From assembly GCF_011764445.1 (NCBI RefSeq), contig NZ_BLPG01000001.1:8361316-8425315 (forward strand): 64,000 bases of DNA, given 5' to 3'. Origin of the DNA: Phytohabitans rumicis (lineage in GTDB: Bacteria > Actinomycetota > Actinomycetes > Mycobacteriales > Micromonosporaceae). Below the pieces are notes generated by a model. That model ran no database searches and was not told where the DNA came from. It saw only the letters and a list, made by a program, of their open reading frames with translations. A program made the translations under genes and the position numbers. This document shows, piece by piece, positions 1 through 64,000 of the stretch. Position 1 is the stretch's first letter. Each line of letters opens with the position of its first letter.

Positions 1-831
1 GGCGGACAGCAGCAGCTCCGCCAGCTTGGTCGCCTCGCCGGTGGACCGGGCCCGGCGGACCGCCGCGTCGGCCACCGCGACCGCCTCGGCGGGCAGGCCA
101 GCCGCGAGCAGCACCGCGCACCGGTCGATCGCGAGGTTCGGGCGGACGACGCCGATGGCCGCGTACCGCTCGGCCGCCTCGTCCAGGAAGCCGAGCGCCC
201 GCGGCACGTCGCCGCCCTGCAGGGCCAGGTCGGCGCGGTTGTGCACGACCATCGCCGACTCCATCTCCTGCCCGGCCGAGGTGAGCAGGCGTTCGGCGGT
301 CGCCAGGTCGCGGTCGCCGCGGGCGGCCTGGCCGAGGGCGGCGTACACGAGGAACCGGTGGGTGCGGGAGCGCGCCTCCCAGATCCGGTCGCCGCCGCGG
401 CGCAGCAGGCCGATCGCCCGCCGCAGGTCGGTCAGCGCCTCGTCGTACTTGCCGAGCAGGCGCAGCAGGCTGGCCCGGCGCATCAGCACCCGGCCGGCGA
501 GGACGCCGGTGCTGCCCGCGACGGCGGTGTCCAATGTGGCCAGACCCAGCGACGTGCGCCCGGCGAGCCCGAGGGTCAGGCCCAGCGTGGCCTGTACGTC
601 GACCGCGCGGCCGGGCGAACCGGACCGCTTGGCCGCGCGCAGGGCCGCCCGCAGCTCGGCGATCGCCTCGTCGACCCGCCCGGAGTCGCGCAGGACGATC
701 GCGCGGGCCTGATGGGCGATAGACCGGGTGCCCGCGTCGGGCTTTTGGGACAGCAAAGCGACGGCCTTGGCGATAGCGTCGGCCGGCCGGGACACCGCCA
801 GCGCGAGCAGGGGCTCGTCCACGGGAATCAT
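1..831 (-). CDS. TPR-repeat protein, N-terminal part (probable CHAT-domain protein), cut by window edge
   Basis: Minus-strand frame open from ATG at 831 to base 1, 277 codons seen, the rest lies outside the window. The visible part is helical tetratricopeptide repeats: successive units such as DSGRVDEAIAELRAALRAAK and LGKYDEALTDLRRAIGLL with the usual small/large residue spacing. No signal peptide, so probably cytosolic. The N-terminal pattern (EPLLALAVSRPADAIAKA) is what I recall for actinomycete TPR proteins that end in a caspase-like CHAT protease domain; that domain would be beyond the left edge, so the CHAT call is inference. It starts 19 bp from a divergent subtilisin gene, which suggests shared control and a functional pair. 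The TPR assignment is firm; the CHAT part is moderate. Confidence 0.7.
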   Translation of the reverse strand, partial: MIPVDEPLLALAVSRPADAIAKAVALLSQKPDAGTRSIAHQARAIVLRDSGRVDEAIAELRAALRAAKRSGSPGRAVDVQATLGLTLGLAGRTSLGLATLDTAVAGSTGVLAGRVLMRRASLLRLLGKYDEALTDLRRAIGLLRRGGDRIWEARSRTHRFLVYAALGQAARGDRDLATAERLLTSAGQEMESAMVVHNRADLALQGGDVPRALGFLDEAAERYAAIGVVRPNLAIDRCAVLLAAGLPAEAVAVADAAVRRARSTGEATKLAELLLSA

Positions 832-850
832 CGTAGAGGGGGAGGACGCA

Positions 851-2124
851 ATGGCCGACAACGCGCGGTCGAAGCAGCAGATTCAGGCCGACCACATCAT
901 CCGGCAGCTTGGGGGCGGGACGTGGTGGGCGTCGGCCGCAACGACGGTGACCCGCCGGAGATGCAGTACCTGTACCGGAAGAAGCACATCCTGGTCCGCG
1001 AGCAGTACCTGGAGCCGGCGCGCCAGATCCTGCTGCGGTACAGCGAGAGCATCGGCGTGCCGCGGACGCGGCCCACCGATGTCCCGGACGTCGAGCGGGT
1101 GGTCGCCGGGGTCCGGCTGCTCCGCCTCGACGGGCTCGAAACCCTGGACGCGCTGCGGGTGATCCGCGACGGGGAGGAAAACCTCAACATCGCCGGCCTC
1201 GGCTCCGGGTGTGCGGCGCCGGACTACGTCGTACACATCTCCGGGGACGCCGCCAACTGCCCGGCCAACGAACCGGAGCCGGTGTCGGCGGGTGGCTCGC
1301 CGGTCCCGCCGCCGGCGGCCGACCCGGGCGCGGGCGCCGGGGTGAAGGTGCTGGTCATCGACACCGGGCTGGACAACACGATGCAGCCGAAGGCGCACTG
1401 GCTGCACGGTGTGACCGGCGAGCAGGATCGGCTGGTCAAGGCCGGCCCGCCCCGGACGCTGGAGCCGTACGCGGGACACGGCACGTTCATCGCCGGCGTG
1501 GTGCGGTCGGTCGCCCCGCGCGCGGAGGTGCGGGTGCTGAACTACTTCCCGCGGGCCGGCGCCACCTGGGAGTCGACCCTCGTGCAAAACCTGGACCGGG
1601 CGTTGCACGAGGAGTTCCCCGACATCATCAGCATGTCGGCCGGTACCCGCGCGCAGAACGGCGGGCTGCTGGCGTTCAACGTCTTCTGGGAGAACAGGCT
1701 CAGCCACTACAAGGGCGTGGCGCTGGTGGTGGCGGCCGGCAACGACGGCGAGCGGTCGTTCTTCTGGCCGGCGGCCTCGCCGTACACGGTGTCGGTCGGC
1801 GCGCTGGCCCCGGACGGGCGCAGCCGGGCCGACTTCAGCAACTTCGGCGGCTGGGTCGACGTGTACGCGCCGGGCCAGGACCTGGTCAACGCGTTCCCGA
1901 ACGGGAAGTTCACCTACCAGGAGCCGCCGCACGTCGGGCGGGTGGAGCAGTTCTCCGGCATGGCGATGTGGAGCGGCACGTCGTTCTCCACGCCGCTCGT
2001 CGCCGGCCTGATCGCCGCGCGCATGTCGCGCACCGGCGAGAACGGCCGGGCCGCGGCGGCCGCCCTGCTCGCGCAGGCGCGGGAGCAGGCGGTGCCGGGC
2101 GTCGGAGCGGTGCTATTGCCGTAG
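851..2124 (+). CDS. S8 family (subtilisin-like) serine peptidase, intracellular; apparent 1-base frameshift near 912-918
   Basis: Catalytic triad in order: Asp in VLVIDTGLD (about residue 166), His in YAGHGTFIAGVV (about 209), Ser in SGTSFSTPLVAG (about 375), with oxyanion Asn in VAAGNDG. There is no signal peptide or propeptide, so it should act inside the cell, probably on a specific partner. The start ATG at 851 has a strong ribosome site (GGGGGAGG) and begins MADNARSKQQIQADHIIRQL, but that frame degenerates after about 910, while the peptidase frame carries RDVVGVGRNDGDPPEMQYL onwards. One extra base in the G/C run at 911-919 joins them, so a sequence deletion is likelier than a true break; a GTG at 922 is the alternative start. 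Divergent from the TPR gene; its last 12 bases overlap egtE tail to tail. Confidence 0.8.
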
Positions 2125-3278
2125 CTGCGTGCACAGTTGGTCCAGCTCGTCCTCGGTGTTGTAGTAGTGCACCGAGGCGCGGACCAGGTCGGGCAGGCCG
2201 CGGGCGGCCAGGTCGTAGCGGGCGTACGTGATGGGGGACACGCTCGTGTTGATCCTGGCCGCCGCGAGCCGGTCCCGCACGCGCTCGGCCGGCTCACCGT
2301 CCACGGTGAACGTGACGATGCCGCAGCGCCGCACGCCCTCGTCGCGTACGGTGACGCCGGGCAGTGCGGCCAGCCGTTCCCGGAGCAGCGCGGCCAGCGC
2401 GGTGACCCGGGATTCGATCGCGGGAAGGCCCCAGCCGAGCGCGTAGTCCACCGCCACCCCGAGGCCGATCTTGCCGGCGTAGTTGGTCTCCCAGGTCTCG
2501 AAGCGCCGGGCGTCCGGGCGGATGACGTACTCGTCGGGGCCGTCCAGGTGGCCGCGTGCAGGTCCAGGAACGGCGGTTCGAGGCGCTCGACGAGCCGCTC
2601 CGAGACGTACAGGAAGCCGGTGCCGCGCGGCCCGCGCAGGAACTTGCGACCGGTCGCGGCCAGCATGTCGCAGCCGATCTCGCCGACGTCGAGCGGCAAC
2701 TGGCCGGCGGACTGGCACGCGTCGAGCAGGTACGGCACGCCGGCCGCCCGGGTCAGCGCGCCGATCTCGGCGACCGGGTTGACCACCCCGCTGTGCGTGG
2801 GCACGTGCGTGATGGCGACCAGCGCGGCGCCCTCGACCCGCCGGGAAAGGTCCACAAGGGACGGCTGGCCGTGCTCGTCGGTGTCCAGCACCTCGATCCG
2901 GGCGCCGGTCCTCGCGGCCACCTGCAGGAGCGCGATGACGTTGCTGGCGTACTCGTTGCGGGCGGTCAGGATGCGGTCGCCGGGCCGGAAGCGCAGCGCG
3001 TAGAACGCCATGTCCCACGCGCGGGTGGCGTTTTCGATGACCGCGACCTCGTGCGGCCCGCACCCGAGGAGGCGGGCGATCGCGGTGTACGCGTTCTCCA
3101 CGGCGGGCGAGGCGGCGGCGGCCGCCTCGTACCCGCCGATCCGCGCCTCCAGGCGCAGGTGGTCGACGACGGCGTCGGTCACCGCGGCGGGCGGGAGCGC
3201 CGCGCCGGCGTTGTTGAGGTGTACGACGTGCGCGCACCCGGGCGTCTCCCGCCGCGCCCGCTCAACGTCCAAGGTCAC
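2113..3278 (-). CDS. egtE: Ergothioneine biosynthesis PLP-dependent C-S lyase EgtE; apparent 1-base frameshift near 2540
   Basis: Class V aminotransferase fold. In ergothioneine synthesis EgtE cleaves the hercynylcysteine sulfoxide C-S bond to give ergothioneine. Seen: N-terminal HVVHLNNAGAALPP, the cofactor-binding region LLDACQSAGQLPLDV and the Schiff-base lysine in ATGRKFLRGPRGTGFLYV (about residue 209). After AATW the frame shifts; the other frame continues GPDEYVIRPDARRFETWE to the stop. One additional C in GGGGCC at 2537-2541 (plus strand) restores one protein of about 388 residues. GTG start at 3278, 6 bases after egtD stops. Last gene of the egt operon, which is what separates it from the similar cysteine desulfurases. 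If the break were real, the pathway's last step would be lost. Confidence 0.85.
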
Positions 3279-3284
3279 AGTGGC

Positions 3285-4247
3285 TCACTGGGCTTGGGCC
3301 AGGGTCACCGCGAACCTGCCCTCCGGGTCGGTCCACCAGTGCAGCGGCGCGAAGCCAGCGGCACTCAACTCGGCGAATACCCCTTCCCGCCGGAACTTGG
3401 CGGACACCTCGGTGTACAGCTCCTCGCCGGCCGCGAACGACACGTCCAGGTCCAGCTCTCCGATGTGGACGGTCATGTCCCGGTCGGCGCGCAGTCGCAT
3501 CTCGATCCACTCCCGCTCGGCGTCCCAGAGCGCCACGTGGGTGAACGCCTCCGGGTCGAAGTCGGCGCCCAGTTGCCGGTTGAGCACGTACAACACGTTG
3601 CGGTTGAACTCGGCCGTGACGCCCTCCGCGTCGTCGTACGCGGCGACCAGGGCGGCCGGGTCCTTGACCAGGTCGGTGCCCAGCAGAAACCACTCGCCCG
3701 GTGCCAGCACGGCGTGCAGCCCGGACAGGAACTCGGCGCGCTCGGCCGGCACCAGGTTGCCGATCGTCCCGCCCAGGAACGCCACGAGCCGCGCCTCGCC
3801 GGCCGGAATCTCGTCCAGGTGCCGGGTGAAGTCGCCGACGATCGCGTGCACATCCAGGTCGGGGTAGTCCGCGTCGATCGCGGTGGCGGCCGCCCGCAGC
3901 GCCGGCTCGGACACGTCCAGCGGCGCGAACGCCCCGAGCGTGCCGTACCGGCGCAGCGCGTCGAGCAGCAGCCGGGTCTTGTCGGACGAGCCGGACCCCA
4001 GCTCGACCAGCGTCTTCGCGCCGGTCGCCGCGGCGATGTCGGCCGCGTGGGCGGTGAGCGCGGCCCGCTCGGCCCGGGTCGGGTAGTACTCCGGCAGCTC
4101 GGTGATGCGCTCGAAGAGCTCACTGCCGCACTTGTCGTAGAACCACTTCGGCGGCAGCCACTTGGGCGAGGCGGTCAGGCCGGTGCGGGCGTCCGCGCGC
4201 AGCGCCCGGCTCTGGTCGGCCTCGGTCAGATGGATGTCGAGCCTCAC
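3285..4247 (-). CDS. egtD: L-histidine N-alpha-methyltransferase EgtD
   Basis: SAM-dependent enzyme that trimethylates the alpha-amino group of histidine to make hercynine, the committed substrate of ergothioneine synthesis. 320 residues, the normal family length. Seen: PKWLPPKWFYDKCGSELFER near the N terminus, a family hallmark; SAM-binding ELGSGSSDKTR (about 85-95); FLGGTIGN; and the C-terminal FAAGEELYTEVSAKF block. GTG start at 4247 overlaps the egtC stop by 4 bases (GTGA), so translation is probably coupled. Cytosolic. Intact, with no frame problem. Confidence 0.95.
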   Translation of the reverse strand: MRLDIHLTEADQSRALRADARTGLTASPKWLPPKWFYDKCGSELFERITELPEYYPTRAERAALTAHAADIAAATGAKTLVELGSGSSDKTRLLLDALRRYGTLGAFAPLDVSEPALRAAATAIDADYPDLDVHAIVGDFTRHLDEIPAGEARLVAFLGGTIGNLVPAERAEFLSGLHAVLAPGEWFLLGTDLVKDPAALVAAYDDAEGVTAEFNRNVLYVLNRQLGADFDPEAFTHVALWDAEREWIEMRLRADRDMTVHIGELDLDVSFAAGEELYTEVSAKFRREGVFAELSAAGFAPLHWWTDPEGRFAVTLAQAQ

Positions 4248-4978
4248 AGATCCTCCACTGTGTACGTCAAGGGGTCGGCCACGAGGAGCCGGCGATCGGG
4301 AACGGTCTGCCAGGCGGGGTCGTCGTCGGACGGCTCCGACGCGATGGTCACCGCGCCCGTTCTGGCCTGGATGGACAGTGAGTGCCCGGCCGTCGTGGCG
4401 TACGCCCGGCGGCCGCCGGTCAGGAGCAGGTTGAGCCGGGAGCCGGGCGCGGCGGCGGTCACCTCGGCCACGGTGGTGGCCAGGGCGGCCGCCGGGTCGG
4501 CGCCGCCGCGCAGCCGGTGCCGCACCAGCGCCCACAGCAGCGCCGCGTCGGTGGGCGCCTCCAGGGTGAGCAGATCGGTGACCGGCAGCCGCTCGGCGAG
4601 CTTGGCGACGCTGTGCGGCCAGCCCTTGACGACACCGTTGTGGCTGAAGAGCCAATCGCCTTCCCCGAACGGTGCGCAGGCGCCCTCGGCGACGGGCATG
4701 CCCACGGTGGCGGAGCGCACCGCGGCCAGGGTGGCTTTTGTTTTCACGACCCGGGCCAGCTCCGCGAAGCCCGGGTCGCTCCACATCGGACTCGCGCGCC
4801 GGTAGCGCACCGGGCCGTGGGGGGTGAACCACCCCACGCCGAAGCCGTCGGCGTTGATGGTGCCGCCGCCGCGCATGTCCCGGGGCGCCCAGGACTGGCG
4901 CAGCAGCCCGTGCGGCGGGTCGAGCAGCAGCGCCGCCAGGCTGACAGGTGGCCCGAGATAGGCCAGGTGCCGGCACAT
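4244..4978 (-). CDS. egtC: Gamma-glutamyl-hercynylcysteine sulfoxide hydrolase EgtC (class II glutamine amidotransferase fold)
   Basis: Removes the gamma-glutamyl group from the EgtB product. Begins MCRHLAYLGPP: Cys2 becomes the N-terminal nucleophile once the initiator Met is removed, as in class II amidotransferases. Other fold motifs: the GGGTINADGFGVGWF block, LFSHNGVVKGW and the SEPSDDDPAWQTVPDRRLL region. 244 residues, normal length. Its ATG shares one base with the egtB stop (TGATG), and its own stop overlaps egtD by 4 bases, so the five egt genes form one tightly packed transcript. Confidence 0.95.
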   Translation of the reverse strand: MCRHLAYLGPPVSLAALLLDPPHGLLRQSWAPRDMRGGGTINADGFGVGWFTPHGPVRYRRASPMWSDPGFAELARVVKTKATLAAVRSATVGMPVAEGACAPFGEGDWLFSHNGVVKGWPHSVAKLAERLPVTDLLTLEAPTDAALLWALVRHRLRGGADPAAALATTVAEVTAAAPGSRLNLLLTGGRRAYATTAGHSLSIQARTGAVTIASEPSDDDPAWQTVPDRRLLVADPLTYTVEDL

Positions 4979-6279
4979 CAAGCCGCCTCGCCGGGCAGCG
5001 GGTCGCGGGCGCACCGGAAGCCGCTGAAGATCTGTCGCCGGATCGGGTAGTCCCAGTTGCGGAACGTGCCCCGGCACGCCGACCGGTCGGTGCCGAACGA
5101 CCCGCCGCGCAGCACCTTGTAGTCCGGCCCGAAGAAGACCTCCGAGTACTCCCGGTACGGGAACGCGGCGAACCCGGCGTACCCCCGGAAGTCGGACGCC
5201 GTCCACTCCCAGACGTCGCCGATGAGCTGGTGCACCCCGTACGGCGACGCACCCTCGGGGTAGGCGCCGACCGGGGCCGGGGCGAGGTGCCGCTGGCCGA
5301 GGTTGGCGTGCCGCTCGGCCGGATCCTCGTCGCCCCACGGGTAGCGCCGGGACCGGCCGGTCGCCGGGTCGAAGCGGGCCGCCTTCTCCCACTCCGCCTC
5401 GGTCGGCAGCCGCTTGCCGGCCCACGCCGCGTACGCCTCCGCCTCGTACCAGCAGACGTGCACCACCGGCTCGTCCGGCACGATCGGCTCCCGCCGGCCG
5501 AACCGCGTGTACGTCCCGTCGCCGTGCCAGTGCATCGGTCCGGTCAGGCCGGCGCGCTTGCGATGCGCCCAGCCGTCCGGACTCCACCAGCGCGGGTTGT
5601 CGTAGCCGCCCGCGTCGACGAACTCCTGATAGAGCGCGTTCGTCACCGGCGCCCGGTCGATCAGGAACGCCCCGACCCGGGCGGTGTGCGCCGGGCGCTC
5701 GTTGTCCAGCGCCCAGGGCTCGGTCGACGTACCCATGCTGAAGGACCCGCCCGGGATCAGCGCCTCGCCGACGACGGGCGCGACCGGCCGCGGCGGCGGC
5801 GCGGCCGGCAGCACCGGCGGGCCCGCGCGCAGCTGGTGGGTGGCCAGCATGGTCTCGTCGTGCTGCTGCTCGTGCTGCACGATCATCCCGAACGCGAACC
5901 CCCGCTCCACCAGCGGCCGCCCCTCCAGCGTCACCGAGTCGAGCAGGTCCAGCACCTTGTCCCGCACCGTCCGGGTGTAGACCCGCGCCTCCGCCGGCCC
6001 CAGCAGCGGCAGCGCCGGCCGGTCCGCCCGCGGATGCTGGAACGCGTCGTAGAGGTGGTCGATGTCCGCCCGCACCGGCTCGCGCCCGCCCACGTCGCGC
6101 ACCAGCCACAACTCCTCCTGGTTGCCGACGTGGGCAAAGTCCCACACCAGCGGCGACATCAGCGGGGAGTGCTGGCGGGTCAGATCGTCGTCGTCCACCG
6201 CGTCGGTGAGCGCCAGGCTGCGGACCCGGGCGCGGTCCAGTTCCGCGGCGACCAGCGTGCGGACGTCGGTGTCGGTCAT
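4978..6279 (-). CDS. egtB: Ergothioneine sulfoxide synthase EgtB
   Basis: Mononuclear non-haem iron enzyme that joins hercynine and gamma-glutamylcysteine with oxygen to form the sulfoxide. 433 residues. DinB-like N-terminal domain with the three iron ligands visible: His50 in WDFAHVGN, and His136 and His140 in VQHEQQHDET (HX3HXE). The C-terminal FGE-sulfatase-like domain has the LIPGGSFSMGT start, RLPTEAEWEKAARFD, GDVWEWTASDF and the terminal VLRGGSFGTDRSACRGTFRNW block. ATG at 6279 overlaps the egtA stop by 4 bases. Its second substrate is the egtA product. Confidence 0.95.
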   Translation of the reverse strand: MTDTDVRTLVAAELDRARVRSLALTDAVDDDDLTRQHSPLMSPLVWDFAHVGNQEELWLVRDVGGREPVRADIDHLYDAFQHPRADRPALPLLGPAEARVYTRTVRDKVLDLLDSVTLEGRPLVERGFAFGMIVQHEQQHDETMLATHQLRAGPPVLPAAPPPRPVAPVVGEALIPGGSFSMGTSTEPWALDNERPAHTARVGAFLIDRAPVTNALYQEFVDAGGYDNPRWWSPDGWAHRKRAGLTGPMHWHGDGTYTRFGRREPIVPDEPVVHVCWYEAEAYAAWAGKRLPTEAEWEKAARFDPATGRSRRYPWGDEDPAERHANLGQRHLAPAPVGAYPEGASPYGVHQLIGDVWEWTASDFRGYAGFAAFPYREYSEVFFGPDYKVLRGGSFGTDRSACRGTFRNWDYPIRRQIFSGFRCARDPLPGEAA

Positions 6280-7720
6280 GACAAGCCTCCTTGGGTCAGG
6301 CGTTCTCTGATGGCCTCGGCGGTCTCGGTCGTCAGGTCGGTGTCGGCGAGGGCCTCGCACGCCAGCGCCCGCAGTCGCGGCGCCACCGCCGCGATCACGG
6401 GATCGGCCAGGCCGTCGCGGGCGGCCTCCACCCACCGGTCCGCGGCGGGCGCGGCGATCGCGGACGCCGCGTCCACCGTCTCTTCCCGCGCAAAAAGCGC
6501 CGCGAGTACGCCGACGGGGGTGAACCAGTCGCCGGTGGGCTGGGCGTCGAGGTAGCGGACTTCCAGGTAACCCCGGGCCCGTACCGGCGTGAAGAGCGTG
6601 CTGAGGTGGTAGTCCAGGTCGTCGTAGGTGGGCGGCCGGTCCGGGGCGCCGGGCACCCCCGCGACCCAGTCCGCGAACGTGACCCGCCCGGGCACGTCGC
6701 GAACCCCGTCCCCTTCGCGCACACAGAGCACCGGCGTATCCAGCACCCGCCGCGCCCACGCCCCCACGGCCTCCGCCCCCGCGCCCCCGCCCTCGCCGCC
6801 CTCGCTGCGTCCGCCGCGCTTCCCTCCGCGCTCGCTGTGCTCGCCGCGCTCCCCGCGCTCGCTGCGTCCCCCGCGCTCGCGGCGCCTGCGGCGCCCGCGG
6901 CGCCCGCCGCGCCTTCCCCGTCGATCAAGGGCGAATGGTCGTGGTTTGATCTCCGATCCGCGACCGTTTGCCCTTGATCGGCGTGGAAGTCCTTGATCGG
7001 CGGTGGCGGGTGGGTGCGGCTCGGGTCGGCCCCGAACCACGTCCGCACCCGGTGTGACGCCCACCCGGTGTCGCGGCCGGCGTGCCGGGGCGAGTTGGCG
7101 AACAGCGCGACGAGGACCGGCCCCACCGCGTGCAGCGCCGTCCAGCGCGCGCCCACCCGTTCCGGCGTGCCCGCGTCCAGGCACACCTGCAGGCCGGCGC
7201 TCCCGCACATCCACGCCCGGCCATGCGGGCCCAACCGATCGAAGGCACGTTCCATCGCCGTGTAACGCGGTGTGTGCAGGACGCGCCGGGCCGGTCGGTG
7301 CGGATCGCAACCGTGGTCGCCGAGGCGCAGGCCGGCGCTGGCGAGCCGCTCCGCGACGAACGCGATGTCGGCCGCCGTTCCGGCGTACAGGCTGCTCAGG
7401 GAGGCTGCCGGTGGGGTGGAGATCTCCACCTGACCACCGGGCTCGACGGTGACAGCGCCGCCGTACGGCAACGGGTCGTGTGGACTGTCCGGCCGCAGGG
7501 TAGGGGGCGCGTGGTCACCGAGCGCCGCGGCGAGCGCGGCGGGGTCGAGAGGGCGGGTGGGGTCGTCGGTGTGGTGCACAGTCCACTCGAGCTCGATGCC
7601 CACGTGGCGAGGTGGCCCGGTCTTGAAGCAGACCTTCCCGACATATCCCTCCGCGCCGGCCCGGTCCGTGACGACCGTGCCAGCTACTGGCTCGTCCGTT
7701 ACCGATTCGAGATATGACAC
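6276..7720 (-). CDS. egtA: Glutamate-cysteine ligase EgtA carrying a palindromic-repeat insertion; apparent 1-base frameshift near 6785
   Basis: Makes gamma-glutamylcysteine for EgtB. N-terminal half is clearly EgtA (FKTGPPRHVGIELEWTVH, GGQVEISTPP, CGSAGLQVCLDA, ALFANSPRHAGRDTGWASHR) and the C-terminal half resumes with AWARRVLDTPVLCVREGDG and TYDDLDYHLSTLFTPVRARG. Between them, about residues 240-311 come from repeat copy A plus a C-rich low-complexity tract; EgtA homologues as I know them have only about ten residues here. The repeat is read through without a stop in the N-terminal frame; the switch to the C-terminal frame falls in a run of five Gs near 6785, and one more G would restore a single frame of about 481 residues. 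GTG start at 7720 chosen because homology begins at once; TTG at 7750 is possible. First gene of the operon. Confidence 0.85.
6790..6919. repeat. C-rich low-complexity tract next to repeat copy A, inside egtA
   Basis: About 130 bases of imperfect C-rich triplets (gcgctcgc, ccgcgctc, ggcgcccgc units) lying on the 5' side of the palindrome as read on the plus strand. In the egtA frame it encodes an Ala/Ser/Gly/Arg-rich linker. Similar tracts adjoin the same side of most other copies of this family, so it may be part of the element or a product of it. Confidence 0.6.
6920..7001 (+). repeat. Palindromic repeat family 1, copy A (inside egtA)
   Basis: 82 bp. Structure: GTCGATCAAGGGCGAATGGT arm, a short loop containing TTTGATCTCC, the complementary arm GCGACCGTTTGCCCTTGATC, then a spacer and a third CCTTGATCGGC half-site. 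The inner arms are about 21 bp and nearly perfect inverted repeats. Lies within the coding sequence of egtA, in the loop between its two halves. No stop codon in the egtA frame. Confidence 0.9.
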
Positions 7721-7865
7721 GGAGCCGACGCTACCTCGCGGGTACGACAACCACCCGCCCTCACCCCCCTCTTCACCCCTTCTTCACCCCCTTGCGCCTC
7801 TGCGCCCTCTCCCCCTCTCTGCCCCTTCTCTGCCCCGCCCGCCCCGCCCGCCCCGCCCCCGCCTC

Positions 7866-7947
7866 GTCGATCAAGGGCATATGGTCGTGCTTTGATCTCC
7901 AAACCACGACCATTTGCCCTTGATCGACGCGGAATCCCTTGATCGGC
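7866..7947 (+). repeat. Palindromic repeat family 1, copy B
   Basis: 82 bp, the clearest copy: arm GATCAAGGGCATATGGTCGT is complementary to ACGACCATTTGCCCTTGATC with one mismatch, loop of about 15 bases containing TTTGATCTCC, followed by GACGCGGAAT and the third half-site CCCTTGATCGGC. A C-rich tract (repeated gccccgcccg) adjoins its left side. Confidence 0.92.
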
Positions 7948-8018
7948 GAGCCGGGCAGGGCCGGAGTGGGCGGGCGGAGCGGGGCAGTGCCCCAAAGGGG
8001 GCCCTATGGGGCGTCCCG

Positions 8019-8115
8019 ACGTGAGTAGGGCGCCCCTATACCCGCGCTGACCCGTACAGGGGTGCCCTGCTCACGTCCGATCACCCAGGAGGGGTCCCCT
8101 ACTCGCGGGTCACCC
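8019..8115. repeat. Short G/C-rich direct and inverted repeats
   Basis: On the minus strand two imperfect copies of a roughly 30 bp unit (GAGTAGGGGACCCCT and GAGCAGGGCACCCCT, each followed by a GGGT-A motif) lie end to end. A third copy of the same unit (GTGAGTAGGGCGCCCCTA) is on the plus strand at about 8021-8038. Looks like a separate intergenic repeat family; function unknown. Confidence 0.55.
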
Positions 8116-8201
8116 GCGGCCCGCGGCGCGGGGTACTCGCGGTCGGACGCGGTCACGTCGAGGCCCTCCGCACGGCCGCCGCCCGCCGCCTTCCGCGTCC
8201 C

Positions 8202-8283
8202 GCCGATCAAGGGATTCCTCGTCGATCAAGGGCAAACGGTCGTGGATTGGAGATCAAAGCACGGCCATATGCCCTTGATCGAC
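8202..8283 (-). repeat. Palindromic repeat family 1, copy C (inverted relative to copy B)
   Basis: 82 bp on the minus strand: GTCGATCAAGGGCATATGGC arm, loop with TTTGATCTCC, complementary arm, then GAGGAAT and CCCTTGATCGGC. Nearly identical to copy B read on the other strand. Its C-rich flank is the adjoining pentamer tract, on the same relative side as in copy B. Confidence 0.92.
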
Positions 8284-8421
8284 GAGGCGAGGCGGGGCGA
8301 GGCGAGGCGGGGCGGGGCGAGGCGAGGCGGGGCGGGGCGGGGCGGGGCGAGGCGGGGCGAGGCGAGGCGGGAGCGGAGCGGGGCGGGGGCGGGGCGGGGG
8401 CGGGGCGGGGGCGGGGGAGAA
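8284..8421 (+). repeat. Tandem GGCGA/GGCGG pentamer tract
   Basis: Around 17 consecutive pentamers of GGCGA or GGCGG, passing into ggcgggggcgggg runs near 8385-8421. The plus strand has many closely spaced G runs and could form G-quadruplexes. The tract sits between repeat copy C and the 3' end of the NRPS gene. Prone to copy-number change. Confidence 0.85.
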
Positions 8422-8446
8422 CACTGGGGCCGCGCTGGGTGGGTGG

Positions 8447-11400
8447 CTACGGGCGTGGCTGTGGGGGTGGGGGGTCGGTGCGGCGGGAGAGCTCGGCTAG
8501 ACCTACCAGGTCGTCGGGTTCGGCGTCGGGGACGTCGCGGTCGAAGTGGGCCAGGACCGGCCGCCGCAGCGACAGCACGACCAGCGCGCCCATCGCCAGC
8601 CCGCACAGGAGGTAGAGCAGGCCGGTGCCGCGGCCCGCGCCGACGCCAATCACCGCGCCGACCGTGCCGGCCAGCGGGCCGTCCGGGTTGACCAGTGGTT
8701 GCAGGGCGGCGCTGGCCAGCGGCGCCAGCGCGTACCCGAGGGAGAGCACCGACAGCGCGACCATCTGGTTCAGTGCGATCACGCGGGCGTGGAAGCGCTG
8801 CGGCACCTTCGTGTGGATGATCGTGATCCAGGCGCCGTTGACCAGCACCAGCGCGAACGACAGGCAGAACGTCCCGGCGGCGATCAGCGCCGCCGAGGGG
8901 CGCAGCCCGGAGACCGCGGCGCTGGCCGCCACACCGGCCGCCGCCCACAGCAGGCCGCGCATCCGGTGCCGCTTCGGCCCGCCCCACAGGGCCATGACGA
9001 GGCCGCCGGCCACCGCCCCGGCGGCGGACACCATCGCCACTCGCCCGGCGTCGGCCAGTGAGCCCACGGCCAGCACGAGCGGCGAAACCAGCACGAGTAC
9101 GGCGGCCAGCGGCGCGTTGAGACCGACGAAGAACAGGAGCATGGCGCGCAGTCCGGGGCGGCGGAAGAAGTAGTGGTAGCCGCCCCGGATCTCGGCGAGC
9201 ACCGTTTCCCGTCGCCGCCAGGCCAAGGTGCGCGGGAAGCGTACGGCCAGCAGCACGGTCACGCACACCATGTAGCTGGCCACGTCGAGGAGCAGGATGC
9301 CGAGCATGCCCAGCGAGTGCAGCAGCGCCACCGCCACCAGCGGTACGAGGAACTGCGCCGCCCCGGTCGCCAGCTGCACGACGCCGTTGGCGTGCCCGAG
9401 GTAGTGCTTCGGCACCAGCTGTGGCACCGCGGAGGTGTATGCGAGTCGCTGGAGCGTCAGCGCGACGGACAGCGTGGCCAGCAGTCCATAGAGGACACCC
9501 GACGCGAGTACCCCGGAGGCCAGCAGCAGGGCCAGGGCCGCCTGGATCAGTCCAGCCAGGACGCTCGCCCCGATGAGTACCCGCCGCCGGTCGCCGCGGT
9601 CCACGATGGCCCCCGCGAGGGGTGCCACGAGGATGCCCGGCAGCAGGCCGGCCACGGCGAAGAGGGCGAAGCGCAGCAGCGAGCCGGTCTCCAGGTAGGC
9701 CCAGATCGGCAGCGCGAACTCGGTCAGCGCCGTACCCGTCATGGACACCAGTTGCCCGGCCGCGACGGCGAGGAAGCGGGCCATGCTGGGGCGCGGGCCG
9801 GCCACCGCGGCCGTCGACGGGGAGGAGGGCACCGGCCCGGTCACGATCCGCGCCAGCTCAGACGCACGGTACTTGAGGAAGTAGTGCCCGGCCTCGTCCA
9901 GCACCACCAGGCCGGTACGCGGGGTCAGGAACCCCCACTCCCGGAAGCGCTCCTGGTAGTAGTCGGTGCCCGGGTCCTTCTCGCCGACGACGGACACGAT
10001 CGGCGCCCGCAACGGCGCCGCCCGGGAGGCCAGCAGCGCGGTGAAGTAGTCCTCGGCCTCCTCGGCGTCGCGCCGCATCGCCCGGATCAGGTGCCGCCGC
10101 TGGGCCGGGTCGAGCGCGCCCACGTCGGCGCCCATGGACTGCAGCCAGTTGGCGTACACGGTGTCGGACCGCAGCCGGGACAGCCGCGCCAGCAAGGAGA
10201 TCCGGGGGCGCGCGAACGGGAAGACGCCGCCCAGATACACCGCTTCGAGGGTACGGCCGGACGCCTCCAGCCGGCGGGCGACCTCCACGGTCAGCGCCGC
10301 ACCCGGACCGCAGTGTCCATAGAGGACCAGCGGGCCGGAGACCCGGCGCAGCACCTCGTCCGTCACGCGGGCTGCCACCTCGGCGAGCGGCAGCGGCTCC
10401 TCCTGCACGCCGACGTCGTGTCCCGGCACGGCGACGGAGTACAGCGACACCCCGTCGGGCAGGGCGTCGGCGAGCGGCTGGTAAACGATCGCGCTGGCCC
10501 CGCCGTACGGCACGCAGACCAGCGACAGCGTGCGGGTGGCCGCCGGGCGGGTCAGCTCGTGCAGCAGCGGGCGCGGGCCGGACCGGTCGCCGAGGCCGGC
10601 CAGCCCGCGCGGGGTCGGGTGCTTGAAGAGGTCCATCGCGCTGACCGGAAAGGGCAGCCGCCCGCGCAGCCGGCTCACCACCTGGATCGCGAGCAGCGAG
10701 TGCCCGCCGAGGGCGAAGAAGTCGTCCTCCGCGCCGACCCGCGAAACGCCCAGCAGCTCCCGCCATACGGAAGCGATGGCCTCCTCGACGGGCCCGTCGG
10801 GCGCCACAAAGGCGTCACCGCGCGCGGCGACAGCGGGAGCGGGCAGCGCGCCGCGGTCCAATTTGCCGTGCGCCATCCGCGGCAGCGCGTCCAGCCACAC
10901 CGCCGCGGCCGGCAGCATGTACTCCGGCAGCGTCCGCGCGAGCCGTTCCCGCAGCGCGGCGAGCGGGAGGTCCGGAGTGGACGCCCGCTCCAGGTACGCC
11001 ACCAGCCGCTCGCCGTGCACGACGACGGCCGCCTGGGTCACCTCGGGCAGCGCGGCGAGGGTGGCCTCGATCTCGCCCAGCTCGATCCGGTAGCCGCGCA
11101 GCTTCACCTGGTGGTCGCGCCGGCCCAGGAACTCCAGGTCACCGCTCGGCAGCCAGCGCGCCAGGTCGCCGGTGCGGTAGAGCCGCTGGCCGCTTCGCGT
11201 GTGCACGAACCGCTCGGCCGTCAGCGACGGCTTGCCCAGGTAGCCGCGGGCGAGCCGGTCACCGCCCAGGAAGAGCTCGCCGACCGCGCCCACCGGCACC
11301 GGCCGGAGTAGCCGGTCGAGCACGTGCGCCTCGGCGTACGGCAGGGGGCGGCCGATCGGCGTGGTGACCGAGCCGGGATCCACGTCGGGGCGCACCGGGT

Positions 11401-13707
11401 ACGTGGTGACGCCGACCGTGGCCTCGGTCGGTCCATAGTGGTTGACGACCTCGGCGGAACCGAGCGATGCGAGCTCCCGGGTCCAGTCCGCCCGGGACGC
11501 CTCGCCGCCGAGCACGAGCGCGCGCCGGGGGAGCAGGTCGCGGGCGGGCACCTCGGCGGCGAGCGTGGCCAGGTGGGACGGGGTGAGCTTCAGGTAGTCG
11601 ATCCGGTCCGCCGCGATGCGGGCGGCCACCTCCTGGGCGGTGGACCGCCGGTCGATCAGGTGGACGCAGCCGCCGGTCGCGAGCGCCGGGTAGAACATGG
11701 TGACCGCGAAGTCGAACGACAGCGACTGCATCAGGCCGAAGCGGGCACCGTCCACGATGGCCAGCCGGTGGCGTATCCCGTCGAGGTAGCGCACCAGCTG
11801 CTGGTGCTGGACGGCGACGCCCTTGGGCTGCCCGGTGGAGCCGGAGGTGTAGATGACGTACGCGAGGTTGTCGGGCGTCGCTACCCCAGCCAAAGGCGCC
11901 CCGGCCAACGGCGCCCCAGCGGGACCCACCACGTCGGTGACCACCCGGCCGGTATAGCCGGCGAAGAGCCCGGCCAGTTCCGGCGTGGTGAGCAGCACGC
12001 CGGCGCCCGCGTCGTCGAGCAGGTACGCCAGCCGGGCCGGCGGCTGCTCCGGGTCCAGCGGCAGGTACGCGCCGCCCGCCTTGAGCACGCCGAGCACCGC
12101 CACCGCCGAGCCGGTGGACTGCGGCAGGCAGATGCCCACCCGCGCGTCCGGCTCGACGCCGAGCGCGCGCAGCCGCGCCGCGAGCCCGTTCGCCAGGCTG
12201 TCCAGCTCCGCGTACGTCAGCGCGGCCGCGCCGTGCACCACGGCCGGCGCGTCGGGCGTGCGGGCCACCCAGCCGTCGAACGCGTCGGTCAGCAGCGCCG
12301 GTGCCGAGTCCACCGGCTCCCCGAGGCTGAACCGCCGCAGCACCACGTGTTCGTCGGGCGACAGCAGGTCCAGTGTGGACAGTGGTAGGGACGGATCAGC
12401 GCACGCCTGGCGCAGCAACGTCGCGTAGCGCCCGAACAGCCGCGCCACGGTGCCGGCGTCGAACAGGTCGGTGTTGTAGGTGACCGTGCCGACCAGCTCG
12501 TCCCCGTCGTGGTGCAGGTACAGGGCCAGCTCGTGCCGGGTGGTCGCCGGCGCCACGTCGAACGGGCCGAACGCGAGCGAGCCGCGCCGGGTCGAGGGCG
12601 GCTTGGCGTAGTTCTGCATCGCGAAGCTGACCTGGAAGACCGGCGGCCGGCGCACGTCCCGGGTCACCTTCAGCTCGCTGACCAGCCGCTCAAACGGCAG
12701 CTCCTGGTGGGCGAACGCGTCGATGGCGGCCTCGCGTACCCGGCCGAGCAGCCCGTCGAACGTCGGGTCGCCGGCCAGGTCGGCCCGGAAGACGACCGTG
12801 TTGACGAACAGCCCGACCAGGCCCTCGGTCTCCGGCTGTCCCCGCCCGGACACCGGTACGCCGACGCCGAAGTCGTCCTGGCCGGCGTACCAGCCCAGCA
12901 GCGCCTGGAACCCGGCCAGCAGCACCATGAACGGCGTCGCGCCGCGGGCCCGGCCGACCGCCGCGAGGGCCGCGGTCAGCCCCGCGTCGAGCCGGAACGT
13001 GTGCACCGCGCCGTTGGCGGTCTGCTCGGGCGGGTAGGGGCGGTCGGTCGGCAGCTCCAACGCGGGCACCCCGGCCAGCCGTTCCCGCCAGAACGACAGG
13101 TCGCGCCCGGTCGAGGTCAGCGCCCGCTGCCAGCGTGCCCAGTCGCCGTACCCGATCGGCAGTTCCGGCAGCCCGGCCGGGCGGCCGGTGCGCGCGGCGT
13201 CGTAGAGCGCGCCCAGTTCGTCCAGGATCAGCTCGGTGGACCAGCCGTCGCTGACGATGTGGTGCATGGTCAGGCACAGCACCCGGTCGTCCGGCCCGAT
13301 CGTGACCAGCGCCGCCCGGAAGAGCGGCCCGGCGGCCAGGTCGAACGGGACGGCCACCTCCCGGGCCAGCGCGTCGGGGAGTCCAACCGGGTGAGCGGCA
13401 CGGGTCCCGGCGTGGCCACCTCCACGGTGGGCTTGCCGTCCACAGTGGCCGGAAAGCGCATCCGCAGGCTCTCGTGCCGCGCCACGAGCGCGGCCAGCGC
13501 CGCCTCCAGCGCGTCCTCGTCGAGCGGTCCGGCGATCCGCAGCGGCAGCCACATGTGGTAGGTCGCGGTGCCCGGCGCGTACTGCTCCAGGAACCACATC
13601 CGCTCCTGGGCGTACGACAGCGGCGGCGGGCTGCCGTCGGCGCACCGGGCGATGGCCGGCGACGCCGCACCCGCGGCGCGCCACCGCTGGGCGAGCGCCG
13701 ACGTCAC
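8447..13707 (-). CDS. NRPS termination module C-A-PCP-TE fused to an MFS exporter; apparent 1-base frameshift near 13382
   Basis: About 1,753 residues. Order: condensation domain (start RMWFLEQYAPGT; active site MHHIVSDGWS), adenylation domain (about 470-960; YTSGSTGQPKGV, NHYGPTEATVG, YRTGDLARW), carrier (about 1000; DDFFALGGHSLLAIQ), thioesterase (about 1055-1290) and an MFS permease (about 1305-1742). The pocket residues I read from the A domain are D-F-T-K-V-G-H-V-G, close to the aspartate code DLTKVGHIG, so Asp is the predicted substrate. The thioesterase has GHCGPG where GHSxG is usual, giving a Cys nucleophile; its partners appear as VVGEKDPG and EAGHYF. GTG start at 13707 overlaps the upstream stop (GTGA). 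The N-terminal frame breaks after TRLD; one C at 13380-13383 restores it. Confidence 0.88.
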
Positions 13708-15484
13708 AGGGCCAGCTCCTCGAGCGCCTCGGTCAGGTCGGCCACCGTCGGGTGGGTGAAGAGCAATCGCACGGGTACGTCGAGACCGGTCGCCGCGTTG
13801 ATCCGCCCGATGACCCGCATGGCGTGCAGGGAGTGGCCGCCGAGCGCGAAGAAGTCGTGGTGCACGCCGACCTTGTCGAGCCCGAGCACGTCGCCGACGA
13901 CGTCGGCCACCAGTTCCTCGCCCTCGGTCCGGGGCGGCACGTACGCGACCGGCGGTGGCGGTGCGGCGGCGACGGCCATCGGCGCGGGCTCGGGCACGCT
14001 GGCCAGCACGGCCTCGGCGACCGGGCGCTCGGGCCCGGTCGCGAGCATCCGGAGCAGGTCCTGGAACTGGGTGGCGAGGGCGGCCACCGCGTCCGCGGCG
14101 AACCGGCCGGCGGCGTACTCGAAGACGAGCTTGACCTCGCCGGTGCCGGTGGGCAGCACGATCAGCGTGAGGTCCACATGGGAGTTGCCGGCCGGCACGG
14201 GCAGCACGGTCGCGGACAGGCCGGCCCACTCGATGTCGTGCAGCCGGTAGTCCTGCATGTTGAAGCCGAACTGCACCAGCGGCGGCCGGCCCGGTACGCG
14301 CGGCGGAGCGAGCGCGGCGACCACCGCCTCGAACGGCGCGTCCTGGTGTGCCAGCGCTCCCGCGACCGCCTCGCTGACCCGCCGCACAGCGTCCGGGAAC
14401 CGCGGCTCGCCGTCCAGGGCGGCGCGCACCGCGACGATGTTCGTGAAGTCGCCGACCACCCGCTCGGTGCCCGGCTCGGTGCGCCCGCCGACGAACACGC
14501 CGACCGGCACCTCGGCCCGCCCGGTGTACCGCCCGAGCAGGAGCTGGTACGCGGTGAGCAGCACCGGTCCGAGGCTGAGGCGGCCCGCACCGCCGCCGGC
14601 CGCGACGAGCCGGTCGACGAAGTCGGGGCCAGCATCCTGACCTCCTCGGCGAGGCCCGGCGCGGGCGACGCGGGCGGTGGCAGCGGCAGGTCGAGCGGCG
14701 CTCCGATGCCGTCCAGTGTGGACCGCCAGTACGCCAGCGCCCGCCCGAGCCCGCCCGCGTCGAGCCGGCGGCGCTGGTGCGTGGCGACGTCCGGGTACTG
14801 CACCGGGTGGGTGTCGAACGCCGGCCCGCCGCCGGTCTGCCGGGCCTGGTACGCGGCGGCGATCTCGCTGGTCACGATGCCGAGCGACGCGGCGTCCAGC
14901 ACGAAGTGGTGGCCGGCGAGCAGGAGCACGTGCTCCTCCGGGCCGACCCGCAGCACGGCGGCCCGCACGAGCGGCCCGCGCGCGAGGTCGAACGGCTCGG
15001 CCCGCAGCCGCGCCACCCATTCCTCCGCGCCTGCCGAGCCGGCGAAGTCCACCAGCAGCGGGGCGCGCAGGCCGCCGACGATGCGCTGCCGGGGCTCCTC
15101 GCCGCCCGGCACGGGCACCGCCCGCAGGCCGTCGTGCCGGGCCACCACCTCGTCGACGGCCGCCGCCAGGGCCGGCACGTCGAGCGGGCCGCGCAGCCGG
15201 ATCGCGGTGGCCACGTGCGCGCTGTCCGGGTCCACCTGAGCCGCCAGCCAGGCCCGCCGCTGATTGACCGAGCAGTCAACGACCTGCTCGCCGGTCGTGC
15301 GGGGCGGGCGCGGCACCGGCCGCAGCCGCTTGAGGAGCAGGGCCCGCTGCTCCGGCGTGAGCTGGCCGATCCGGTCCCGCACGGTGTTAGATGGTTCGCT
15401 CGCTCGCGCGGCGCTCAAGGCGCCGTCTTCCCTCGTCGCTGCGCTCCTCAGTCCAGACGCCGCCGCGCCAGCTCGCTCGCTCAC
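13704..15484 (-). CDS. NRPS condensation-carrier (C-PCP) didomain protein; apparent 1-base frameshift near 14638
   Basis: Condensation domain with active-site motif AGHHFVLDAAS (HHxxxDA rather than the usual HHxxxDG) and a downstream carrier domain with DFFALGGHSLHAMRV; no adenylation domain. It would have to be loaded from elsewhere, plausibly from the FkbH/carrier protein encoded upstream. The frame changes after GLAEEV and resumes at AGPDFVDRLVAAGG; one missing C around 14635-14642 explains it. GTG start at 15484 has a strong ribosome site (AAGGAGGA, 5 bases away). The first 32 residues (SERAGAAASG to AARASEPSN) come from a repeat-like sequence. The frame is also open upstream into the glycosyltransferase, so a fused protein cannot be excluded. 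Confidence 0.8.
15390..15484 (-). repeat. Gene-start repeat encoding SERA...ARASEPS
   Basis: On the minus strand GTGAGCGAGCGAGCTGGCGC begins the C-PCP gene and GCGCGAGCGAGCGAACCATC ends the segment, so the ends resemble one another. Similar GTGAGCGAGCG...GAACCATC stretches at gene starts are, as far as I recall, recurrent in Micromonosporaceae. It is translated, adding about 32 residues ahead of the first recognisable C-domain sequence. Confidence 0.5.
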
Positions 15485-16746
15485 GCCGTCCTCCTTCGTC
15501 CGCGGTCGTGGGATCGTGGGCGGCCGCGTGGACGCGCCCAGCAGCCCTTCGAGCCGGTCGCAGGCGGCCTCCACGGCGGCCGCGGAGTCGACGAGCGGCG
15601 CGCGCTGCCGGTTGCGGGCCGCGTACCCGGGGTCGTCCAGCACCCGGGTCAGCAGCGCGGTGGTCGCGTCGGCCGTCCAGCGCGCGGCCGGCAGCCACTC
15701 GGCCAGGCCCAGCCGCCGCAGCCGCGCGGCGTTGTCCGGCCGGTCGGTGCCGTGCGCCAGCACCACCTGGGGTACGCCGGACGCGATCGCCCGCGCGCAG
15801 GTGAGCACCCCGCCGTGGTGCACGACCGCCGCCACCCGTGGCATCAGCGTCCGGAACGGCAGCGCCGGCTGCCAGTGCACGCCGTCCGGCAGCGCCTCGG
15901 GACCAGGTCGCGGTGCCGGCAGACCAGGATGCCCGGCCGGCCGGCGCGGGCGCACGCCTGCGCCGCGACCCGGTACCACTCCTGGTGCAGCAGCTGCCCG
16001 GACCCGCCGGTGACCAGGACCGGCCGGCGCTCCGCCGGGACGCCGTCGGCCACCAGCGCCGCCACGTCGGGCGGCAGCTCGCCGGTCTCGGCGTCGTCGT
16101 GCAGCACGAAGCCGGGCAGCGCGGCCCCGGCGGGCGCCGGGTCGCCGGCCTCGTCGAACCAGTCCGGCCACAACCCCAGCTGCAGGTCGGCGGAGTTCAG
16201 CCACGGCGCCCAGTCGTCCACAGCGGACAGTCCGGCGGCGGCCCGGACCCGGTTCGCCGGCCCGGCCAGCGTGCGCGGGAAGAGCCGCTCGGTCAGCGGC
16301 ACCGCCATGAACAGCGTCGGCGACAGCGCCAGCCAGGCCGCGGGTACGCCGTACGCCTCGCGCAGCATCAGCACGGACAGGCCGGAGGTGTGCCGGCTGA
16401 CCGCCACCACCTGGCCCGGGTCGCGCTCGCGCACCAGGGCGGCCATCGACTCGTACTCCTTGCGGATCTGCTCCCACAGGCCGTTGCGCTCGTAGTAGTC
16501 GGCCAGGTGGTTGACGTCGGCGAGCACGTTGAGCAGCAGGTGCTGGGCGTCGTGCAGGGTCCGCGCGTACGCCTCCTCGGTGTCGACCGGCACGAACGCC
16601 AGCCCGGCGGCGCGGGCCGTCGCGCCGTAGTACTCGTGGGTGTGCAGCACCACCTCGTGACCGCGGGAGCGCAGGGCCTTGCCGATCCGGATGAACGGCA
16701 GCACGTCGCCGTTGGTGCCGTAGGTGCTGATCAGGAAGGTACCCAT
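15485..16746 (-). CDS. GT1-type (macrolide/erythromycin-like) glycosyltransferase; apparent 1-base frameshift near 15900
   Basis: Begins MGTFLISTYGTNGDVLPFIRIGKALRSRGHEV, typical of GT-B glycosyltransferases that modify natural products. The C-terminal nucleotide-sugar site is seen as RVAAVVHHGGVLTCARAIASGVPQVVLAHGTDRPDNAARL, broken here only by the reporting limit of the eye, not in sequence. The first frame ends after CRHRDLVP and the second begins EALPDGVHWQPALPF; adding one G at 15900-15901 joins them. No stop separates this frame from the C-PCP gene, so the right end given is the last base before that gene's likely start. A TGA in another frame would overlap that GTG, so a further sequence error could hide the true stop. 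Probably glycosylates the peptide product or an intermediate. Confidence 0.8.
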
Positions 16747-16754
16747 GGCCGATG

Positions 16755-18773
16755 TCAGCGGTCCGCGTCGAGCAGCGCGCGGACCTCGTCGTCGGTGAGC
16801 TGTTCCAGCTCGGCGAGCAGGTCGTCCAGGTCCGCGGACTGGTGTTCGCGGATCGTGCGGGCGATGTCGGCCACCGTGAACGCGTCGGTGAAGAGCGCGT
16901 CCACGGGCAGCTCCACGCCGAAGTCGTCGCGGACCCGTACGGCGAACCGGACCAGGGCCAGCGAATGGCCGCCCAGCTCATGGAAGTTGTCATGCACCGA
17001 CGAGGGTGCGAAGTCGAGCAGTTCGGCCCAGATCCGCGCCACGTGGGCCTCGGTCGGGTCGTCGGTCTGGATGGCGGCGGCCGGCGCGGCCGCCCGGCGC
17101 GCGTCGACCGCCGCCAGCACCTGGGCGGCGGTGGTGCGGCCGCTGGCGATCCGGTGCGTGGTGTCAGCTGGCGCTCGCTCCGCCAAAGGCGCGGCCGCCG
17201 TCGAGAGCTCCGCCGTTGGCGCCACCACGGGCGGCTCGTACCGGGCCGCCAGGGCATCCGATGTGGACACCAGGAACGCGTCGCCGTCCCGCCGTACGCC
17301 CGGCAGGCCGGTGAGGAAGTCGTACGCGGGGCGGTTGCGGTCGGTGGGCGCGTAGGCGAGCGCCACGTCGGCGAGGCCGCGCTCCCGGGCCAGCGCGCCG
17401 AGCACGGCCAGCACCCGGTGCTCCACGCCGCGCCCCAGCACCCGGCAGCTGAGCAGGAACGTCTCCACGGCGAGCCGGTCGCCCCGGGCACCGTGGACGA
17501 CGACGCCCACCTGGCCGTACGAGCCGAACCGGTCGGCCACCTCGACCACCAGTACGTCCACTGTGGTCAGCTCGGCGGCGGTACGGCGTACCGTGGTGAG
17601 GTTGAACTGGTTGGTGCGCTGGGTGAGCTGCGCGGTGCGGCCGGCGTCCGCGGGCGCCATCGGCCGTACGTCGACGACCAGGCCGAGCCCGTCCAGGAAG
17701 CTCGCGAGCGACGGCGCTTCGGTCCGCGCGGCCCGGCGCTGGGCCTCGACCCGGTAGCGGTCGGCGCGCCGCTCGTCGTCGGCGGTCACCCGGACGTGGT
17801 CGAGCGGCCAGCAGTGCCGCAGGTACGGCACGACCGCGTCCGCCGCGGCCGGCAGCGCGAGGGCGAGCACCTCGGGGTGGGCGGCGCGGACCTCGGCGAC
17901 CTCGACCGGGTTGTCGTCGAGGAAGACGAACGAGTCCAGCCCGAGGTCGAGCTCGGCGGCCAGCGCCGCGAGGTTGGCCGACTTGGGCCGCCAGTCGATC
18001 CGGTGCGCGGTCACGTGCTCCGGGCGCAGCACCATGTCGGGGTGGTCGGCCAGCACGGCGAGCACGTCCGCCTCGGTGTTCTTGCTGCACAGGGCGATGA
18101 GGCGGCCGGCGGCGCGCTGGGCGAGGAGGAACTCCTGCAGCGCGCGGCGCCCCGCCGGGACCCGCACCCCGAGCACGCCGTCCTCGCCGACCACGCCGTC
18201 CCACAGCGTGTTGTCGGCGTCGACCGCGATCACCTTCGGGCGCGGGGTGAGCCAGGCGTGCACGGCGCGGGCCACGACGGTGCCGAGCGCCGCGAACATC
18301 GCCCGCGTGTAGGGCACGTCCGCGGACCGCTCGCCGTACGCGTCGAAGTAGTCCGCCACCGGGTACTGGTCGGTAATGTCGGCGCTCGTGATTACCCGCA
18401 CCCGGGCGTCGCCGGCCAGCGCCGCCGCGAGGTGCGCCTCCGCCGCCGCGCCGTCCGCCCCGGGCGCGGGCGGGCAACATACCACCAGGTGGGGAACCGC
18501 CGCCGTGCCGGCGCTCTGCCGCACCGCCTCGGCCAGCTCGTCGGCCCCGGCGAGGCCGTCCCGCCACTGGTCCACCCGCACGAGTACGACGTTGGCGCCG
18601 CGGCGGTTGCGGGCGAGCGGGCCGTCGCCGTCGAGCAGCGCCTGAAACACCTGGTTGTACGGCGCGAACTCGGTCCGCGCGGGCACGCCCCACTCGTCCC
18701 ACCAGTGGCTGAGCACGTCGTCGATCGGGTCCGCGGTGAAGCTCGCGGCGATGGCAAGGCGCAGTGAGTCCAC
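16755..18773 (-). CDS. FkbH-like HAD-family glyceryltransferase/phosphatase with C-terminal carrier domain
   Basis: 672 residues. The HAD active site KVIAVDADNTLWDGVVGEDG (DxDxT, about residue 180) and FLDDNPVEVAEVRAAHPEVL are FkbH hallmarks, followed by a GNAT-like region (LTQRTNQFNLTTVRR). A carrier domain follows (DNFHELGGHSLALVRF, about residue 600; the Ser carries phosphopantetheine). FkbH enzymes take a glyceryl group from 1,3-bisphosphoglycerate, remove phosphate and load it on a carrier; a fusion with the carrier is known for OzmB of oxazolomycin synthesis. Here the carrier in cis suggests a three-carbon glyceryl starter. GTG start at 18773. First gene of the operon; stops 8 bases before the glycosyltransferase start. 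Confidence 0.88.
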   Translation of the reverse strand: MDSLRLAIAASFTADPIDDVLSHWWDEWGVPARTEFAPYNQVFQALLDGDGPLARNRRGANVVLVRVDQWRDGLAGADELAEAVRQSAGTAAVPHLVVCCPPAPGADGAAAEAHLAAALAGDARVRVITSADITDQYPVADYFDAYGERSADVPYTRAMFAALGTVVARAVHAWLTPRPKVIAVDADNTLWDGVVGEDGVLGVRVPAGRRALQEFLLAQRAAGRLIALCSKNTEADVLAVLADHPDMVLRPEHVTAHRIDWRPKSANLAALAAELDLGLDSFVFLDDNPVEVAEVRAAHPEVLALALPAAADAVVPYLRHCWPLDHVRVTADDERRADRYRVEAQRRAARTEAPSLASFLDGLGLVVDVRPMAPADAGRTAQLTQRTNQFNLTTVRRTAAELTTVDVLVVEVADRFGSYGQVGVVVHGARGDRLAVETFLLSCRVLGRGVEHRVLAVLGALARERGLADVALAYAPTDRNRPAYDFLTGLPGVRRDGDAFLVSTSDALAARYEPPVVAPTAELSTAAAPLAERAPADTTHRIASGRTTAAQVLAAVDARRAAAPAAAIQTDDPTEAHVARIWAELLDFAPSSVHDNFHELGGHSLALVRFAVRVRDDFGVELPVDALFTDAFTVADIARTIREHQSADLDDLLAELEQLTDDEVRALLDADR

Positions 18774-18809
18774 TGTAGAAGGTCCCCTCGTGAGACGACG
18801 CCGAGCGTG

Positions 18810-18823
18810 TGGGAGCGCTCCCA
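18810..18823. promoter_or_regulatory. LacI-family operator, perfect CebR/CelR-type box
   Basis: The palindrome TGGGAGCGCTCCCA is identical to the operator bound by the cello-oligosaccharide sensors CebR (Streptomyces) and CelR (Thermobifida). It lies 37 bases before the FkbH start and just downstream of the predicted -10 box, the usual place for repression by roadblock. The repressor is not encoded in this window. Confidence 0.8.
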
Positions 18824-18838
18824 AGGTCAATACCAAGA

Positions 18839-18868
18839 AATCTACTGATCTCTTTGTAAGGGTGTCAA
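18839..18868 (-). promoter_or_regulatory. Predicted vegetative promoter of the FkbH/NRPS operon
   Basis: On the minus strand TTGACA (18868-18863) and TAGATT (18844-18839) are 18 bases apart, close to the principal sigma-factor consensus. This is the most AT-rich stretch nearby. Transcription would start close to the CebR-type box. Confidence 0.6.
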
Positions 18869-18998
18869 CCGGCCACTGTGGACCGGTGAATTGTCCTGAC
18901 CCAACGGACCATCCGCGATGATCCGTTCGGTTGGTCGCCTCTAGGGCGTGCTCGCGACACGCCGGCGGCGGACCGGCGGCAAGGACTAGCGTGGGCGG

Positions 18999-19961
18999 GT
19001 GGACATCGCCCTGGCCGGCGACACCATGCTCGGGCGGCTGGTCGCCGAGCGGCTGCACGAGGTCGGGCCGCGCCGCCTGGTCGCGCCGGAGGTGCGCGAC
19101 ATCGTGGCCGAGGCCGACCTCTTCGTGGTCAACCTGGAGTGCTGCGTGTCCGAGCGCGGCCAGCCGTGGCCGCAGCCGGGCAAGCCGTTCTTCTTCCGGG
19201 CCCCGCCGCGGGCCGCCCAGACGCTGGCCTGGCTCGGCGTGGACTGCGTGACGTTGGCCAACAACCACGCGCTGGACTTCGGGTACCAGGCGCTGCGGGA
19301 CACCCGCTGGCACTTGGCCGACGCGGGCGTGCGTACCGTCGGCGCGGGCCCGGACCGGGACGCCGCGCGGGCGGCGGTCGTGCTGACCGGCGGCGGGCTG
19401 CGGCTGGCCGTCCTGGGCGTCACCGATCATCCCAACGACTACGCGGCGGGCCGGACCCGCCCCGGCGTCGCGTACGCCGACCTGCGCGCCGGCGTACCCG
19501 GATGGCTGGCCGACGAGATCGCGGCGCTGCGCCAGCACGCGGACGCCGTGCTGGTCACGCCGCACTGGGGGCCGAACCTGATCACCGAGCCCCTGCCGTA
19601 CGTGCGGCGGGCCGCCAAAGCGCTGGTCGACGCCGGGGCGACGCTGGTCGCCGGGCACTCGGCGCACGTGTTCCACGGCGTGGCCGGCCCGGTGCTGTAC
19701 GACCTCGGCGACTTCATCGACGACTACGCCGTCGACCCGGTGCTGCACAACGACCTGGGCCTGCTGTGGCTGGTCACGCTGGACGCGGGCGGCCCGCGCC
19801 GGCTGCGGGCGGTGCCGCTCGCCCTGGACACCGCGTACACCCGGCTGGCCACCGGGCCCGAGTACGACTGGGTCGCCTACCGCCTCACCGCCGCGTGTGC
19901 CGAACTCGGCACCGAGGTGGTGAACGAGGGCGACCACCTGTCTGTGACCTGGCGCACGTGA
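18999..19961 (+). CDS. CapA-family protein (metallophosphoesterase fold, poly-gamma-glutamate capsule-like)
   Basis: 320 residues. Begins [13 protein letters not shown], with [23 protein letters not shown] and [10 protein letters not shown] blocks; these Asp, Asn and His residues form the metal site of the CapA/PgsA metallophosphoesterase-like fold. Known family members act in poly-gamma-glutamate export or processing, but many actinomycete members stand alone and have no assigned role. No signal peptide or membrane anchor is visible at the GTG start (18999), so it may be cytosolic. Divergent from the NRPS operon, sharing its upstream region. Confidence 0.8.
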
Positions 19962-20011
19962 GTACCCTCGGGCACGTCGCCAACTGGTGGCGCCCGACCC
20001 GAGGAGACGCG

Positions 20012-20704
20012 ATGCCGCTCACCCCGGCCGACGTACACAACGTCGCCTTCAAGAAGCCTCCGATCGGCAAGCGGGGGTTCGACGAGGAAGAGGTCGACGC
20101 CTTCCTGGACGAGGTCGAGCGCGAGTTGGCCCGCCTCATCGAGGAGAACAACGAGCTCCGTGCGCAGGTCGAGCGCGGGGGCGTGGGTCGCGGCGGCGCG
20201 TCGGGCGACCCGCGGCTGGCCGCCGAGATCAGCAACCTCGGGGTCCAGCTCGAAAACGCCCAGCGGGACCGGGTGGCCGCCGACCAGGCGGCCCGGAGCC
20301 TGATGGCGGAGCTGGAGCAGGCGCGCGCGCAGGGCGGACCGGGCCCGGGCGGCGACGGCGAGCAGGCCGTGCGGGTGCTGATGATGGCCCAGCGCACGGC
20401 CGACGACCATGTCGGTGACGCCCGCCGCGAGGCCGACCGGCTGCTGTCCGAGGCGCGGTCCAGGGCGGACGAGCTGACCCGGGAGGCGCAGGCCACGGCC
20501 GACACCGTGGAGCGGGACGCCCGCCAGCGCCACCAGGAGGCGATGGGCGGCCTGGACGCCAAACGCACCGCGACGCTGCAGCACATCGCCGAGCTGACCC
20601 AGTTCGAGCGGGAGTACCGCACCCGGCTGATGGCCTACCTGGAGAGCCAGCTGCGCGACCACGGTGGCCGCGCCGACGCGGAGGTCACGTCGGCGCCGCA
20701 GTGA
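20012..20704 (+). CDS. DivIVA-domain protein (Wag31-like paralogue)
   Basis: 230 residues. The N-terminal DivIVA membrane-binding motif is clear: [20 protein letters not shown] then [21 protein letters not shown], followed by long coiled coils (about 100-220) rich in Glu, Ala and Arg. Such proteins mark curved membrane at poles and tips and organise apical growth. It is shorter than the main Wag31 and is not beside ftsZ/sepF, so it is more likely an accessory paralogue. ATG at 20012 with GAGGAGA ribosome site. Confidence 0.85.
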
Positions 20705-20735
20705 GGCCGCCGCGGTGAGACTGCCGCGGTGCGGC

Positions 20736-22037
20736 TCAGGCCAGGCTGAAACGCTCGGCGTGGATCTGGTCGGTGGGCACGTTCAGGGCGCGCAGGCTGC
20801 CGATCACCGCGTCCGTCATCGGCGTCGGCCCGCAGACGTACACCTCGCGCTGGGCGATGTCCGGGACCAGGGCGAGCAGGTTGCCCGGCGCGAACGGGGT
20901 GTTCGGCGGCGACCCGGCGCCGGTGCGCCCGGTCAGCACGTGCACGCGGGCGCCGCGCGGCTGGGCCAGGGCGTGCAGTTCGGGGAGCAGGACGGCGTCG
21001 TCCATGGTGTGCACCCGGTAGAGCACGACGACGTCGCCGGCCGCCTCCTCCAGTAGCGCGCGGATCGGCGTGATGCCGACGCCGCCGGCGATGAGCAGCG
21101 ACGCGTCGAGGGTGCGGTGCAGTTCGGTGAACGCGCCGTACGGGCCCTCGGCGAAGACCCGGGTGCCGACCGGGATGTTCCGCAGGCCGGCGCTGGTCTT
21201 GCCGACCGCCTTCGCGGTGAGCCGCAGCGAACGGCCGTTCGGGGCCGCCGACAGCGAGAACGGGTTGGCCTGCCACCAGTTGTTGTGCCCGAGGAACCGC
21301 CAGATCATGAACTGGCCCGCGCGGGCCGGCAGTTTGTCCAGGTGGCGGCCGGTGACGTGCACGGACACCACGTTGTCGGACTCCGGCACCACCGCGGCCA
21401 CCCGGAACCGGTGGTACGCGTTGCGCCACAGCGGCACCACGAACCGGCTGACGACCAGGTTGGTCAGGATCAGCACCCACAGCGTCCACCAGTAGATCGT
21501 GGCCCCGGTGGCGTCGAACGTGGTGCCCTCCAGCGCCTGGTGCACCAGCCCGATGCCGAGGGCCACGTAGAGCAGCATGTGCAGGGCGTGCCAGACCTCG
21601 TACCCGAGGCGGCGGCGGGCCCACCGGACGGACAGGCCGATCACGACGAGGAAGATCGCGGCCGCGCACATCCCGAGCAGGGAGGCGGTGACGCCGGCCA
21701 GGTCAAGGAAGGTCTGCCACGGCGACGCGCCGCCGAGCCGGGTGTAGCCGGCGATGACGAACGAGAAGTGCAGCAGGATCAGCCAGAAGAGGGTCAGACC
21801 GATCAGCCGGTGCCAGCGGGTCAGCCGGTCCATGCCCAGCCGGCGGTCCAGCCACGGTATACGGGAGACCAGCAGGATCTGGAACATCATGGTCATCGCG
21901 AGGTGCAGGCCGAAGAACTTGGCGACGGTCAGCACGCCGTTCTTGCCCTCGCCGTACGCGACGAACATCGCCTCCACGACCAGCAGGTTCGCCACTACGA
22001 ACGCCACCACGACCCACTGGGCGACTCTTCTCTTCAC
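20736..22037 (-). CDS. Ferric-reductase-like transmembrane flavocytochrome with FAD/NAD(P) reductase domain
   Basis: 433 residues. About six N-terminal membrane helices (1-210) with histidines positioned for haem (WHRLIGL, LLHFSF, EVWHALHMLLYV, GLVHQAL), then an FNR-type domain: FAD motif NPFSLSAAP, NAD(P) motif LLIAGGVGITPIRALLEE and CGPTPMTDAVI. Predicted to move electrons from NAD(P)H across the membrane, for example to ferric iron. GTG start at 22037. It ends 31 bases from divIVA, tail to tail. Confidence 0.85.
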   Translation of the reverse strand: MKRRVAQWVVVAFVVANLLVVEAMFVAYGEGKNGVLTVAKFFGLHLAMTMMFQILLVSRIPWLDRRLGMDRLTRWHRLIGLTLFWLILLHFSFVIAGYTRLGGASPWQTFLDLAGVTASLLGMCAAAIFLVVIGLSVRWARRRLGYEVWHALHMLLYVALGIGLVHQALEGTTFDATGATIYWWTLWVLILTNLVVSRFVVPLWRNAYHRFRVAAVVPESDNVVSVHVTGRHLDKLPARAGQFMIWRFLGHNNWWQANPFSLSAAPNGRSLRLTAKAVGKTSAGLRNIPVGTRVFAEGPYGAFTELHRTLDASLLIAGGVGITPIRALLEEAAGDVVVLYRVHTMDDAVLLPELHALAQPRGARVHVLTGRTGAGSPPNTPFAPGNLLALVPDIAQREVYVCGPTPMTDAVIGSLRALNVPTDQIHAERFSLA

Positions 22038-22053
22038 CGCCGCATCTTATTCA

Positions 22054-23423
22054 TCATCCGCCACTACGAGGGCCGATGTTTTGGTTGATCCGGAACACGT
22101 TGTCCGGGTCGTACCGCGTCTTGAGGTCGACCAGCCGCTGGTAGGTCGCCTCGTCGTACGCCGCCCGGACCCGGTCGGGCCCCTCGTCGCCGAGGAAGTT
22201 GACGTACGTGCCGCCGGCCGAGAACGGCCGCATCGCCTCCCACAGGCGCCTGGTCCAGGTGACATGCGGCTCGGCGTCGCCCGGCAGGGCCCAGCGGGAG
22301 TTGATGTTCAACACGTACGGCGCGTCCCGGTGGGCGACGGCGGTGGCGCCCGGCGCGACCCGGGCCGCCGCGCCGCCGAGCACGACCAGCTTGAAGTCGG
22401 ACAGCGGGGACGTGATGTCCCGCAGGTACTCGGCGAGGACGTCGAGCATGGTGTCCGGGATCCCGGTCAGGTACTCGGCCTTCCAGTAGTTGCCGAACCC
22501 CGCCGTCCATGACCCGTCCAGCATGGACTGGAAGTCCCGGTACGCCCGGGCGCCAGCAGGTCGGCGACCGGCGGGGCCAGCTCGCGCAGCGCGGCCAGCG
22601 CCCGGACGCCGTCCTCGACCGGGCCGGCGTGGCACGCCGCGATCGCCACCACCGGCTGCCCGTGCACCTCCTCCGGCAGGAACGGCGCGGCCGGCGCCCG
22701 GCGCAGCACCAGGAAGCAGGTCAGCTCGTCCGGCGCGGCCGCCATGAGGTCCCGGTAGCCCCGGACCACCCGGGCCAGGTCGTCCGCCCGGTAGAAGATC
22801 AGTCCGGCGGCCAGCTCGGGGCCGACCGGGTGCGCCCGGAACTCGAACAGCGTCACGATGCCGAAGTTGCCGCCGCCCCCGCGCAGCCCCCACAGCAGGT
22901 CGTCGTCGGCCCGGACCAGCCGGCCGTCGGCGGTGACCACGTCGGCGCCGACCAGGTTGTCCGCGGTCAGGCCGTACGGCCGGTGCAGCCAGCCGAACCC
23001 ACCGCCCAGGGTGAGCCCCGCGACCCCCGTGGTGGAGACGATCCCGCCCGGCACGGCCAGCCCGAACTCCTGCGTCTCCCGGTCCAGCTCGCCCCACAAC
23101 AGGCCGGGCTGGGCCCACGCCGTACGCCCGGCGGGGTCGACCCGGACCGCCTTCAGCGCGGACAGGTCGATCACCAGGCCGCCGTCGCAGGTGCCGCTGC
23201 CGGCGATGTTGTGCCCGCCGCCGCGTACCGCCACCGGCAGGTCCGCCTCGCGTGCGTAGCGCACCGCCGCGAGGACGTCGGCCACGCCGGCACACCGGGC
23301 GATGCCGGCGGGCTTGCGGTCGATCGTGCCGTTCCAGACCCGCCGTGCCTCGTCGTACCCGTTGTCCTCCGGCAGGATCACCTGGCCGCGCAGGCGGTCC
23401 CGCAGCGCCGTACCCGTGCTCAT
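22054..23423 (-). CDS. FAD-linked oxidoreductase, berberine-bridge-enzyme type; apparent 1-base frameshift near 22549
   Basis: FAD-binding type 4 fold. RGGGHNIAGSGTCDG carries the His that binds FAD covalently in this family; LTLGGGFGWLHRPYG and LRGGGGNFGIVTLFEF complete the FAD site. The C-terminal BBE segment YQRLVDLKTRYDPDNVFRIN ends the protein. The first frame runs to DLLAP and the second begins RAYRDFQSMLDGSW; one extra C in the CCCGGG at 22547-22552 merges them into about 456 residues. Substrate unknown; relatives oxidise sugars, alkaloids or aclacinomycin-like compounds. Divergent from the NDH-2-like gene 74 bases away. Confidence 0.82.
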
Positions 23424-23497
23424 GCCTCCCAGCCTGGACCTTTGGGCGCGGGCCCGGAAGGTGTTTGAACCGGCAGGATCGGGGGGACCGTGTGATC

Positions 23498-24799
23498 ATG
23501 CGCAGGCCCCGGATCGTGATCGTCGGAGCCGGCTTCGCCGGCTACAGCGCCGCCCGCAAGCTGTCCCGGCTGGCCCGCGGCGCGGCCGATATCGTGCTGC
23601 TCAACCCGACCGACTACTTCCTGTACCTGCCGCTGCTGCCGGAGGTGGCCACCGGCGTGCTGGAGCCGCGCCGGATCTCGGTGTCGCTGCCCGCGACGCT
23701 GCCCGGCGTGCGGCTGGTGCTCGGCGAGGCGACCGGGATCGAGCTGGACCGCAAGTGGGTCGCCTACGCCGACCCCGAGGGCGGGTCCGGCGAGCTGGGG
23801 TACGACCGGCTGGTGCTCGCCGCCGGCAGCGTCAACAAGCTGCTGCCCATCCCGGGGGTGGCCGAGCACGCGCACGGCTTCCGCGGCATCCCCGAGGCGC
23901 TGTACCTGCGCGATCACGTCACCCGGCAGATCGAGCTGGCGGACTCGGCGGACGACCCGGCGCAGCGGCAGGCCCGGTGCACGTTCGTGGTGGTGGGGGC
24001 CGGCTACACCGGCACCGAGGTCGCCGCGCACGGCGCGCTCTTCACCGACGACCTGGTCGAGCGGCACCCGGGGCTGCGCGACCAGCCGGTGCGGTGGCTG
24101 CTGCTCGACCTCGCCGACCGGGTGCTGCCCGACCTGGACGAGCGGCTGTCCACGACCGCGTCCCGGGTGCTGCGGCAGCGCGGCGTGGACGTGCGCACGG
24201 GCACCTCGGTGCGGGAGGCGACGCCGGACGGCGTCCACCTCAGCGACGGCACGCACGTGCCCACCCGGACGCTGGTGTGGTGCGTCGGCGTACGCCCCGA
24301 CCCGCTGGTCGCCGACCTCGGGCTGGCCACGAACCACGGCCGGCTGGTGGTCGACGAGTACCTCACCGTGCCCGGCCACCCGGACGTGTACGCCTGCGGC
24401 GACGCGGCCGCCGTGCCCGACCTCACCCGGCCCGGCGAGATCACCGCCATGACCGCGCAGCACGCCACCCGGCAGGGCAGGCTCGCCGCCCGCAACATCG
24501 CGGCCTCCTACAACCAGGGGGTACGCCGCACATACCGCCACCACGACCTGGGCTTCGTCGTGGACCTGGGTGGCCCGCAGGCGGCGGCCGACCCGCTGGG
24601 CGTCCCGCTCGGCGGCCCACTCGCGAAGGCGGTCACCGCCGGCTACCACCTGCTCGCGATGCCCGGCAACCGGGTCCGCACCGCCGCCGACTGGCTGCTC
24701 AACGCCGTACTCCCGCGGCACACCGTGCAGCTCGGGCTGGTACGCGCGCCCGCCGTACCGCTCGACACCGCCACACCGGAGCTGCCGCGTACACCGTAG
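23498..24799 (+). CDS. NADH dehydrogenase-like FAD-dependent oxidoreductase (NDH-2 family)
   Basis: 433 residues. N-terminal FAD Rossmann motif IVIVGAGFAGYSAARKLSRL; second dinucleotide site TFVVVGAGYTGTEVAAHGAL; FAD-closing motif VYACGDAAAVPD. The pattern matches type II NADH:quinone oxidoreductases, single-protein non-pumping enzymes at the inner face of the membrane. The C terminus is moderately hydrophobic and could dock on the membrane. ATG at 23498 chosen because GGGGGGA lies 10-15 bases upstream; an in-frame GTG at 23492 is an alternative. Confidence 0.85.
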   Translation: MRRPRIVIVGAGFAGYSAARKLSRLARGAADIVLLNPTDYFLYLPLLPEVATGVLEPRRISVSLPATLPGVRLVLGEATGIELDRKWVAYADPEGGSGELGYDRLVLAAGSVNKLLPIPGVAEHAHGFRGIPEALYLRDHVTRQIELADSADDPAQRQARCTFVVVGAGYTGTEVAAHGALFTDDLVERHPGLRDQPVRWLLLDLADRVLPDLDERLSTTASRVLRQRGVDVRTGTSVREATPDGVHLSDGTHVPTRTLVWCVGVRPDPLVADLGLATNHGRLVVDEYLTVPGHPDVYACGDAAAVPDLTRPGEITAMTAQHATRQGRLAARNIAASYNQGVRRTYRHHDLGFVVDLGGPQAAADPLGVPLGGPLAKAVTAGYHLLAMPGNRVRTAADWLLNAVLPRHTVQLGLVRAPAVPLDTATPELPRTP

Positions 24800-24809
24800 G
24801 GTGTGGCCC

Positions 24810-26282
24810 GTGACGGTGCGCTATGCGGAGCCTGCCGGCCGCTGGGTGCTGCTGGCGACGGTGCTGGGGTCCGGGCTGACGTTCCTCGACGCGACCGTGG
24901 TCAACATCGCGCTGCCCCGGATCGGCGAGGACTTCGGCGCGGACGCCGCTGCTCTACAGTGGACGGTGAATGGCTACACGCTCAGCCTCGCCGCGCTGAT
25001 CCTGCTCGGCGGCTCGCTGGGGGACCGGTTCGGCCGGCGGCGGGTCTTCGTCATCGGGGTGGCGTGGTTCGCGGTGAGCTCGCTGCTGTGCGGGCTGGCG
25101 CCCAACCCGGAGACGCTGATCGCCGCGCGGATCCTGCAGGGCGTCGGCGGCGCCCTGCTCACGCCGGGGTCGCTGGCCATCCTGGAGGCGTCCTTTCACC
25201 CCGACGACCGGGCCAAGGCCATCGGCGCCTGGTCCGGGCTGGGCGGCGTCGCCGGCGCGATCGGCCCGTTCGTCGGCGGGTGGCTGCTGGAGGTCGCCAG
25301 CTGGCGGCTCATCTTCCTGATCAACGTGCCGCTGGCCGCCGTCGTCGCCGCGGTCGCGCTCCGCCACGTACCCGAATCGTCGAATCCGCAAGCGGCGCGG
25401 ACGCTGGACGTGCCCGGCGTGCTCACCGGAGCCGTCGGCCTCGCCGGTCTGACCTACGGCTTCACCGCGTGGCCGGCGATGGGCCCGACGTCGCCGGTGG
25501 TGCTCGCCACGCTGGCCGTCGGCGTCGCCGGCATGGCGGCGTTCATCATCACCGAACGTCGCTCGGCGCACCCGATGCTGCCGCTGGAGGTGTTCGCCAG
25601 CAAGGCGTTCACCGCGGCGAACCTGGTCACCTTCGCGGTCTACGCGGCGCTCGGCGGGGTGTTCTTCCTAGTGGTGCTCAACCTGCAGGTCGTCGCCGGG
25701 TTCAGCCCGCTGGCCGCCGGCACCGCGCTGCTGCCGGTCACGCTGCTGATGCTGCTGCTGTCCGCCCGCGCCGGCGCGCTCGGCCAGCGCATCGGGCCGC
25801 GCATCCCGATGACCGCCGGCCCGGCCGTCTGCGCGGTCGCGTTGCTGCTGCTCGCCCGCGTCGGCCCGGACGCGACGTACGTCGTGGACGTGCTGCCCGC
25901 GGCCATCATCCTCGGGCTGGGCCTGTCGCTGACCGTCGCGCCGCTGACCGCCACCGCGCTGGGCTCCGTGGACGAGAGCCACGCCGGCGTCGCCAGCGGC
26001 GTCAACAACGCGGTCGCCCGCGCCGCCGGCCTGCTCGCCGTCGCCGTCCTGCCGCTCGCCGCCGGCATCGGCACCGGCAGCCTGACCGACCCGGGCGCCC
26101 TCGCACCGGCGTACCGGAACGCGATGCTGATCTCCGCGGGGCTGCTCGTGGTGGGCGCGGTGATCGCCGCGGTGTGGGTCCCCAGCCGCCTGGTGCGCCC
26201 GCCGTCGCCGGTCAAGGTGCACTGCGCGGTGGCCGGTACGCCGCTGCACCCGTCGCGCGCCCGGGTACCCGAGGAGGTCTGA
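24810..26282 (+). CDS. MFS drug exporter, DHA2 (EmrB/QacA) family
   Basis: 490 residues, about 14 membrane helices. Motif TFLDATVVNIALPRIG (helix 1, DHA2 hallmark with an acidic residue), GGSLGDRFGRRRVF (motif A), ARILQGVGGALLTPGSLAIL (motif C region) and WRLIFLINVP are typical. Probably proton-driven efflux of lipophilic cations or antibiotics. GTG at 24810 taken as start (MTVRYAEPAGRW); GTG at 24801 is possible. Starts 10 bases after the NDH-2-like gene, so co-transcription is likely. Confidence 0.88.
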   Translation: MTVRYAEPAGRWVLLATVLGSGLTFLDATVVNIALPRIGEDFGADAAALQWTVNGYTLSLAALILLGGSLGDRFGRRRVFVIGVAWFAVSSLLCGLAPNPETLIAARILQGVGGALLTPGSLAILEASFHPDDRAKAIGAWSGLGGVAGAIGPFVGGWLLEVASWRLIFLINVPLAAVVAAVALRHVPESSNPQAARTLDVPGVLTGAVGLAGLTYGFTAWPAMGPTSPVVLATLAVGVAGMAAFIITERRSAHPMLPLEVFASKAFTAANLVTFAVYAALGGVFFLVVLNLQVVAGFSPLAAGTALLPVTLLMLLLSARAGALGQRIGPRIPMTAGPAVCAVALLLLARVGPDATYVVDVLPAAIILGLGLSLTVAPLTATALGSVDESHAGVASGVNNAVARAAGLLAVAVLPLAAGIGTGSLTDPGALAPAYRNAMLISAGLLVVGAVIAAVWVPSRLVRPPSPVKVHCAVAGTPLHPSRARVPEEV

Positions 26283-26301
26283 CCCGCGCCGGGGAGGTCG
26301 C

Positions 26302-27009
26302 TCACTCCTCGATCGCGCCGCCCACGGCGCGCAGGTGGGCGCGGAAGGTCAGGGCCGGGTTCTCCGCGCGCTGGGCGAGGTACGTGGCGAACCGCACCTG
26401 GTCGCGCAGGGACTCGCCGGCCCGGATGCGGTCGGCCTGGTGGCGCTCGGTGTCGCGGATCTTCTCGGCGAGCGTGAGGATCTCGTCGGCGCGCGCGGCG
26501 GGGAGGAAGAGCACGCCGTCGTCGTCGCCGAGGACCAGGTCGGCGCGGTCGACGGTCCACTCGCCGACGGTGGCGGCTTCGAGCGCGTCCTTGGGGCGTT
26601 CGTCCAGGCGTTGCGGGCCGGTGGGGAGCGTGCCGAGGCTGAAGACCGGCAGCGCGATCGCCCGGATGTCGGCGGAGTCCCGGTGCAGGCCCCAGATCAC
26701 GACGCCGGCGAGCCCTGCGGCCTCGGCCTCCAGGACGGCCAGGTCGCCGACGCACGCCTCGTCGAGCCGGCCGTCGTTGTCGACCACGAGGACGTCGCCG
26801 GGGTTGGCCGCCTCGTACGCCTCCAGGAAGATGTCGACGCTGCCGACGTGTCGGGCGGGCAGCACCTGCCCGGCGAGCCGGCTGCCGGGGACCGCGGCGC
26901 GGGTGTTCGCCGGCGCGCAGCGCACCGGCACGTGGGCGCGGACGCAGGCGTCGGCGACGTGCGGGGTGGTCAGGGTGGCGAACCGGTGCCGGAGTACGTC
27001 GGGATCCAT
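26302..27009 (-). CDS. RraA-like / HMG-CHA aldolase-family protein
   Basis: 235 residues. RraA fold core: PGDVLVVDNDGRLDEACVGDL then GVVIWGLHRDSADI, containing the G-x20-R-D signature, then LPVFSLGTLPTGPQ. Members are either metal-dependent 4-hydroxy-4-methyl-2-oxoglutarate/oxaloacetate aldolases or regulators of ribonuclease E. As actinomycetes have a different degradosome, an aldolase or related lyase role is likelier. Lies alone between a convergent exporter and a divergent stress protein. ATG start. Confidence 0.75.
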   Translation of the reverse strand: MDPDVLRHRFATLTTPHVADACVRAHVPVRCAPANTRAAVPGSRLAGQVLPARHVGSVDIFLEAYEAANPGDVLVVDNDGRLDEACVGDLAVLEAEAAGLAGVVIWGLHRDSADIRAIALPVFSLGTLPTGPQRLDERPKDALEAATVGEWTVDRADLVLGDDDGVLFLPAARADEILTLAEKIRDTERHQADRIRAGESLRDQVRFATYLAQRAENPALTFRAHLRAVGGAIEE

Positions 27010-27076
27010 CCTCTGACAATAGTCAGAGAACGATCTGGAGCGGCGCCACCAGGTGGCCTGAGTTCATACTTAGCGC

Positions 27077-27517
27077 GTGACCTTCGAACTGGGGACGGAC
27101 GGGCCCAAGGTCCTCGTCGTTGGTGTGGACGGTTCGACGACGTCGCTGCGCGCCGGGGCGTACGCCGCCGGCCTGGCCCGACGCCAGGGCGCCCACCTCG
27201 TGGTCGTCTACGTCTCGCGGCCCGGCGCCTTTGTCGGCATGGCACCCGGCGCCGCGGCGGTGGCCCGGCAGGCGGACGAGGAGATGGTCGCCGACCTGCG
27301 CCGGCAGGCCGAGGAGGGGGCGGCGATCATCGGGCTGAAGTTCACGTTCCGTTCGGTGGCCGGCGACCCGTACGGCGAGCTGGTGCGGATCGCCGACGAG
27401 GTCAGCGCCGACGGCGTGATCGTCGGGGCGTCCACACAGGCCGGTCACCGGTTCGCCGGCTCGATCGCGATCCGGTTGGTCAAGGCCGGCAGGTGGCCGG
27501 TGACGGTGGTGCCGTAG
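27077..27517 (+). CDS. Universal stress protein (UspA family)
   Basis: 146 residues, single Usp domain. Starts KVLVVGVDGSTTSLRAGAYA and ends DGVIVGASTQAGHRFAGSIAIRLVKAGRWPVTVVP. The ATP-binding signature normally read as G-x2-G-x9-G-S is present in modified form (GASTQAGHRFAGSIA). Cytosolic. GTG start at 27077. Divergent from the RraA-like gene. Confidence 0.85.
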   Translation: MTFELGTDGPKVLVVGVDGSTTSLRAGAYAAGLARRQGAHLVVVYVSRPGAFVGMAPGAAAVARQADEEMVADLRRQAEEGAAIIGLKFTFRSVAGDPYGELVRIADEVSADGVIVGASTQAGHRFAGSIAIRLVKAGRWPVTVVP

Positions 27518-27556
27518 CGGCCCGTCCTAGATCCGCACGGTGAGACGGTGTCTCTG

Positions 27557-27586
27557 TTGACGGAACGGGGACCCCGCGCCTAGTCT
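27557..27586 (+). promoter_or_regulatory. Predicted promoter ahead of the small ORF and TauD-like gene
   Basis: TTGACG (27557-27562) and TAGTCT (27581-27586) with an 18-base spacer. The next start codon, at 27618, lies about 25 bases beyond the expected transcription start and has its own strong ribosome site. Confidence 0.45.
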
Positions 27587-27617
27587 GGCCGAAACCACGC
27601 TAGACGCAGGAGGGTTC

Positions 27618-27728
27618 ATGATCAGAGCCTTGCTGGTGCGCGGTTACGAGGAGCCGCTGCGGGTCAACCCGCCGCGCGAGGGCCTCCGCCCCGGCACCGC
27701 TGCTGGCGACCCGCAGGTGCCGTTCTGA
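27618..27728 (+). CDS. 36-residue ORF resembling an alcohol-dehydrogenase N terminus (remnant or leader)
   Basis: ATG at 27618 follows GCAGGAGGG at ideal spacing and opens a 36-codon frame ending TGA at 27728. The first residues, MIRALLVRGYEEPLRV, look like the start of a zinc-type (MDR) alcohol dehydrogenase; the rest (NPPREGLRPGTAAGD) does not continue the fold. Most likely the stump of a deleted dehydrogenase whose promoter and ribosome site now serve the dioxygenase 58 bases downstream. A translated leader peptide is the alternative. I see no RiPP maturation genes around it. Confidence 0.4.
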   Translation: MIRALLVRGYEEPLRVNPPREGLRPGTAAGDPQVPF

Positions 27729-27786
27729 TCCGAGGGCTACTTCCGTGCCCCCTTGTCAGACCATCGAGCCCTCGGAGTCCAATCTC

Positions 27787-28866
27787 ATGACCACAGCCAT
27801 CGACCTGTCCCCGATCTCCGGCCCGTCCTCGTGGCGCGGCGACGAGCTGGCCACCGCCACCGACTGGATCTACCACCTGAGCGACGCCGAGCGGGCCGAG
27901 CTGGAGACCGTCGGCCGCAGGTTCGTCACGGACAACCCCGACCTGCGTACCGTCACCGCCGCCGACTACCCGCTGCCCGCCTGCGCCGGCCTCAACGCCG
28001 AATGCGCGCACCAGCTCGACGCCGGGCGCGGGTTCGTCCTCGTCCGGGGTTTGCGCACCGAGGAGTACGGCGACGCGCTCGCCGGTGCCATCTTCTACCT
28101 GATGGGGCTGCACCTCGGCGTACCCATGAAGCAGAACGAGTTGGGCGACGTGCTCGACCACGTCATCGCCACGTCGAACAAGACGCTGGACGACCCGACG
28201 GCGCTGCCGTCGCGGGTCCGCGACCGGCTGCCGTTCCACTCCGACAGCTCGGACGTCGTCGCGCTGATGTGCCTGCGCGCCGCGCAGGCCGGCGGATCCA
28301 GCAGCCTGGTCAGCGGCACCACCATCTACAACGAGGTGCTGCGGCGCCGGCCCGACCTGGCGCACCTGCTCTTCGAGCCGTGGCACTGGGACTGGTACAA
28401 GCAGGACCACGACGCGCCCGCCAAGACGTACACGTCGCCGATCTGCAGCTACGTCGACGGCATCTTCAGCACGTACGCGGGCAGCTCGATGATCACGTCG
28501 GCGCAGGACTACCCCGAGGTGCCCCGGCTCACCGAGGACCAGATCGAGGTGCTCCGCCTGTACGACGAGATCACCCAGGAGCCTGGGCTGGCGCTGGACA
28601 TGGACTTCCAGCCCGGCGACGTGCAGTGGCTGCTGAACTACGCGGCCCTGCACTCGCGTACCGGGTATGTCGACTTCCCCGAGCCGGAACGGCGCCGGCA
28701 CCTGCTGCGTCTGTGGTTGAAGCGGGACGTGGGCCGGCCGCTGGTGTCCGGCTTCGGCAAGAACGTCGTACAGGCGCGTGGCGAAGAGCGCGAGGAGACA
28801 GTGAAGGACGGCGGACGGTTCCGGATCGCCGAGGCGGTCGTGCCCAACTTCGAGTGGGGCAACTAG
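27787..28866 (+). CDS. TauD/TfdA-family Fe(II)/2-oxoglutarate-dependent oxygenase (clavaminate-synthase-like)
   Basis: 359 residues. Iron ligands seen as the HxD motif in LPFHSDSSDVVAL and a distal His in AALHSRTGYVDF, with the 2-oxoglutarate-binding Arg likely in the following RRRHLLRLWL segment. Hydroxylates or desaturates a small molecule, using 2-oxoglutarate and oxygen. ATG at 27787 (MTTAIDLSPI) preferred; an in-frame upstream start at 27745 would add 14 residues. Neighbouring genes do not reveal a substrate. Ends at a strong terminator. Confidence 0.82.
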   Translation: MTTAIDLSPISGPSSWRGDELATATDWIYHLSDAERAELETVGRRFVTDNPDLRTVTAADYPLPACAGLNAECAHQLDAGRGFVLVRGLRTEEYGDALAGAIFYLMGLHLGVPMKQNELGDVLDHVIATSNKTLDDPTALPSRVRDRLPFHSDSSDVVALMCLRAAQAGGSSSLVSGTTIYNEVLRRRPDLAHLLFEPWHWDWYKQDHDAPAKTYTSPICSYVDGIFSTYAGSSMITSAQDYPEVPRLTEDQIEVLRLYDEITQEPGLALDMDFQPGDVQWLLNYAALHSRTGYVDFPEPERRRHLLRLWLKRDVGRPLVSGFGKNVVQARGEEREETVKDGGRFRIAEAVVPNFEWGN

Positions 28867-28883
28867 CGACCGCACCGAGACGA

Positions 28884-28926
28884 GGGTGTCCCCGAACCTG
28901 ACCCAGACCAGGTCTCGGGGACACCC
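28884..28926. terminator. Bidirectional hairpin terminator between convergent genes
   Basis: GGGTGTCCCCGA-ACCTG pairs with CAGGT-CTCGGGGACACCC around a short loop, with a single one-base bulge. It lies between the stop of the TauD-like gene (28866) and the stop of the NACHT gene (28931), so it can end both transcripts. Long U tracts are absent, as usual in actinomycetes. Confidence 0.8.
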
Positions 28927-28930
28927 TTCC

Positions 28931-31900
28931 TCATACGTACCGCAGCTTGACGCCGGGCCCGAGCTGCTCGACGCCCCGCAGCTCCCGGCCTTCGGACGCG
29001 TAGATGGTCAGGTGCCGGTGGTGGGCCAGCGGCGCGAGGTCCACGGCGAGGTCATAGACGTAGAGGTCCCGTAGCCGCCGCAGGTCGCGCAGTGGCGTGA
29101 GGTCTGTGATCTCTCGGCAATAGCCCAGATTCAGGTAGTCGAGCAGGTGCAGACCGGCGAGCGGGCTGAGGTCGGACACAGCTGTTTGTCCGATGCCGAG
29201 CCCCGTCAGGCCGGTCAACCCGGCGAGCGGCGCCAGATCGGTCAGCCAGTCGCTGCCCGGCAGTCCCAGCCAGCGCAGGTGGGGCGCCAGCGCGATGAGC
29301 CCGGCGAGCCCGCCGTCCGGAGCCGGCCCCCTGGAGACCCAGAGGTCCTCCATCCGGGACATGGCCGGTAACGAGGCGTAGTCGAGTCCCTGCGGATCTC
29401 CCAGCGTGAGGCCGACGAGCTGGTCGAGGCCGGCGAGGGGAGCGAAGTCGGTGACGCCGCGCACCGGGCTGAGGCCGAGGCGTTCGAGCCCGCCGAGGTC
29501 CCACAGGAAGCTCAGGTCGTCGATGTCGGCGTATCCGTAGAAGTTGAGCGTGCGCAGTTGGGTGAGCGCCGCGAGCCCGGCGGGGTCGGCGGGGTCGGCG
29601 TAGCGGTGCACGACCAGCTCGCGCAGGTCGCGGTGGCCGCGCAACACGTCGAGCCGGCTCGGGGTGCCGCCGTGCAGGTGCAGCCCGTGCAGGTGAGGCA
29701 CGCCATCGAGGGCGGCCAGGTCAAGCGGCGTCGTCACGACGACGTCGAGGGCGGCGAGCCGGCGCAGGTGGCGCACGGCCGGCAGCAGGAGCGGGTCGCT
29801 GACCGAGACCGTCCCGTCGACGAGCGGGGCGTCGGCGAGGACCCGCCGGGCGTACTCCTCGGGGTCGAAGTAGGTCCACACGGACGCCAGGTGCCGCTGC
29901 ACCTCGGGGCGCGGGTCGGCCGCGTAGCCGGCCAGCACGTCCAGCGCCTCCGGGCCGTTGACCAGCGCGGCCGCCAGCACCGTCCCGGCGGAGGCCGGCT
30001 CGGACAGGTGCGCGAGCGACCGCGGAAGGTGGTGCAGCAGCGGCTCGCCCACGCCGGCCAGCGACCGGGCCTCGCTCCGGCCGCGCGGCGGCACCAGCGC
30101 GTCGATGGCCGCGCGTACCCGGTCCAGCAGTTCGGGGTCGAGGGCCGGCACGGTCTCCAGGCAGGCCGCGGCCACCAGCCGCAGGGCACGCCGGTGGGCG
30201 GGCTCGGCGTCGGCGCGGTCAAGCACCCCGGCGAGCAGGTCCTCCCGCACCCGGCCGTTGGCGTGGCCGGCGGCCATGACCACCACGTCGCGCCATGCGT
30301 CCCGGTGCGCCTTCTCGACAAGCATGCCGACGTCGGCGCGGTCGGCGGCCTCGCGCGCGGTCAGATACTCCTGGAACGTGCGGTGCACGAAGTCGACCCG
30401 GCCCGCGACCGGCTCGCGGAGCAGGCCGCTGCGGTGCAGCAGGTGCTCGAAGATGCTCTGCGCGCCGGCGGCGACCTGCGGCATGGCCTCGCGCTTCTCG
30501 CCCAGCCGGGCGACCGCGAGGTGCTGCGGGATCTCGGCCTCGTTGTTGAGCGACATCCGCCAGGCCAGGTACTGGATGAGCTGGAGCTTGTCCCGCCCGC
30601 TGAGCGCGACCTCCGCCGCGATGTCCCGCTCCTCGTCGCGGCGTTCCAGCAGCAGATCCACCGCGGCCGCGTACAGGCTCATCCGGTCGCGCGGCAGGTG
30701 CGTTCGCCGGTCCAGGTTGAGCGCGCACAGCATCGCGCACAGCAGCGGACTCGTCGCGAGCCCTTGCAGGTGCGTGTTCGCGTCCAGCCGGCCGACCAGC
30801 GCGTTCTCGTACCGGGGAAGGTCGTCCGGCGGGCACGGCAGATCCCCGTCCCGCACCGCCCGATGCCAGTGGGCGATCAACGCCCGCACGTCCGCCGGGC
30901 TCATCCGCTCCAGCATGGCCGGGCCGAAACGCTCGGCCGCCAGCCACCGCCCGGCCGCCGCCGGCGGCCGCGAGGTGACCACCACCTTCATTTCCGGGTA
31001 CGCCGCCAGCAGGTCCCGCAGCCAGTCCCGGACGTGCCGGCGGGCGGTGGCGGTCAGCTCGTCCACGCCGTCGACCAGCAGCACGGCGTGGCCGGAGGCG
31101 AGCCGGCGGTGCGCCCAGCCGGGCGGCTCCAGGCCGGCGATCGCCGGGGCGCAGGCCGCCACGAACTGCTCCGGCCGGGGCAGCGGCTCGTCGACGTACC
31201 GGCGCAGGACGACGAGGAACGGCACATGCCCGTTCCAGCCGGTCAACTCGGCGGCGAACGCGGCCCGCGCGGCGGTGACCGCCAGCCACTTCAGGACCGT
31301 GGTCTTGCCCGACCCGGCCTCGCCGCGCAGCAGCGTCCGGTGGGACCGGGCGAGCGCCTGCTCCACGCGTACGGACGCGTCCGCCGTCGCGTCCCGGTCC
31401 GGGTCGGTGCCGCGCAGCAGGCCCGGCGTCCACCCGCGGTCCCGGCCGCCTCGCCGCCGGGCCGGCGCGTCGGCGCTGACCGCCAGGCTGACGTACGCGA
31501 CGCTGAGCGTGGCGCGCGGCCGGTAGTTCCGGACGTCGACGCCGAAGAGCTCCATCTCGTCCAGCGTGCTGGACAGGTGGCTCAGGTACCGGTGCCGGAA
31601 CTGCTCGTCCTCGCCCGTACCGGCCGGGGCGTCCAGCGAGCGCACCGGCAGCCGGGCGAGGATCTGCGCCAGCTGCTCCGCCTGGCCGGCCAGCCGGGAC
31701 AGCACCTCGGCCGTCGCCCGGGGCGCGAACGAGGCGAGGTGGACCACCGCCCGCACGTACACGTCGCAGCACTCGTCGAGGACCACGTCGTACAGCCGGG
31801 CGGCCGCGTCGCTGAGCCCGGCCCGGTCCGGCCGGTCGGCGGCCCGGACCCGGATCAGGGCGGCGAGCCGGGCGCCGTCGGCATCCGCGGCGAAGAGCGC

Positions 31901-32203
31901 CTCGTCGGCGGCGACCACCGTGAACGCGTCGACCACCGCGTCCAGCGCCGCCCGCCGCTCGTGGTCGGGCAGGTCGCCGGCCCGTTGCAGGGGCGCAAGC
32001 CGCTCCGCCACGGCGTCGGTCATGGCGGCGACCTCGCGTTCCAGCTTGCGCCGCGCGAAGCCGTCCGTGAACCGCCGGTTGATCAGCTCGCCGAGCGGGA
32101 GCGTCGCCTCCTCCCGGCGCCGCCGTTCGGCCAGCCACCACCGGAACGCCGGCACCACCACGGCCTGGCCGACTTTCACCAGCGCAGCCTCCACAGTGGT
32201 CAC
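28931..32203 (-). CDS. NACHT NTPase with C-terminal leucine-rich repeats (bacterial NLR-like protein)
   Basis: 1,090 residues. An N-terminal helical region (1-240) precedes a NACHT module: Walker A LLRGEAGSGKTTVLKWLAV (about 292-310), Walker B HAVLLVDGVDELT (about 375-387), VVVTSRPPAA sensor and FVHRTFQEYLTAREAA. A helical spacer follows, then from about residue 830 leucine-rich repeats such as LTDLAPLAGLTGLTGLGI and VSDLSPLAGLHLLDYLNL. This is the NLR architecture; characterised bacterial NACHT proteins defend against phage, the LRRs being the likely sensor. I see no nuclease, TIR or membrane effector, so the output is unknown. GTG at 32203 chosen. Stands alone, with no partner gene. Confidence 0.88.
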   Translation of the reverse strand: MTTVEAALVKVGQAVVVPAFRWWLAERRRREEATLPLGELINRRFTDGFARRKLEREVAAMTDAVAERLAPLQRAGDLPDHERRAALDAVVDAFTVVAADEALFAADADGARLAALIRVRAADRPDRAGLSDAAARLYDVVLDECCDVYVRAVVHLASFAPRATAEVLSRLAGQAEQLAQILARLPVRSLDAPAGTGEDEQFRHRYLSHLSSTLDEMELFGVDVRNYRPRATLSVAYVSLAVSADAPARRRGGRDRGWTPGLLRGTDPDRDATADASVRVEQALARSHRTLLRGEAGSGKTTVLKWLAVTAARAAFAAELTGWNGHVPFLVVLRRYVDEPLPRPEQFVAACAPAIAGLEPPGWAHRRLASGHAVLLVDGVDELTATARRHVRDWLRDLLAAYPEMKVVVTSRPPAAAGRWLAAERFGPAMLERMSPADVRALIAHWHRAVRDGDLPCPPDDLPRYENALVGRLDANTHLQGLATSPLLCAMLCALNLDRRTHLPRDRMSLYAAAVDLLLERRDEERDIAAEVALSGRDKLQLIQYLAWRMSLNNEAEIPQHLAVARLGEKREAMPQVAAGAQSIFEHLLHRSGLLREPVAGRVDFVHRTFQEYLTAREAADRADVGMLVEKAHRDAWRDVVVMAAGHANGRVREDLLAGVLDRADAEPAHRRALRLVAAACLETVPALDPELLDRVRAAIDALVPPRGRSEARSLAGVGEPLLHHLPRSLAHLSEPASAGTVLAAALVNGPEALDVLAGYAADPRPEVQRHLASVWTYFDPEEYARRVLADAPLVDGTVSVSDPLLLPAVRHLRRLAALDVVVTTPLDLAALDGVPHLHGLHLHGGTPSRLDVLRGHRDLRELVVHRYADPADPAGLAALTQLRTLNFYGYADIDDLSFLWDLGGLERLGLSPVRGVTDFAPLAGLDQLVGLTLGDPQGLDYASLPAMSRMEDLWVSRGPAPDGGLAGLIALAPHLRWLGLPGSDWLTDLAPLAGLTGLTGLGIGQTAVSDLSPLAGLHLLDYLNLGYCREITDLTPLRDLRRLRDLYVYDLAVDLAPLAHHRHLTIYASEGRELRGVEQLGPGVKLRYV

Positions 32204-32307
32204 GCGGCAAACCGTACCGCCGCCCGTCCAGCAGATGCGCAACCGCCTGTGTGGCTCCGCTGCTCGGCGTAACGTCACAGGAGTTGTACGGCTAAGGGGG
32301 GTTCGCG

Positions 32308-33027
32308 ATGTTTGTGCAGGTGATCCAGGGGCAGGTTCCGGACGCGGAGGAGATGCGCGGCGCGCTCGACCGGTGGACCGAGGAGCTGTCGCCCGGCGCT
32401 TCCGGCTGGCTCGGTACGACGGCGGGCGTGACCGACGACGGGATGTTCGTCGCGCTGGTGCGGTTCGACTCGGAGGAGGCGGCCCGGCGGAACAGCGGCC
32501 GGCCGGAGCAGGACCGGTGGTGGGCGGAGACGGCGAAGCTGTTCGCCGGCGAGGCGACGTTCCGGGACAGCAGCGACGTCCAGGTGGACACCGTCGGCGA
32601 TCCGGACCGGGCCGGCTTCGTGCAGGTCATGCAGGGCCGGGGCACGGATCCCGAGCGGGCCCGGGAGCTGATAGCGCAGGACTCCCGCGAGTGGGCCTCG
32701 TTCCGGCCGGACGTCGTGGGCAGCGTCGCGATCCAGCACGAGGGCGGCGCGTACACGATGGCGATCTACTTCACCTCGGAGGAGGAGGCGCGCGAGGGCG
32801 AGCGCAAGGAGCCGCCGCCGGCGATGCAGAAGCAGATGGAGGAGCTGAACTCGCTGAACGTGGGTGTGCCGCAGTTCCTCGACATCCGCCAGCCCTGGCT
32901 GTACTCCCCCACTAAGGCCCCGTTCGCGCCGCGCCGCGCCGCGCGTTCGCGTCGATCAAGGGCAAACGGTCGTGCTTTGATCTCTAATCCACGACCGTAT
33001 GCCCTTGATCGACGCGAGAGTCCTTGA
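32308..33027 (+). CDS. Duplicated ABM-like (dimeric alpha-beta barrel) protein with repeat-encoded C-terminal tail
   Basis: Two similar halves, each a ferredoxin-like barrel unit: MFVQVIQGQVPDAEEMRGAL with GMFVALVRFDSEEAARRN, and GFVQVMQGRGTDPERARELI with TMAIYFTSEEEAREGE. Such units resemble antibiotic-biosynthesis-monooxygenase-like proteins, but no catalytic assignment can be made. The native fold seems to end near QFLDIRQPWLYS (about residue 200). The remaining residues, including RRSRANGRALISNPRPYALD, are translated from a GC-rich tract and repeat copy D, and the stop codon lies within the repeat. ATG at 32308 after a GGGGGG ribosome-like run. Confidence 0.7.
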   Translation: MFVQVIQGQVPDAEEMRGALDRWTEELSPGASGWLGTTAGVTDDGMFVALVRFDSEEAARRNSGRPEQDRWWAETAKLFAGEATFRDSSDVQVDTVGDPDRAGFVQVMQGRGTDPERARELIAQDSREWASFRPDVVGSVAIQHEGGAYTMAIYFTSEEEAREGERKEPPPAMQKQMEELNSLNVGVPQFLDIRQPWLYSPTKAPFAPRRAARSRRSRANGRALISNPRPYALDRRESP

Positions 33028-33032
33028 TCGGT
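32951..33032 (+). repeat. Palindromic repeat family 1, copy D
   Basis: 82 bp: GTCGATCAAGGGCAAACGGT arm, TTTGATCTCT loop, ACGACCGTATGCCCTTGATC arm, then GACGCGAGAG and TCCTTGATCGGT. Overlaps the 3' end of the ABM-like gene and supplies its last residues and stop. The left flank is a gccgcgccgcgc tract. Confidence 0.92.
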
Positions 33033-33191
33033 GGGGCGCGGCGTCGCGTTCGGGCGCGGTGCATGGGCATAGTCCCGGCCACTGGGGAGTCGGGGGACAC
33101 GCCCCACCCAGGGCTGCCAGCCACCCCGTCCGCGCTCTTCAGGTGCGCCTCGTCGCCCGGTGCGGGCCGAGCGCTAGGCCCCGGGTCGTCT

Positions 33192-33273
33192 GTCGATCAA
33201 GGACTTTCGCGTCGATCAAGGGCATATGGTCGTGGAAAAGAGATCAAAGCACGGCCGTATGCCCTTGATCGAC
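33192..33273 (-). repeat. Palindromic repeat family 1, copy E (inverted relative to copy D)
   Basis: 82 bp, minus orientation: GTCGATCAAGGGCATACGGC arm with its complement, TTTGATCTC loop and the third half-site CCTTGATCGAC. Lies 159 bp from copy D, facing it, in the space between two convergent genes. Nothing gene-like lies between the two copies. Confidence 0.92.
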
Positions 33274-33297
33274 GCACAAAAGGGGCGGCGGGTGCGG

Positions 33298-35493
33298 TTA
33301 GAGGTCCAGGACCAGGCGGGGGGTGGTGCAGCGGCCTACGCAGATCATCATGGTGCGGGCGGCGGCGCGTTCGTCCGGGGTGAGGATGGAGTCGCGGTGC
33401 TCGGGGGTGCCCGCCAGGACGCGGGTCTCGCAGGCGCCGCAGTAGCCCTTCTCGCAGTCGTACGACAGGCCGGGCACGGCTTCGCGGATGACCTCGATCA
33501 GTCGCTTGTCCGGCGGCACCCGTAGGGTCAGCCCGCGCCGGGCGAGGTGGACGTCGAACGCCGTGTTCCGGGACGGGTCGAACGCCACCTCCAGCTCGTC
33601 GCCGGCCGTGAAGCGCTCGACGTACAGGGTCAGCCCCCGGGCGGCGCACTCGCGCTCGACCGCGGCGATCATCCCGGCCGGGCCGCAGCAGTAGATCGCG
33701 GTGTCGGGGCTCACCGAACCCAATAGAGCGGGCAGATCGGGCAGCCCGCGCTCGTCCTGGGGCACCAGCTCAACAGAAGAGCCGGCGAGGGCCAGCAGTT
33801 CGTCCGCGTACGCCATGGAAGCGCGCGACCGTCCACCGTAGACGACCCGGAACGGCGTACCGGCCTCCACAGTGGACCGGACCATTGCCAGGATCGGAGT
33901 GATCCCGATGCCGCCGGCCAGAAACACATACCGCGGCGCTGGGACCAAGGGGAAGTGGTTGCGTGGCCCGCGGACCGGCAGCGTGACTCCCGGCCGGGCG
34001 AGCGCGTGCAGCTCCACCGAGCCGCCGCGGCCGTCCTCCTCGCGCAGCACGGCCACCCGGTAGCGGTGCCGGTCGGCCGGGTCGCCGCTCAGCGAGTACT
34101 GGCGTACCCGCCCGGAGGGGAGGCGGACCTCGACGTGCGCGCCCGGCGCCCAGCCGGGCAGCTCGCTCCCATCCGCCGCGGCAAGTTGAACGGACACCAC
34201 TCCCTCCGCCGCTGCCTCCACCCCGCTAATAGTGAGCGCCGTGGGTGTTAGGAGGGGGCCCTTGCTATGCAAAAAGTGATAAGAGGGTGCCCTTCCTTGC
34301 ATCGGGCCGGGGGTGAAGATTGCGGGGATGGCGTCCCAGCCGGTTTGGTTGCCCTTGGTCGGGTACGGGATCAGGCCGTCCTCGACCACCTGGTAGTCGG
34401 GCAGCCGGGTGAGCACCTGCGTCATCATCTCGTGGAACATGGCCCGAGCGAGGTGGGCGCCGGCGCAGCGGTGGGTGCCGATGCCGAAGCTGAGGTGCCG
34501 GTGCGCGTCCCGGTCCAGGCGCACCTGCGCCGGGTCGGGGAAGACGGCCGGGTCGTGGTTGGCGGCCACCCAGGGGATCAGCACCCGGTCGCCGGCGTGC
34601 ACCGGGCAGCCGCCGACCTCGGTGTCCGTCGTGGCCGTACGCGCCATCGACTGGGACGGGGCGAACGCGCGCAGGAACTCCTCGGTCGCGTTCTCCAGCA
34701 GGTCCGGCGACTCGACGAGCCGGCGCCGCTGGTCCGGGTGGCGGCTGAGGTGTACGAGCGTGGAGCCGGTCAGCGACGTGGTGGTGTCGACCCCGCCGGC
34801 GATGAGCAGCCCGATGACCGAGACGAGTTCATCGTCGGAGAAGCCGGTGCCGTGCCGCACCAGGTAGCTGATCGCGTCCTCGGCGGGCTCGGTCCGGCGC
34901 AGCGCGATCAGCTCCCGGATCCGCTGGTCCATGTACGCCAGGCCCTGCGCGCCCCGGATGGCCCGCTCGCTGCCGGCGAGGGCGGCGAAGATGTCGTGGA
35001 TCGGCTTGGCGAGCTTTGGCCAGTCGGCTGACGGGAAGCCCAGCCAGTCGAGCGTGACCGCGGCGGGCAGCGGGTTGGTCAGGTCCCGGACGAAGTCGGC
35101 CGAGCCCTGCTCGATGAACGCGTCCACGATCCGGGTGGCGTGCCGGGTGATCATCGGCCGCAGCTCGTCCACCGCCGACGGGGTGAGTAGCGGGTTGATC
35201 AGGTCGCGGTATGCGCTGGACGCCGGCGGGTCCAGTTCGATCGGGTACTGCTCCAGCCCGGGGCCGCGCGGGATGACGATGGCGACCCCGTCCTCACCCC
35301 GGCGGGCCGAGGAGAACGTGGCGTCGTCGCGGGCGATCCGGACCACGTCGGCGTACCGGGTGGTGTAGACGAAGCCGCCGTGCGCCTCGGTCCGCCCCAC
35401 CGGGCACTGCTCGCGAAACAGGGAGTAGTACTCGACCGGGTCCGCGTTCGCGACGTCCGAATGATGATCAAAAACCGCATCGAACTCAGTCAA
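33298..35493 (-). CDS. Self-sufficient cytochrome P450 fused to phthalate-dioxygenase-reductase domains (CYP116B-like layout)
   Basis: 731 residues in one frame. P450 part (1-395): AGGVDTTTS in helix I, the ExxR-type segment TEEFLR, and haem ligand motif FGIGTHRCAGAHLAR (Cys about 343). Reductase part (about 421-731): FMN/flavin motif RQYSLSGDP, NAD motif GGIGITPILAMV, CGPAGMI, and a C-terminal [2Fe-2S] ferredoxin with CEKGYCGAC plus a later Cys in MICVGRC. The domain order matches class VII P450s such as P450RhF. The linker (398-422) is encoded by an intergenic-type repeat, so this may be two once-separate genes joined in frame. Start TTG at 35493 overlaps the dehydrogenase stop by 8 bases, implying coupling. 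Confidence 0.88.
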   Translation of the reverse strand: MTEFDAVFDHHSDVANADPVEYYSLFREQCPVGRTEAHGGFVYTTRYADVVRIARDDATFSSARRGEDGVAIVIPRGPGLEQYPIELDPPASSAYRDLINPLLTPSAVDELRPMITRHATRIVDAFIEQGSADFVRDLTNPLPAAVTLDWLGFPSADWPKLAKPIHDIFAALAGSERAIRGAQGLAYMDQRIRELIALRRTEPAEDAISYLVRHGTGFSDDELVSVIGLLIAGGVDTTTSLTGSTLVHLSRHPDQRRRLVESPDLLENATEEFLRAFAPSQSMARTATTDTEVGGCPVHAGDRVLIPWVAANHDPAVFPDPAQVRLDRDAHRHLSFGIGTHRCAGAHLARAMFHEMMTQVLTRLPDYQVVEDGLIPYPTKGNQTGWDAIPAIFTPGPMQGRAPSYHFLHSKGPLLTPTALTISGVEAAAEGVVSVQLAAADGSELPGWAPGAHVEVRLPSGRVRQYSLSGDPADRHRYRVAVLREEDGRGGSVELHALARPGVTLPVRGPRNHFPLVPAPRYVFLAGGIGITPILAMVRSTVEAGTPFRVVYGGRSRASMAYADELLALAGSSVELVPQDERGLPDLPALLGSVSPDTAIYCCGPAGMIAAVERECAARGLTLYVERFTAGDELEVAFDPSRNTAFDVHLARRGLTLRVPPDKRLIEVIREAVPGLSYDCEKGYCGACETRVLAGTPEHRDSILTPDERAAARTMMICVGRCTTPRLVLDL
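34226..34302. repeat. Micromonosporaceae-type intergenic repeat inside the P450-reductase frame
   Basis: Contains two imperfect direct copies of a roughly 27 bp unit, TTAGGAGGGGGCCCTTGCTA and ATAAGAGGGTGCCCTTCCTT, preceded by AATAGTGAGCGCCGTGGGTG. I recognise this type as a recurrent intergenic sequence in Micromonosporaceae, from memory. Read in the gene's frame it gives MQGRAPSYHFLHSKGPLLTP, which forms the interdomain linker. Confidence 0.7.
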
Positions 35494-36556
35494 AGGTCAA
35501 CACCGCCTTGCCGACCGAGCCGCGCCGCACCGCGTCGACGGCCTCGTTGATCTGGTCGAACGGAAAGTACGTCAGCATCCGGTCGACCGGGAACCGGCCG
35601 GCCGTGTACAGGTCGAGCAGCCGGGGCAGGAACACCCGGGGCACGCTGCTGCCGGCGATGATGCCGGTGACGCCGCGGCCGTTCAGGATGCTGCGCCAGT
35701 CGAACGTCATCGTCTCGCTCGGGCCCACGCCGATCACCCCGCACCGGCCGAGCGGCCCGAGCGCCTCGACCGCGGTACGCAGCACGTCGGCGCGCCCGGT
35801 GGTGTCGATGGCGAAGTCGAAGCCGTCCGGCACGATGCCCGCCAGGTCCGCGCCGGAGGAGACGCAGTGCGTCGCGCCGAATCCCCGGGCCGCCGCCAGC
35901 TTGGCCGGGCTGACGTCCACCGCGGCCACCACGGCGCAGCCGCTGATGACGGCGGCCAGGATCGCGGCGCTGCCGACCGCGCCGGCCCCGAACACCGCGA
36001 GCGAGGAGCCCGGCGCCGGCCGCAGCACGTTGAAGACGCCGCCGGCGCCGGTCTGGAAGCCGCACCCGAACGGGCCGACGACGCTCAGGTCGACGTCCTT
36101 GCCCACCGGTACGACCGCGTGCGCCGGCGCCACCACGTGCGTCGCGAACGAGGACTGCCCGAGGAAGTGCGCGTTGACCGGGTCGCCATCGAGCGAAACG
36201 GCCGACGAGCCGTCCGGCCGCCGCCCGCTGAAGTTCACCGCGTCGAAGCTCAGGCAGTACGCGGGCGACCCGGTCAGGCATCGGGCGCACGCGCCGCAGA
36301 AGGTGAAGCTCATCGCGACGTGGTCGCCCACGGCCACGCCGGTCACATGGTCGCCGACCGCCTCGACGACGCCGGCGCCCTCGTGGCCGAGCACGGCCGG
36401 GGTGGGGAAGAAGGTCGCGAACTCCAGATCGGTGCCGCAGATGCCGACGCTGCTGACCCGGACCAGCACCTCGTCGGGGCGCGGCGGCGACAGCTCGACC
36501 TCCCGCAGGGTGAACGGGGCTCCGGCACTGTCGAGGACGGCCGCGGTGACGCGCAC
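35486..36556 (-). CDS. Zinc-dependent (aryl-)alcohol dehydrogenase, MDR superfamily
   Basis: 356 residues. Catalytic zinc ligands in SVGICGTDLEFATF and GHEGAGVVEAVGDHV, structural zinc cysteines in FCGACARCLTGSPAYC, and NAD Rossmann motif LAVFGAGAVGSAAILAA. Resembles benzyl/aryl-alcohol dehydrogenases. Together with the downstream P450 and the divergent aldehyde dehydrogenase it makes a logical chain from methyl or ether group to alcohol, aldehyde and acid. GTG start at 36556. Confidence 0.87.
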   Translation of the reverse strand: MRVTAAVLDSAGAPFTLREVELSPPRPDEVLVRVSSVGICGTDLEFATFFPTPAVLGHEGAGVVEAVGDHVTGVAVGDHVAMSFTFCGACARCLTGSPAYCLSFDAVNFSGRRPDGSSAVSLDGDPVNAHFLGQSSFATHVVAPAHAVVPVGKDVDLSVVGPFGCGFQTGAGGVFNVLRPAPGSSLAVFGAGAVGSAAILAAVISGCAVVAAVDVSPAKLAAARGFGATHCVSSGADLAGIVPDGFDFAIDTTGRADVLRTAVEALGPLGRCGVIGVGPSETMTFDWRSILNGRGVTGIIAGSSVPRVFLPRLLDLYTAGRFPVDRMLTYFPFDQINEAVDAVRRGSVGKAVLTFD

Positions 36557-36591
36557 GGAAACACCACCTAATCACCAAGCGAGACTGCATC

Positions 36592-36621
36592 TTGACATGT
36601 GGAATGGGGCGGGTCAAGGAT
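36592..36621 (+). promoter_or_regulatory. Possible promoter for the aldehyde dehydrogenase operon
   Basis: TTGACA at 36592-36597 and AAGGAT at 36616-36621, 18 bases apart, in the 72 bp divergent spacer. Transcription would begin almost at the ATG (36629), giving a near-leaderless message, common in actinomycetes. The -10 match is weak. Confidence 0.3.
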
Positions 36622-36628
36622 TCGAGGC

Positions 36629-38073
36629 ATGGCCGACCTCGTCGTACCCGATGCCCGGCACCTGATCGACGGAGAGTGGGTGGCCGCCGCCGACAAGGGC
36701 GAGCTGCCGGTCCTCGACCCGGCGACGCGGGAGGTGATCCAGCCCGTGGCCCGCGCGGAGCCGGCGGACGTCGATGCCGCGGTCGCGGCGGCCCGGCGGG
36801 CGGCGCCGGCGTGGGCGGCGACGAACCCGTCGGAACGCGGCGCGGCGCTGCGCCGGTGGGCCGACCTCATCATGACCCACGTCGAGGACCTGGCCAGGTA
36901 TGAGGCCCGCGACGTCGGCAAGCCGCTGTCCGGCGGCCGCCTCAACATCTACATCGCGCACGGCATCGTCGACTACTTCGCGGGGCGGCGGACAAGCTGA
37001 CCGGCGTGACGCTGCCCACCCGGTCGCCGGACTACTTCGGCTTCACCCGGCCGGAGCCGTACGGCGTGTGCGCCGTCGTCATCCCCTGGAACGTCCCGGC
37101 CGTGCTCACCGCCGCCAACGTGGCGCCCGCCCTGGCGGCCGGCAACACGGTGGTGCTCAAGCCGTCCGAGGTCGCCCCGCTGGCGCCGTTCGCGCTGGTC
37201 GAGCTGGCCCGGCGGGCCGGGCTGCCGCCGGGGGTGCTCAACGCGGTTACCGGCCTCGGCGCGGCGGCCGGCGCCGCGCTGACCGCCCACCCGGACGTCG
37301 ACCACATCAGCTTCGTCGGCTCGACCACCACCGGGCGCGCGGTCATGCGGGCGGCGGCCGGCAACCTCGTACCCGTGAAGCTGGAACTCGGCGGCAAGTC
37401 GCCGAACGTGGTCTTCGCGGACGCGGACCTGGACGTGGCGATACCGGCGATCGTCGGGTCCATCACCGAGAACGCCGGCCAGAACTGCTACGCCGGCTCC
37501 CGGCTGCTGGTGGAGGAGTCGATCCGCGAGGAGGTGACCGGGCGGGTGGTCGAGGCGATGCGGGCGGTCCGGCTGGGCGCCTGGGACGACGACCTGGACA
37601 TGGGCCCGCTGGTCAGCGCGGCGCAGCACGAGCGGGTGCTGGGCCACCTGGCGGAGGCGCCGCGGGCCGGCGCGCGGGTGGCGACCGGCGGCGGCTCGCC
37701 CGGCGGCTGGTACGTCGAGCCGACCGTCCTGGACCGGGTGGACCCGGGCATGCGGGTGGTACGCGAGGAGGTGTTCGGGCCGGTGCTGGCGGTGCAGTCG
37801 TTCCGGGGCACGCGGGAGGCGGTCGAGATGATGAACGACACCGACTTCGGGCTGCTGGCGAGCGTCTGGACGGATGACGTGTCGCGGGCGCTGCGGGTGG
37901 CGGCGGACGTGCGGGCCGGCCAGGTGTCGGTCAACCAGTTCCACGACGCGGGGGTCATCGGGTTCCCGTTCAACATGCAGAAGGACAGCGGGTTCAGCCG
38001 TGGCGGCGGGTACGGCGCGCTGCGCGAGTACACGCAGGAGAAGGCGGTGGCCGTACGCCTGCTGGACCGATGA
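36629..38073 (+). CDS. NAD(P)-dependent aldehyde dehydrogenase; apparent 1-base frameshift near 36984
   Basis: Betaine-aldehyde-dehydrogenase-like. Seen: cofactor segment VCAVVIPWNVPAVLTAANVA, NAD site SFVGSTTTGRAVM, general-base Glu in LELGGKSPNVVF and the nucleophilic Cys in NAGQNCYAGSR; C-terminal EEVFGPVLAVQSF. The first frame ends at DYFAG and the next begins at DKLTGVTLPTRSPDYFG; adding one G to the GGGG at 36981-36984 gives a single protein of about 481 residues, the normal length. Oxidises an aldehyde to the acid, probably the product of the neighbouring alcohol dehydrogenase. Its last 4 bases overlap the next gene (ATGA). Confidence 0.87.
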
Positions 38074-38375
38074 GCGCGCTCGCCGAGCTGCTCGTCGCCG
38101 TGCCGCCGGACCGGCTGCGCGCGTTCGTCGACGAGCACCTCGGGCCGATCGAACACCGGCCGGACCTGCTGGCCACCCTGGAGTCGTGGCTGGCGACCAG
38201 CGGCAGCCGGCAGGCCGTCTCGCAGCGGATGCATCTGCACCGCAACTCCGTCGGCTACCGGGTCGGCCTGATCAAGCGGCTGCTCGGCGTGGACCCCAAG
38301 GACCCGGAGGCGGCCGCGGTCCTGCGTGCCGCCCTTGCGGCCCGTGGCGTGTTACAGCAGCGTGACAACCGTTGA
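38070..38375 (+). CDS. PucR-type C-terminal helix-turn-helix domain protein, stand-alone
   Basis: 101 residues matching only the last domain of PucR/CdaR regulators: LATLESWLATSGSRQAVSQRM followed by HLHRNSVGYRVGLIKRLLGVDP. The sensory N-terminal part of full-length members (usually 400-600 residues) is absent. ATG at 38070 overlaps the aldehyde dehydrogenase stop (ATGA), so it is translated with it. May be a reduced operon regulator or a remnant. PucR regulators often control purine or aromatic catabolism, which fits the island. Confidence 0.7.
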   Translation: MSALAELLVAVPPDRLRAFVDEHLGPIEHRPDLLATLESWLATSGSRQAVSQRMHLHRNSVGYRVGLIKRLLGVDPKDPEAAAVLRAALAARGVLQQRDNR

Positions 38376-38469
38376 CAGGTGCTCGGAGCGGGGGCAAAGT
38401 ACCTCGCTAAGTGGGCCGCTGGCTCACAATGCAAGACGGCGTTTCGATCTGTAGATCGCTGGAGGGGCT

Positions 38470-39498
38470 GTGCGGGCGATGGTGCAGACCGGGTTCGGGG
38501 GTCCGGAGGTCGTGCGCCTCCGCCATGTCCCGGACCCGGCGCCCGGCCCGGCGGAGCTGGTCGTCGAGGTCGGCGCGTGCGCCCTCAACCGCCTCGACGT
38601 GCTGCAGCGCCGCGGCCCCGCGGTGCTCCCCGGCTTCCGGCTGCCGCACATCGCCGGCACCGACGTCGCCGGCACGGTCGTCGCCACCGGCCCGCGCGTC
38701 AGCGGGTACGCCGTCGGCGACCGGGTCGTGCTCGACCCCACGATCGGCTGCGGGACCTGCGCCCGGTGCCAGGCCGGCGACGCCGGCTTCTGCCCGGCCC
38801 TGCGGGTCGTCGGCGGCAACATCCCCGGCGGCTTCGCGGAGTACGTCGCCGCGCCGGCCCGCCTCGCGTACCGGCTGCCGGCCCACGTGAGCCTCGACGA
38901 GGCGGCCGCCCTGCCGACCGCGTGGAGCACGGCGTACCGGGCCACGCACGGCGTCGGCCAGGTCCGGTCCGGCGAGACCGTGGTCGTCCAGGCGGCGGCC
39001 AGCGCGGTCAGCATCGCCGCGATCCAGCTCGCCAAGCGCGCCGGCGCGGCGGTGGTCGCGGTCGCCAGCACCGGCGCGAAGCTCGCCGTCGCCGCCGACC
39101 TGGGCGCCGACCTGCTGCTGCGCAACGACGACGACGTACCGGCCGCGGTGCGGGACCACACCGGCGGCCGGGGCGCCGACCTGGTGCTCGACCACGTCGG
39201 CGCGGCCACCTGGTCCAACTCCGTCGCCAGCCTCGCGATCGGCGGCCGGCTCGTGGTCTTCGGCAACACCAGCGGCGACCAGGTCGAGTTCTCGCTCGCC
39301 GACGTCTACCACCGCGGGCTGCGGCTGCTCGGCGCCGGCGCGTACGGCGCGGAGGACTTCACCGCGGTGCTCGACGCGTACTGCGCCGGCGGGCTGCGGG
39401 CACTGCGGGCCGGCGCGTACGGCCTGGCCGAGCTGCCCGCCGCGTTCGCCCACCAGGAGTCCCGCGACACCATCGGCAAGGTCCTGGTGCTGCCGTGA
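38470..39498 (+). CDS. Zinc-binding dehydrogenase / quinone-oxidoreductase-like MDR protein
   Basis: 342 residues. MRAMVQTGFGGPEVVRLRHV is a typical quinone-oxidoreductase-family start. It has four cysteines for a structural zinc (GCGTCARCQAGDAGFC) and the NADPH-binding region TVVVQAAASAVSIAAIQLAK, where the canonical AxxGxxG is loosened. The substrate is probably an enone or alcohol within the same pathway. GTG at 38470 with GGAGGGG just upstream. The 94 bp gap before it contains a small palindrome, CGATCTGTAGATCG (38446-38459), which could be an operator. Confidence 0.82.
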   Translation: MRAMVQTGFGGPEVVRLRHVPDPAPGPAELVVEVGACALNRLDVLQRRGPAVLPGFRLPHIAGTDVAGTVVATGPRVSGYAVGDRVVLDPTIGCGTCARCQAGDAGFCPALRVVGGNIPGGFAEYVAAPARLAYRLPAHVSLDEAAALPTAWSTAYRATHGVGQVRSGETVVVQAAASAVSIAAIQLAKRAGAAVVAVASTGAKLAVAADLGADLLLRNDDDVPAAVRDHTGGRGADLVLDHVGAATWSNSVASLAIGGRLVVFGNTSGDQVEFSLADVYHRGLRLLGAGAYGAEDFTAVLDAYCAGGLRALRAGAYGLAELPAAFAHQESRDTIGKVLVLP

Positions 39499-40886
39499 GC
39501 GCGATATTGATCGTCGGGGGCGACGTCGTCACGATGAACGGCCGCCGCGAGGTGGTCACGGACGCCGCCATCGCCGTCGTGGGCGGTCGGGTCGCCGCCA
39601 TCGGTACGCCCGCGGCGGTGCGCTCCCGCTTCCCGGGTACGCCCGAGCTGGACGCCCGCGGGTGCGTGGTCATCCCCGGCCTGGTCAACGCCCACCAGCA
39701 CACCACCGCCGACCCGCTCGTGCGCAGCGCGATCCCGGACGACATCGGCGCCCAGGAGGCCATCTTCGACTGGGCCGTGCCGCTGCACGCGGCCGTCACC
39801 GGCGACGACGACGAGCTGTCCGCCACGCTGACCGCGGTCGAGTCGCTGACCCGCGGCGTCACCACCCTGCTGGAGCCCGGCACGGTCGCGCACCCGCTGC
39901 GGGTCGCCGCCGGGCTGCGCGCCGCCGGCATCCGCGCCAGGGTCGGGCGGTGGGGCTGGGACGTGGACGGCCAGCCGTACGCCCTGCCGGCCGCCGAGGC
40001 GCTCGCCGCCCAGGAGGAGACGGTCCGGGCCATCGGCACCGACGGGCCGGTCACCGGGTGGGTCACGCTCGTCGGGCACGACCTGGCCAGCGACGCGCTC
40101 TTCGCCGGCGCCGCCGCCCTCGCGCAGCGGCTCGGCACCGGGGTCACCTGGCACCTGTCGCCCGGCCCCGAGGACGCCGTCGCGTACGCCAAGCGGGCCG
40201 GCACCCGGCCGGTGCTGCACCTGCGCGACCTCGGCGTGCTCGGGCCGCGGCTGCTGCTCGGGCACGCCGTCCACCTCGACGACGCCGAGGTCGACGTGCT
40301 CCTGGAGTCGGGTACGGCGGTGGCGTCCTGCCCGGCGGCGTACCTGCGGCTGGGGCAGGGCTACACCCGGGCCGGGCGGCACGCCGAGCTGGTCCGCCGG
40401 GGCGGGCGGGTCGCGCTGGGCTGCGACTCGCACAACGCTTCCGACGTACCCGATGTGCTGCGTGCCGCGTGGCTGCTGGCCGCCCTGGAGAAGGACCGCG
40501 GCGGGCCGTGGGCGCTGCGGGCGGACGAGGCGTTCGCGCTCGCGACGATCGACGGCGCCCGCGCCGCCGGGCTCGGCGACCTGGTCGGGTCGATCGAGGT
40601 CGGCAAGGCCGCGGACCTCGTCGTGCTGGACACCCGCGACCCCGCGTGGACGCCGCGCGGCGACCTGGCCACCCACCTCGTCTGGGGCGCGCCCAGCCAC
40701 ACCGTCCGCGACGTCCTGGTCGAAGGCGCCGTGGTGGTCCGCGACCGGCGGGTGACCACGGTGGACGTCGAGGCGTTGGGCCGGGAGGCCGCCGAGCGGT
40801 CCGCGGCGCTGCTGCGGCGCACCGGCATCGACGTCCCGCATCGATGGCCGCGGGTGCCGGCCGTCCATCTTGGAGGGCAGCAATGA
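39495..40886 (+). CDS. Metal-dependent amidohydrolase/deaminase (AtzA/TrzN/SsnA-like)
   Basis: 463 residues. Metal site: HxH in PGLVNAHQHTTADPL, a later His in LLLGHAVHLDD and Asp in ALGCDSHNASDVPD; the C-terminal beta-sandwich motif VGKAADLVVLDTRDPAW is typical of cytosine-deaminase-like hydrolases. Relatives deaminate or dechlorinate purines, 8-oxoguanine or s-triazines. Co-encoded with a BMP-type importer, it may act on the imported nitrogen heterocycle; that is inference. The GTG start shares GTGA with the previous stop. Confidence 0.83.
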   Translation: MSAILIVGGDVVTMNGRREVVTDAAIAVVGGRVAAIGTPAAVRSRFPGTPELDARGCVVIPGLVNAHQHTTADPLVRSAIPDDIGAQEAIFDWAVPLHAAVTGDDDELSATLTAVESLTRGVTTLLEPGTVAHPLRVAAGLRAAGIRARVGRWGWDVDGQPYALPAAEALAAQEETVRAIGTDGPVTGWVTLVGHDLASDALFAGAAALAQRLGTGVTWHLSPGPEDAVAYAKRAGTRPVLHLRDLGVLGPRLLLGHAVHLDDAEVDVLLESGTAVASCPAAYLRLGQGYTRAGRHAELVRRGGRVALGCDSHNASDVPDVLRAAWLLAALEKDRGGPWALRADEAFALATIDGARAAGLGDLVGSIEVGKAADLVVLDTRDPAWTPRGDLATHLVWGAPSHTVRDVLVEGAVVVRDRRVTTVDVEALGREAAERSAALLRRTGIDVPHRWPRVPAVHLGGQQ

Positions 40887-41563
40887 AGACCATCGACCTG
40901 GCGGGGCGCACGCCCGCACAGAAGCAGGGCCTGCTGTCGCAGCTGGTCGTGCCCCGCCCGATCGCCATGATCACCACGCTCGACGCCGACGGGGCGCCGA
41001 ACGTGGCGCCGTTCAGCTACTACATGCCGGTCTGCGGTGAGCCGCCGCTCGTGGCGGTCACCGTGGGCACGGTCCGGGAGGCGACGGACGAGCCGAAGGA
41101 CACCTGGGTCAACCTGCGGGAGTCCGGCGAGTTCGTCATCAACGTGACGACGACGGCTCTCGCCGAGCACATCGAGGTGGTGGCGAGGGAGTACCCGGCC
41201 GGCGTCAACGAGGCCGAGGTGGCGGGGTGGCGGACCATCCCGTCGCAGGTGGTGCGGCCGCCGTCGCTGGCCGACAGCCCGGCGCACATGGAGTGCCGGG
41301 TCCGGGAGGTGATCGACCGCGGCGACCCCGCATCGTGCTTCTCCGGCGTGCACATCGTCCTCGCCGAGGTCGTGTGCGTCACGGTCGACGAGTCCATTCT
41401 GGAGGGTCCGAACCACGTGGACCCGACCAAGGTGCACGCCGTGGGAAGGATGGGCTTTCCCTGGTTCATCACCGCGTCGTCGCACTCGTTGTTCAGCCAG
41501 GAGCGCATCGCGTACGCCGACCTGGCCCCCAACCCATCGCAACTGAGAGGACTGTCCTCGTGA
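40883..41563 (+). CDS. Flavin reductase-like FMN-binding split-barrel protein
   Basis: 226 residues. Signature VVPRPIAMITTLDADGAPNVAPFSYYMPVCGEPPL, then DTWVNLRESGEFVINVTT, as in FlaRed and related FMN-binding proteins. Could supply reduced flavin to a monooxygenase or act as an oxidoreductase itself. No partner flavin monooxygenase is seen in the island. ATG at 40883 overlaps the amidohydrolase stop (ATGA). Confidence 0.85.
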   Translation: MKTIDLAGRTPAQKQGLLSQLVVPRPIAMITTLDADGAPNVAPFSYYMPVCGEPPLVAVTVGTVREATDEPKDTWVNLRESGEFVINVTTTALAEHIEVVAREYPAGVNEAEVAGWRTIPSQVVRPPSLADSPAHMECRVREVIDRGDPASCFSGVHIVLAEVVCVTVDESILEGPNHVDPTKVHAVGRMGFPWFITASSHSLFSQERIAYADLAPNPSQLRGLSS

Positions 41564-42654
41564 GATTTTTTGGAAGGGTGACGACAGCGGTGATCGCTGG
41601 CGTCTCGGCGTGCTCGCTTGTCGCCTGCCAGAGCAACGACGCCACCGCGCCGTCCACCCCGGCGACGACCGGGGCCAGCGCCGCCGCCGACGGCGGCACG
41701 ATCCCGGCCGGCGAGCCGGACGTGAACGGCGACGGCAAGGTCGTCATCGGCGTGCTCAGCCCGGGTGACATCAACGACAAGGGGTACTACCAGAGCTTCG
41801 TCGACTCGGCCGAGGCGTTCGCCACGTCCAAGGGCTGGACCGTGATCAAGCGGGGCAGCGTGCCGGTCGCCGACGCGCTCAACGCGGCCCGCGCGCTCTG
41901 CCAGCAGAAGGTGGACCTGGTCGCACTCGGCGCCAGCGAGCTCAAGGACGCCATCCCGGCGTCCGAGGAGCCGGTGTGCGAGAAGACCGCCTGGTACGTG
42001 CCGTCCTCGGACAACGTGCCGCAGACCCCCAAGATCGTGCTGTCCTCGGACGAGCCGCGGCAGAGCATGCTCGCCGCCGGGTACGCCGCCGGCCTGCTCA
42101 TGCAGGAGCGCGGCGACACCAAGGCCGGGTTCGTCACCGGCCCCGAGGCGGACTTCTCGGTGCTGGCGGCCAAGGCGTTCAAGGCCGGCATCAAGTCGGT
42201 CGTCCCGAACGCCGAGCTGATCACCACGTACACGGGTGACTTCAACGACTCGGCGAAGGCCAAGGAGGCCGTGCAGGCGCAGATCAGCCAGGGCGTCAAG
42301 CTCGTCTACCCGTACCTGGGCGGGGCGACCGACGCGGCGACCGAGCTCGCCAACACCGGCAAGCTGATCACGCTCACCCCCGGTACCGACCGGTGCGCGT
42401 CCACCAAGCCGACGTTCGACATCTCGGTGCTCTTCAGCCCCGGCGACTACTTCAACGCGGCGCTGCAGCAGTTCGCCGAGGGGAAGCTGGCGATGGGGGT
42501 CAAGCGGGTGTGGCAGCTTGGCGTCGACCCGTACCCGACGGTCAAAATCTGCAAGGGCACGGCGGAGCAGACGCAGAAGCTGGAGACGTTCATGAACGAC
42601 ATCGGCAGCAAGAAGATCGACGTGACGGCGGAAGTGGACAGGCTCGGTTCCTGA
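41560..42654 (+). CDS. BMP-family substrate-binding lipoprotein of an ABC importer
   Basis: 364 residues. Signal peptide with lipobox LVAC (Cys about 20), so anchored outside the membrane. The mature part starts with a Ser/Thr/Ala linker, then VVIGVLSPGDINDKGYYQSFVDSAEAF, the BMP/Med-type fold start. These proteins bind purine nucleosides or related ligands; here the ligand may be the compound degraded by the co-encoded enzymes. GTG start at 41560 overlaps the flavin reductase stop. Confidence 0.87.
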   Translation: MRFFGRVTTAVIAGVSACSLVACQSNDATAPSTPATTGASAAADGGTIPAGEPDVNGDGKVVIGVLSPGDINDKGYYQSFVDSAEAFATSKGWTVIKRGSVPVADALNAARALCQQKVDLVALGASELKDAIPASEEPVCEKTAWYVPSSDNVPQTPKIVLSSDEPRQSMLAAGYAAGLLMQERGDTKAGFVTGPEADFSVLAAKAFKAGIKSVVPNAELITTYTGDFNDSAKAKEAVQAQISQGVKLVYPYLGGATDAATELANTGKLITLTPGTDRCASTKPTFDISVLFSPGDYFNAALQQFAEGKLAMGVKRVWQLGVDPYPTVKICKGTAEQTQKLETFMNDIGSKKIDVTAEVDRLGS

Positions 42655-42656
42655 CG

Positions 42657-44162
42657 ATGCTGCGATTGGCCGGCATTAGCAAGCGGTACGGCCCGGTCGT
42701 CGCGTGCGACGCCGTGGATCTCGCCGTGCACCAGGGCGAGATCCACGGCCTCCTCGGGGAGAACGGGGCCGGCAAGTCCACCCTGATGAAGATCCTGCTC
42801 GGGCTGGTGCAGCGGGACGCCGGGACGATCCTGCGCGGCGACGAGCCGGTCGAGATCGGCAGCCCGCAGGACGCCGTCGCCCTCGGGATCGGCATGGTGC
42901 ACCAGCACTTCAGCCTCATCGACCCGCTCACCGTCTGGGAGAACGTGGTTTTGGGTGACAAGGGGCGGGTGGATCGTTCGTTGGCGTGTGCTCAGGTCGA
43001 GGAGGTGGCCGAGCGGTACGGCCTGCCGGTCGACCCGACCGCCCGGGTGGACCGGCTGTCGGCGGGGGAGCGGCAGCGCGTCGAGCTGATCAAGTGCCTG
43101 CGCCGCGACCCGTCCGTGCTGATCCTGGACGAGCCGACGTCGGTGCTCACCCAGGCCGAGTCGGCGGAGCTCTTCACCGTGCTGCGCCGCGTGGTGCGTA
43201 CGGAGAACCGCGCGGTGATCCTGATCAGCCACAAGCTGGCCGAGGTCACCGCCGCCACCGACCGGGTGACCGTGCTGCGCCGCGGCCGCGTCGTGTACGA
43301 GAGCCGGACCGCCGACACGACCGCGCAGGAGCTGGCCAAGCAGATGGTCGGCCGGGACGTCTCGCTCAAGGCCGAAGCCGCCGCGCTGGGGCTGCTGCCG
43401 GTGGCGGTCTCGCCCGCCGAGGTCACCTCGGACGGGGTGGCGCTGCGGCTGCGTGACCTCACCGTCAGGTACGGCGGGGTCACCGTCCTGGACCGGCTCA
43501 GCCTCGACGTCGGCGCGGGCGAGATCGTCGGCCTGTACGGCGTGGAGGGCAACGGCCAGGCCACCCTCGGCGACCTGCTCTCCGGGCTGGTCGTGCCGGA
43601 CGCGGGGACGGTGGAGGTGGGCGGCGCGCCGGTCGACCTGACCGGGGCGGGCGCGCTGCACAAGGCCGGGCTCGGCGTCGTCCCGGAGGACCGGCACCGC
43701 TCGGGCGTCGTCCTGGACATGAGCGTCGCGGAGAACCTGGCGCTCAAGGAGGACCTCGGCTTCTTCGTCAGCCGGCGGCGGATGCGCGCCGCCGCCCAGC
43801 GCCGGGCCGAGGAGTTCAACATCGTCGCGCCGTCCATGGACGCGCCGGTGCGCAGCCTGTCCGGCGGCAACCAGCAGCGCGTCGTGCTGGCCCGGGAGCT
43901 GTCCGCCAACCCGTCGGTGCTGGTGGCCGCGCAGCCGACGCACGGGCTCGACGTCGGCGCGATCGAGGACATGTACGTCCGGCTGCGCAAGGTGGCCGGC
44001 AGCGGCGTGGCCGTACTCCTGATCTCGACTGAACTGGAGGAGGTCATGGCCCTGGCGTCCCGGATCGCGGTGATCTCGTCCGGCCGGATCGTCGGCGTCC
44101 TCGCGGTGGGCGAGGCGACGGCGGAGAAGCTGGGAATGCTGGTGGGTGGTGTCGCGGCGTGA
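42657..44162 (+). CDS. ABC importer ATPase, two nucleotide-binding domains (BMP/nucleoside type)
   Basis: 501 residues. First domain: Walker A LLGENGAGKSTLMKILLG, signature LSAGERQRVELIKC, Walker B VLILDEPTSVL. Second domain: degenerate Walker A GVEGNGQATLGDLLSG, signature LSGGNQQRVVLARELS and VLVAAQPTHGLDVGA in place of the normal Walker B, as usual in ribose/nucleoside-type importers. Works with the two permeases and the lipoprotein. ATG at 42657, 2 bases after the previous stop. Confidence 0.92.
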   Translation: MLRLAGISKRYGPVVACDAVDLAVHQGEIHGLLGENGAGKSTLMKILLGLVQRDAGTILRGDEPVEIGSPQDAVALGIGMVHQHFSLIDPLTVWENVVLGDKGRVDRSLACAQVEEVAERYGLPVDPTARVDRLSAGERQRVELIKCLRRDPSVLILDEPTSVLTQAESAELFTVLRRVVRTENRAVILISHKLAEVTAATDRVTVLRRGRVVYESRTADTTAQELAKQMVGRDVSLKAEAAALGLLPVAVSPAEVTSDGVALRLRDLTVRYGGVTVLDRLSLDVGAGEIVGLYGVEGNGQATLGDLLSGLVVPDAGTVEVGGAPVDLTGAGALHKAGLGVVPEDRHRSGVVLDMSVAENLALKEDLGFFVSRRRMRAAAQRRAEEFNIVAPSMDAPVRSLSGGNQQRVVLARELSANPSVLVAAQPTHGLDVGAIEDMYVRLRKVAGSGVAVLLISTELEEVMALASRIAVISSGRIVGVLAVGEATAEKLGMLVGGVAA

Positions 44163-44205
44163 GCGCGCAGCGCGAATGTTCCGCGGTTCTTGGCGGGAGG
44201 GCCGA

Positions 44206-45294
44206 ATGATCGCTCGCTTGACCACCGTCGTCGGCTGGCGGGTCGCCGCCGCCACCGCGGCCGGCGTGGTCGTGGCGCTGGCGCTGTCGGCGCTGCTGAT
44301 CGCGGCCACCGGCGGCTCGCCGTCCGGCGCGCTGGAGGCCCTCTACCGGGGCAGCGTCGCCGACCAGACCGCCTGGACCTCGACCCTGCTGTTCACCGCG
44401 CCGCTGCTGCTCGTCGCCGTCGGCGCCTGCGTCAGCGCCCGCTCCGGCTACTTCAACATCGGCCAGGAGGGCCAGGTGCTGATCGGCGCGCTCGCCGGCG
44501 CCTGGGTCGCCCTGCGGCTGGCCGTCGCCGGGCCGATCCTGCTGATCCTCACGCTCGCGTTCGCCGCGCTGGCCGCCGGCGCCTGGGCCGGGCTCAGCGC
44601 CCTGATGCACCGGCTGCGCGGCGTGAACGTCGTGGTCAGCACCCTGCTCATGACGTTCCTGGCGCAGCAGCTGGTCGCGTTCGCGGTCAACCAGTCGTGG
44701 TTCCTGCAGGAGTCCCGGGTCGGCGACGCGGTCGCCTCCCCGCAGTCCAACCAGGTCCCGGTGGGCGCCCGGCTGACCTCGTTCGGCGAGTACCCGAACC
44801 TCCAGCTCAACCTGGGACTCTTCATCGCGATCGCGGCCGCCGTGCTGATCGCGGTGGCGATGGCGCGCACCCGGTGGGGGTTCCGGCTCACCATGCTCGG
44901 GCTCAACCCGGTCACGGCCAAGCACGCCGGCGTACGCGTCGCCGCCCTCGGCGGGCTGGCCCTGGCCATCTCCGGGGCGTTCGCCGGGCTGGCCGGGGCG
45001 GTCCTGCTGACCAGCCCGGTCGGCACCAACCGGCTGCAGCCCGGCATGTCCATCAACATCGGCTGGGACGGCCTGCTGGTCGCCCTGGTCGCCCGCAACC
45101 GGCCGCTGCTGGCCATGCCGGTCGCGCTGTTCTTCGGCGTACTGCGCTCCGGCGGCGGCTTCCTCGCCGCGACCGGCGTGCCGTCGTTCCTGGTCGACGT
45201 CGTCAAGTCGCTGCTCGTGCTCGCGTTCGTGGCGCCGCCCGTGGTGGTGTCCCTGTGGCGCCGCCGGTCCGTCCCCGAGGGGGTTCCCGCGTGA
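44206..45294 (+). CDS. ABC importer permease 1 (BMP/nucleoside type)
   Basis: 362 residues, around ten hydrophobic segments. ARSGYFNIGQEGQVLIGALAGAW and LRGVNVVVSTLLMTFLAQQLVAF are typical of YufP-type permeases. ATG at 44206 chosen because GGGAGG lies 6 bases upstream; in-frame ATG 44176 is an alternative. Pairs with the next gene to form the channel. Confidence 0.9.
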   Translation: MIARLTTVVGWRVAAATAAGVVVALALSALLIAATGGSPSGALEALYRGSVADQTAWTSTLLFTAPLLLVAVGACVSARSGYFNIGQEGQVLIGALAGAWVALRLAVAGPILLILTLAFAALAAGAWAGLSALMHRLRGVNVVVSTLLMTFLAQQLVAFAVNQSWFLQESRVGDAVASPQSNQVPVGARLTSFGEYPNLQLNLGLFIAIAAAVLIAVAMARTRWGFRLTMLGLNPVTAKHAGVRVAALGGLALAISGAFAGLAGAVLLTSPVGTNRLQPGMSINIGWDGLLVALVARNRPLLAMPVALFFGVLRSGGGFLAATGVPSFLVDVVKSLLVLAFVAPPVVVSLWRRRSVPEGVPA

Positions 45295-46199
45295 TCAGCG
45301 ACGTCGAGACCATCCTCTCCAGCGGGGTACGCCTCACCGCGCCGCTCGCGTTCGCCGCCTGCGGGGAGTACCTGGCCGAGCGGGCCGGCACCCTCAACAT
45401 CTCCGTCGAGGCGATGATGCTGGGCGCCGCGTTCGGGTCGATCGCCACCGCGAGCGCCACCGGCAGCGCCACCACCGGGCTGCTCGCGGGCGTGCTGATC
45501 GGCGTCGTGATCGGCTGGATCCACGGCAACCTGTCGCACCGCGCCGAGATCAACACGTTCGTCGTCGGTCTGGTGCTTAACGCCCTGGCGCTCGGCCTCA
45601 CCAGCTACCTGATCACGACGAGCACGTTCGAGGGCCACCAGGTCTGGCAGGTGAGCATCCCGGTGCTGCGGGACATCCCGCTGATCGGCCAGCCCTTCTT
45701 CGTCGAGCGCTGGCCGGTGTACCTGCTGCTCGTGCTCATCCCGCTCACCTGGTGGCTGGTCGAGCGCAGCCGCTGGGGCCTGGAGCTACGCGCCGTCGGC
45801 GAGAACCCGCAGGCCGCCGACGTCACCGGCATCCGGGTCAACAAGCGCCGCCGCCAGGCCCTGCTGTGGTGCGGCGCGCTGGCCGGGCTCGGCGGGGCGT
45901 ACCTGGCCGTGGGGGAGGTCGGCTCGTTCAACCAGAACATGACCGCCGGCCGCGGCTACATCGTGATCGCGGCGGTCATCTTCGGCGCCTGGCGGCTCGG
46001 CCGCACGCTCCTCGGCTGCCTGGTCTTCGGCCTGGCCGACGCGATGCGGCTCGCCCTGCCCGCGCTGGGCATCACGCTGAACTCCCAGCTCCTGGTAGCG
46101 GCGCCATACCTGCTGGCCCTACTGGCGATGCTCGTCTTCTCGACCCAACACCGCGAGCCCCGCGCGCTGGGCCAACCCTTCGAACGCCGCTCCACCTAA
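45291..46199 (+). CDS. ABC importer permease 2 (BMP/nucleoside type)
   Basis: 302 residues, around eight hydrophobic segments. GEYLAERAGTLNISVEAMMLGAAF and RAVGENPQAADVTGIRVNK are typical of YufQ-type permeases. GTG start overlaps the stop of permease 1 (GTGA). Last gene of the uptake operon; repeat copy F lies 37 bases past its stop. Confidence 0.9.
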   Translation: MISDVETILSSGVRLTAPLAFAACGEYLAERAGTLNISVEAMMLGAAFGSIATASATGSATTGLLAGVLIGVVIGWIHGNLSHRAEINTFVVGLVLNALALGLTSYLITTSTFEGHQVWQVSIPVLRDIPLIGQPFFVERWPVYLLLVLIPLTWWLVERSRWGLELRAVGENPQAADVTGIRVNKRRRQALLWCGALAGLGGAYLAVGEVGSFNQNMTAGRGYIVIAAVIFGAWRLGRTLLGCLVFGLADAMRLALPALGITLNSQLLVAAPYLLALLAMLVFSTQHREPRALGQPFERRST

Positions 46200-46235
46200 C
46201 CCCCACTCCGCCATCCCCGCCTAGCCCGCCTGCCC

Positions 46236-46336
46236 GTCGATCAAGGATTTTGCCGTCGATCAAGGGCATATGGTCGCGCTTTGATCTCCGATCCACGACC
46301 ATTTGCCCTTGATCGACGGGGTTTTCCTTGATCGGC
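46236..46336 (+). repeat. Palindromic repeat family 1, copy F (long form)
   Basis: 101 bp and the most complete form: outer arm GTCGATCAAGGATTTTGCC, inner arm GTCGATCAAGGGCATATGGT, loop TTTGATCTCC, inner complement ACGACCATTTGCCCTTGATC and outer complement TTTTCCTTGATCGGC. Both outer half-sites are present, so the element is a nested double palindrome. Lies just after the ABC operon, before a convergent gene. C-rich left flank. Confidence 0.92.
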
Positions 46337-46398
46337 GCGCGCGTTCACGCGCCCGTGGCGCGCGGCCTACTCACGGTGCGGGCGCCGGGCAAAGGGGG

Positions 46399-47406
46399 TC
46401 AGCGGGTGAAGGGGCGGACGTGGCCGGCGTCGGCGGGGTTTACCAGGGTGCCGGGTGGGACCAGGGCGTCGAGGCGGTCCAGGACGTCCGCCGGGAGGAC
46501 CACCTCGCCGGCGCCCAGTTGGCTGTGCAGCTGGGTGAGGGTGCGGGGGCCGATGATGGCGGACGTGACCGCGCCGTGGGCCAGGACGAAGCCGAGCGCC
46601 AGGTCGATCATGGACAGGCCGGCGTCGGCGGCGATCGCGGCCACCTCCTCGACCAGCGCCAGCTTGCGGGCTCGCACCGCCTCGGCGCGGAAGTCGAAGT
46701 GCTCCGCGTTCCGGCTGGCACGCGAGTCCGAAGCCGGTGCGCCGCCGGCCCGGTACTTGCCGGTGAGCCAGCCGCCGTTGAGCGGGCTCCAGGCCAGTAC
46801 GCCCAGGCCGTACCGGGCGCAGGTGGGCAGGGCGGCGGCCTCGGCGTGCCGGGCGAACAGCGAGTACGGGAGCTGCTCGACGGTGAAGCGTTCCCGCTGC
46901 CGGCGTTCGGCCACCCACTGCGCCTCGACGATCTCGTCGGCCGGGAAGTTGGAGGTGCCGATGTACCGGACCTTGCCCTGGCGTACGAGGTCGGTCAGCG
47001 CGCCCAGGGTCTCGTCGATGTCGGTGCGCGGGTCGGGGCGGTGCACCTGGTAGACGTCGATCCAGTCGGTGCCCAGCCGGCGCAGGCTGTCTTCGACGGC
47101 GGTGACGATCCAGCGCCGCGAGTTGCCCCGCCGGTTGCGGTCCACGTCGGGGAGCGCCTCGTGGAACTTCGTCGCCAGGATCACGTCGTCCCGCCGCCCG
47201 GCGAGCGCCCGCCCGAGGATCTCCTCGGACTGGCCGGCGGCGTACACGTCGGCGGTGTCGATCACGTTGATGCCGGCGTCCAGCGCGTCATGGACGATCT
47301 TGTGGCACTCGGCCTCGTCGGTGTTGCCCCACGCGCCGAACATCATCGTGCCGAGGCACAGCGAGCTCACCTCGACCCCGGTACGCCCAAGCGTTCGATA
47401 CTGCAT
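46399..47406 (-). CDS. Aldo/keto reductase (AKR)
   Basis: 335 residues. Catalytic tetrad seen: Asp50 and Tyr55 in DTADVYAAG, Lys in VILATKFHEAL and His in DVYQVHRPDP. The C-terminal cofactor-binding segment SAIIGPRTLTQLHSQLGA is present. Reduces carbonyls with NADPH; substrate not evident. ATG at 47406. Divergent from the VOC gene and convergent with the ABC operon. Confidence 0.88.
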   Translation of the reverse strand: MQYRTLGRTGVEVSSLCLGTMMFGAWGNTDEAECHKIVHDALDAGINVIDTADVYAAGQSEEILGRALAGRRDDVILATKFHEALPDVDRNRRGNSRRWIVTAVEDSLRRLGTDWIDVYQVHRPDPRTDIDETLGALTDLVRQGKVRYIGTSNFPADEIVEAQWVAERRQRERFTVEQLPYSLFARHAEAAALPTCARYGLGVLAWSPLNGGWLTGKYRAGGAPASDSRASRNAEHFDFRAEAVRARKLALVEEVAAIAADAGLSMIDLALGFVLAHGAVTSAIIGPRTLTQLHSQLGAGEVVLPADVLDRLDALVPPGTLVNPADAGHVRPFTR

Positions 47407-47492
47407 CGCGCAACGATGTCACGGGAAGTGGCACCTTGGCTTTGTGTCCCCAGCACATGGTCGGGCGGGCGACAGCCGCATAGCCTGGGACA

Positions 47493-47960
47493 ATGACGTC
47501 CTCATCCGGATCAACCCTGCCCCAGGCTCGCTGGACCCATGTGGCGCTGCCGGTGGGCGACCTGGACAAGTCGATCGAGTTCTACACCTCCCTGACGCCG
47601 CTCGTCGTGGTCGACCGCTTCGAGGACGCGGACGGGGAGAGCGCCTGGCTGTCGAACGACAAGCAGGTGGAGACGCCGTTCGTGCTGGTGCTCGTCGGCT
47701 TCAACAAGGACAAGGGCGGGCAGCACGGGGTGCTCAAGCCGTTCGCGCACATCGGCGTGGAGGTGCCCAACCGCTCCGACGTGGACGAGCTCGCCGCCAA
47801 GGCCCGGGAGTTGGGCGTGCTGCACTGGGAGCCGCAGTACGTCAACGAGCAGGTCGGCTACGTCTGCGCGCTGCGCGACCCGGACGGCAACGTCATCGAG
47901 ATCTCCCACGACCAGAAGGTCTTCGAGACCGTCCGCAAGCTGTGGGGGAGCGGGTCCTGA
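47493..47960 (+). CDS. VOC-family (glyoxalase/dioxygenase fold) protein
   Basis: 155 residues. Starts WTHVALPVGDLDKSIEFYTSL and ends GYVCALRDPDGNVIEISHDQ, the paired metal-site halves of the vicinal-oxygen-chelate fold (His near the start, Glu near the end). Could be a lyase, dioxygenase or resistance protein. ATG at 47493. The next gene begins inside its 3' end. Confidence 0.8.
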   Translation: MTSSSGSTLPQARWTHVALPVGDLDKSIEFYTSLTPLVVVDRFEDADGESAWLSNDKQVETPFVLVLVGFNKDKGGQHGVLKPFAHIGVEVPNRSDVDELAAKARELGVLHWEPQYVNEQVGYVCALRDPDGNVIEISHDQKVFETVRKLWGSGS

Positions 47961-48331
47961 CGGGGACGCGCGAGGCCGTCCTGCGCTATCTCGACGCGCT
48001 CAACGCGCACGACGCGGACGCGGTCGCCGCGTGCGTGACCGAGGACTTCGTCAACGAGCACACCTCGACGCTCGGCCGGAACGTCACCGGCCGGGCGGCG
48101 TACCGGGCCGCCCTGACCGGGTTCCTGGCCGACTTCGCCGACCTGCGGTACGAGGTCGAGGACCTGCTGGTGGACGGCGAGCGCGCCGCGCTGGCGTACA
48201 CGATGAGGTGCCGGCTGCGGGGCAGGCCGCTGCGGATCCGCGGCGTGTTCCGGTTCCGCGTCGAGGCGGGGCTGATCGCCCACCGGATCGACTACTGGGA
48301 CAGCGGCCAGGTCACTCGTCAAGTGGGGTGA
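47942..48331 (+). CDS. SnoaL-like / NTF2-like fold protein
   Basis: About 129 residues: TREAVLRYLDALNAHDADAV, VTEDFVNEHTSTLGRNVTGR and the closing strand HRIDYWDSGQVTRQVG fit the polyketide-cyclase-like NTF2 fold. The start is uncertain: GTG 47942 overlaps the VOC gene by 19 bases without an obvious ribosome site, whereas a CTG at 47957 sits correctly behind GGGGGAG and would couple to the VOC stop. Overlaps the convergent IclR gene by 20 bases. Confidence 0.65.
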   Translation: MGERVLTGTREAVLRYLDALNAHDADAVAACVTEDFVNEHTSTLGRNVTGRAAYRAALTGFLADFADLRYEVEDLLVDGERAALAYTMRCRLRGRPLRIRGVFRFRVEAGLIAHRIDYWDSGQVTRQVG

Positions 48332-49091
48332 GCGACCCGAGGTGGCGGGACAGCGCCTCGGTGCTCTCCCGCAGGGCGACCGCCATGGGCGAGTCGACCT
48401 CGCAGGGGACGTTCACCGTCGTACCCACGATGGCCATCGTCGCGACGATGACGCCGCCCTCGAAGACGGGCGCCGCGATGGTGCGGACGCCGTTGAGCGC
48501 CGGCGAGTTGACCGACAATCCCTGGGCACGGATCGCGGCCAGCTCCTCGCGCAGCTCCGGCGACTGGCGCAGCAACTTCGGCAGGCCGGGCACCTCGTCG
48601 GGCGGCAGGTACGCGCAGAACACCCGGCCCTGCGCCGACGTGGTGAGGTCGAGCCGGGAACCGGCCCGCACGCTGATCCGGATCACGTGGTCGGTGTTGT
48701 CCGCCGAGCGGACCACCGTCGCGGTCTCGCCGTCCCAGACGCTCAGCACGACGGTCTCGTCGACCGTCCGGACCAGCTTTTCCAGGTACGGCTCGGCCAC
48801 CGTCACGATCGGCAGTCCGGCGCGCGCCGAGGCGGCCAGCGTCAGCACCTGCGGGCCGAGCGAGTACAGCGCGGTGCGCTCGTCGTACCGCAGGAGATTG
48901 GCCGCGCGCAGCGCCTTGGTGTAGCGGTGCGCGGTCGCCTTGCTGGCCCCGAGCCGGTTGGTGATCTCGCGCAGGCTCAGATGCGGCTGGCTCACCGTGA
49001 ACGCGCTCAGGATGAGGGCGGCGCGCTGGACGGTCTGGATGGTAGGCGCGGCATCGGCGCCCTCTCGGTCCTCCCCCAGCATGGCGAGCAT
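48312..49091 (-). CDS. IclR-family transcriptional regulator
   Basis: 259 residues. N-terminal winged helix (LSLREITNRLGASKATAHRYTKALRAANLL without the first residues, about 40-75) and a C-terminal effector domain with TTSAQGRVFCAYL and AAPVFEGGVIVATMAIVGT. Usually senses an aromatic or short acid. ATG at 49091, 2 bases after the stop of the GlxA-like gene, so the two regulators share a message. Confidence 0.87.
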   Translation of the reverse strand: MLAMLGEDREGADAAPTIQTVQRAALILSAFTVSQPHLSLREITNRLGASKATAHRYTKALRAANLLRYDERTALYSLGPQVLTLAASARAGLPIVTVAEPYLEKLVRTVDETVVLSVWDGETATVVRSADNTDHVIRISVRAGSRLDLTTSAQGRVFCAYLPPDEVPGLPKLLRQSPELREELAAIRAQGLSVNSPALNGVRTIAAPVFEGGVIVATMAIVGTTVNVPCEVDSPMAVALRESTEALSRHLGSLTPLDE

Positions 49092-49093
49092 TA

Positions 49094-50080
49094 TTACACG
49101 CGGTTACGGGCCGGCGGGTGCCCGCGGAAGGTGCGCCGGTACGCCGTCGGCGCCACCCCGATCGCCGCCTGGAACTGCTGGCGCAGCGCCGCCGCCGTAC
49201 CGAAGCCGGCCTGCCGCGCCACCTGGTCGACGCCCAGGTCGGTGGTCTCCAGCAGCAGCCGCGCCCGGTCGGTGCGGTGTTGCAGCAGCCAGCGCGCCGG
49301 GCTGGCGCCGGTCTCCTCCCGGAACCGCCGGGTGAACGTCCGCACGCTCATCCGGGCGTGCGCCGCCATCGCGCCCAGGGTCAGCGGCTCGCCGAGGCGG
49401 TGCAGCGCCCACTCCCGGGTCGGTGCGGTGCCGGTCGTACCCGAGGCCGGCACCGGATGCTCGGTGTACTGCGCCTGCCCGCCCTCCCGCCACGGCGGCA
49501 CGACGCAGCGGCGGGCGGCCCGGTTGGCCACCGCGCTGCCGTGGTCGCGCCGCACGATGTGCAGGCACAGGTCGATGCCGGCGGCCACCCCGGCCGAGGT
49601 CAGCACGTCGCCGTCGTCGATGAAGAGCACGTCGGGGTCGAGCTTGACCCGCGGGAACAGCGCCCGGAACCGTTCCGCGTGCGCCCAGTGCGTCGTCGCC
49701 GGCCGGTCGTCCAGCAGGCCGGCCGCGGCCAGCACGAACGCGCCGGTGCAGATCGACACGACCCGGGCGCCGCGCTCGTGCGCGGCCACGAGGGCCGCGG
49801 CCACCGCCGGATCGAGGACGCCGTCGGTCAGTGGCGGTCCAGAGTGGATTCCGGGTACGACAACGGTGTCCGCCTCTTCGGTGAGCTCCAACCCGTGGTC
49901 GGGCAGGACCGTGAACCGGGCCGCGCTGCGTACCGGCCCACCGGTGGGCGTGCAGGTGTCCACCGCGTACCGCCGGACGTTGGACCCGTCCCGCGCGGCA
50001 CCGAAGACCTGCGCCGGCGTGCCCAGATCCAGCCCGACAACCCCGTCAAGGGCCAGCACAGCCACCTGGTGACGCTTCAT
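49094..50080 (-). CDS. GlxA-family transcriptional regulator (DJ-1/PfpI domain plus AraC HTH)
   Basis: 328 residues. N-terminal DJ-1/PfpI-like domain (1-180) with the nucleophile-elbow region VVSICTGAFVLAAAGLLDDR. C-terminal AraC domain with two helix-turn-helices: EPLTLGAMAAHARMSVRTFT and LGVDQVARQAGFGTAAALRQ. ATG at 50080 preferred (MKRHQVAVLALDGV); an ATG at 50098 would add six residues. Starts 70 bases from the divergent MFS gene, which it may control. Confidence 0.87.
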   Translation of the reverse strand: MKRHQVAVLALDGVVGLDLGTPAQVFGAARDGSNVRRYAVDTCTPTGGPVRSAARFTVLPDHGLELTEEADTVVVPGIHSGPPLTDGVLDPAVAAALVAAHERGARVVSICTGAFVLAAAGLLDDRPATTHWAHAERFRALFPRVKLDPDVLFIDDGDVLTSAGVAAGIDLCLHIVRRDHGSAVANRAARRCVVPPWREGGQAQYTEHPVPASGTTGTAPTREWALHRLGEPLTLGAMAAHARMSVRTFTRRFREETGASPARWLLQHRTDRARLLLETTDLGVDQVARQAGFGTAAALRQQFQAAIGVAPTAYRRTFRGHPPARNRV

Positions 50081-50150
50081 GGCCTGATTATTGCGCATGT
50101 TGGCTTGCGGGCCACTCGCCACGGCGTACCCCTTGATCCACACTCGGACG

Positions 50151-51566
50151 GTGACCCGCCGTCTCCACCCCGCCTGGCTCGTCGCCGTCGTGGCCTTTGT
50201 CGCGCTCGTCGGGGCGGCCGGCTTCCGCGCCACCCCGTCGGTGCTGCTGCATCCGCTGCACGCGGAGTTCCGGTGGCCGCTGGCCACCATCTCCGCCGCG
50301 GTGTCGGTCAACCTCATCCTGTACGGCCTCACGGCGCCCTTCGCGGCGGCGCTGATGGAACGGTTCGGCATGCGGCGGGTGGTGTCCGGCGCGCTGCTGC
50401 TGGTCGCCGCGGGCAGCGGGCTGACCGTCTTCATGAACGCGAGCTGGCAGCTCATCCTGTGCTGGGGCGTGCTGGTCGGGCTGGGCACCGGCTCGATGGC
50501 GCTGGCGTTCGTGGCGACCGTGACCGGGCGCTGGTTCGTGCGCCGGCGCGGGCTGGTGACCGGCGTGCTCACCGCCGGCGGGGCGGCCGGGCAACTGGTC
50601 TTCCTGCCGCTGCTGGCGACCGTCGTGCAGGCCAGCGGGTGGCGCACGGCCGCGCTCATCGTGGCCGGGTCGGCGCTGGCCGTCGTACCCCTGGTGGTGT
50701 GGCGCCTGCGCGATCACCCGGCGGACCTGGGGGTGACCGCGTACGGCGCGGTCGCCGAGAGCGCGGCGCCGGCGCCCCCGTCCGGAGCCGCGCGGCGGGC
50801 CGTGGGCGCCCTGCGGACGGCCGCCCGGACTCGGGCGTTCTGGCTGCTGGCCGGCGGCTTCGCGATCTGCGGTGCGACCACGAACGGCCTGGTTGGCACG
50901 CACTTCATCCCGGCCGCCCACGACCACGGCATGGCGGAGACCACCGCCGCCGGCCTGCTCGCGCTGGTGGGGCTCTTCGACATCGCCGGCACGATCGCGT
51001 CCGGCTGGCTCACCGACCGGGTGGACAGCCGGCTGCTGCTCGGCGCGTACTACGCGCTGCGCGGCGGCTCGCTGCTGGTGCTGCCGAGCCTGTTCGCCGA
51101 CAGCGCGGGGCCGAGCATGCTGGTGTTCATCGTCTTCTACGGGCTTGACTGGGTGGCCACCGTGCCGCCGACGGTCGCCCTGTGCCGGGAGTACTTCGGC
51201 GAGAGTGGGCCGATCGTGTTCGGCTGGGTGTTCGCGGCGCACCAGTTCGGCGCGGCGGTGGCGGCGACCGGCGCCGGCCTGGTGCGCGACCAGCTCGGCA
51301 CCTACGCCCTGGCCTGGTACGTCGCCGGCGCCCTGTCGGTCGGCGCCGCCGTCCTGTCCCTCCTGCTACGCCGCGGCGGCGCCCCCGCCCCATCCCGATC
51401 CCCGTGCCCGCCCCCGCGGTCGCCTGGCGCCTCCGCTAGCCCCCGCGCCCGCCGGCCCTCACCCCGCGCCCCCACCCGCGCTCCCCGCGCGCGATCAAGG
51501 GCATTGCCGCCGATCAAGGGCAAACGGTCGTGCTTCGATCTCCAATCCACGACCTTTTGCCCTTGA
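50151..51566 (+). CDS. MFS transporter (oxalate/formate-antiporter-like) with repeat-encoded C-terminal tail
   Basis: About 12 membrane helices; MERFGMRRVVSGALLLVAAG and ASGWLTDRVDSRLLLG are motif-A-like loops. The last helix ends near LSLLLRRGG (about residue 410). The remaining roughly 55 residues are Pro/Arg/Ser-rich, read from a C-rich tract, and end in IKGKRSCFDLQSTTFCP from repeat copy G, which supplies the stop. The native stop may have been lost or displaced; a TAG in another frame at about 51436 fits a lost base in that tract. GTG at 50151 chosen, where homology begins. Confidence 0.8.
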   Translation: MTRRLHPAWLVAVVAFVALVGAAGFRATPSVLLHPLHAEFRWPLATISAAVSVNLILYGLTAPFAAALMERFGMRRVVSGALLLVAAGSGLTVFMNASWQLILCWGVLVGLGTGSMALAFVATVTGRWFVRRRGLVTGVLTAGGAAGQLVFLPLLATVVQASGWRTAALIVAGSALAVVPLVVWRLRDHPADLGVTAYGAVAESAAPAPPSGAARRAVGALRTAARTRAFWLLAGGFAICGATTNGLVGTHFIPAAHDHGMAETTAAGLLALVGLFDIAGTIASGWLTDRVDSRLLLGAYYALRGGSLLVLPSLFADSAGPSMLVFIVFYGLDWVATVPPTVALCREYFGESGPIVFGWVFAAHQFGAAVAATGAGLVRDQLGTYALAWYVAGALSVGAAVLSLLLRRGGAPAPSRSPCPPPRSPGASASPRARRPSPRAPTRAPRARSRALPPIKGKRSCFDLQSTTFCP

Positions 51567-51589
51567 TCGGCGCCGTTTTCCTTGATCGC
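51491..51589 (+). repeat. Palindromic repeat family 1, copy G (long form)
   Basis: 99 bp: outer arm GCGATCAAGGGCATTGCC, inner arm GCCGATCAAGGGCAAACGGT, loop TTCGATCTCC, inner complement ACGACCTTTTGCCCTTGATC and outer TTTTCCTTGATCGC. Provides the last 17 residues and stop of the MFS gene. A long C-rich tract is on its left. Confidence 0.92.
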
Positions 51590-51659
51590 CGCGCTTAGGC
51601 CCGCCGCGCGTCGCGGGCCTAAGCGCCGCCCGTCGCGCGCCGCCCGTGGCCTATGGCGT

Positions 51660-51720
51660 GTTGATCAGGGACTGGCTCTCTCGGCGCGCTGAAACACGCC
51701 AGAGGGACTCCCTGATCAAC
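51660..51720. repeat. Palindromic repeat family 2, copy H
   Basis: 61 bp bounded by GTTGATCAGGGA and its perfect complement TCCCTGATCAAC, with an inner GGCTCTC/ACGCCAGAG portion shared with the copy at 62136-62196. Both copies are exactly 61 bp. Distinct from family 1 but with the same GATC-bearing ends. Confidence 0.85.
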
Positions 51721-51793
51721 CGGGAGGGGCCGGCGGGACCGGGGGGTGACGGGGTGTATCAGGACTGCGGGGTGGGGGGGCTCTGGTGGGTGA

Positions 51794-51952
51794 AGGGGGC
51801 TCAGCGCGCTGGACTCGTCGGCGCAGATCATCGCCTGGGCGGTGCTTTTCGGGTACGCGCAGCAGGTCTTCACCCGGCTGGTCGACCAGCAGGCGCAGAC
51901 CGTCCTGAACCGGGTGGGCGGCGCGAAGAGCGAACCATTGAATCCTACTTAG
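51794..51952 (+). pseudogene. C-terminal remnant of a membrane-associated protein gene
   Basis: An open stretch with protein-like composition, no start codon near its 5' end and a TAG stop at 51950-51952: LDSSAQIIAWAVLFGYAQQV then FTRLVDQQAQTVLNRVGGAK. The hydrophobic start and amphipathic end resemble the tail of a conserved actinomycete membrane protein whose name I do not know. Everything upstream (51721-51793) is G-rich and non-coding, so the rest seems deleted, perhaps in the event that left the family 2 repeat nearby. Confidence 0.5.
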
Positions 51953-51973
51953 TCGATAGAGTATCGTCCTTCT

Positions 51974-53224
51974 ATGGGCGAGGCAGGGTATGACGGGCGG
52001 CGCCTGGAGCAGTGGCTGGCGGGTGAGGCGCGCGCCGACGGCTTCTCCCGGCGGGACGTCATGCGGCTGTCGGCGAGCCTGGGACTCGCCGCGCTGCCCG
52101 GCCTCGGGCTGACTGAGCAGTCGGTCACGGCCGACGGGCCGATCCTCAAGCCGTTGCCGCCGGAGCTCTTCCAGGTGTTCGGCACCAACGCGGAGACCCG
52201 CTGGGAGGCCCTGCGCGACGTGGGCTACCTCGTCCCGGTCGACCGCTTCTTCGTCCGCAACCACACGCTGACCCCGCGCGTCGACGCGGACACCTGGCGG
52301 CTGCGGCTGTACGGCACCGGGCTGCGCGGGGCGCCGACGCTGGACAGCCCGGTCGAGTTCACCTACCGGCAGCTGCGCGACCTGCCGGCCGAGACGCTGA
52401 CCGCGTACGTGGAGTGCGCGGGCAACGGGCGCAGCTTCTTCGCGGGCCAGCAACAGCAGTCCGTCTCGGGTACGGCGTGGAAGCTCGGCGCGGTGGGCGT
52501 GGCCCGCTGGCGCGGCGTACGTCTGTCCACTGTGCTCAAACGCGCCGGGCTGACCCGGTCGGCCGTCGACGTGCAGCCGGTCGGGCTCGACCCGGACTTC
52601 GTCAGCGGCGGCGTCAACCTGGGCCCGGTGCGCCGGCCGTTGCCCGTCGGCAAGGCGCTCGACGACGTGCTGCTGGCGTACGAGATGAACGGCGAGCCGC
52701 TCCCGCCCGACCACGGGTTTCCGGTGCGGCTGGTGGTGCCGTCCTGGATCGGCATCGCGTCCATCAAGTGGGTCGGGCGGATCGAGGTGTCGGACACGCC
52801 GCTCTTCTCGCCGTGGAACACGCAGTTCTACCGGCTCTTCGGGGCGACCTACCCGCCGGAGGGCGAGCTGGTCGGCCGGCAGACGGTCAAGAGCGCCTTC
52901 GAGCTGGCTTGGGGCGCGCAGCTCAGCGCCGGGCACAAGCACGTGCTGACCGGCCGGTCGTGGTCCGGCAACGGCCGGGTGCGCGCGGTCGAGGTGAGCA
53001 CCGACGGCGGCGCCACCTGGCGGCCGGCCCGCCCGACCGGGCTCGGGCTGGCCCGGGCGTGGCAGCGCTGGGAGTTCGCGTGGCGGCCGCCGGCGCCCGG
53101 GGCGTACACGCTGCGGGCGCGCGCGAGCGACGTCACCGGCGCCACCCAGCCGGACGTGGTGCCGCACAACTCTTTCGGATACCTCTTCGGTGGCGTCGTT
53201 CGGCATCCGGTGACAGTCGTCTGA
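51974..53224 (+). CDS. Sulfite-oxidase-family molybdopterin enzyme, probably Tat-exported
   Basis: 416 residues. N-terminal FSRRDVMRLSASLGLAALPG has twin Arg followed by a hydrophobic stretch, a Tat-like signal expected for a cofactor-loaded enzyme. Molybdenum Cys ligand in AYVECAGNGRSFF; cofactor-binding segments VPVDRFFVRNHTL and SWIGIASIKWVGRIEV; C-terminal Ig-like dimerisation domain ends VVPHNSFGYLFGGVVRHPVTV. No haem domain, so the electron acceptor is separate. ATG at 51974 has almost no upstream ribosome site; possibly leaderless. Confidence 0.87.
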   Translation: MGEAGYDGRRLEQWLAGEARADGFSRRDVMRLSASLGLAALPGLGLTEQSVTADGPILKPLPPELFQVFGTNAETRWEALRDVGYLVPVDRFFVRNHTLTPRVDADTWRLRLYGTGLRGAPTLDSPVEFTYRQLRDLPAETLTAYVECAGNGRSFFAGQQQQSVSGTAWKLGAVGVARWRGVRLSTVLKRAGLTRSAVDVQPVGLDPDFVSGGVNLGPVRRPLPVGKALDDVLLAYEMNGEPLPPDHGFPVRLVVPSWIGIASIKWVGRIEVSDTPLFSPWNTQFYRLFGATYPPEGELVGRQTVKSAFELAWGAQLSAGHKHVLTGRSWSGNGRVRAVEVSTDGGATWRPARPTGLGLARAWQRWEFAWRPPAPGAYTLRARASDVTGATQPDVVPHNSFGYLFGGVVRHPVTVV

Positions 53225-53238
53225 CGTACAGTGCCTGC

Positions 53239-54048
53239 ATGGCTCAGGCGTACCGCCGTTGGGCGTGGGTGCTCGTCCTCGTCGTCGGCGTGGTGCTCTA
53301 CGTGCTCGTGCTCCGCACCATGGTGGACACCAAGAACCCCAACTTCGTGCCGGCCACGATCCTGCTGGGCGCGACGGTGATGCCGGCGACGTTCCTGACG
53401 TTCGCGCAGGGCCGGTCCGGCCGCTGGCAGGTCCCGGCCTCCATCATCGCCGTCGCGGCGCTCTTCGGCGGCGTCATCGGCGTCGTCGTGGCCGGGCAGT
53501 TGGAGTACGACGCGCTGCGCGACCTCGGCGCCCTGCCGATGGTCGGCGTCGCCGTCATCGAGGAGTGCGCGAAGCTGCTGGTGCCCATCGCGATCCTCGC
53601 GGTGCTCTGGCGCCGCCGCCGCGATCCGAGCGACGGCCTCGTCATCGGGGTGGCCAGCGGCATGGGCTTCGCCGCGCTGGAGACGATGGGCTACGCGTTC
53701 ACCGCCCTGCTCGCCTCGAACGGCAACATCGGCGCGGTGGAGGAGACCCTCTTCGTGCGCGGCCTGCTCGCGCCGGCCGGCCACACCGCCTGGACCGGCC
53801 TGACCGCCGGTGCGCTGTGGGCGTTCGCCGCGCGTCCGACCGCCCGCCGCGCCCTCATTTTCCTGGGTACGCTGGCCGGCGCGATCGTGCTGCACGCGCT
53901 GTGGGACAGCCTCGGTGGCCTGCTGGCGTACCTGGTGCTGGGCCTGATCAGCGTCGGCTGGCTGCTGCTGGAGATGCGCCGCTACCGGACGTTCGCGCCG
54001 GTCAGCCAGGCTCGACCGCTAGCTGCTCCGGCCGCGCCTGCCGGATAG
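53239..54048 (+). CDS. PrsW-family intramembrane metalloprotease
   Basis: 269 residues, about eight membrane helices. Family motifs: VAVIEECAKLLVPI (EExxK, about residue 108), GFAALETMGYAF (E), AGHTAWTGLTAGAL (H) and LHALWDSLGG (H). PrsW of Bacillus cleaves an anti-sigma factor; the target here is unknown and no anti-sigma factor is nearby. ATG at 53239. Its last 47 bases overlap the convergent exporter gene. Confidence 0.87.
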   Translation: MAQAYRRWAWVLVLVVGVVLYVLVLRTMVDTKNPNFVPATILLGATVMPATFLTFAQGRSGRWQVPASIIAVAALFGGVIGVVVAGQLEYDALRDLGALPMVGVAVIEECAKLLVPIAILAVLWRRRRDPSDGLVIGVASGMGFAALETMGYAFTALLASNGNIGAVEETLFVRGLLAPAGHTAWTGLTAGALWAFAARPTARRALIFLGTLAGAIVLHALWDSLGGLLAYLVLGLISVGWLLLEMRRYRTFAPVSQARPLAAPAAPAG

Positions 54049-55231
54049 GCGTCAGGGTCCCGCTGACCGCGATCAGCACGCAGGCGCTGCCGGCGAACAG
54101 GCAGACGGCCGGCACGCCGTACCGGGCCACGGAGGCGGTCAGCATCGCCGCCCCGACCGGGGCGAGCGTCGAGTGGATGGTCCAGTACGCCGACGTGACC
54201 CGGCCGAGCAGGTGGTCGGGGGTCACCTCCTGGCGCAGCGACATCGTGCAGATCCCGGCCACGCCGATGCCGAAGATGACGGTGGTCGCGAGCGCCGCCA
54301 CCATCGGGACGCTGCGGGACATGCCGACCCCCACGATCGCGAGCCCGCACAGGGCGTACGAGCCGATCCAGCAGGCGCCGAAGCCCAGCCCGCGACGGGC
54401 CGGCGCGACGACCAGCGCGGCGAGGATGGTGCCGCTGGCGGCCGCCGCGAGCACGTAGCCGACGGTGCCGTCGGGTTGGTTGAGCTCGTGGCCGAGGTAG
54501 TAGATGAGGATGTCGGTCAGCCCCAGCGTCAGGAACGTCAGGAACGACAGCAGCACGGTCAGCGAGCGCAGGACGGGGTGCCGCCACAGAAACCGCACGC
54601 CGGCCACGAAGTCGCCCCGGGTGACGCCGCGCGCGTTGGCCCGCTCGCGCTCCAGCCCGCCGAGCTTCACGAAGCACAGGCCCACGGCCGAGGCGGCGAA
54701 CGTCCCGGCGTCGATCGCGATGGCGGCGGTCGGGCCGTACAGGCCGGACAGCACGCCGGCGAGCATCGGGCCGAAGATGCTGGCCATGGCGTACGTGGCG
54801 GACAGCCGGGCGTTCGCCTCGGTGAGGCGGTCGGGGTCGACCAGGCCGGGCACCACGGTGACGTAGGTGACCCGGAAGAGCATCGCGAACGCGGCGCCGA
54901 GCGGCACGACGGCGTACAGCAGCCAGATCCGTGGGGCGAAGAGCCACATCAGCGGGATGGTCGCGTAGAGCAGGGCCCGCGAGACGTCGCACGCGATCAG
55001 CAGGGTACGCCGGTCGATCCGGTCGGCGAGCAGGCCGGCGAAGACGCCCGAGACGATCGACGCGGCGGCCGCCAGCGCGGTGAGCTGGCCCATCTGGGTG
55101 ACCGAGCCGGTGGCGCGCAGCACGAGCAGCGGCATCGCGACGTACGAGAACGAGTCACCGGCGACGGAGAGAGCCTGTACCGCCCAGAAGAGCGTGAAGT
55201 TGCGATCTCGCCACAGCGACCCGGTGGGCAT
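54002..55231 (-). CDS. MFS exporter (MFS_3 / macrolide-efflux-like)
   Basis: About 409 residues, around 12 helices. SLWRDRNFTLFWAVQALSVA is the usual start of this family; GLLADRIDRRTLLIACDVSR is motif A. Similar to MefA-type efflux proteins and to the permease fused to the NRPS in this window, though divergent. ATG at 55231 preferred; GTG at 55246 would add five residues. Ends inside the 3' end of prsW. Confidence 0.85.
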   Translation of the reverse strand: MPTGSLWRDRNFTLFWAVQALSVAGDSFSYVAMPLLVLRATGSVTQMGQLTALAAAASIVSGVFAGLLADRIDRRTLLIACDVSRALLYATIPLMWLFAPRIWLLYAVVPLGAAFAMLFRVTYVTVVPGLVDPDRLTEANARLSATYAMASIFGPMLAGVLSGLYGPTAAIAIDAGTFAASAVGLCFVKLGGLERERANARGVTRGDFVAGVRFLWRHPVLRSLTVLLSFLTFLTLGLTDILIYYLGHELNQPDGTVGYVLAAAASGTILAALVVAPARRGLGFGACWIGSYALCGLAIVGVGMSRSVPMVAALATTVIFGIGVAGICTMSLRQEVTPDHLLGRVTSAYWTIHSTLAPVGAAMLTASVARYGVPAVCLFAGSACVLIAVSGTLTPIRQARPEQLAVEPG

Positions 55232-55301
55232 TCCGTATTGGATCACTGACAGGGAGTGGTGGGGAATGGTCAGCGGTATTGATCTCCGTTAACATCCTCA
55301 C

Positions 55302-57089
55302 ATGGTGCATACGCGAGTACTTCTCATGTTTGGGCGCAGGTGGTGGGCGTACCCACTGACTGTCGTCCTGGCGCTGGCTGCGCTGGCCGCGGCCGTGCGT
55401 CCGGCGGACGCCGCCGCCGTTCCGGACATCAGCGTGGTCCAGGGCCGGTACGGCTGGGTGCTGCGCGACGGCGACGGGCGCGAGGTGACCCTGCGCGGGT
55501 TCAACGTCTCGGGCAGCACCAAGCTCACCGAGACTGGGCTGCTGCCGTTCCACAGCACGGCCGACGCGGCGAAGTCCGCGCAGGCGATGCGCGACCTCAC
55601 CGGCGCGAACGCGATCCGGTTCCTGATCAGCTGGGAGGGCGTGCAGCCGGCGCGGGACCGGATCGATACCGCCTACCTGGCGCGGGCGGTGGCGCAGATC
55701 CGGGAGTTCACCAACCGGGGCATCTACGTGCTGCTCGACTACCACCAGGACCTGTACTCGGCGCACCTGTTCGACGAGGACAGCTGGTACGACGGCGACG
55801 GCGCGCCGAAGTGGGTGATCGACGCGGGCGACTACCCGGACGAGTTCTGCGGGATCTGCTTCCTGTGGGGGCAGAACATGCAGACCAACGCGGCCGTCCG
55901 CGAGGCGCAGTACGACTTCTGGCGCAACCACGCGGGCGTGCAGGACGCGTTCCTGAGCCAGGCCGGTACGACGATGGCGTACCTGAAGCAGGCGCTGCCC
56001 TCGGCGTCGTTCGCGCGGATCATGGGCTTCGACCCGTGGAACGAGCCCTTCGACGGGGGCCTTTCCGGCGGCACCGGCGTGCAGTGGGAGCAGACCTACC
56101 TGGTCCCGTTCTACCAGCGCTTCCGGTCCACGATGGACGCCAACGGCTGGTCCGCGAAGCCCGCCTTCGTCGAGCCGCTCGTCTTCTGGAACACCGTCTA
56201 CGCCGAGCAGGGCGGCATGGCCGGCCTGCCCGCGTTCGGCGCCCGGTACGTCTTCAACAGCCACTACTACGACGGCCCGCGGTTGACGCTCGACCTGAGC
56301 CCGGCCTCGGACGGCGTCTACGCCGGCCCGATGAACCGCATCCGTGACCGCGCGCTGGCGCTGGGCACCGCGCCGTTCGTGTCCGAGTTCGGCAACGCGA
56401 TGACCAACGACCGGACACCGTGGATGATCCGCGGCATGTACCAGGGCATGGACGCGGGTGTGGCCGGCAAGTCCTGGTGGACCAGCCCGGCCAGCGGCGG
56501 CACGGTGCTGTCCAACACGATGTGGCACTGGGACATCTACAGTGGACGGCACGCCTCCGGCGAGTCGGGCGACGCCTGGAACGACGAGGACCACTCGGCG
56601 GTGACGGTCAACTCGGCCGGTGCCGTGGTGCCGCGGCTGGACATCCGGGTGCTGGACCGGCTCTTCCCGTCCGCGGTGGGCGGGCAGACGCTGGCGTTCG
56701 CGTACGAGGACCTGGCCCGCTCCGGGTACGGCGGCGCCGGCACCCAACAGGCGTGGCTGATCGCGCCGTCCTCCATGCCCGCGGTGTCCAGCCTGGTCAG
56801 CGGCCGCCAGTACGGCGTGTTGGTCTGGCGCGGCACGTCGGCCGCGCTGCACCTGCCCGCGTCGTTCACCCCCTCGACGGCCGTGGTGGTCAGCGACGTC
56901 CCGTCCAGCGCCGTCGGCATCGCCCTGGAGGAAGGCTCCACGGTGGCCCGCCAGCTCGTCATCTCGGCCCCCACCAACGGCGTCCACGTGGCCCTGGTGG
57001 TCAACCCCGGCGTGCCGGTCTCCGCGTCCGCGCTGGCCTCCGCGCGCACCGAACTCCTCGCCTGGCGCACGACGCACTTCGGGTCCTAG
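55302..57089 (+). CDS. Secreted glycoside hydrolase family 5 (endoglycoceramidase-like cellulase fold)
   Basis: 595 residues with a cleavable signal peptide (hydrophobic segment about 15-33, then PADAAA). Catalytic acid/base Glu in GFDPWNEPFDGG (about 248) and nucleophile Glu in PFVSEFGNAM (about 362); YHQDLYS and NSHYYDGP support GH5 of the EGCase-related subfamily. A beta-rich C-terminal domain follows (from about 450). Expected to cleave a glycolipid or glycoside outside the cell. ATG at 55302; ATG at 55326 would leave a shorter signal. No CebR-type box lies upstream. Confidence 0.87.
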   Translation: MVHTRVLLMFGRRWWAYPLTVVLALAALAAAVRPADAAAVPDISVVQGRYGWVLRDGDGREVTLRGFNVSGSTKLTETGLLPFHSTADAAKSAQAMRDLTGANAIRFLISWEGVQPARDRIDTAYLARAVAQIREFTNRGIYVLLDYHQDLYSAHLFDEDSWYDGDGAPKWVIDAGDYPDEFCGICFLWGQNMQTNAAVREAQYDFWRNHAGVQDAFLSQAGTTMAYLKQALPSASFARIMGFDPWNEPFDGGLSGGTGVQWEQTYLVPFYQRFRSTMDANGWSAKPAFVEPLVFWNTVYAEQGGMAGLPAFGARYVFNSHYYDGPRLTLDLSPASDGVYAGPMNRIRDRALALGTAPFVSEFGNAMTNDRTPWMIRGMYQGMDAGVAGKSWWTSPASGGTVLSNTMWHWDIYSGRHASGESGDAWNDEDHSAVTVNSAGAVVPRLDIRVLDRLFPSAVGGQTLAFAYEDLARSGYGGAGTQQAWLIAPSSMPAVSSLVSGRQYGVLVWRGTSAALHLPASFTPSTAVVVSDVPSSAVGIALEEGSTVARQLVISAPTNGVHVALVVNPGVPVSASALASARTELLAWRTTHFGS

Positions 57090-57114
57090 CCCTCGGCGAG
57101 TATTGTCCCACGTC

Positions 57115-58158
57115 ATGAGACTGGGGAGGGTTTTGACGTTCGTCGTTGTCCTTCTTGCTTTGGGTGGGTTCACTACCCCACCCAAAGCAAGATGGGAGCT
57201 GAGTGAGAGTGGGGTGACGGCGCGGCTGCGCGGGCTGTCCGTGGTCAGCCACCGGGTGGCGTGGGCCAGCGGGAGCGCGGGCACCGTGCTGCGCACCGTC
57301 GACGGCGGGCGCAGCTGGGCCCAGGTCGGCCCGCCGGGCACCGCCGACCTTCAATTCCGCGACATCGAGGCGTTCAGCGCCGACCGGGCGGTGATCCTGT
57401 CCATCGGCGAGGGCGAGCAGTCCCGGATCTACGCCACGGCCGACGGCGGGCGCACCTGGACCGAGACGTTCCGCAACGACGAGCCGCGGGCGTTCTACGA
57501 CTGCCTGGCGTTCTTCGACCACCGCCGGGGACTGGCCCTGTCCGACCCGGTCGACGGGCACTTCCGGATCGCGTCCACGGTGGACGGCGGCCGCTCGTGG
57601 CGGGTGCTGCCCCCGGACGGGATGCCGCCCGCGCTGGCCGGCGAGTTCGCGTTCGCGGCGAGCGGCACCTGCCTGGTGACCGCCGACCGTGGCGGCCCGT
57701 TCGCCTGGTTCGCCACCGGCGGCGGGGCGGCCGCGCGGGTGTTCCGCTCCGCGACGTACGGGCGTACTTGGACGGTCACCGACACACCCGTCCCCAGTGG
57801 GCCGACCGCCGGCATCTACTCGCTGGCCTTCCGCGACCCGGGGCAGGGCATCGCGGTCGGCGGTGACTTCGCGGCGCCCACCGTCGCACCGGACGCCGCG
57901 GCGCTCAGTCGCGACGCGGGCCGCACCTGGCGTACCGCGGCCACCGTGCCGGGGGAGTACCGGTCCGGGTCGGCGTGGGTCCCGCGTACGGCCAGGACGG
58001 CGCTCGCGGTCGGCCCGACCGGCAGCGACGTCAGCGACGACGGCGGGCGTACGTGGCGCCGCTTCGACACCGGCAGCTTCGACGCGGTCGACTGCGCGGC
58101 GGACGGCACCTGCTGGGCCTCCGGCGAGCAGGGCCGATTGGCGCGCCTATCTCGGTAA
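57115..58158 (+). CDS. Secreted BNR/WD40-like beta-propeller protein (YCF48/HCF136-like)
   Basis: 347 residues. Signal peptide RVLTFVVVLLALGGF followed by repeats of the Asp-box type: TVDGGRSWAQVG, TADGGRTWTETF, TVDGGRSWRVLP, SRDAGRTWRTAA and SDDGGRTWRRFD, each ending a propeller blade. Relatives are called oxidoreductases or photosystem assembly-like proteins, but the function here is not known. ATG at 57115. A perfect 16 bp hairpin lies within its signal-peptide codons. Follows the GH5 gene by 25 bases. Confidence 0.78.
   Translation: MRLGRVLTFVVVLLALGGFTTPPKARWELSESGVTARLRGLSVVSHRVAWASGSAGTVLRTVDGGRSWAQVGPPGTADLQFRDIEAFSADRAVILSIGEGEQSRIYATADGGRTWTETFRNDEPRAFYDCLAFFDHRRGLALSDPVDGHFRIASTVDGGRSWRVLPPDGMPPALAGEFAFAASGTCLVTADRGGPFAWFATGGGAAARVFRSATYGRTWTVTDTPVPSGPTAGIYSLAFRDPGQGIAVGGDFAAPTVAPDAAALSRDAGRTWRTAATVPGEYRSGSAWVPRTARTALAVGPTGSDVSDDGGRTWRRFDTGSFDAVDCAADGTCWASGEQGRLARLSR
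57153..57192. other. Perfect 16 bp inverted repeat inside the signal-peptide coding region
   Basis: TCTTGCTTTGGGTGGG (57153-57168) is the exact complement of CCCACCCAAAGCAAGA (57177-57192) with an 8-base loop. It begins 38 bases into the propeller gene. In RNA it would fold very stably soon after translation begins. May be a small inserted palindrome or an attenuator. Confidence 0.85.
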
Positions 58159-58185
58159 CTGTCCGATGTATGGTGATATGTCGGG

Positions 58186-59510
58186 GTGAAGCGCGCCCTC
58201 GTGGTCCTCGCCGCCGCAGTCGTCGGGCTGGCGCCCGTGCCGGTGCACGGTGCGGCGCCGGCCCGGCCGAACATCCTGCTGCTGGTGCTGGACGACGCCC
58301 GCACCGGCAGCACCGAGGTCATGACGAAGACCGAGGACTGGCTGCGTGGCGGCGGCGCCTACTTCCCGAACGCGGTCGCCACCACGCCGAGCTGCTGCCC
58401 GAGCCGGGCGTCCCTGCTCAGCGGCCGGTTCACCCACAACCACGGGGTGACCCAGCAGGACGCGGTCGGGCGGTACGACCACGACCGCACGCTCCAGCAC
58501 GACCTCAAGGCCGCCGGGTACGGCACGGCGGCCGTCGGCAAGCTCTTCAACAACTGGCGGCTCAGCGAGCGGCCACCGCACTTCGACCGCTGGGCGCTGA
58601 CCGGCGGCGGGTACGAGAACGCCCGCTTCGTCGTCGACGGCCGCAGCCGGCGGGCGCCGTACTCGACCACGTTCATCGGCGACCAGGTCAACCGGTACGT
58701 CGACGGGTTCGAGGCGGACGACGCCCGGCCGTGGTTCGTCTACGCGGGCTTCACCGCGCCGCACTCGCCGTACACGCCGCAGCCCAAGTACGCCGAGCGC
58801 GAGTTCCCCTGGTCCGGCAACCCGGCCGCCCGGGAGACCGACCGCCGCGACAAGCCGACCTGGGTACGCAAGTACCGGGTCACCGAGGCGGAGGGGCGGG
58901 CGACCCGGACCGCGCAACTGCGTACGTTGCTGTCGGTCGACGACGCGGTCGAGTCGGTGCGCCAGCACCTGGCGGCGCGGGGCGAACTGGACAACACCCT
59001 GGTCGTGCTGGTCTCCGACAACGGCAAGTTCTGGGCGAGCACGGGCTGCCCAGCAAGTTCGCGCCGTACGTCCCGTCGGTCGCCGTGCCGATCTACCTGT
59101 GGTGGCCGGGCCACGTGCCGGCCACGACCGACGGGCGGCTGGCGGCCCTGGTCGACGTCACGCCCACCCTGCTCGCGGCCATCGGGCTGGCGCCGAGCTA
59201 CCAGGTGGACGGCCGCGGCCTGCTCGGGGCGGACCGCCGCGACCGGGTGCTGCTGGAGTACTGGCAGGACCGCGCGAACGGCAGCATCCCCACCTGGGCG
59301 TCCACGTACGCCCCGGGGCGCTGGCAGTACACCGAGTACTACGACGGCGGCGGCCGGCGGGTCGACCGGGAGTACTACGACCTCACGGCCGACCCGTGGC
59401 AACTGTCCAATGTGCTCGGCGACGGCGAACCGGCCAACGACCCGGACCTGGCGCCGCTCGCCGACGCCCTCGCCGCCCAGCGCCGCTGCACCGGTACCGC
59501 TTGCTCCTAG
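58186..59510 (+). CDS. Secreted type I sulfatase; apparent 1-base frameshift near 59035
   Basis: Signal peptide (ALVVLAAAVVGLAPVPVHGA) then sulfatase domain. Metal-binding Asp pair in LLLVLDDART; formylglycine signature CCPSRASLLSGR, with Cys70 as the residue converted to formylglycine; VSDNGKFWA supplies further metal ligands. After FWA the frame breaks and the other frame continues HGLPSKFAPYVPSVAVPIYL to the stop; one more G in GGCGAG at 59033-59037 gives one protein of about 442 residues. Cleaves sulfate esters outside the cell; a formylglycine-generating enzyme is needed but not seen here. GTG start at 58186. Confidence 0.85.
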
Positions 59511-59518
59511 GGCCGGTC

Positions 59519-60100
59519 TCAGCCCAGGAAGCTGACCGGCTCCGGCTCGTTGCCGGGGCGCCACTTGATGCCGCAGCCGAGGCTCGGCACATGCGGCTCG
59601 GGCACCGCCTCGCCGGCCAGCGCGCTGTCGATGGCGGCGCGCAGCAGGTCGCCGGTCACCGGCACGTCGTTCTTGGGGCGGGCCTCGTCGAACGCGCCGC
59701 GGTAGACCAGCCGGCGCTGCGCGTCGTACAGGAAGAAGTCGGGGGTGCAGGCCGCGGCGTACGCCTTGGCCACCTCCTGCGAGGCGTCCACCAGGTACGG
59801 GAACGTGAAGCCGGCGCGCTCGATCTGCGCCGCCAGCCCCGGCACGTCGTCGTCCGGGTAGTTGACCGTGTCGTTGCTGCTGATGGCAACGGTGGCCAGG
59901 CCCTTGCCGGCGTACTCGGCGGTCAGCGCGCCGAGCACCGACTCGACGTGCCGGACGTACGGGCAGTGGTTGCTGAGGAAGACGACCAGCAGCGCGGGGG
60001 CCGACACGTCGGCGAGCTTCACCTCCGGGCCGGCGACCGAGGGGAGCACGAAGTCTGGCGCGGGCGTGCCGAGCGGCACGAGAAACGAGGAAACGGCCAT
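59519..60100 (-). CDS. Thioredoxin-fold protein, AhpC/TSA-like, single Cys
   Basis: 193 residues. LGTPAPDFVLPSVAGPEVKL and VVFLSNHCPYVRHVES place one Cys at the active position (CPYV); CTPDFFLYDAQRRLVYRG carries the cis-Pro region. Matches the 'thioredoxin family protein' group with NHCP motif; probably a peroxidase or redox helper in the cytosol. ATG at 60100. Convergent with the sulfatase gene. Confidence 0.85.
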   Translation of the reverse strand: MAVSSFLVPLGTPAPDFVLPSVAGPEVKLADVSAPALLVVFLSNHCPYVRHVESVLGALTAEYAGKGLATVAISSNDTVNYPDDDVPGLAAQIERAGFTFPYLVDASQEVAKAYAAACTPDFFLYDAQRRLVYRGAFDEARPKNDVPVTGDLLRAAIDSALAGEAVPEPHVPSLGCGIKWRPGNEPEPVSFLG

Positions 60101-60182
60101 GCGGCCAGCCTATCCGGCGGTACGGCTGTCGGCTTGGCGGCATTCGGGCGGGCCGGCGCCGCCGGTGTGGTTCCGTCGAGGG

Positions 60183-61178
60183 GTGCCGATCGAACGCTAC
60201 GGCGTGCTCGCGGGGCAGGTCGTCGACTGCCGCGTGGAGACCACGGACACCCCGCACTACCAGATCCGGCTGCGGGCGCCGGACGGCGACTACCGCGCCG
60301 CCGTGAACGTGCGCTCCTCGCTGTCCCCGCCGGACCTGCTCTTCCTGGTCGACGACGACTTCCGGCACCCGGTGACCGCGGGCCTGGCGGAGCTGCCGGA
60401 CGGCTTCACGCCGCTGCTCAGCCGGCCGGGCGGGCTGGCGCTCGACTTCATCCGCGCCGGGCTCTTCGACCGCCAGGGCATGCGGGTGGTGCCGACCACG
60501 CTCCCGGGGCCGGACAACGACCTCGGCGAGTTCCTCGACCACTACGTACGCCGGCTCGTCGGCACAGACGCCCGCGCGTACGTCTTCGGGCAGCGCTGGG
60601 GGCCGGAGGACCGCACGCCCGACAAGATCTTCGGGTTCCGGCCCGGCAACGGCGTCCACGACGTGCACATGAACCAGGGCAACAGCGGCCGGTTCGGCGC
60701 CGACAACGGCGTATGGCAGGACGGCGCGCTGGTGCTGCGGCTGCCCGAGGGCGACCGGTGGGTGGCGTTCTTCCTCGCGTTCCAGTCGCAGTCCTGGCAC
60801 ACCGACGACGCCACCGGCCACCCGATCACCCCGCCGGGGCCCGCGCCGACCGGGCCGGAGCTGCGGGTCCGCATCGTCGCCGCGCTGGTCAACCCGGTCG
60901 GCCCGGCGCCGGAGCGGGAGACCGTCACGCTGCTCAACGCCTCGCCCGAGCCGGTACGGCTGGACGGCTGGGCGCTGGTGGACCGGCTCGCGCACCGGCA
61001 GCCGCTGACCGGCACCATCGCCGCCGGCGCGGCCCTGCCCGTGGTGGTGGCGGCGCCGGTCCAGCTCGGCAACAAGGGCGGCACGATCACCCTGCTGGAC
61101 GGGGAGGGGCTCAAGGCGGACGGCGTCGCGTACACCAAGGAGCAGGCGTCCCAAGAGGGCTGGAGCATCCTCTTCTAG
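60183..61178 (+). CDS. DUF2278-family protein with C-terminal lamin-tail-like domain
   Basis: 331 residues. IERYGVLAGQVVDCRVETTD opens the DUF2278 fold; GVHDVHMNQGNSG is its conserved motif. The C-terminal part (about 225-331: TVTLLNASPEPVRLDGWALV and IAAGAALPVVVAAPVQLGNKG separately) is a lamin-tail (LTD) immunoglobulin-like domain. Function unknown. GTG at 60183 chosen as homology starts there. Its stop codon lies in a 10 bp sequence repeated on the far side of the neighbouring element. Confidence 0.82.
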   Translation: MPIERYGVLAGQVVDCRVETTDTPHYQIRLRAPDGDYRAAVNVRSSLSPPDLLFLVDDDFRHPVTAGLAELPDGFTPLLSRPGGLALDFIRAGLFDRQGMRVVPTTLPGPDNDLGEFLDHYVRRLVGTDARAYVFGQRWGPEDRTPDKIFGFRPGNGVHDVHMNQGNSGRFGADNGVWQDGALVLRLPEGDRWVAFFLAFQSQSWHTDDATGHPITPPGPAPTGPELRVRIVAALVNPVGPAPERETVTLLNASPEPVRLDGWALVDRLAHRQPLTGTIAAGAALPVVVAAPVQLGNKGGTITLLDGEGLKADGVAYTKEQASQEGWSILF

Positions 61179-61457
61179 GGAGTTTTGGGGGCCGGGATGC
61201 CCTGCGAAGCCCGTCAGGCTTGATGTCTTCGCAGGTCACCCCGGCCCCAAAACCGACCTGGTCAAGCAAGACGGCGACAGTTCAGCTCTAAACAAGGGAG
61301 TTACCGCCGACCCTTAGTCCCCGGGGTGGTAAAGGTCGGCGGTTGCTCCAGAGTTGGTAAGTGTCGTGACTCGAACGCGCTCGTCAGGTTTTGGGGCCGG
61401 GGTGACTCGCGAAGACATCAAGCTTGACGGGCTTCGCGAGGCACCCCGGCCCCAAAA
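61179..61457. mobile_element. MITE-like 279 bp element: inverted hairpin ends, central hairpin, 10 bp flanking direct repeat
   Basis: The ends, 61182-61253 and 61387-61459, are copies of one roughly 72 bp hairpin in opposite orientation: outer stem GTTTTGGGG-CCGGG with its complement and an inner stem around CTTCGC/GCGAAG. The asymmetric loops (CCCGTCAGGCTTGATGT and ACATCAAGCTTGACGGG) prove the inversion. In the middle, ACCGCCGACC (61303-61312) pairs with GGTCGGCGGT (61334-61343). CCTCTTCTAG occurs immediately left (61169-61178) and right (61458-61467), like a target duplication. No ORF inside. Deleting the element plus one copy would leave two convergent genes meeting at overlapping stops. 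It could also act as a two-way terminator. Confidence 0.65.
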
Positions 61458-61463
61458 CCTCTT

Positions 61464-62116
61464 CTAGCCGCCCGGGTGGACCAGGCCGGTCTCGTAGGCC
61501 AGGATCACCGCCTGCACCCGGTCGCGCAGTGCGAGCTTGGCGAGGATCCGCTTGACGTGCGACTTCACCGTCGACTCCTCGACGACCAGCGCGGCGGCGA
61601 TCTCCTGGTTGGACAGTCCGCGCGCCACCAGCTCCAGCACGTCGCGTTCGCGCGGGGTCAGGTCGCGCAGCCGCCGCCCCGCGGCCGGGTCGGGCACCGG
61701 CTGCCGGGCCATCCGGTCGATCACGGTACGGGTCACCGACGGCGACAGCAGCGACTCACCCGCGGCGATCGTGTGGATGGCCTCGATGAGCCGCTCGGGG
61801 CGGGTGCGTTTGAGCAGGAAGCCGGAGGCGCCCGCGTGCAGCGCCCCGAAGACGTAGTCGTCGTCCTCGAACGTGGTCAGCATCAGGATCCGCGACGCGG
61901 GCGCGGCGGCGCTGAGCTCCCGGGTGGCCGCGATGCCGTCCATGCGCGGCATCCGCACGTCCATCAGCACCACCTCGGGGACAGTTGGCGGACGCGGTCG
62001 AGCGCGGCGCGCCCGTCGGCGGCCTCACCGACGACGTCGATCGTCTCGTCGCTGGACAGGACGGCGCGCAGCCCGGCCCGCATGAGGTCGTCGTCGTCCA
62101 CGATCAGCACGGTCAC
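61464..62116 (-). CDS. NarL/LuxR-family response regulator; apparent 1-base frameshift near 61979
   Basis: About 217 residues. Receiver domain from GTG 62116: [20 protein letters not shown], then the phosphorylated Asp in [12 protein letters not shown] (about residue 54) and Lys in [12 protein letters not shown]. LuxR-type [23 protein letters not shown] and [14 protein letters not shown]. The first frame stops after RQLSP; one G inserted in CCCCGAGG at 61978-61981 continues it as [10 protein letters not shown]. Partner of the histidine kinase directly upstream. Its stop overlaps the right-hand copy of the 10 bp direct repeat. Confidence 0.88.
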
Positions 62117-62135
62117 CAAAGCGGCCGACCCTCCC

Positions 62136-62196
62136 GTTGATCAGGGACCAGCTCTCCGAATCGCCGACGACACACCAGAGTCACTCCCTGATCAAC
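62136..62196. repeat. Palindromic repeat family 2, copy I
   Basis: 61 bp with GTTGATCAGGGA and TCCCTGATCAAC ends, matching copy H in length, ends and the CAGAG segment, but with a different centre. It occupies most of the 75 bp gap between the histidine kinase and its response regulator and supplies the stop codon (TGA within GTTGATC) of the kinase. Confidence 0.88.
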
Positions 62197-63352
62197 CTGG
62201 TATGGGGAGGCGGGCGTGGAGGCGGAACTCGCCGGCAACCGCGGCGGCCACCAGGGTGCCGCCCAGCAGGGTGGCGCGTTCGCGCATGCCTACGATGCCG
62301 TGGCCGCCGGGCGACGCTGGCGGCGCGGGGGCGGTGGTTGGGTTGGTTACCCGGATGTCGACCGCGTCTGGGGTGAACTGGACGGCCACGTCGGCGGTGC
62401 CGCGGCCGTGCCGCGCGGCGTTCGTGAGGGCCTCCTGCAGGATCCGGTACGCCGCCCAGGCCACCCCGTGCGGCAGCGCCCGACCCGGTGCGGGGATCGT
62501 GGCGGCGATCGCCAGTCCACCGGCCCGGTGCCGTTCGACCAGCTCCTCCAGCGCGACCGGGCCGGTGGCCGCGGCCGGCACCGGCTCGTCGTCGCGCAGC
62601 GCCCGGACCAGGCGGTCGATCTCGCCGATCGTGCCGCGGGCCACCTCCTCGATGGTGGCGATCGCGCGCTGCGAGCGGTCCGGGTCGCGCTCGTGTAACA
62701 GCCGCGCGGCCCCGGCCTGCACCAGGATCACGTTGATCGCGTGGCCGGCCGAGTCGTGCAGCTCCCGGGCGATCCGGGTGCGCTCCTCGGCGACCGCGAG
62801 CCGGCGTTCCCGCTCGGCCTCCCGCTCGGCCTGCCGGGCCCGCCGCTCCAGCTCCGCCATCCGCTCGCGGCGCAGCCGGGTGTGGTCGCCGGCCAGCCAC
62901 AGCACGCCGGCGACCAGGGCCACGCTCAGCAGCTCGGGCACCAGGATCGAGACGACGTCGGCGCCGCGCGCCGCGTACGCCAGGCCGAGCACCGGGGCGA
63001 ACGCGAGGGCGGGCAGCAGGGCCAGCCGGCGGCGGGCCAGCCGCGGGTCGCCGCCGTACGCCGCGCCCGCCGAGTAGATCGCGATGGCCGGGCCGACCGG
63101 GGTGTCGAGCGGGTACCCGAGCCGGTACATGACGGCGCTGGCCGCGATCGTCACCAGGCACACCGTCAGCGGGGCGAACCGGCGGGCGGCCAGCGGCAGC
63201 GCGGTCGCCCCGGCCAGCGCGACGCCCAGCCCGTCCAGGTGGCGGACCGCCGCGTCCGGCGTCCCGAACCCGTCCGACGCCAGCACGCCCAGCGACACGG
63301 TGAACGCCAGGACGGCGAGACCGGCGTCGAACACGGCGTTCCTGCGGGTCAC
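62192..63352 (-). CDS. NarL-type sensor histidine kinase (HisKA_3)
   Basis: About 386 residues. Four to six N-terminal membrane helices (1-150), then a coiled segment, the phospho-acceptor motif RIARELHDSAGHAINVIL and an HATPase domain with ILQEALTNAARHGRG and GHGIVGMRERATLLGG. GTG at 63352. Its last sense codon is followed by a stop inside repeat copy I, so the natural C terminus may have been altered by the repeat. Partner of the response regulator downstream; the signal is unknown. A nearby MMPL transporter may be a target. Confidence 0.88.
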   Translation of the reverse strand: MTRRNAVFDAGLAVLAFTVSLGVLASDGFGTPDAAVRHLDGLGVALAGATALPLAARRFAPLTVCLVTIAASAVMYRLGYPLDTPVGPAIAIYSAGAAYGGDPRLARRRLALLPALAFAPVLGLAYAARGADVVSILVPELLSVALVAGVLWLAGDHTRLRRERMAELERRARQAEREAERERRLAVAEERTRIARELHDSAGHAINVILVQAGAARLLHERDPDRSQRAIATIEEVARGTIGEIDRLVRALRDDEPVPAAATGPVALEELVERHRAGGLAIAATIPAPGRALPHGVAWAAYRILQEALTNAARHGRGTADVAVQFTPDAVDIRVTNPTTAPAPPASPGGHGIVGMRERATLLGGTLVAAAVAGEFRLHARLPIPG

Positions 63353-63485
63353 CACCCGAGCGTAGGGCACCCGGGCGGGGTGCCGGATCGCCCCGTGGAG
63401 GCACGCCCCTTACCCCGTGGGGGAGGCGCGCTTCGTCCCACGGCGCGTTGTGGCTGGGCGCCGGCCGTTCGTAGCGTCCCGGCAC

Positions 63486-64000
63486 ATGGCTGTCTCGACA
63501 TCGTCCCGCGCCGTGACCGCGCCGTCCCGGTTCGCCCGGCTGGCCGGCTGGTCGTACCGCCGCCGGTGGTGGGCACTGGCGCTGTGGGTGCTCGTGCTCG
63601 CCGGCGTGACCGCCGGCTCGCAGGCGCTCGGCAGCGACTACCACAACGACTTCTCGCTGCCCGGCACGCAGTCCCAGCGGGCGGTGGACACGCTGCGCGA
63701 ACGCGCCCCGGTCCGGGCCGGCGACACGATCCAGGTGGTGGTGCAGGGCGCGCCGCAGGCGCGGGAGCGCGTCGAGGTCATGCTCGATCGGGTACGCGCG
63801 CTGCCGCACGTGGCCGACGTCGGCAGCCTGAACGAGGGCGGCGGCACGATCGGGTACGCCACTGTCACGCTGGACGGACTTGCCCAGGACGTGCCGGCCG
63901 ACGACGTACGCCGGATCATCGACACCGCGCGGGCGGCCGAGGGCGACGGGCTGCGCGTCGAGCTGGGCGGCGACGCGATCCGGGGCGCGGAGGAGGCCGA
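63486..64000 (+). CDS. MMPL/RND-family transporter, N-terminal part, cut by window edge
   Basis: 171 codons seen from ATG 63486. One membrane helix (RRRWWALALWVLVLAGVTAGS without its flanks, about 25-45) is followed by the extracytoplasmic SDYHNDFSLPGTQSQRAVDTL, the typical MMPL start, and the beginning of the porter domain. Such proteins export lipids, siderophores or drugs. Divergent from the two-component system across 133 bp, so likely controlled by it. Confidence 0.85.
   Translation, partial: MAVSTSSRAVTAPSRFARLAGWSYRRRWWALALWVLVLAGVTAGSQALGSDYHNDFSLPGTQSQRAVDTLRERAPVRAGDTIQVVVQGAPQARERVEVMLDRVRALPHVADVGSLNEGGGTIGYATVTLDGLAQDVPADDVRRIIDTARAAEGDGLRVELGGDAIRGAEEA

Follow-up and report, generated by a model that had tools for sequence, protein, structure and literature searches.

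A palindromic repeat inserted in the EgtA linker of Phytohabitans rumicis

In Phytohabitans rumicis, egtA is interrupted by a copy of a 57-nt palindromic repeat and an adjoining G/C-rich tract. Our analysis supports the view that this lineage-limited repeat was inserted in a loop whose length varies among relatives. We put at about even the chance that the cell makes an EgtA with some 73 extra residues from the repeat, the break in the reading frame being a base-call error. What we observed is the insertion, the empty site in four congeners and a family of 574 copies to which the insert belongs; from this we infer the following course of events. A lineage-limited burst of a REP-like palindromic repeat would have put one copy, with the tract, antisense into the EgtA linker. 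The one-base break would come from a base undercalled in an assembly made from long reads only, the G-rich tract being the likeliest place, and the extra residues, probably unstructured, would link two halves of the GCS2 fold that are each intact. The copy would have survived because the site allows a longer loop and the element has two stop-free frames in the direction of insertion.

An insertion in the EgtA linker

We analyzed a 64,000-nt window of the P. rumicis genome. Here egtA lies on the minus strand, from 7750 to 6276, and its two halves (both Pfam GCS2) are split by the palindrome, its outer arm and the tract. As assembled, the gene forms two open reading frames in different frames, one of 451 aa (7750..6395) and one of 344 aa (7310..6276). 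The N-terminal half (7004..7750, minus strand) scores 118.1 bits against GCS2, covers positions 1-222 of TIGR03444, the NCBIfam model for EgtA, and aligns with the four congeners; its start was taken as the TTG at 7750, inferred from an ATG at the same place in the congeners. The C-terminal half (6276..6758, minus strand), in the other frame as assembled, belongs to the 344-aa frame, which scores 38.7 bits against GCS2. Between the halves lie the outer arm of the repeat (6980..7003, minus strand, ends approximate, from copy alignments), the 57-nt core (6923..6979), whose element orientation is plus and therefore antisense to egtA, and the tract (6775..6920, minus strand, ends approximate), which is C-rich on the plus strand. 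The first-pass annotation had described the EgtA halves as separated by a palindrome and a C-rich tract, and these data bear it out.

Like the gamma-glutamylcysteine ligase of ergothioneine synthesis described by TIGR03444, the P. rumicis EgtA is conserved in both halves and is adjoined by egtB and egtD. It differs in the length between its linker anchors and in its broken frame, and as one protein the 451-aa frame reaches 230.8 bits, below the TIGR03444 cutoff of 370.8. Both neighbors are open throughout: egtB (4978..6279, minus strand), whose start overlaps the end of egtA, is 87-89% identical to its congeneric counterparts, and egtD (3285..4253, minus strand, start provisional) is 81-82% identical to those of the four congeners. 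A search of positions 6000-9000 against Rfam gave three matches, all to microRNA models and far below their cutoffs. Nearby, a single 1745-aa frame (8447-13684, minus strand) appears by eye to run from nonribosomal peptide synthetase domains through a thioesterase-like part to a transporter-like part.

Alignment with egtA from G002, P. flavus, P. suffuscus and P. maris, the last three being the best EgtA relatives (among the best 80 of 284), gave P. rumicis a net gain of 218 nt, as 203 plus 15 extra columns between PSRTHPPP and WARRVLDTPVL. Between fixed anchors the distance is 267 nt in P. rumicis, against 49 nt in all four congeners, so that the segment, tract included, is missing from every one of the four congeners having egtA. 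The insertion is therefore certain as far as the assembly goes, and the earlier estimate of about 70 residues fits, since 219 nt make 73 codons. Alignment with related strains had been proposed as a check, and its outcome agrees with an insertion. The least probable of the explanations we weighed is that the segment was copied in error from another repeat locus during assembly. The genome does hold 574 similar copies, but the best-scoring match found elsewhere (40 of 931 first-look candidates scored) reaches just 77% identity across 248 of 501 nt, and the flanks of the insert join cleanly to the empty site. In comparison with MITEs, inverted arms are present and no target duplication is definable at the CCGCC junction.

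We then compared the linker across 81 relatives (80 fetched loci and G002). It measures 16 aa in 73 of them, 17 in four, 18 in one, 20 in two and 23 in one. In the 79 relatives compared for insertions, only 6 of 371 interior EgtA junctions carry any; three of these six fall at residues 247-250, the site of the repeat insert, as do three of the five insertions of at least three residues. This clustering suggests that the repeat landed in a loop that tolerates changes in length. A target preference for C-rich DNA could produce the same coincidence, since the EgtA loop is proline-rich. By alignment, the insert would sit on the EgtA fold at a short variable stretch of solved glutamate-cysteine ligase structures; three sequences with solved structures matched, all carrying that name (two chloroplastic), with a best E-value of 8e-25.

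A palindrome family in two Phytohabitans species

A strict 57-nt pattern allowing up to 3 mismatches found 574 copies (287 + 287) in the P. rumicis genome (G000; 10,714,690 bases, 3 contigs) and 393 (211 + 182) in the congener G004. The other four genus genomes had none, and the reversed control pattern had none in all six. There are 47 copies in the 464 kb around the window, and none in the 400 kb around the egt loci of G005 and of G002. The window itself holds seven. Besides the egtA copy, copy searches and alignments placed one upstream of egtA (7869..7925, plus strand) with an inverted partner (8224..8280, minus), and others at 32954..33010 (plus), 33214..33270 (minus), 46258..46314 (plus) and 51512..51568 (plus); a frame screen showed the frame of the upstream gene running into the copy at 32954 as assembled. 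A 21-nt half-site pattern matched the window 14 times, with 0 expected from 100 shuffles.

The copies often form inverted pairs and are preceded by C-rich sequence, with on average 50 C and 26 G per 100 nt. For 36 of 45 P. rumicis copies, the nearest coding window 5' of the element is in sense, and the arrangement is convergent for 21 of the 45; the sense bias is absent from G004 (15 of 28). In the 464-kb stretch, the egtA copy was the only one seen to interrupt a gene that G005 and G002 have in one piece, by a reading of the table in which many copies lack a homologue on one or both sides. Further afield, a diverged form of the same length occurs at 21 places in a genome of another genus of the family (G032), and among 200 family genomes drawn, at least 16 have a match to an 89-nt copy, some of them short (4 candidates scored per genome).

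The predicted hairpin of the 7869 copy pairs CGTC with GACG in an imperfect stem of more than 20 pairs. Copies in G004 have the arm motif GCACGTG with CGCGTGC where those of P. rumicis have GGTCGTG with CACGACC, a difference that looks compensatory from the sequences. We did not use arm covariation as proof of a conserved hairpin, as the arms look independent within P. rumicis (pair 11/47: AT 29, AC 8, GT 8, GC 2).

Two other features of the window were seen by eye or in the frames. Between the inverted copies at 7869 and 8224, positions 7985-8110 hold a different repeat with motifs resembling GGGGTCCCC and CCCCTATAC, similar by eye to one between copies in locus L005. The plus-strand gene at 32296-33027 has a frame that enters a repeat copy, so that its last residues would be repeat-encoded and end in PRPYALDRRESP; downstream of a run of C a stop just misses this frame, which may reflect another base-call error.

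Reading frame across the insert and the state of egtA

At 218 nt, the insert is one base short of 219, and the two halves of egtA are out of frame as assembled. The claim of the first-pass annotation that the frame is kept was thus not confirmed. Its related claim that no stop interrupts the egtA frame was confirmed: the N-half and C-half frames are each open across the whole insert, but this openness is intrinsic to the element. Among the six frames of the extended element, the two antisense frames used by egtA are open in 46/46 and 45/46 copies (46 of the 47 copies, the one with no clear orientation being left out). We therefore rejected the idea that the open frame has been selected, and the absence of stops proves nothing about translation.

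The accuracy of the assembly bears directly on the missing base. The available part of a genome report on four type strains gives P. rumicis NBRC 108638 as 10.71 Mb in three scaffolds, from PacBio RSII reads assembled with Canu 1.4, and makes no mention of short reads (PMC7692728), so the source assembly appears to be PacBio-only. We counted strict frame changes in conserved coding DNA over three 400-464-kb stretches, with open frames picked by base composition; a few sites appear in the counts of two genomes, as the error could sit in either. The P. rumicis stretch has 19 in 88.6 kb (egtA included), G005 17 in 96.3 kb and G002 12 in 106.4 kb, or about one per 5-9 kb in the three assemblies. 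Local alignments of the 18 P. rumicis cases other than egtA, with gaps read by eye, gave 14 net losses of one base, 1 net gain of one and 3 unclear. Since most are single missing bases, frame-based findings from this genome need care. The one-base shortfall in egtA is the commonest type of frame error seen in the assembly, and one third of random insertions would give the same result. The tract contains four G5 runs and one G4, and its density of G/C runs of at least 5 is 22.6 per kb vs 1.34 in the region. Given the apparently PacBio-only assembly, the frequency of frame changes and the prevalence of one-base losses, the frame break is a weak sign that the gene has died. A one-base gap also occurs in the C half of egtA in P. 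flavus, whose PacBio-only assembly comes from the same project.

Nearly as likely as the best reading, though itself short of even, is that egtA is a recent pseudogene, killed by an insertion whose length is not a multiple of three, with halves still intact because the event is young. The net gain of 218 nt and the broken frame are what such an event would leave. The repeat-sharing congener G004, a draft of 480 contigs at 98% completeness, fits as well: its best EgtA match is 32% identical, vs 81-84% in the four congeners; no EgtD match was found; and its EgtB matches are partial, the best at 59% over 98 of 432 residues, with P. rumicis itself having a paralogue at 54%. The ergothioneine pathway can thus be absent in the genus, G004 being the only congener that shares the repeat, although a gap in the draft may account for these results. 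P. rumicis also has other GCS2-like places (34-35% identity), and in Mycobacterium tuberculosis deletion of egtA is described as abolishing gamma-glutamylcysteine while very low ergothioneine remained (PMC6154287, in part). Against gene death, neither half contains a stop codon, egtB and egtD are open, the insert sits in an insertion-tolerant linker, and the shortfall is of the kind most often seen in this assembly.

Selection on the two halves was compared by pairwise dN/dS. For the N half, P. rumicis against the four congeners gave 0.17-0.20 (0.20-0.30 among the congeners themselves). The corresponding values were 0.18-0.25 (0.19-0.41) for the C half, 0.16-0.20 (0.16-0.25) for egtB, and 0.30-0.34 (0.21-0.34) for egtD. 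No relaxation of egtA is visible by this measure, which on a long branch, and with an insertion that may be young, is blind to recent death.

A third explanation is that two separate proteins come from the halves, or that frameshifting on the G-rich tract joins them. In its favor, each frame stays open far into the other. Against it, a single open frame carries the N half and the linker and continues beyond it in 81 relatives, a ribosome site is only hypothetical, and an additional mechanism would be needed that nothing else in the data demands. We consider it highly unlikely.

Returning to translation of the insert within EgtA, we examined coding signals in the repeat. Under a codon model, 60-nt windows of the insert score at most 0.15 in every frame, against a median of 0.44 for conserved genes in 150-nt windows. 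Codon usage that is not coding-like, together with frames that are open intrinsically, leaves nothing in the insert that argues for long coding selection. Across the family, copy-to-copy entropy over 134 copies is 8.82 bits in one codon phase vs 2.96 and 3.22 in the others (pair-position shuffling, P = 0.024). Taken separately, 46 P. rumicis copies give P = 0.031 and 39 G004 copies P = 0.035, a modest effect in species that are not independent. In the 57-nt core, one frame per strand is stop-free in 85/85 copies of the two species, and the two frames encode nearly the same peptide (SRANGR..PRPFALD); on the sense strand the outer arm supplies a stop after the core. In the always-open frame, 50-59% of pairwise codon differences are synonymous vs 3-18% in other frames (46 P. 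rumicis and 39 G004 copies).

We screened 134 P. rumicis copies for intragenic positions, using the 464-kb stretch and 67 loci chosen for holding a copy (L002-L008, L203-L262). Eighteen copies gave 20 stop-free frames that cross the element and have a coding-like flank; by eye, most belong to genes with their end inside the element or their start beyond it. We drew no argument for translation from gene ends that enter the element in one frame, since several of them look frame-shifted close to the end. Two of the 134 copies lie inside genes, in egtA and at L002:1360-2520, with limited sensitivity; a stricter screen missed the egtA copy.

The second gene (contig C1 of the P. rumicis genome, 6538011-6539171, minus strand) is an uninterrupted ATG-to-TGA frame of 386 aa, and its copy is the best-scoring other genome match of the egtA insert. 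The element is antisense, in the same frame as in the EgtA N half, inside a long low-complexity linker. The stop of the gene overlaps the start of a Pvc16_N gene (PF14065, 149 bits), whose locus is of the contractile injection type. No Pfam or NCBIfam model matches the 386-aa protein. Among 20 other fetched Pvc16 loci, none of which holds the element, 13 have an upstream gene that ends at the Pvc16 start with the same C-terminal motif, and the other 7 gave no such motif. Of the 13 genes, 11 allow a start to be proposed (206-298 aa, most with a similar N-terminus) and two do not. Judging by shared end motifs and position, these 13 genes in other genera are probable homologues of the 386-aa gene that lack the element. 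The genus genomes hold no close Pvc16 homologue (G002 a weak one), so there is no congeneric empty site to compare. This locus shows that the genome holds a copy in frame within a gene, which says nothing direct about translation of the egtA copy; it does lend independent support to the translation reading.

The proposal of the first-pass annotation that EgtA tolerates an extra translated loop therefore fares unevenly. An insertion in a length-variable loop, a one-base loss typical of the assembly and a second, in-frame copy speak for it; the broken frame and the intrinsic openness of the element do not. The interpretation of an EgtA with extra residues also has to reckon with codon usage in the insert that is not coding-like, the rarity of intragenic copies (2/134), the apparent lack of the pathway in G004 and the blindness of dN/dS to recent death. 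As judged from these sequences, translation of the egtA insert is plausible.

Should the insert be translated, egtA would be a loop insertion made by nature in a biosynthetic enzyme, for which relatives supply the exact empty site; its agent would be a repeat with several hundred copies that occurs in two of the six Phytohabitans species sampled. The range of translated palindromes would then take in high-GC actinomycetes and thiol metabolism. If instead egtA is dead, the repeat has broken a pathway that its repeat-sharing congener G004 also seems to lack.

Comparison with known palindromic elements

Searches of the open-access literature by title, with the terms used, returned no paper describing the 57-nt repeat in Micromonosporaceae, and nothing on repeats among the listed matches for ergothioneine genes. 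Neither Actinobacteria nor Micromonospora occurs as a word in one survey (PMC3733652, Di Nocera et al. 2013), which does refer to REP-like sequences without a tag in M. tuberculosis. Its consulted portion describes in-frame intragenic REPs in several species beyond Rickettsia, with dimers or grouped repeats encoding 20-30 residues and clusters 43-82. Most REPs there lie downstream of genes and between convergent or unidirectional ones, and CGTC-type REPs have no dedicated transposase.

The P. rumicis repeat resembles those CGTC-tagged REPs, as far as that portion describes them, in its CGTC ends, its position mostly after gene 3' ends, its inverted pairs and the occurrence of intragenic copies. 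As to a dedicated transposase, no member of the Y1_Tnp family was found in the six genus genomes; a control search recovered the family in 5 of 14 known genomes. Unlike them, it has its CGTC paired with GACG where their tag is unpaired, and an imperfect stem of more than 20 pairs where theirs has 8-9 bp and a loop of 4-5 nt. With GTAG REPs and REPINs it shares high copy number, palindromes, inverted pairs and a mostly extragenic distribution; those elements come with a RAYT, whereas the six genus genomes have no Y1 transposase, and we rejected mobilisation by RAYT for that reason.

Rickettsia palindromic elements (RPEs) are the classic case of palindromes in protein genes, and an excerpt of a review places nearly half of the 44 R. 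conorii RPEs in open reading frames (PMC10969869). Going by their description, the egtA copy is like an RPE: a palindrome within a coding gene, placed where an enzyme that is otherwise conserved has a loop, and with stop-free element frames. The element is stop-free in its inserted frame in 45 and 46 of 46 copies. It is unlike RPEs in that only 2 of 134 screened copies are intragenic, one of them frame-broken as assembled; for in-frame insertion in unrelated genes there is one clean case (L002:1360-2520) besides the frame-broken egtA. A bolder reading, to which we confine the codon-phase signal described above, would make the family an actinobacterial equivalent of RPEs: palindromes whose sequence stays translatable, standing in frame in at least one protein linker and, if the break is an error, in EgtA. 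We hold this reading doubtful. The kind of event is known, and the repeat family and the target enzyme appear to be new.
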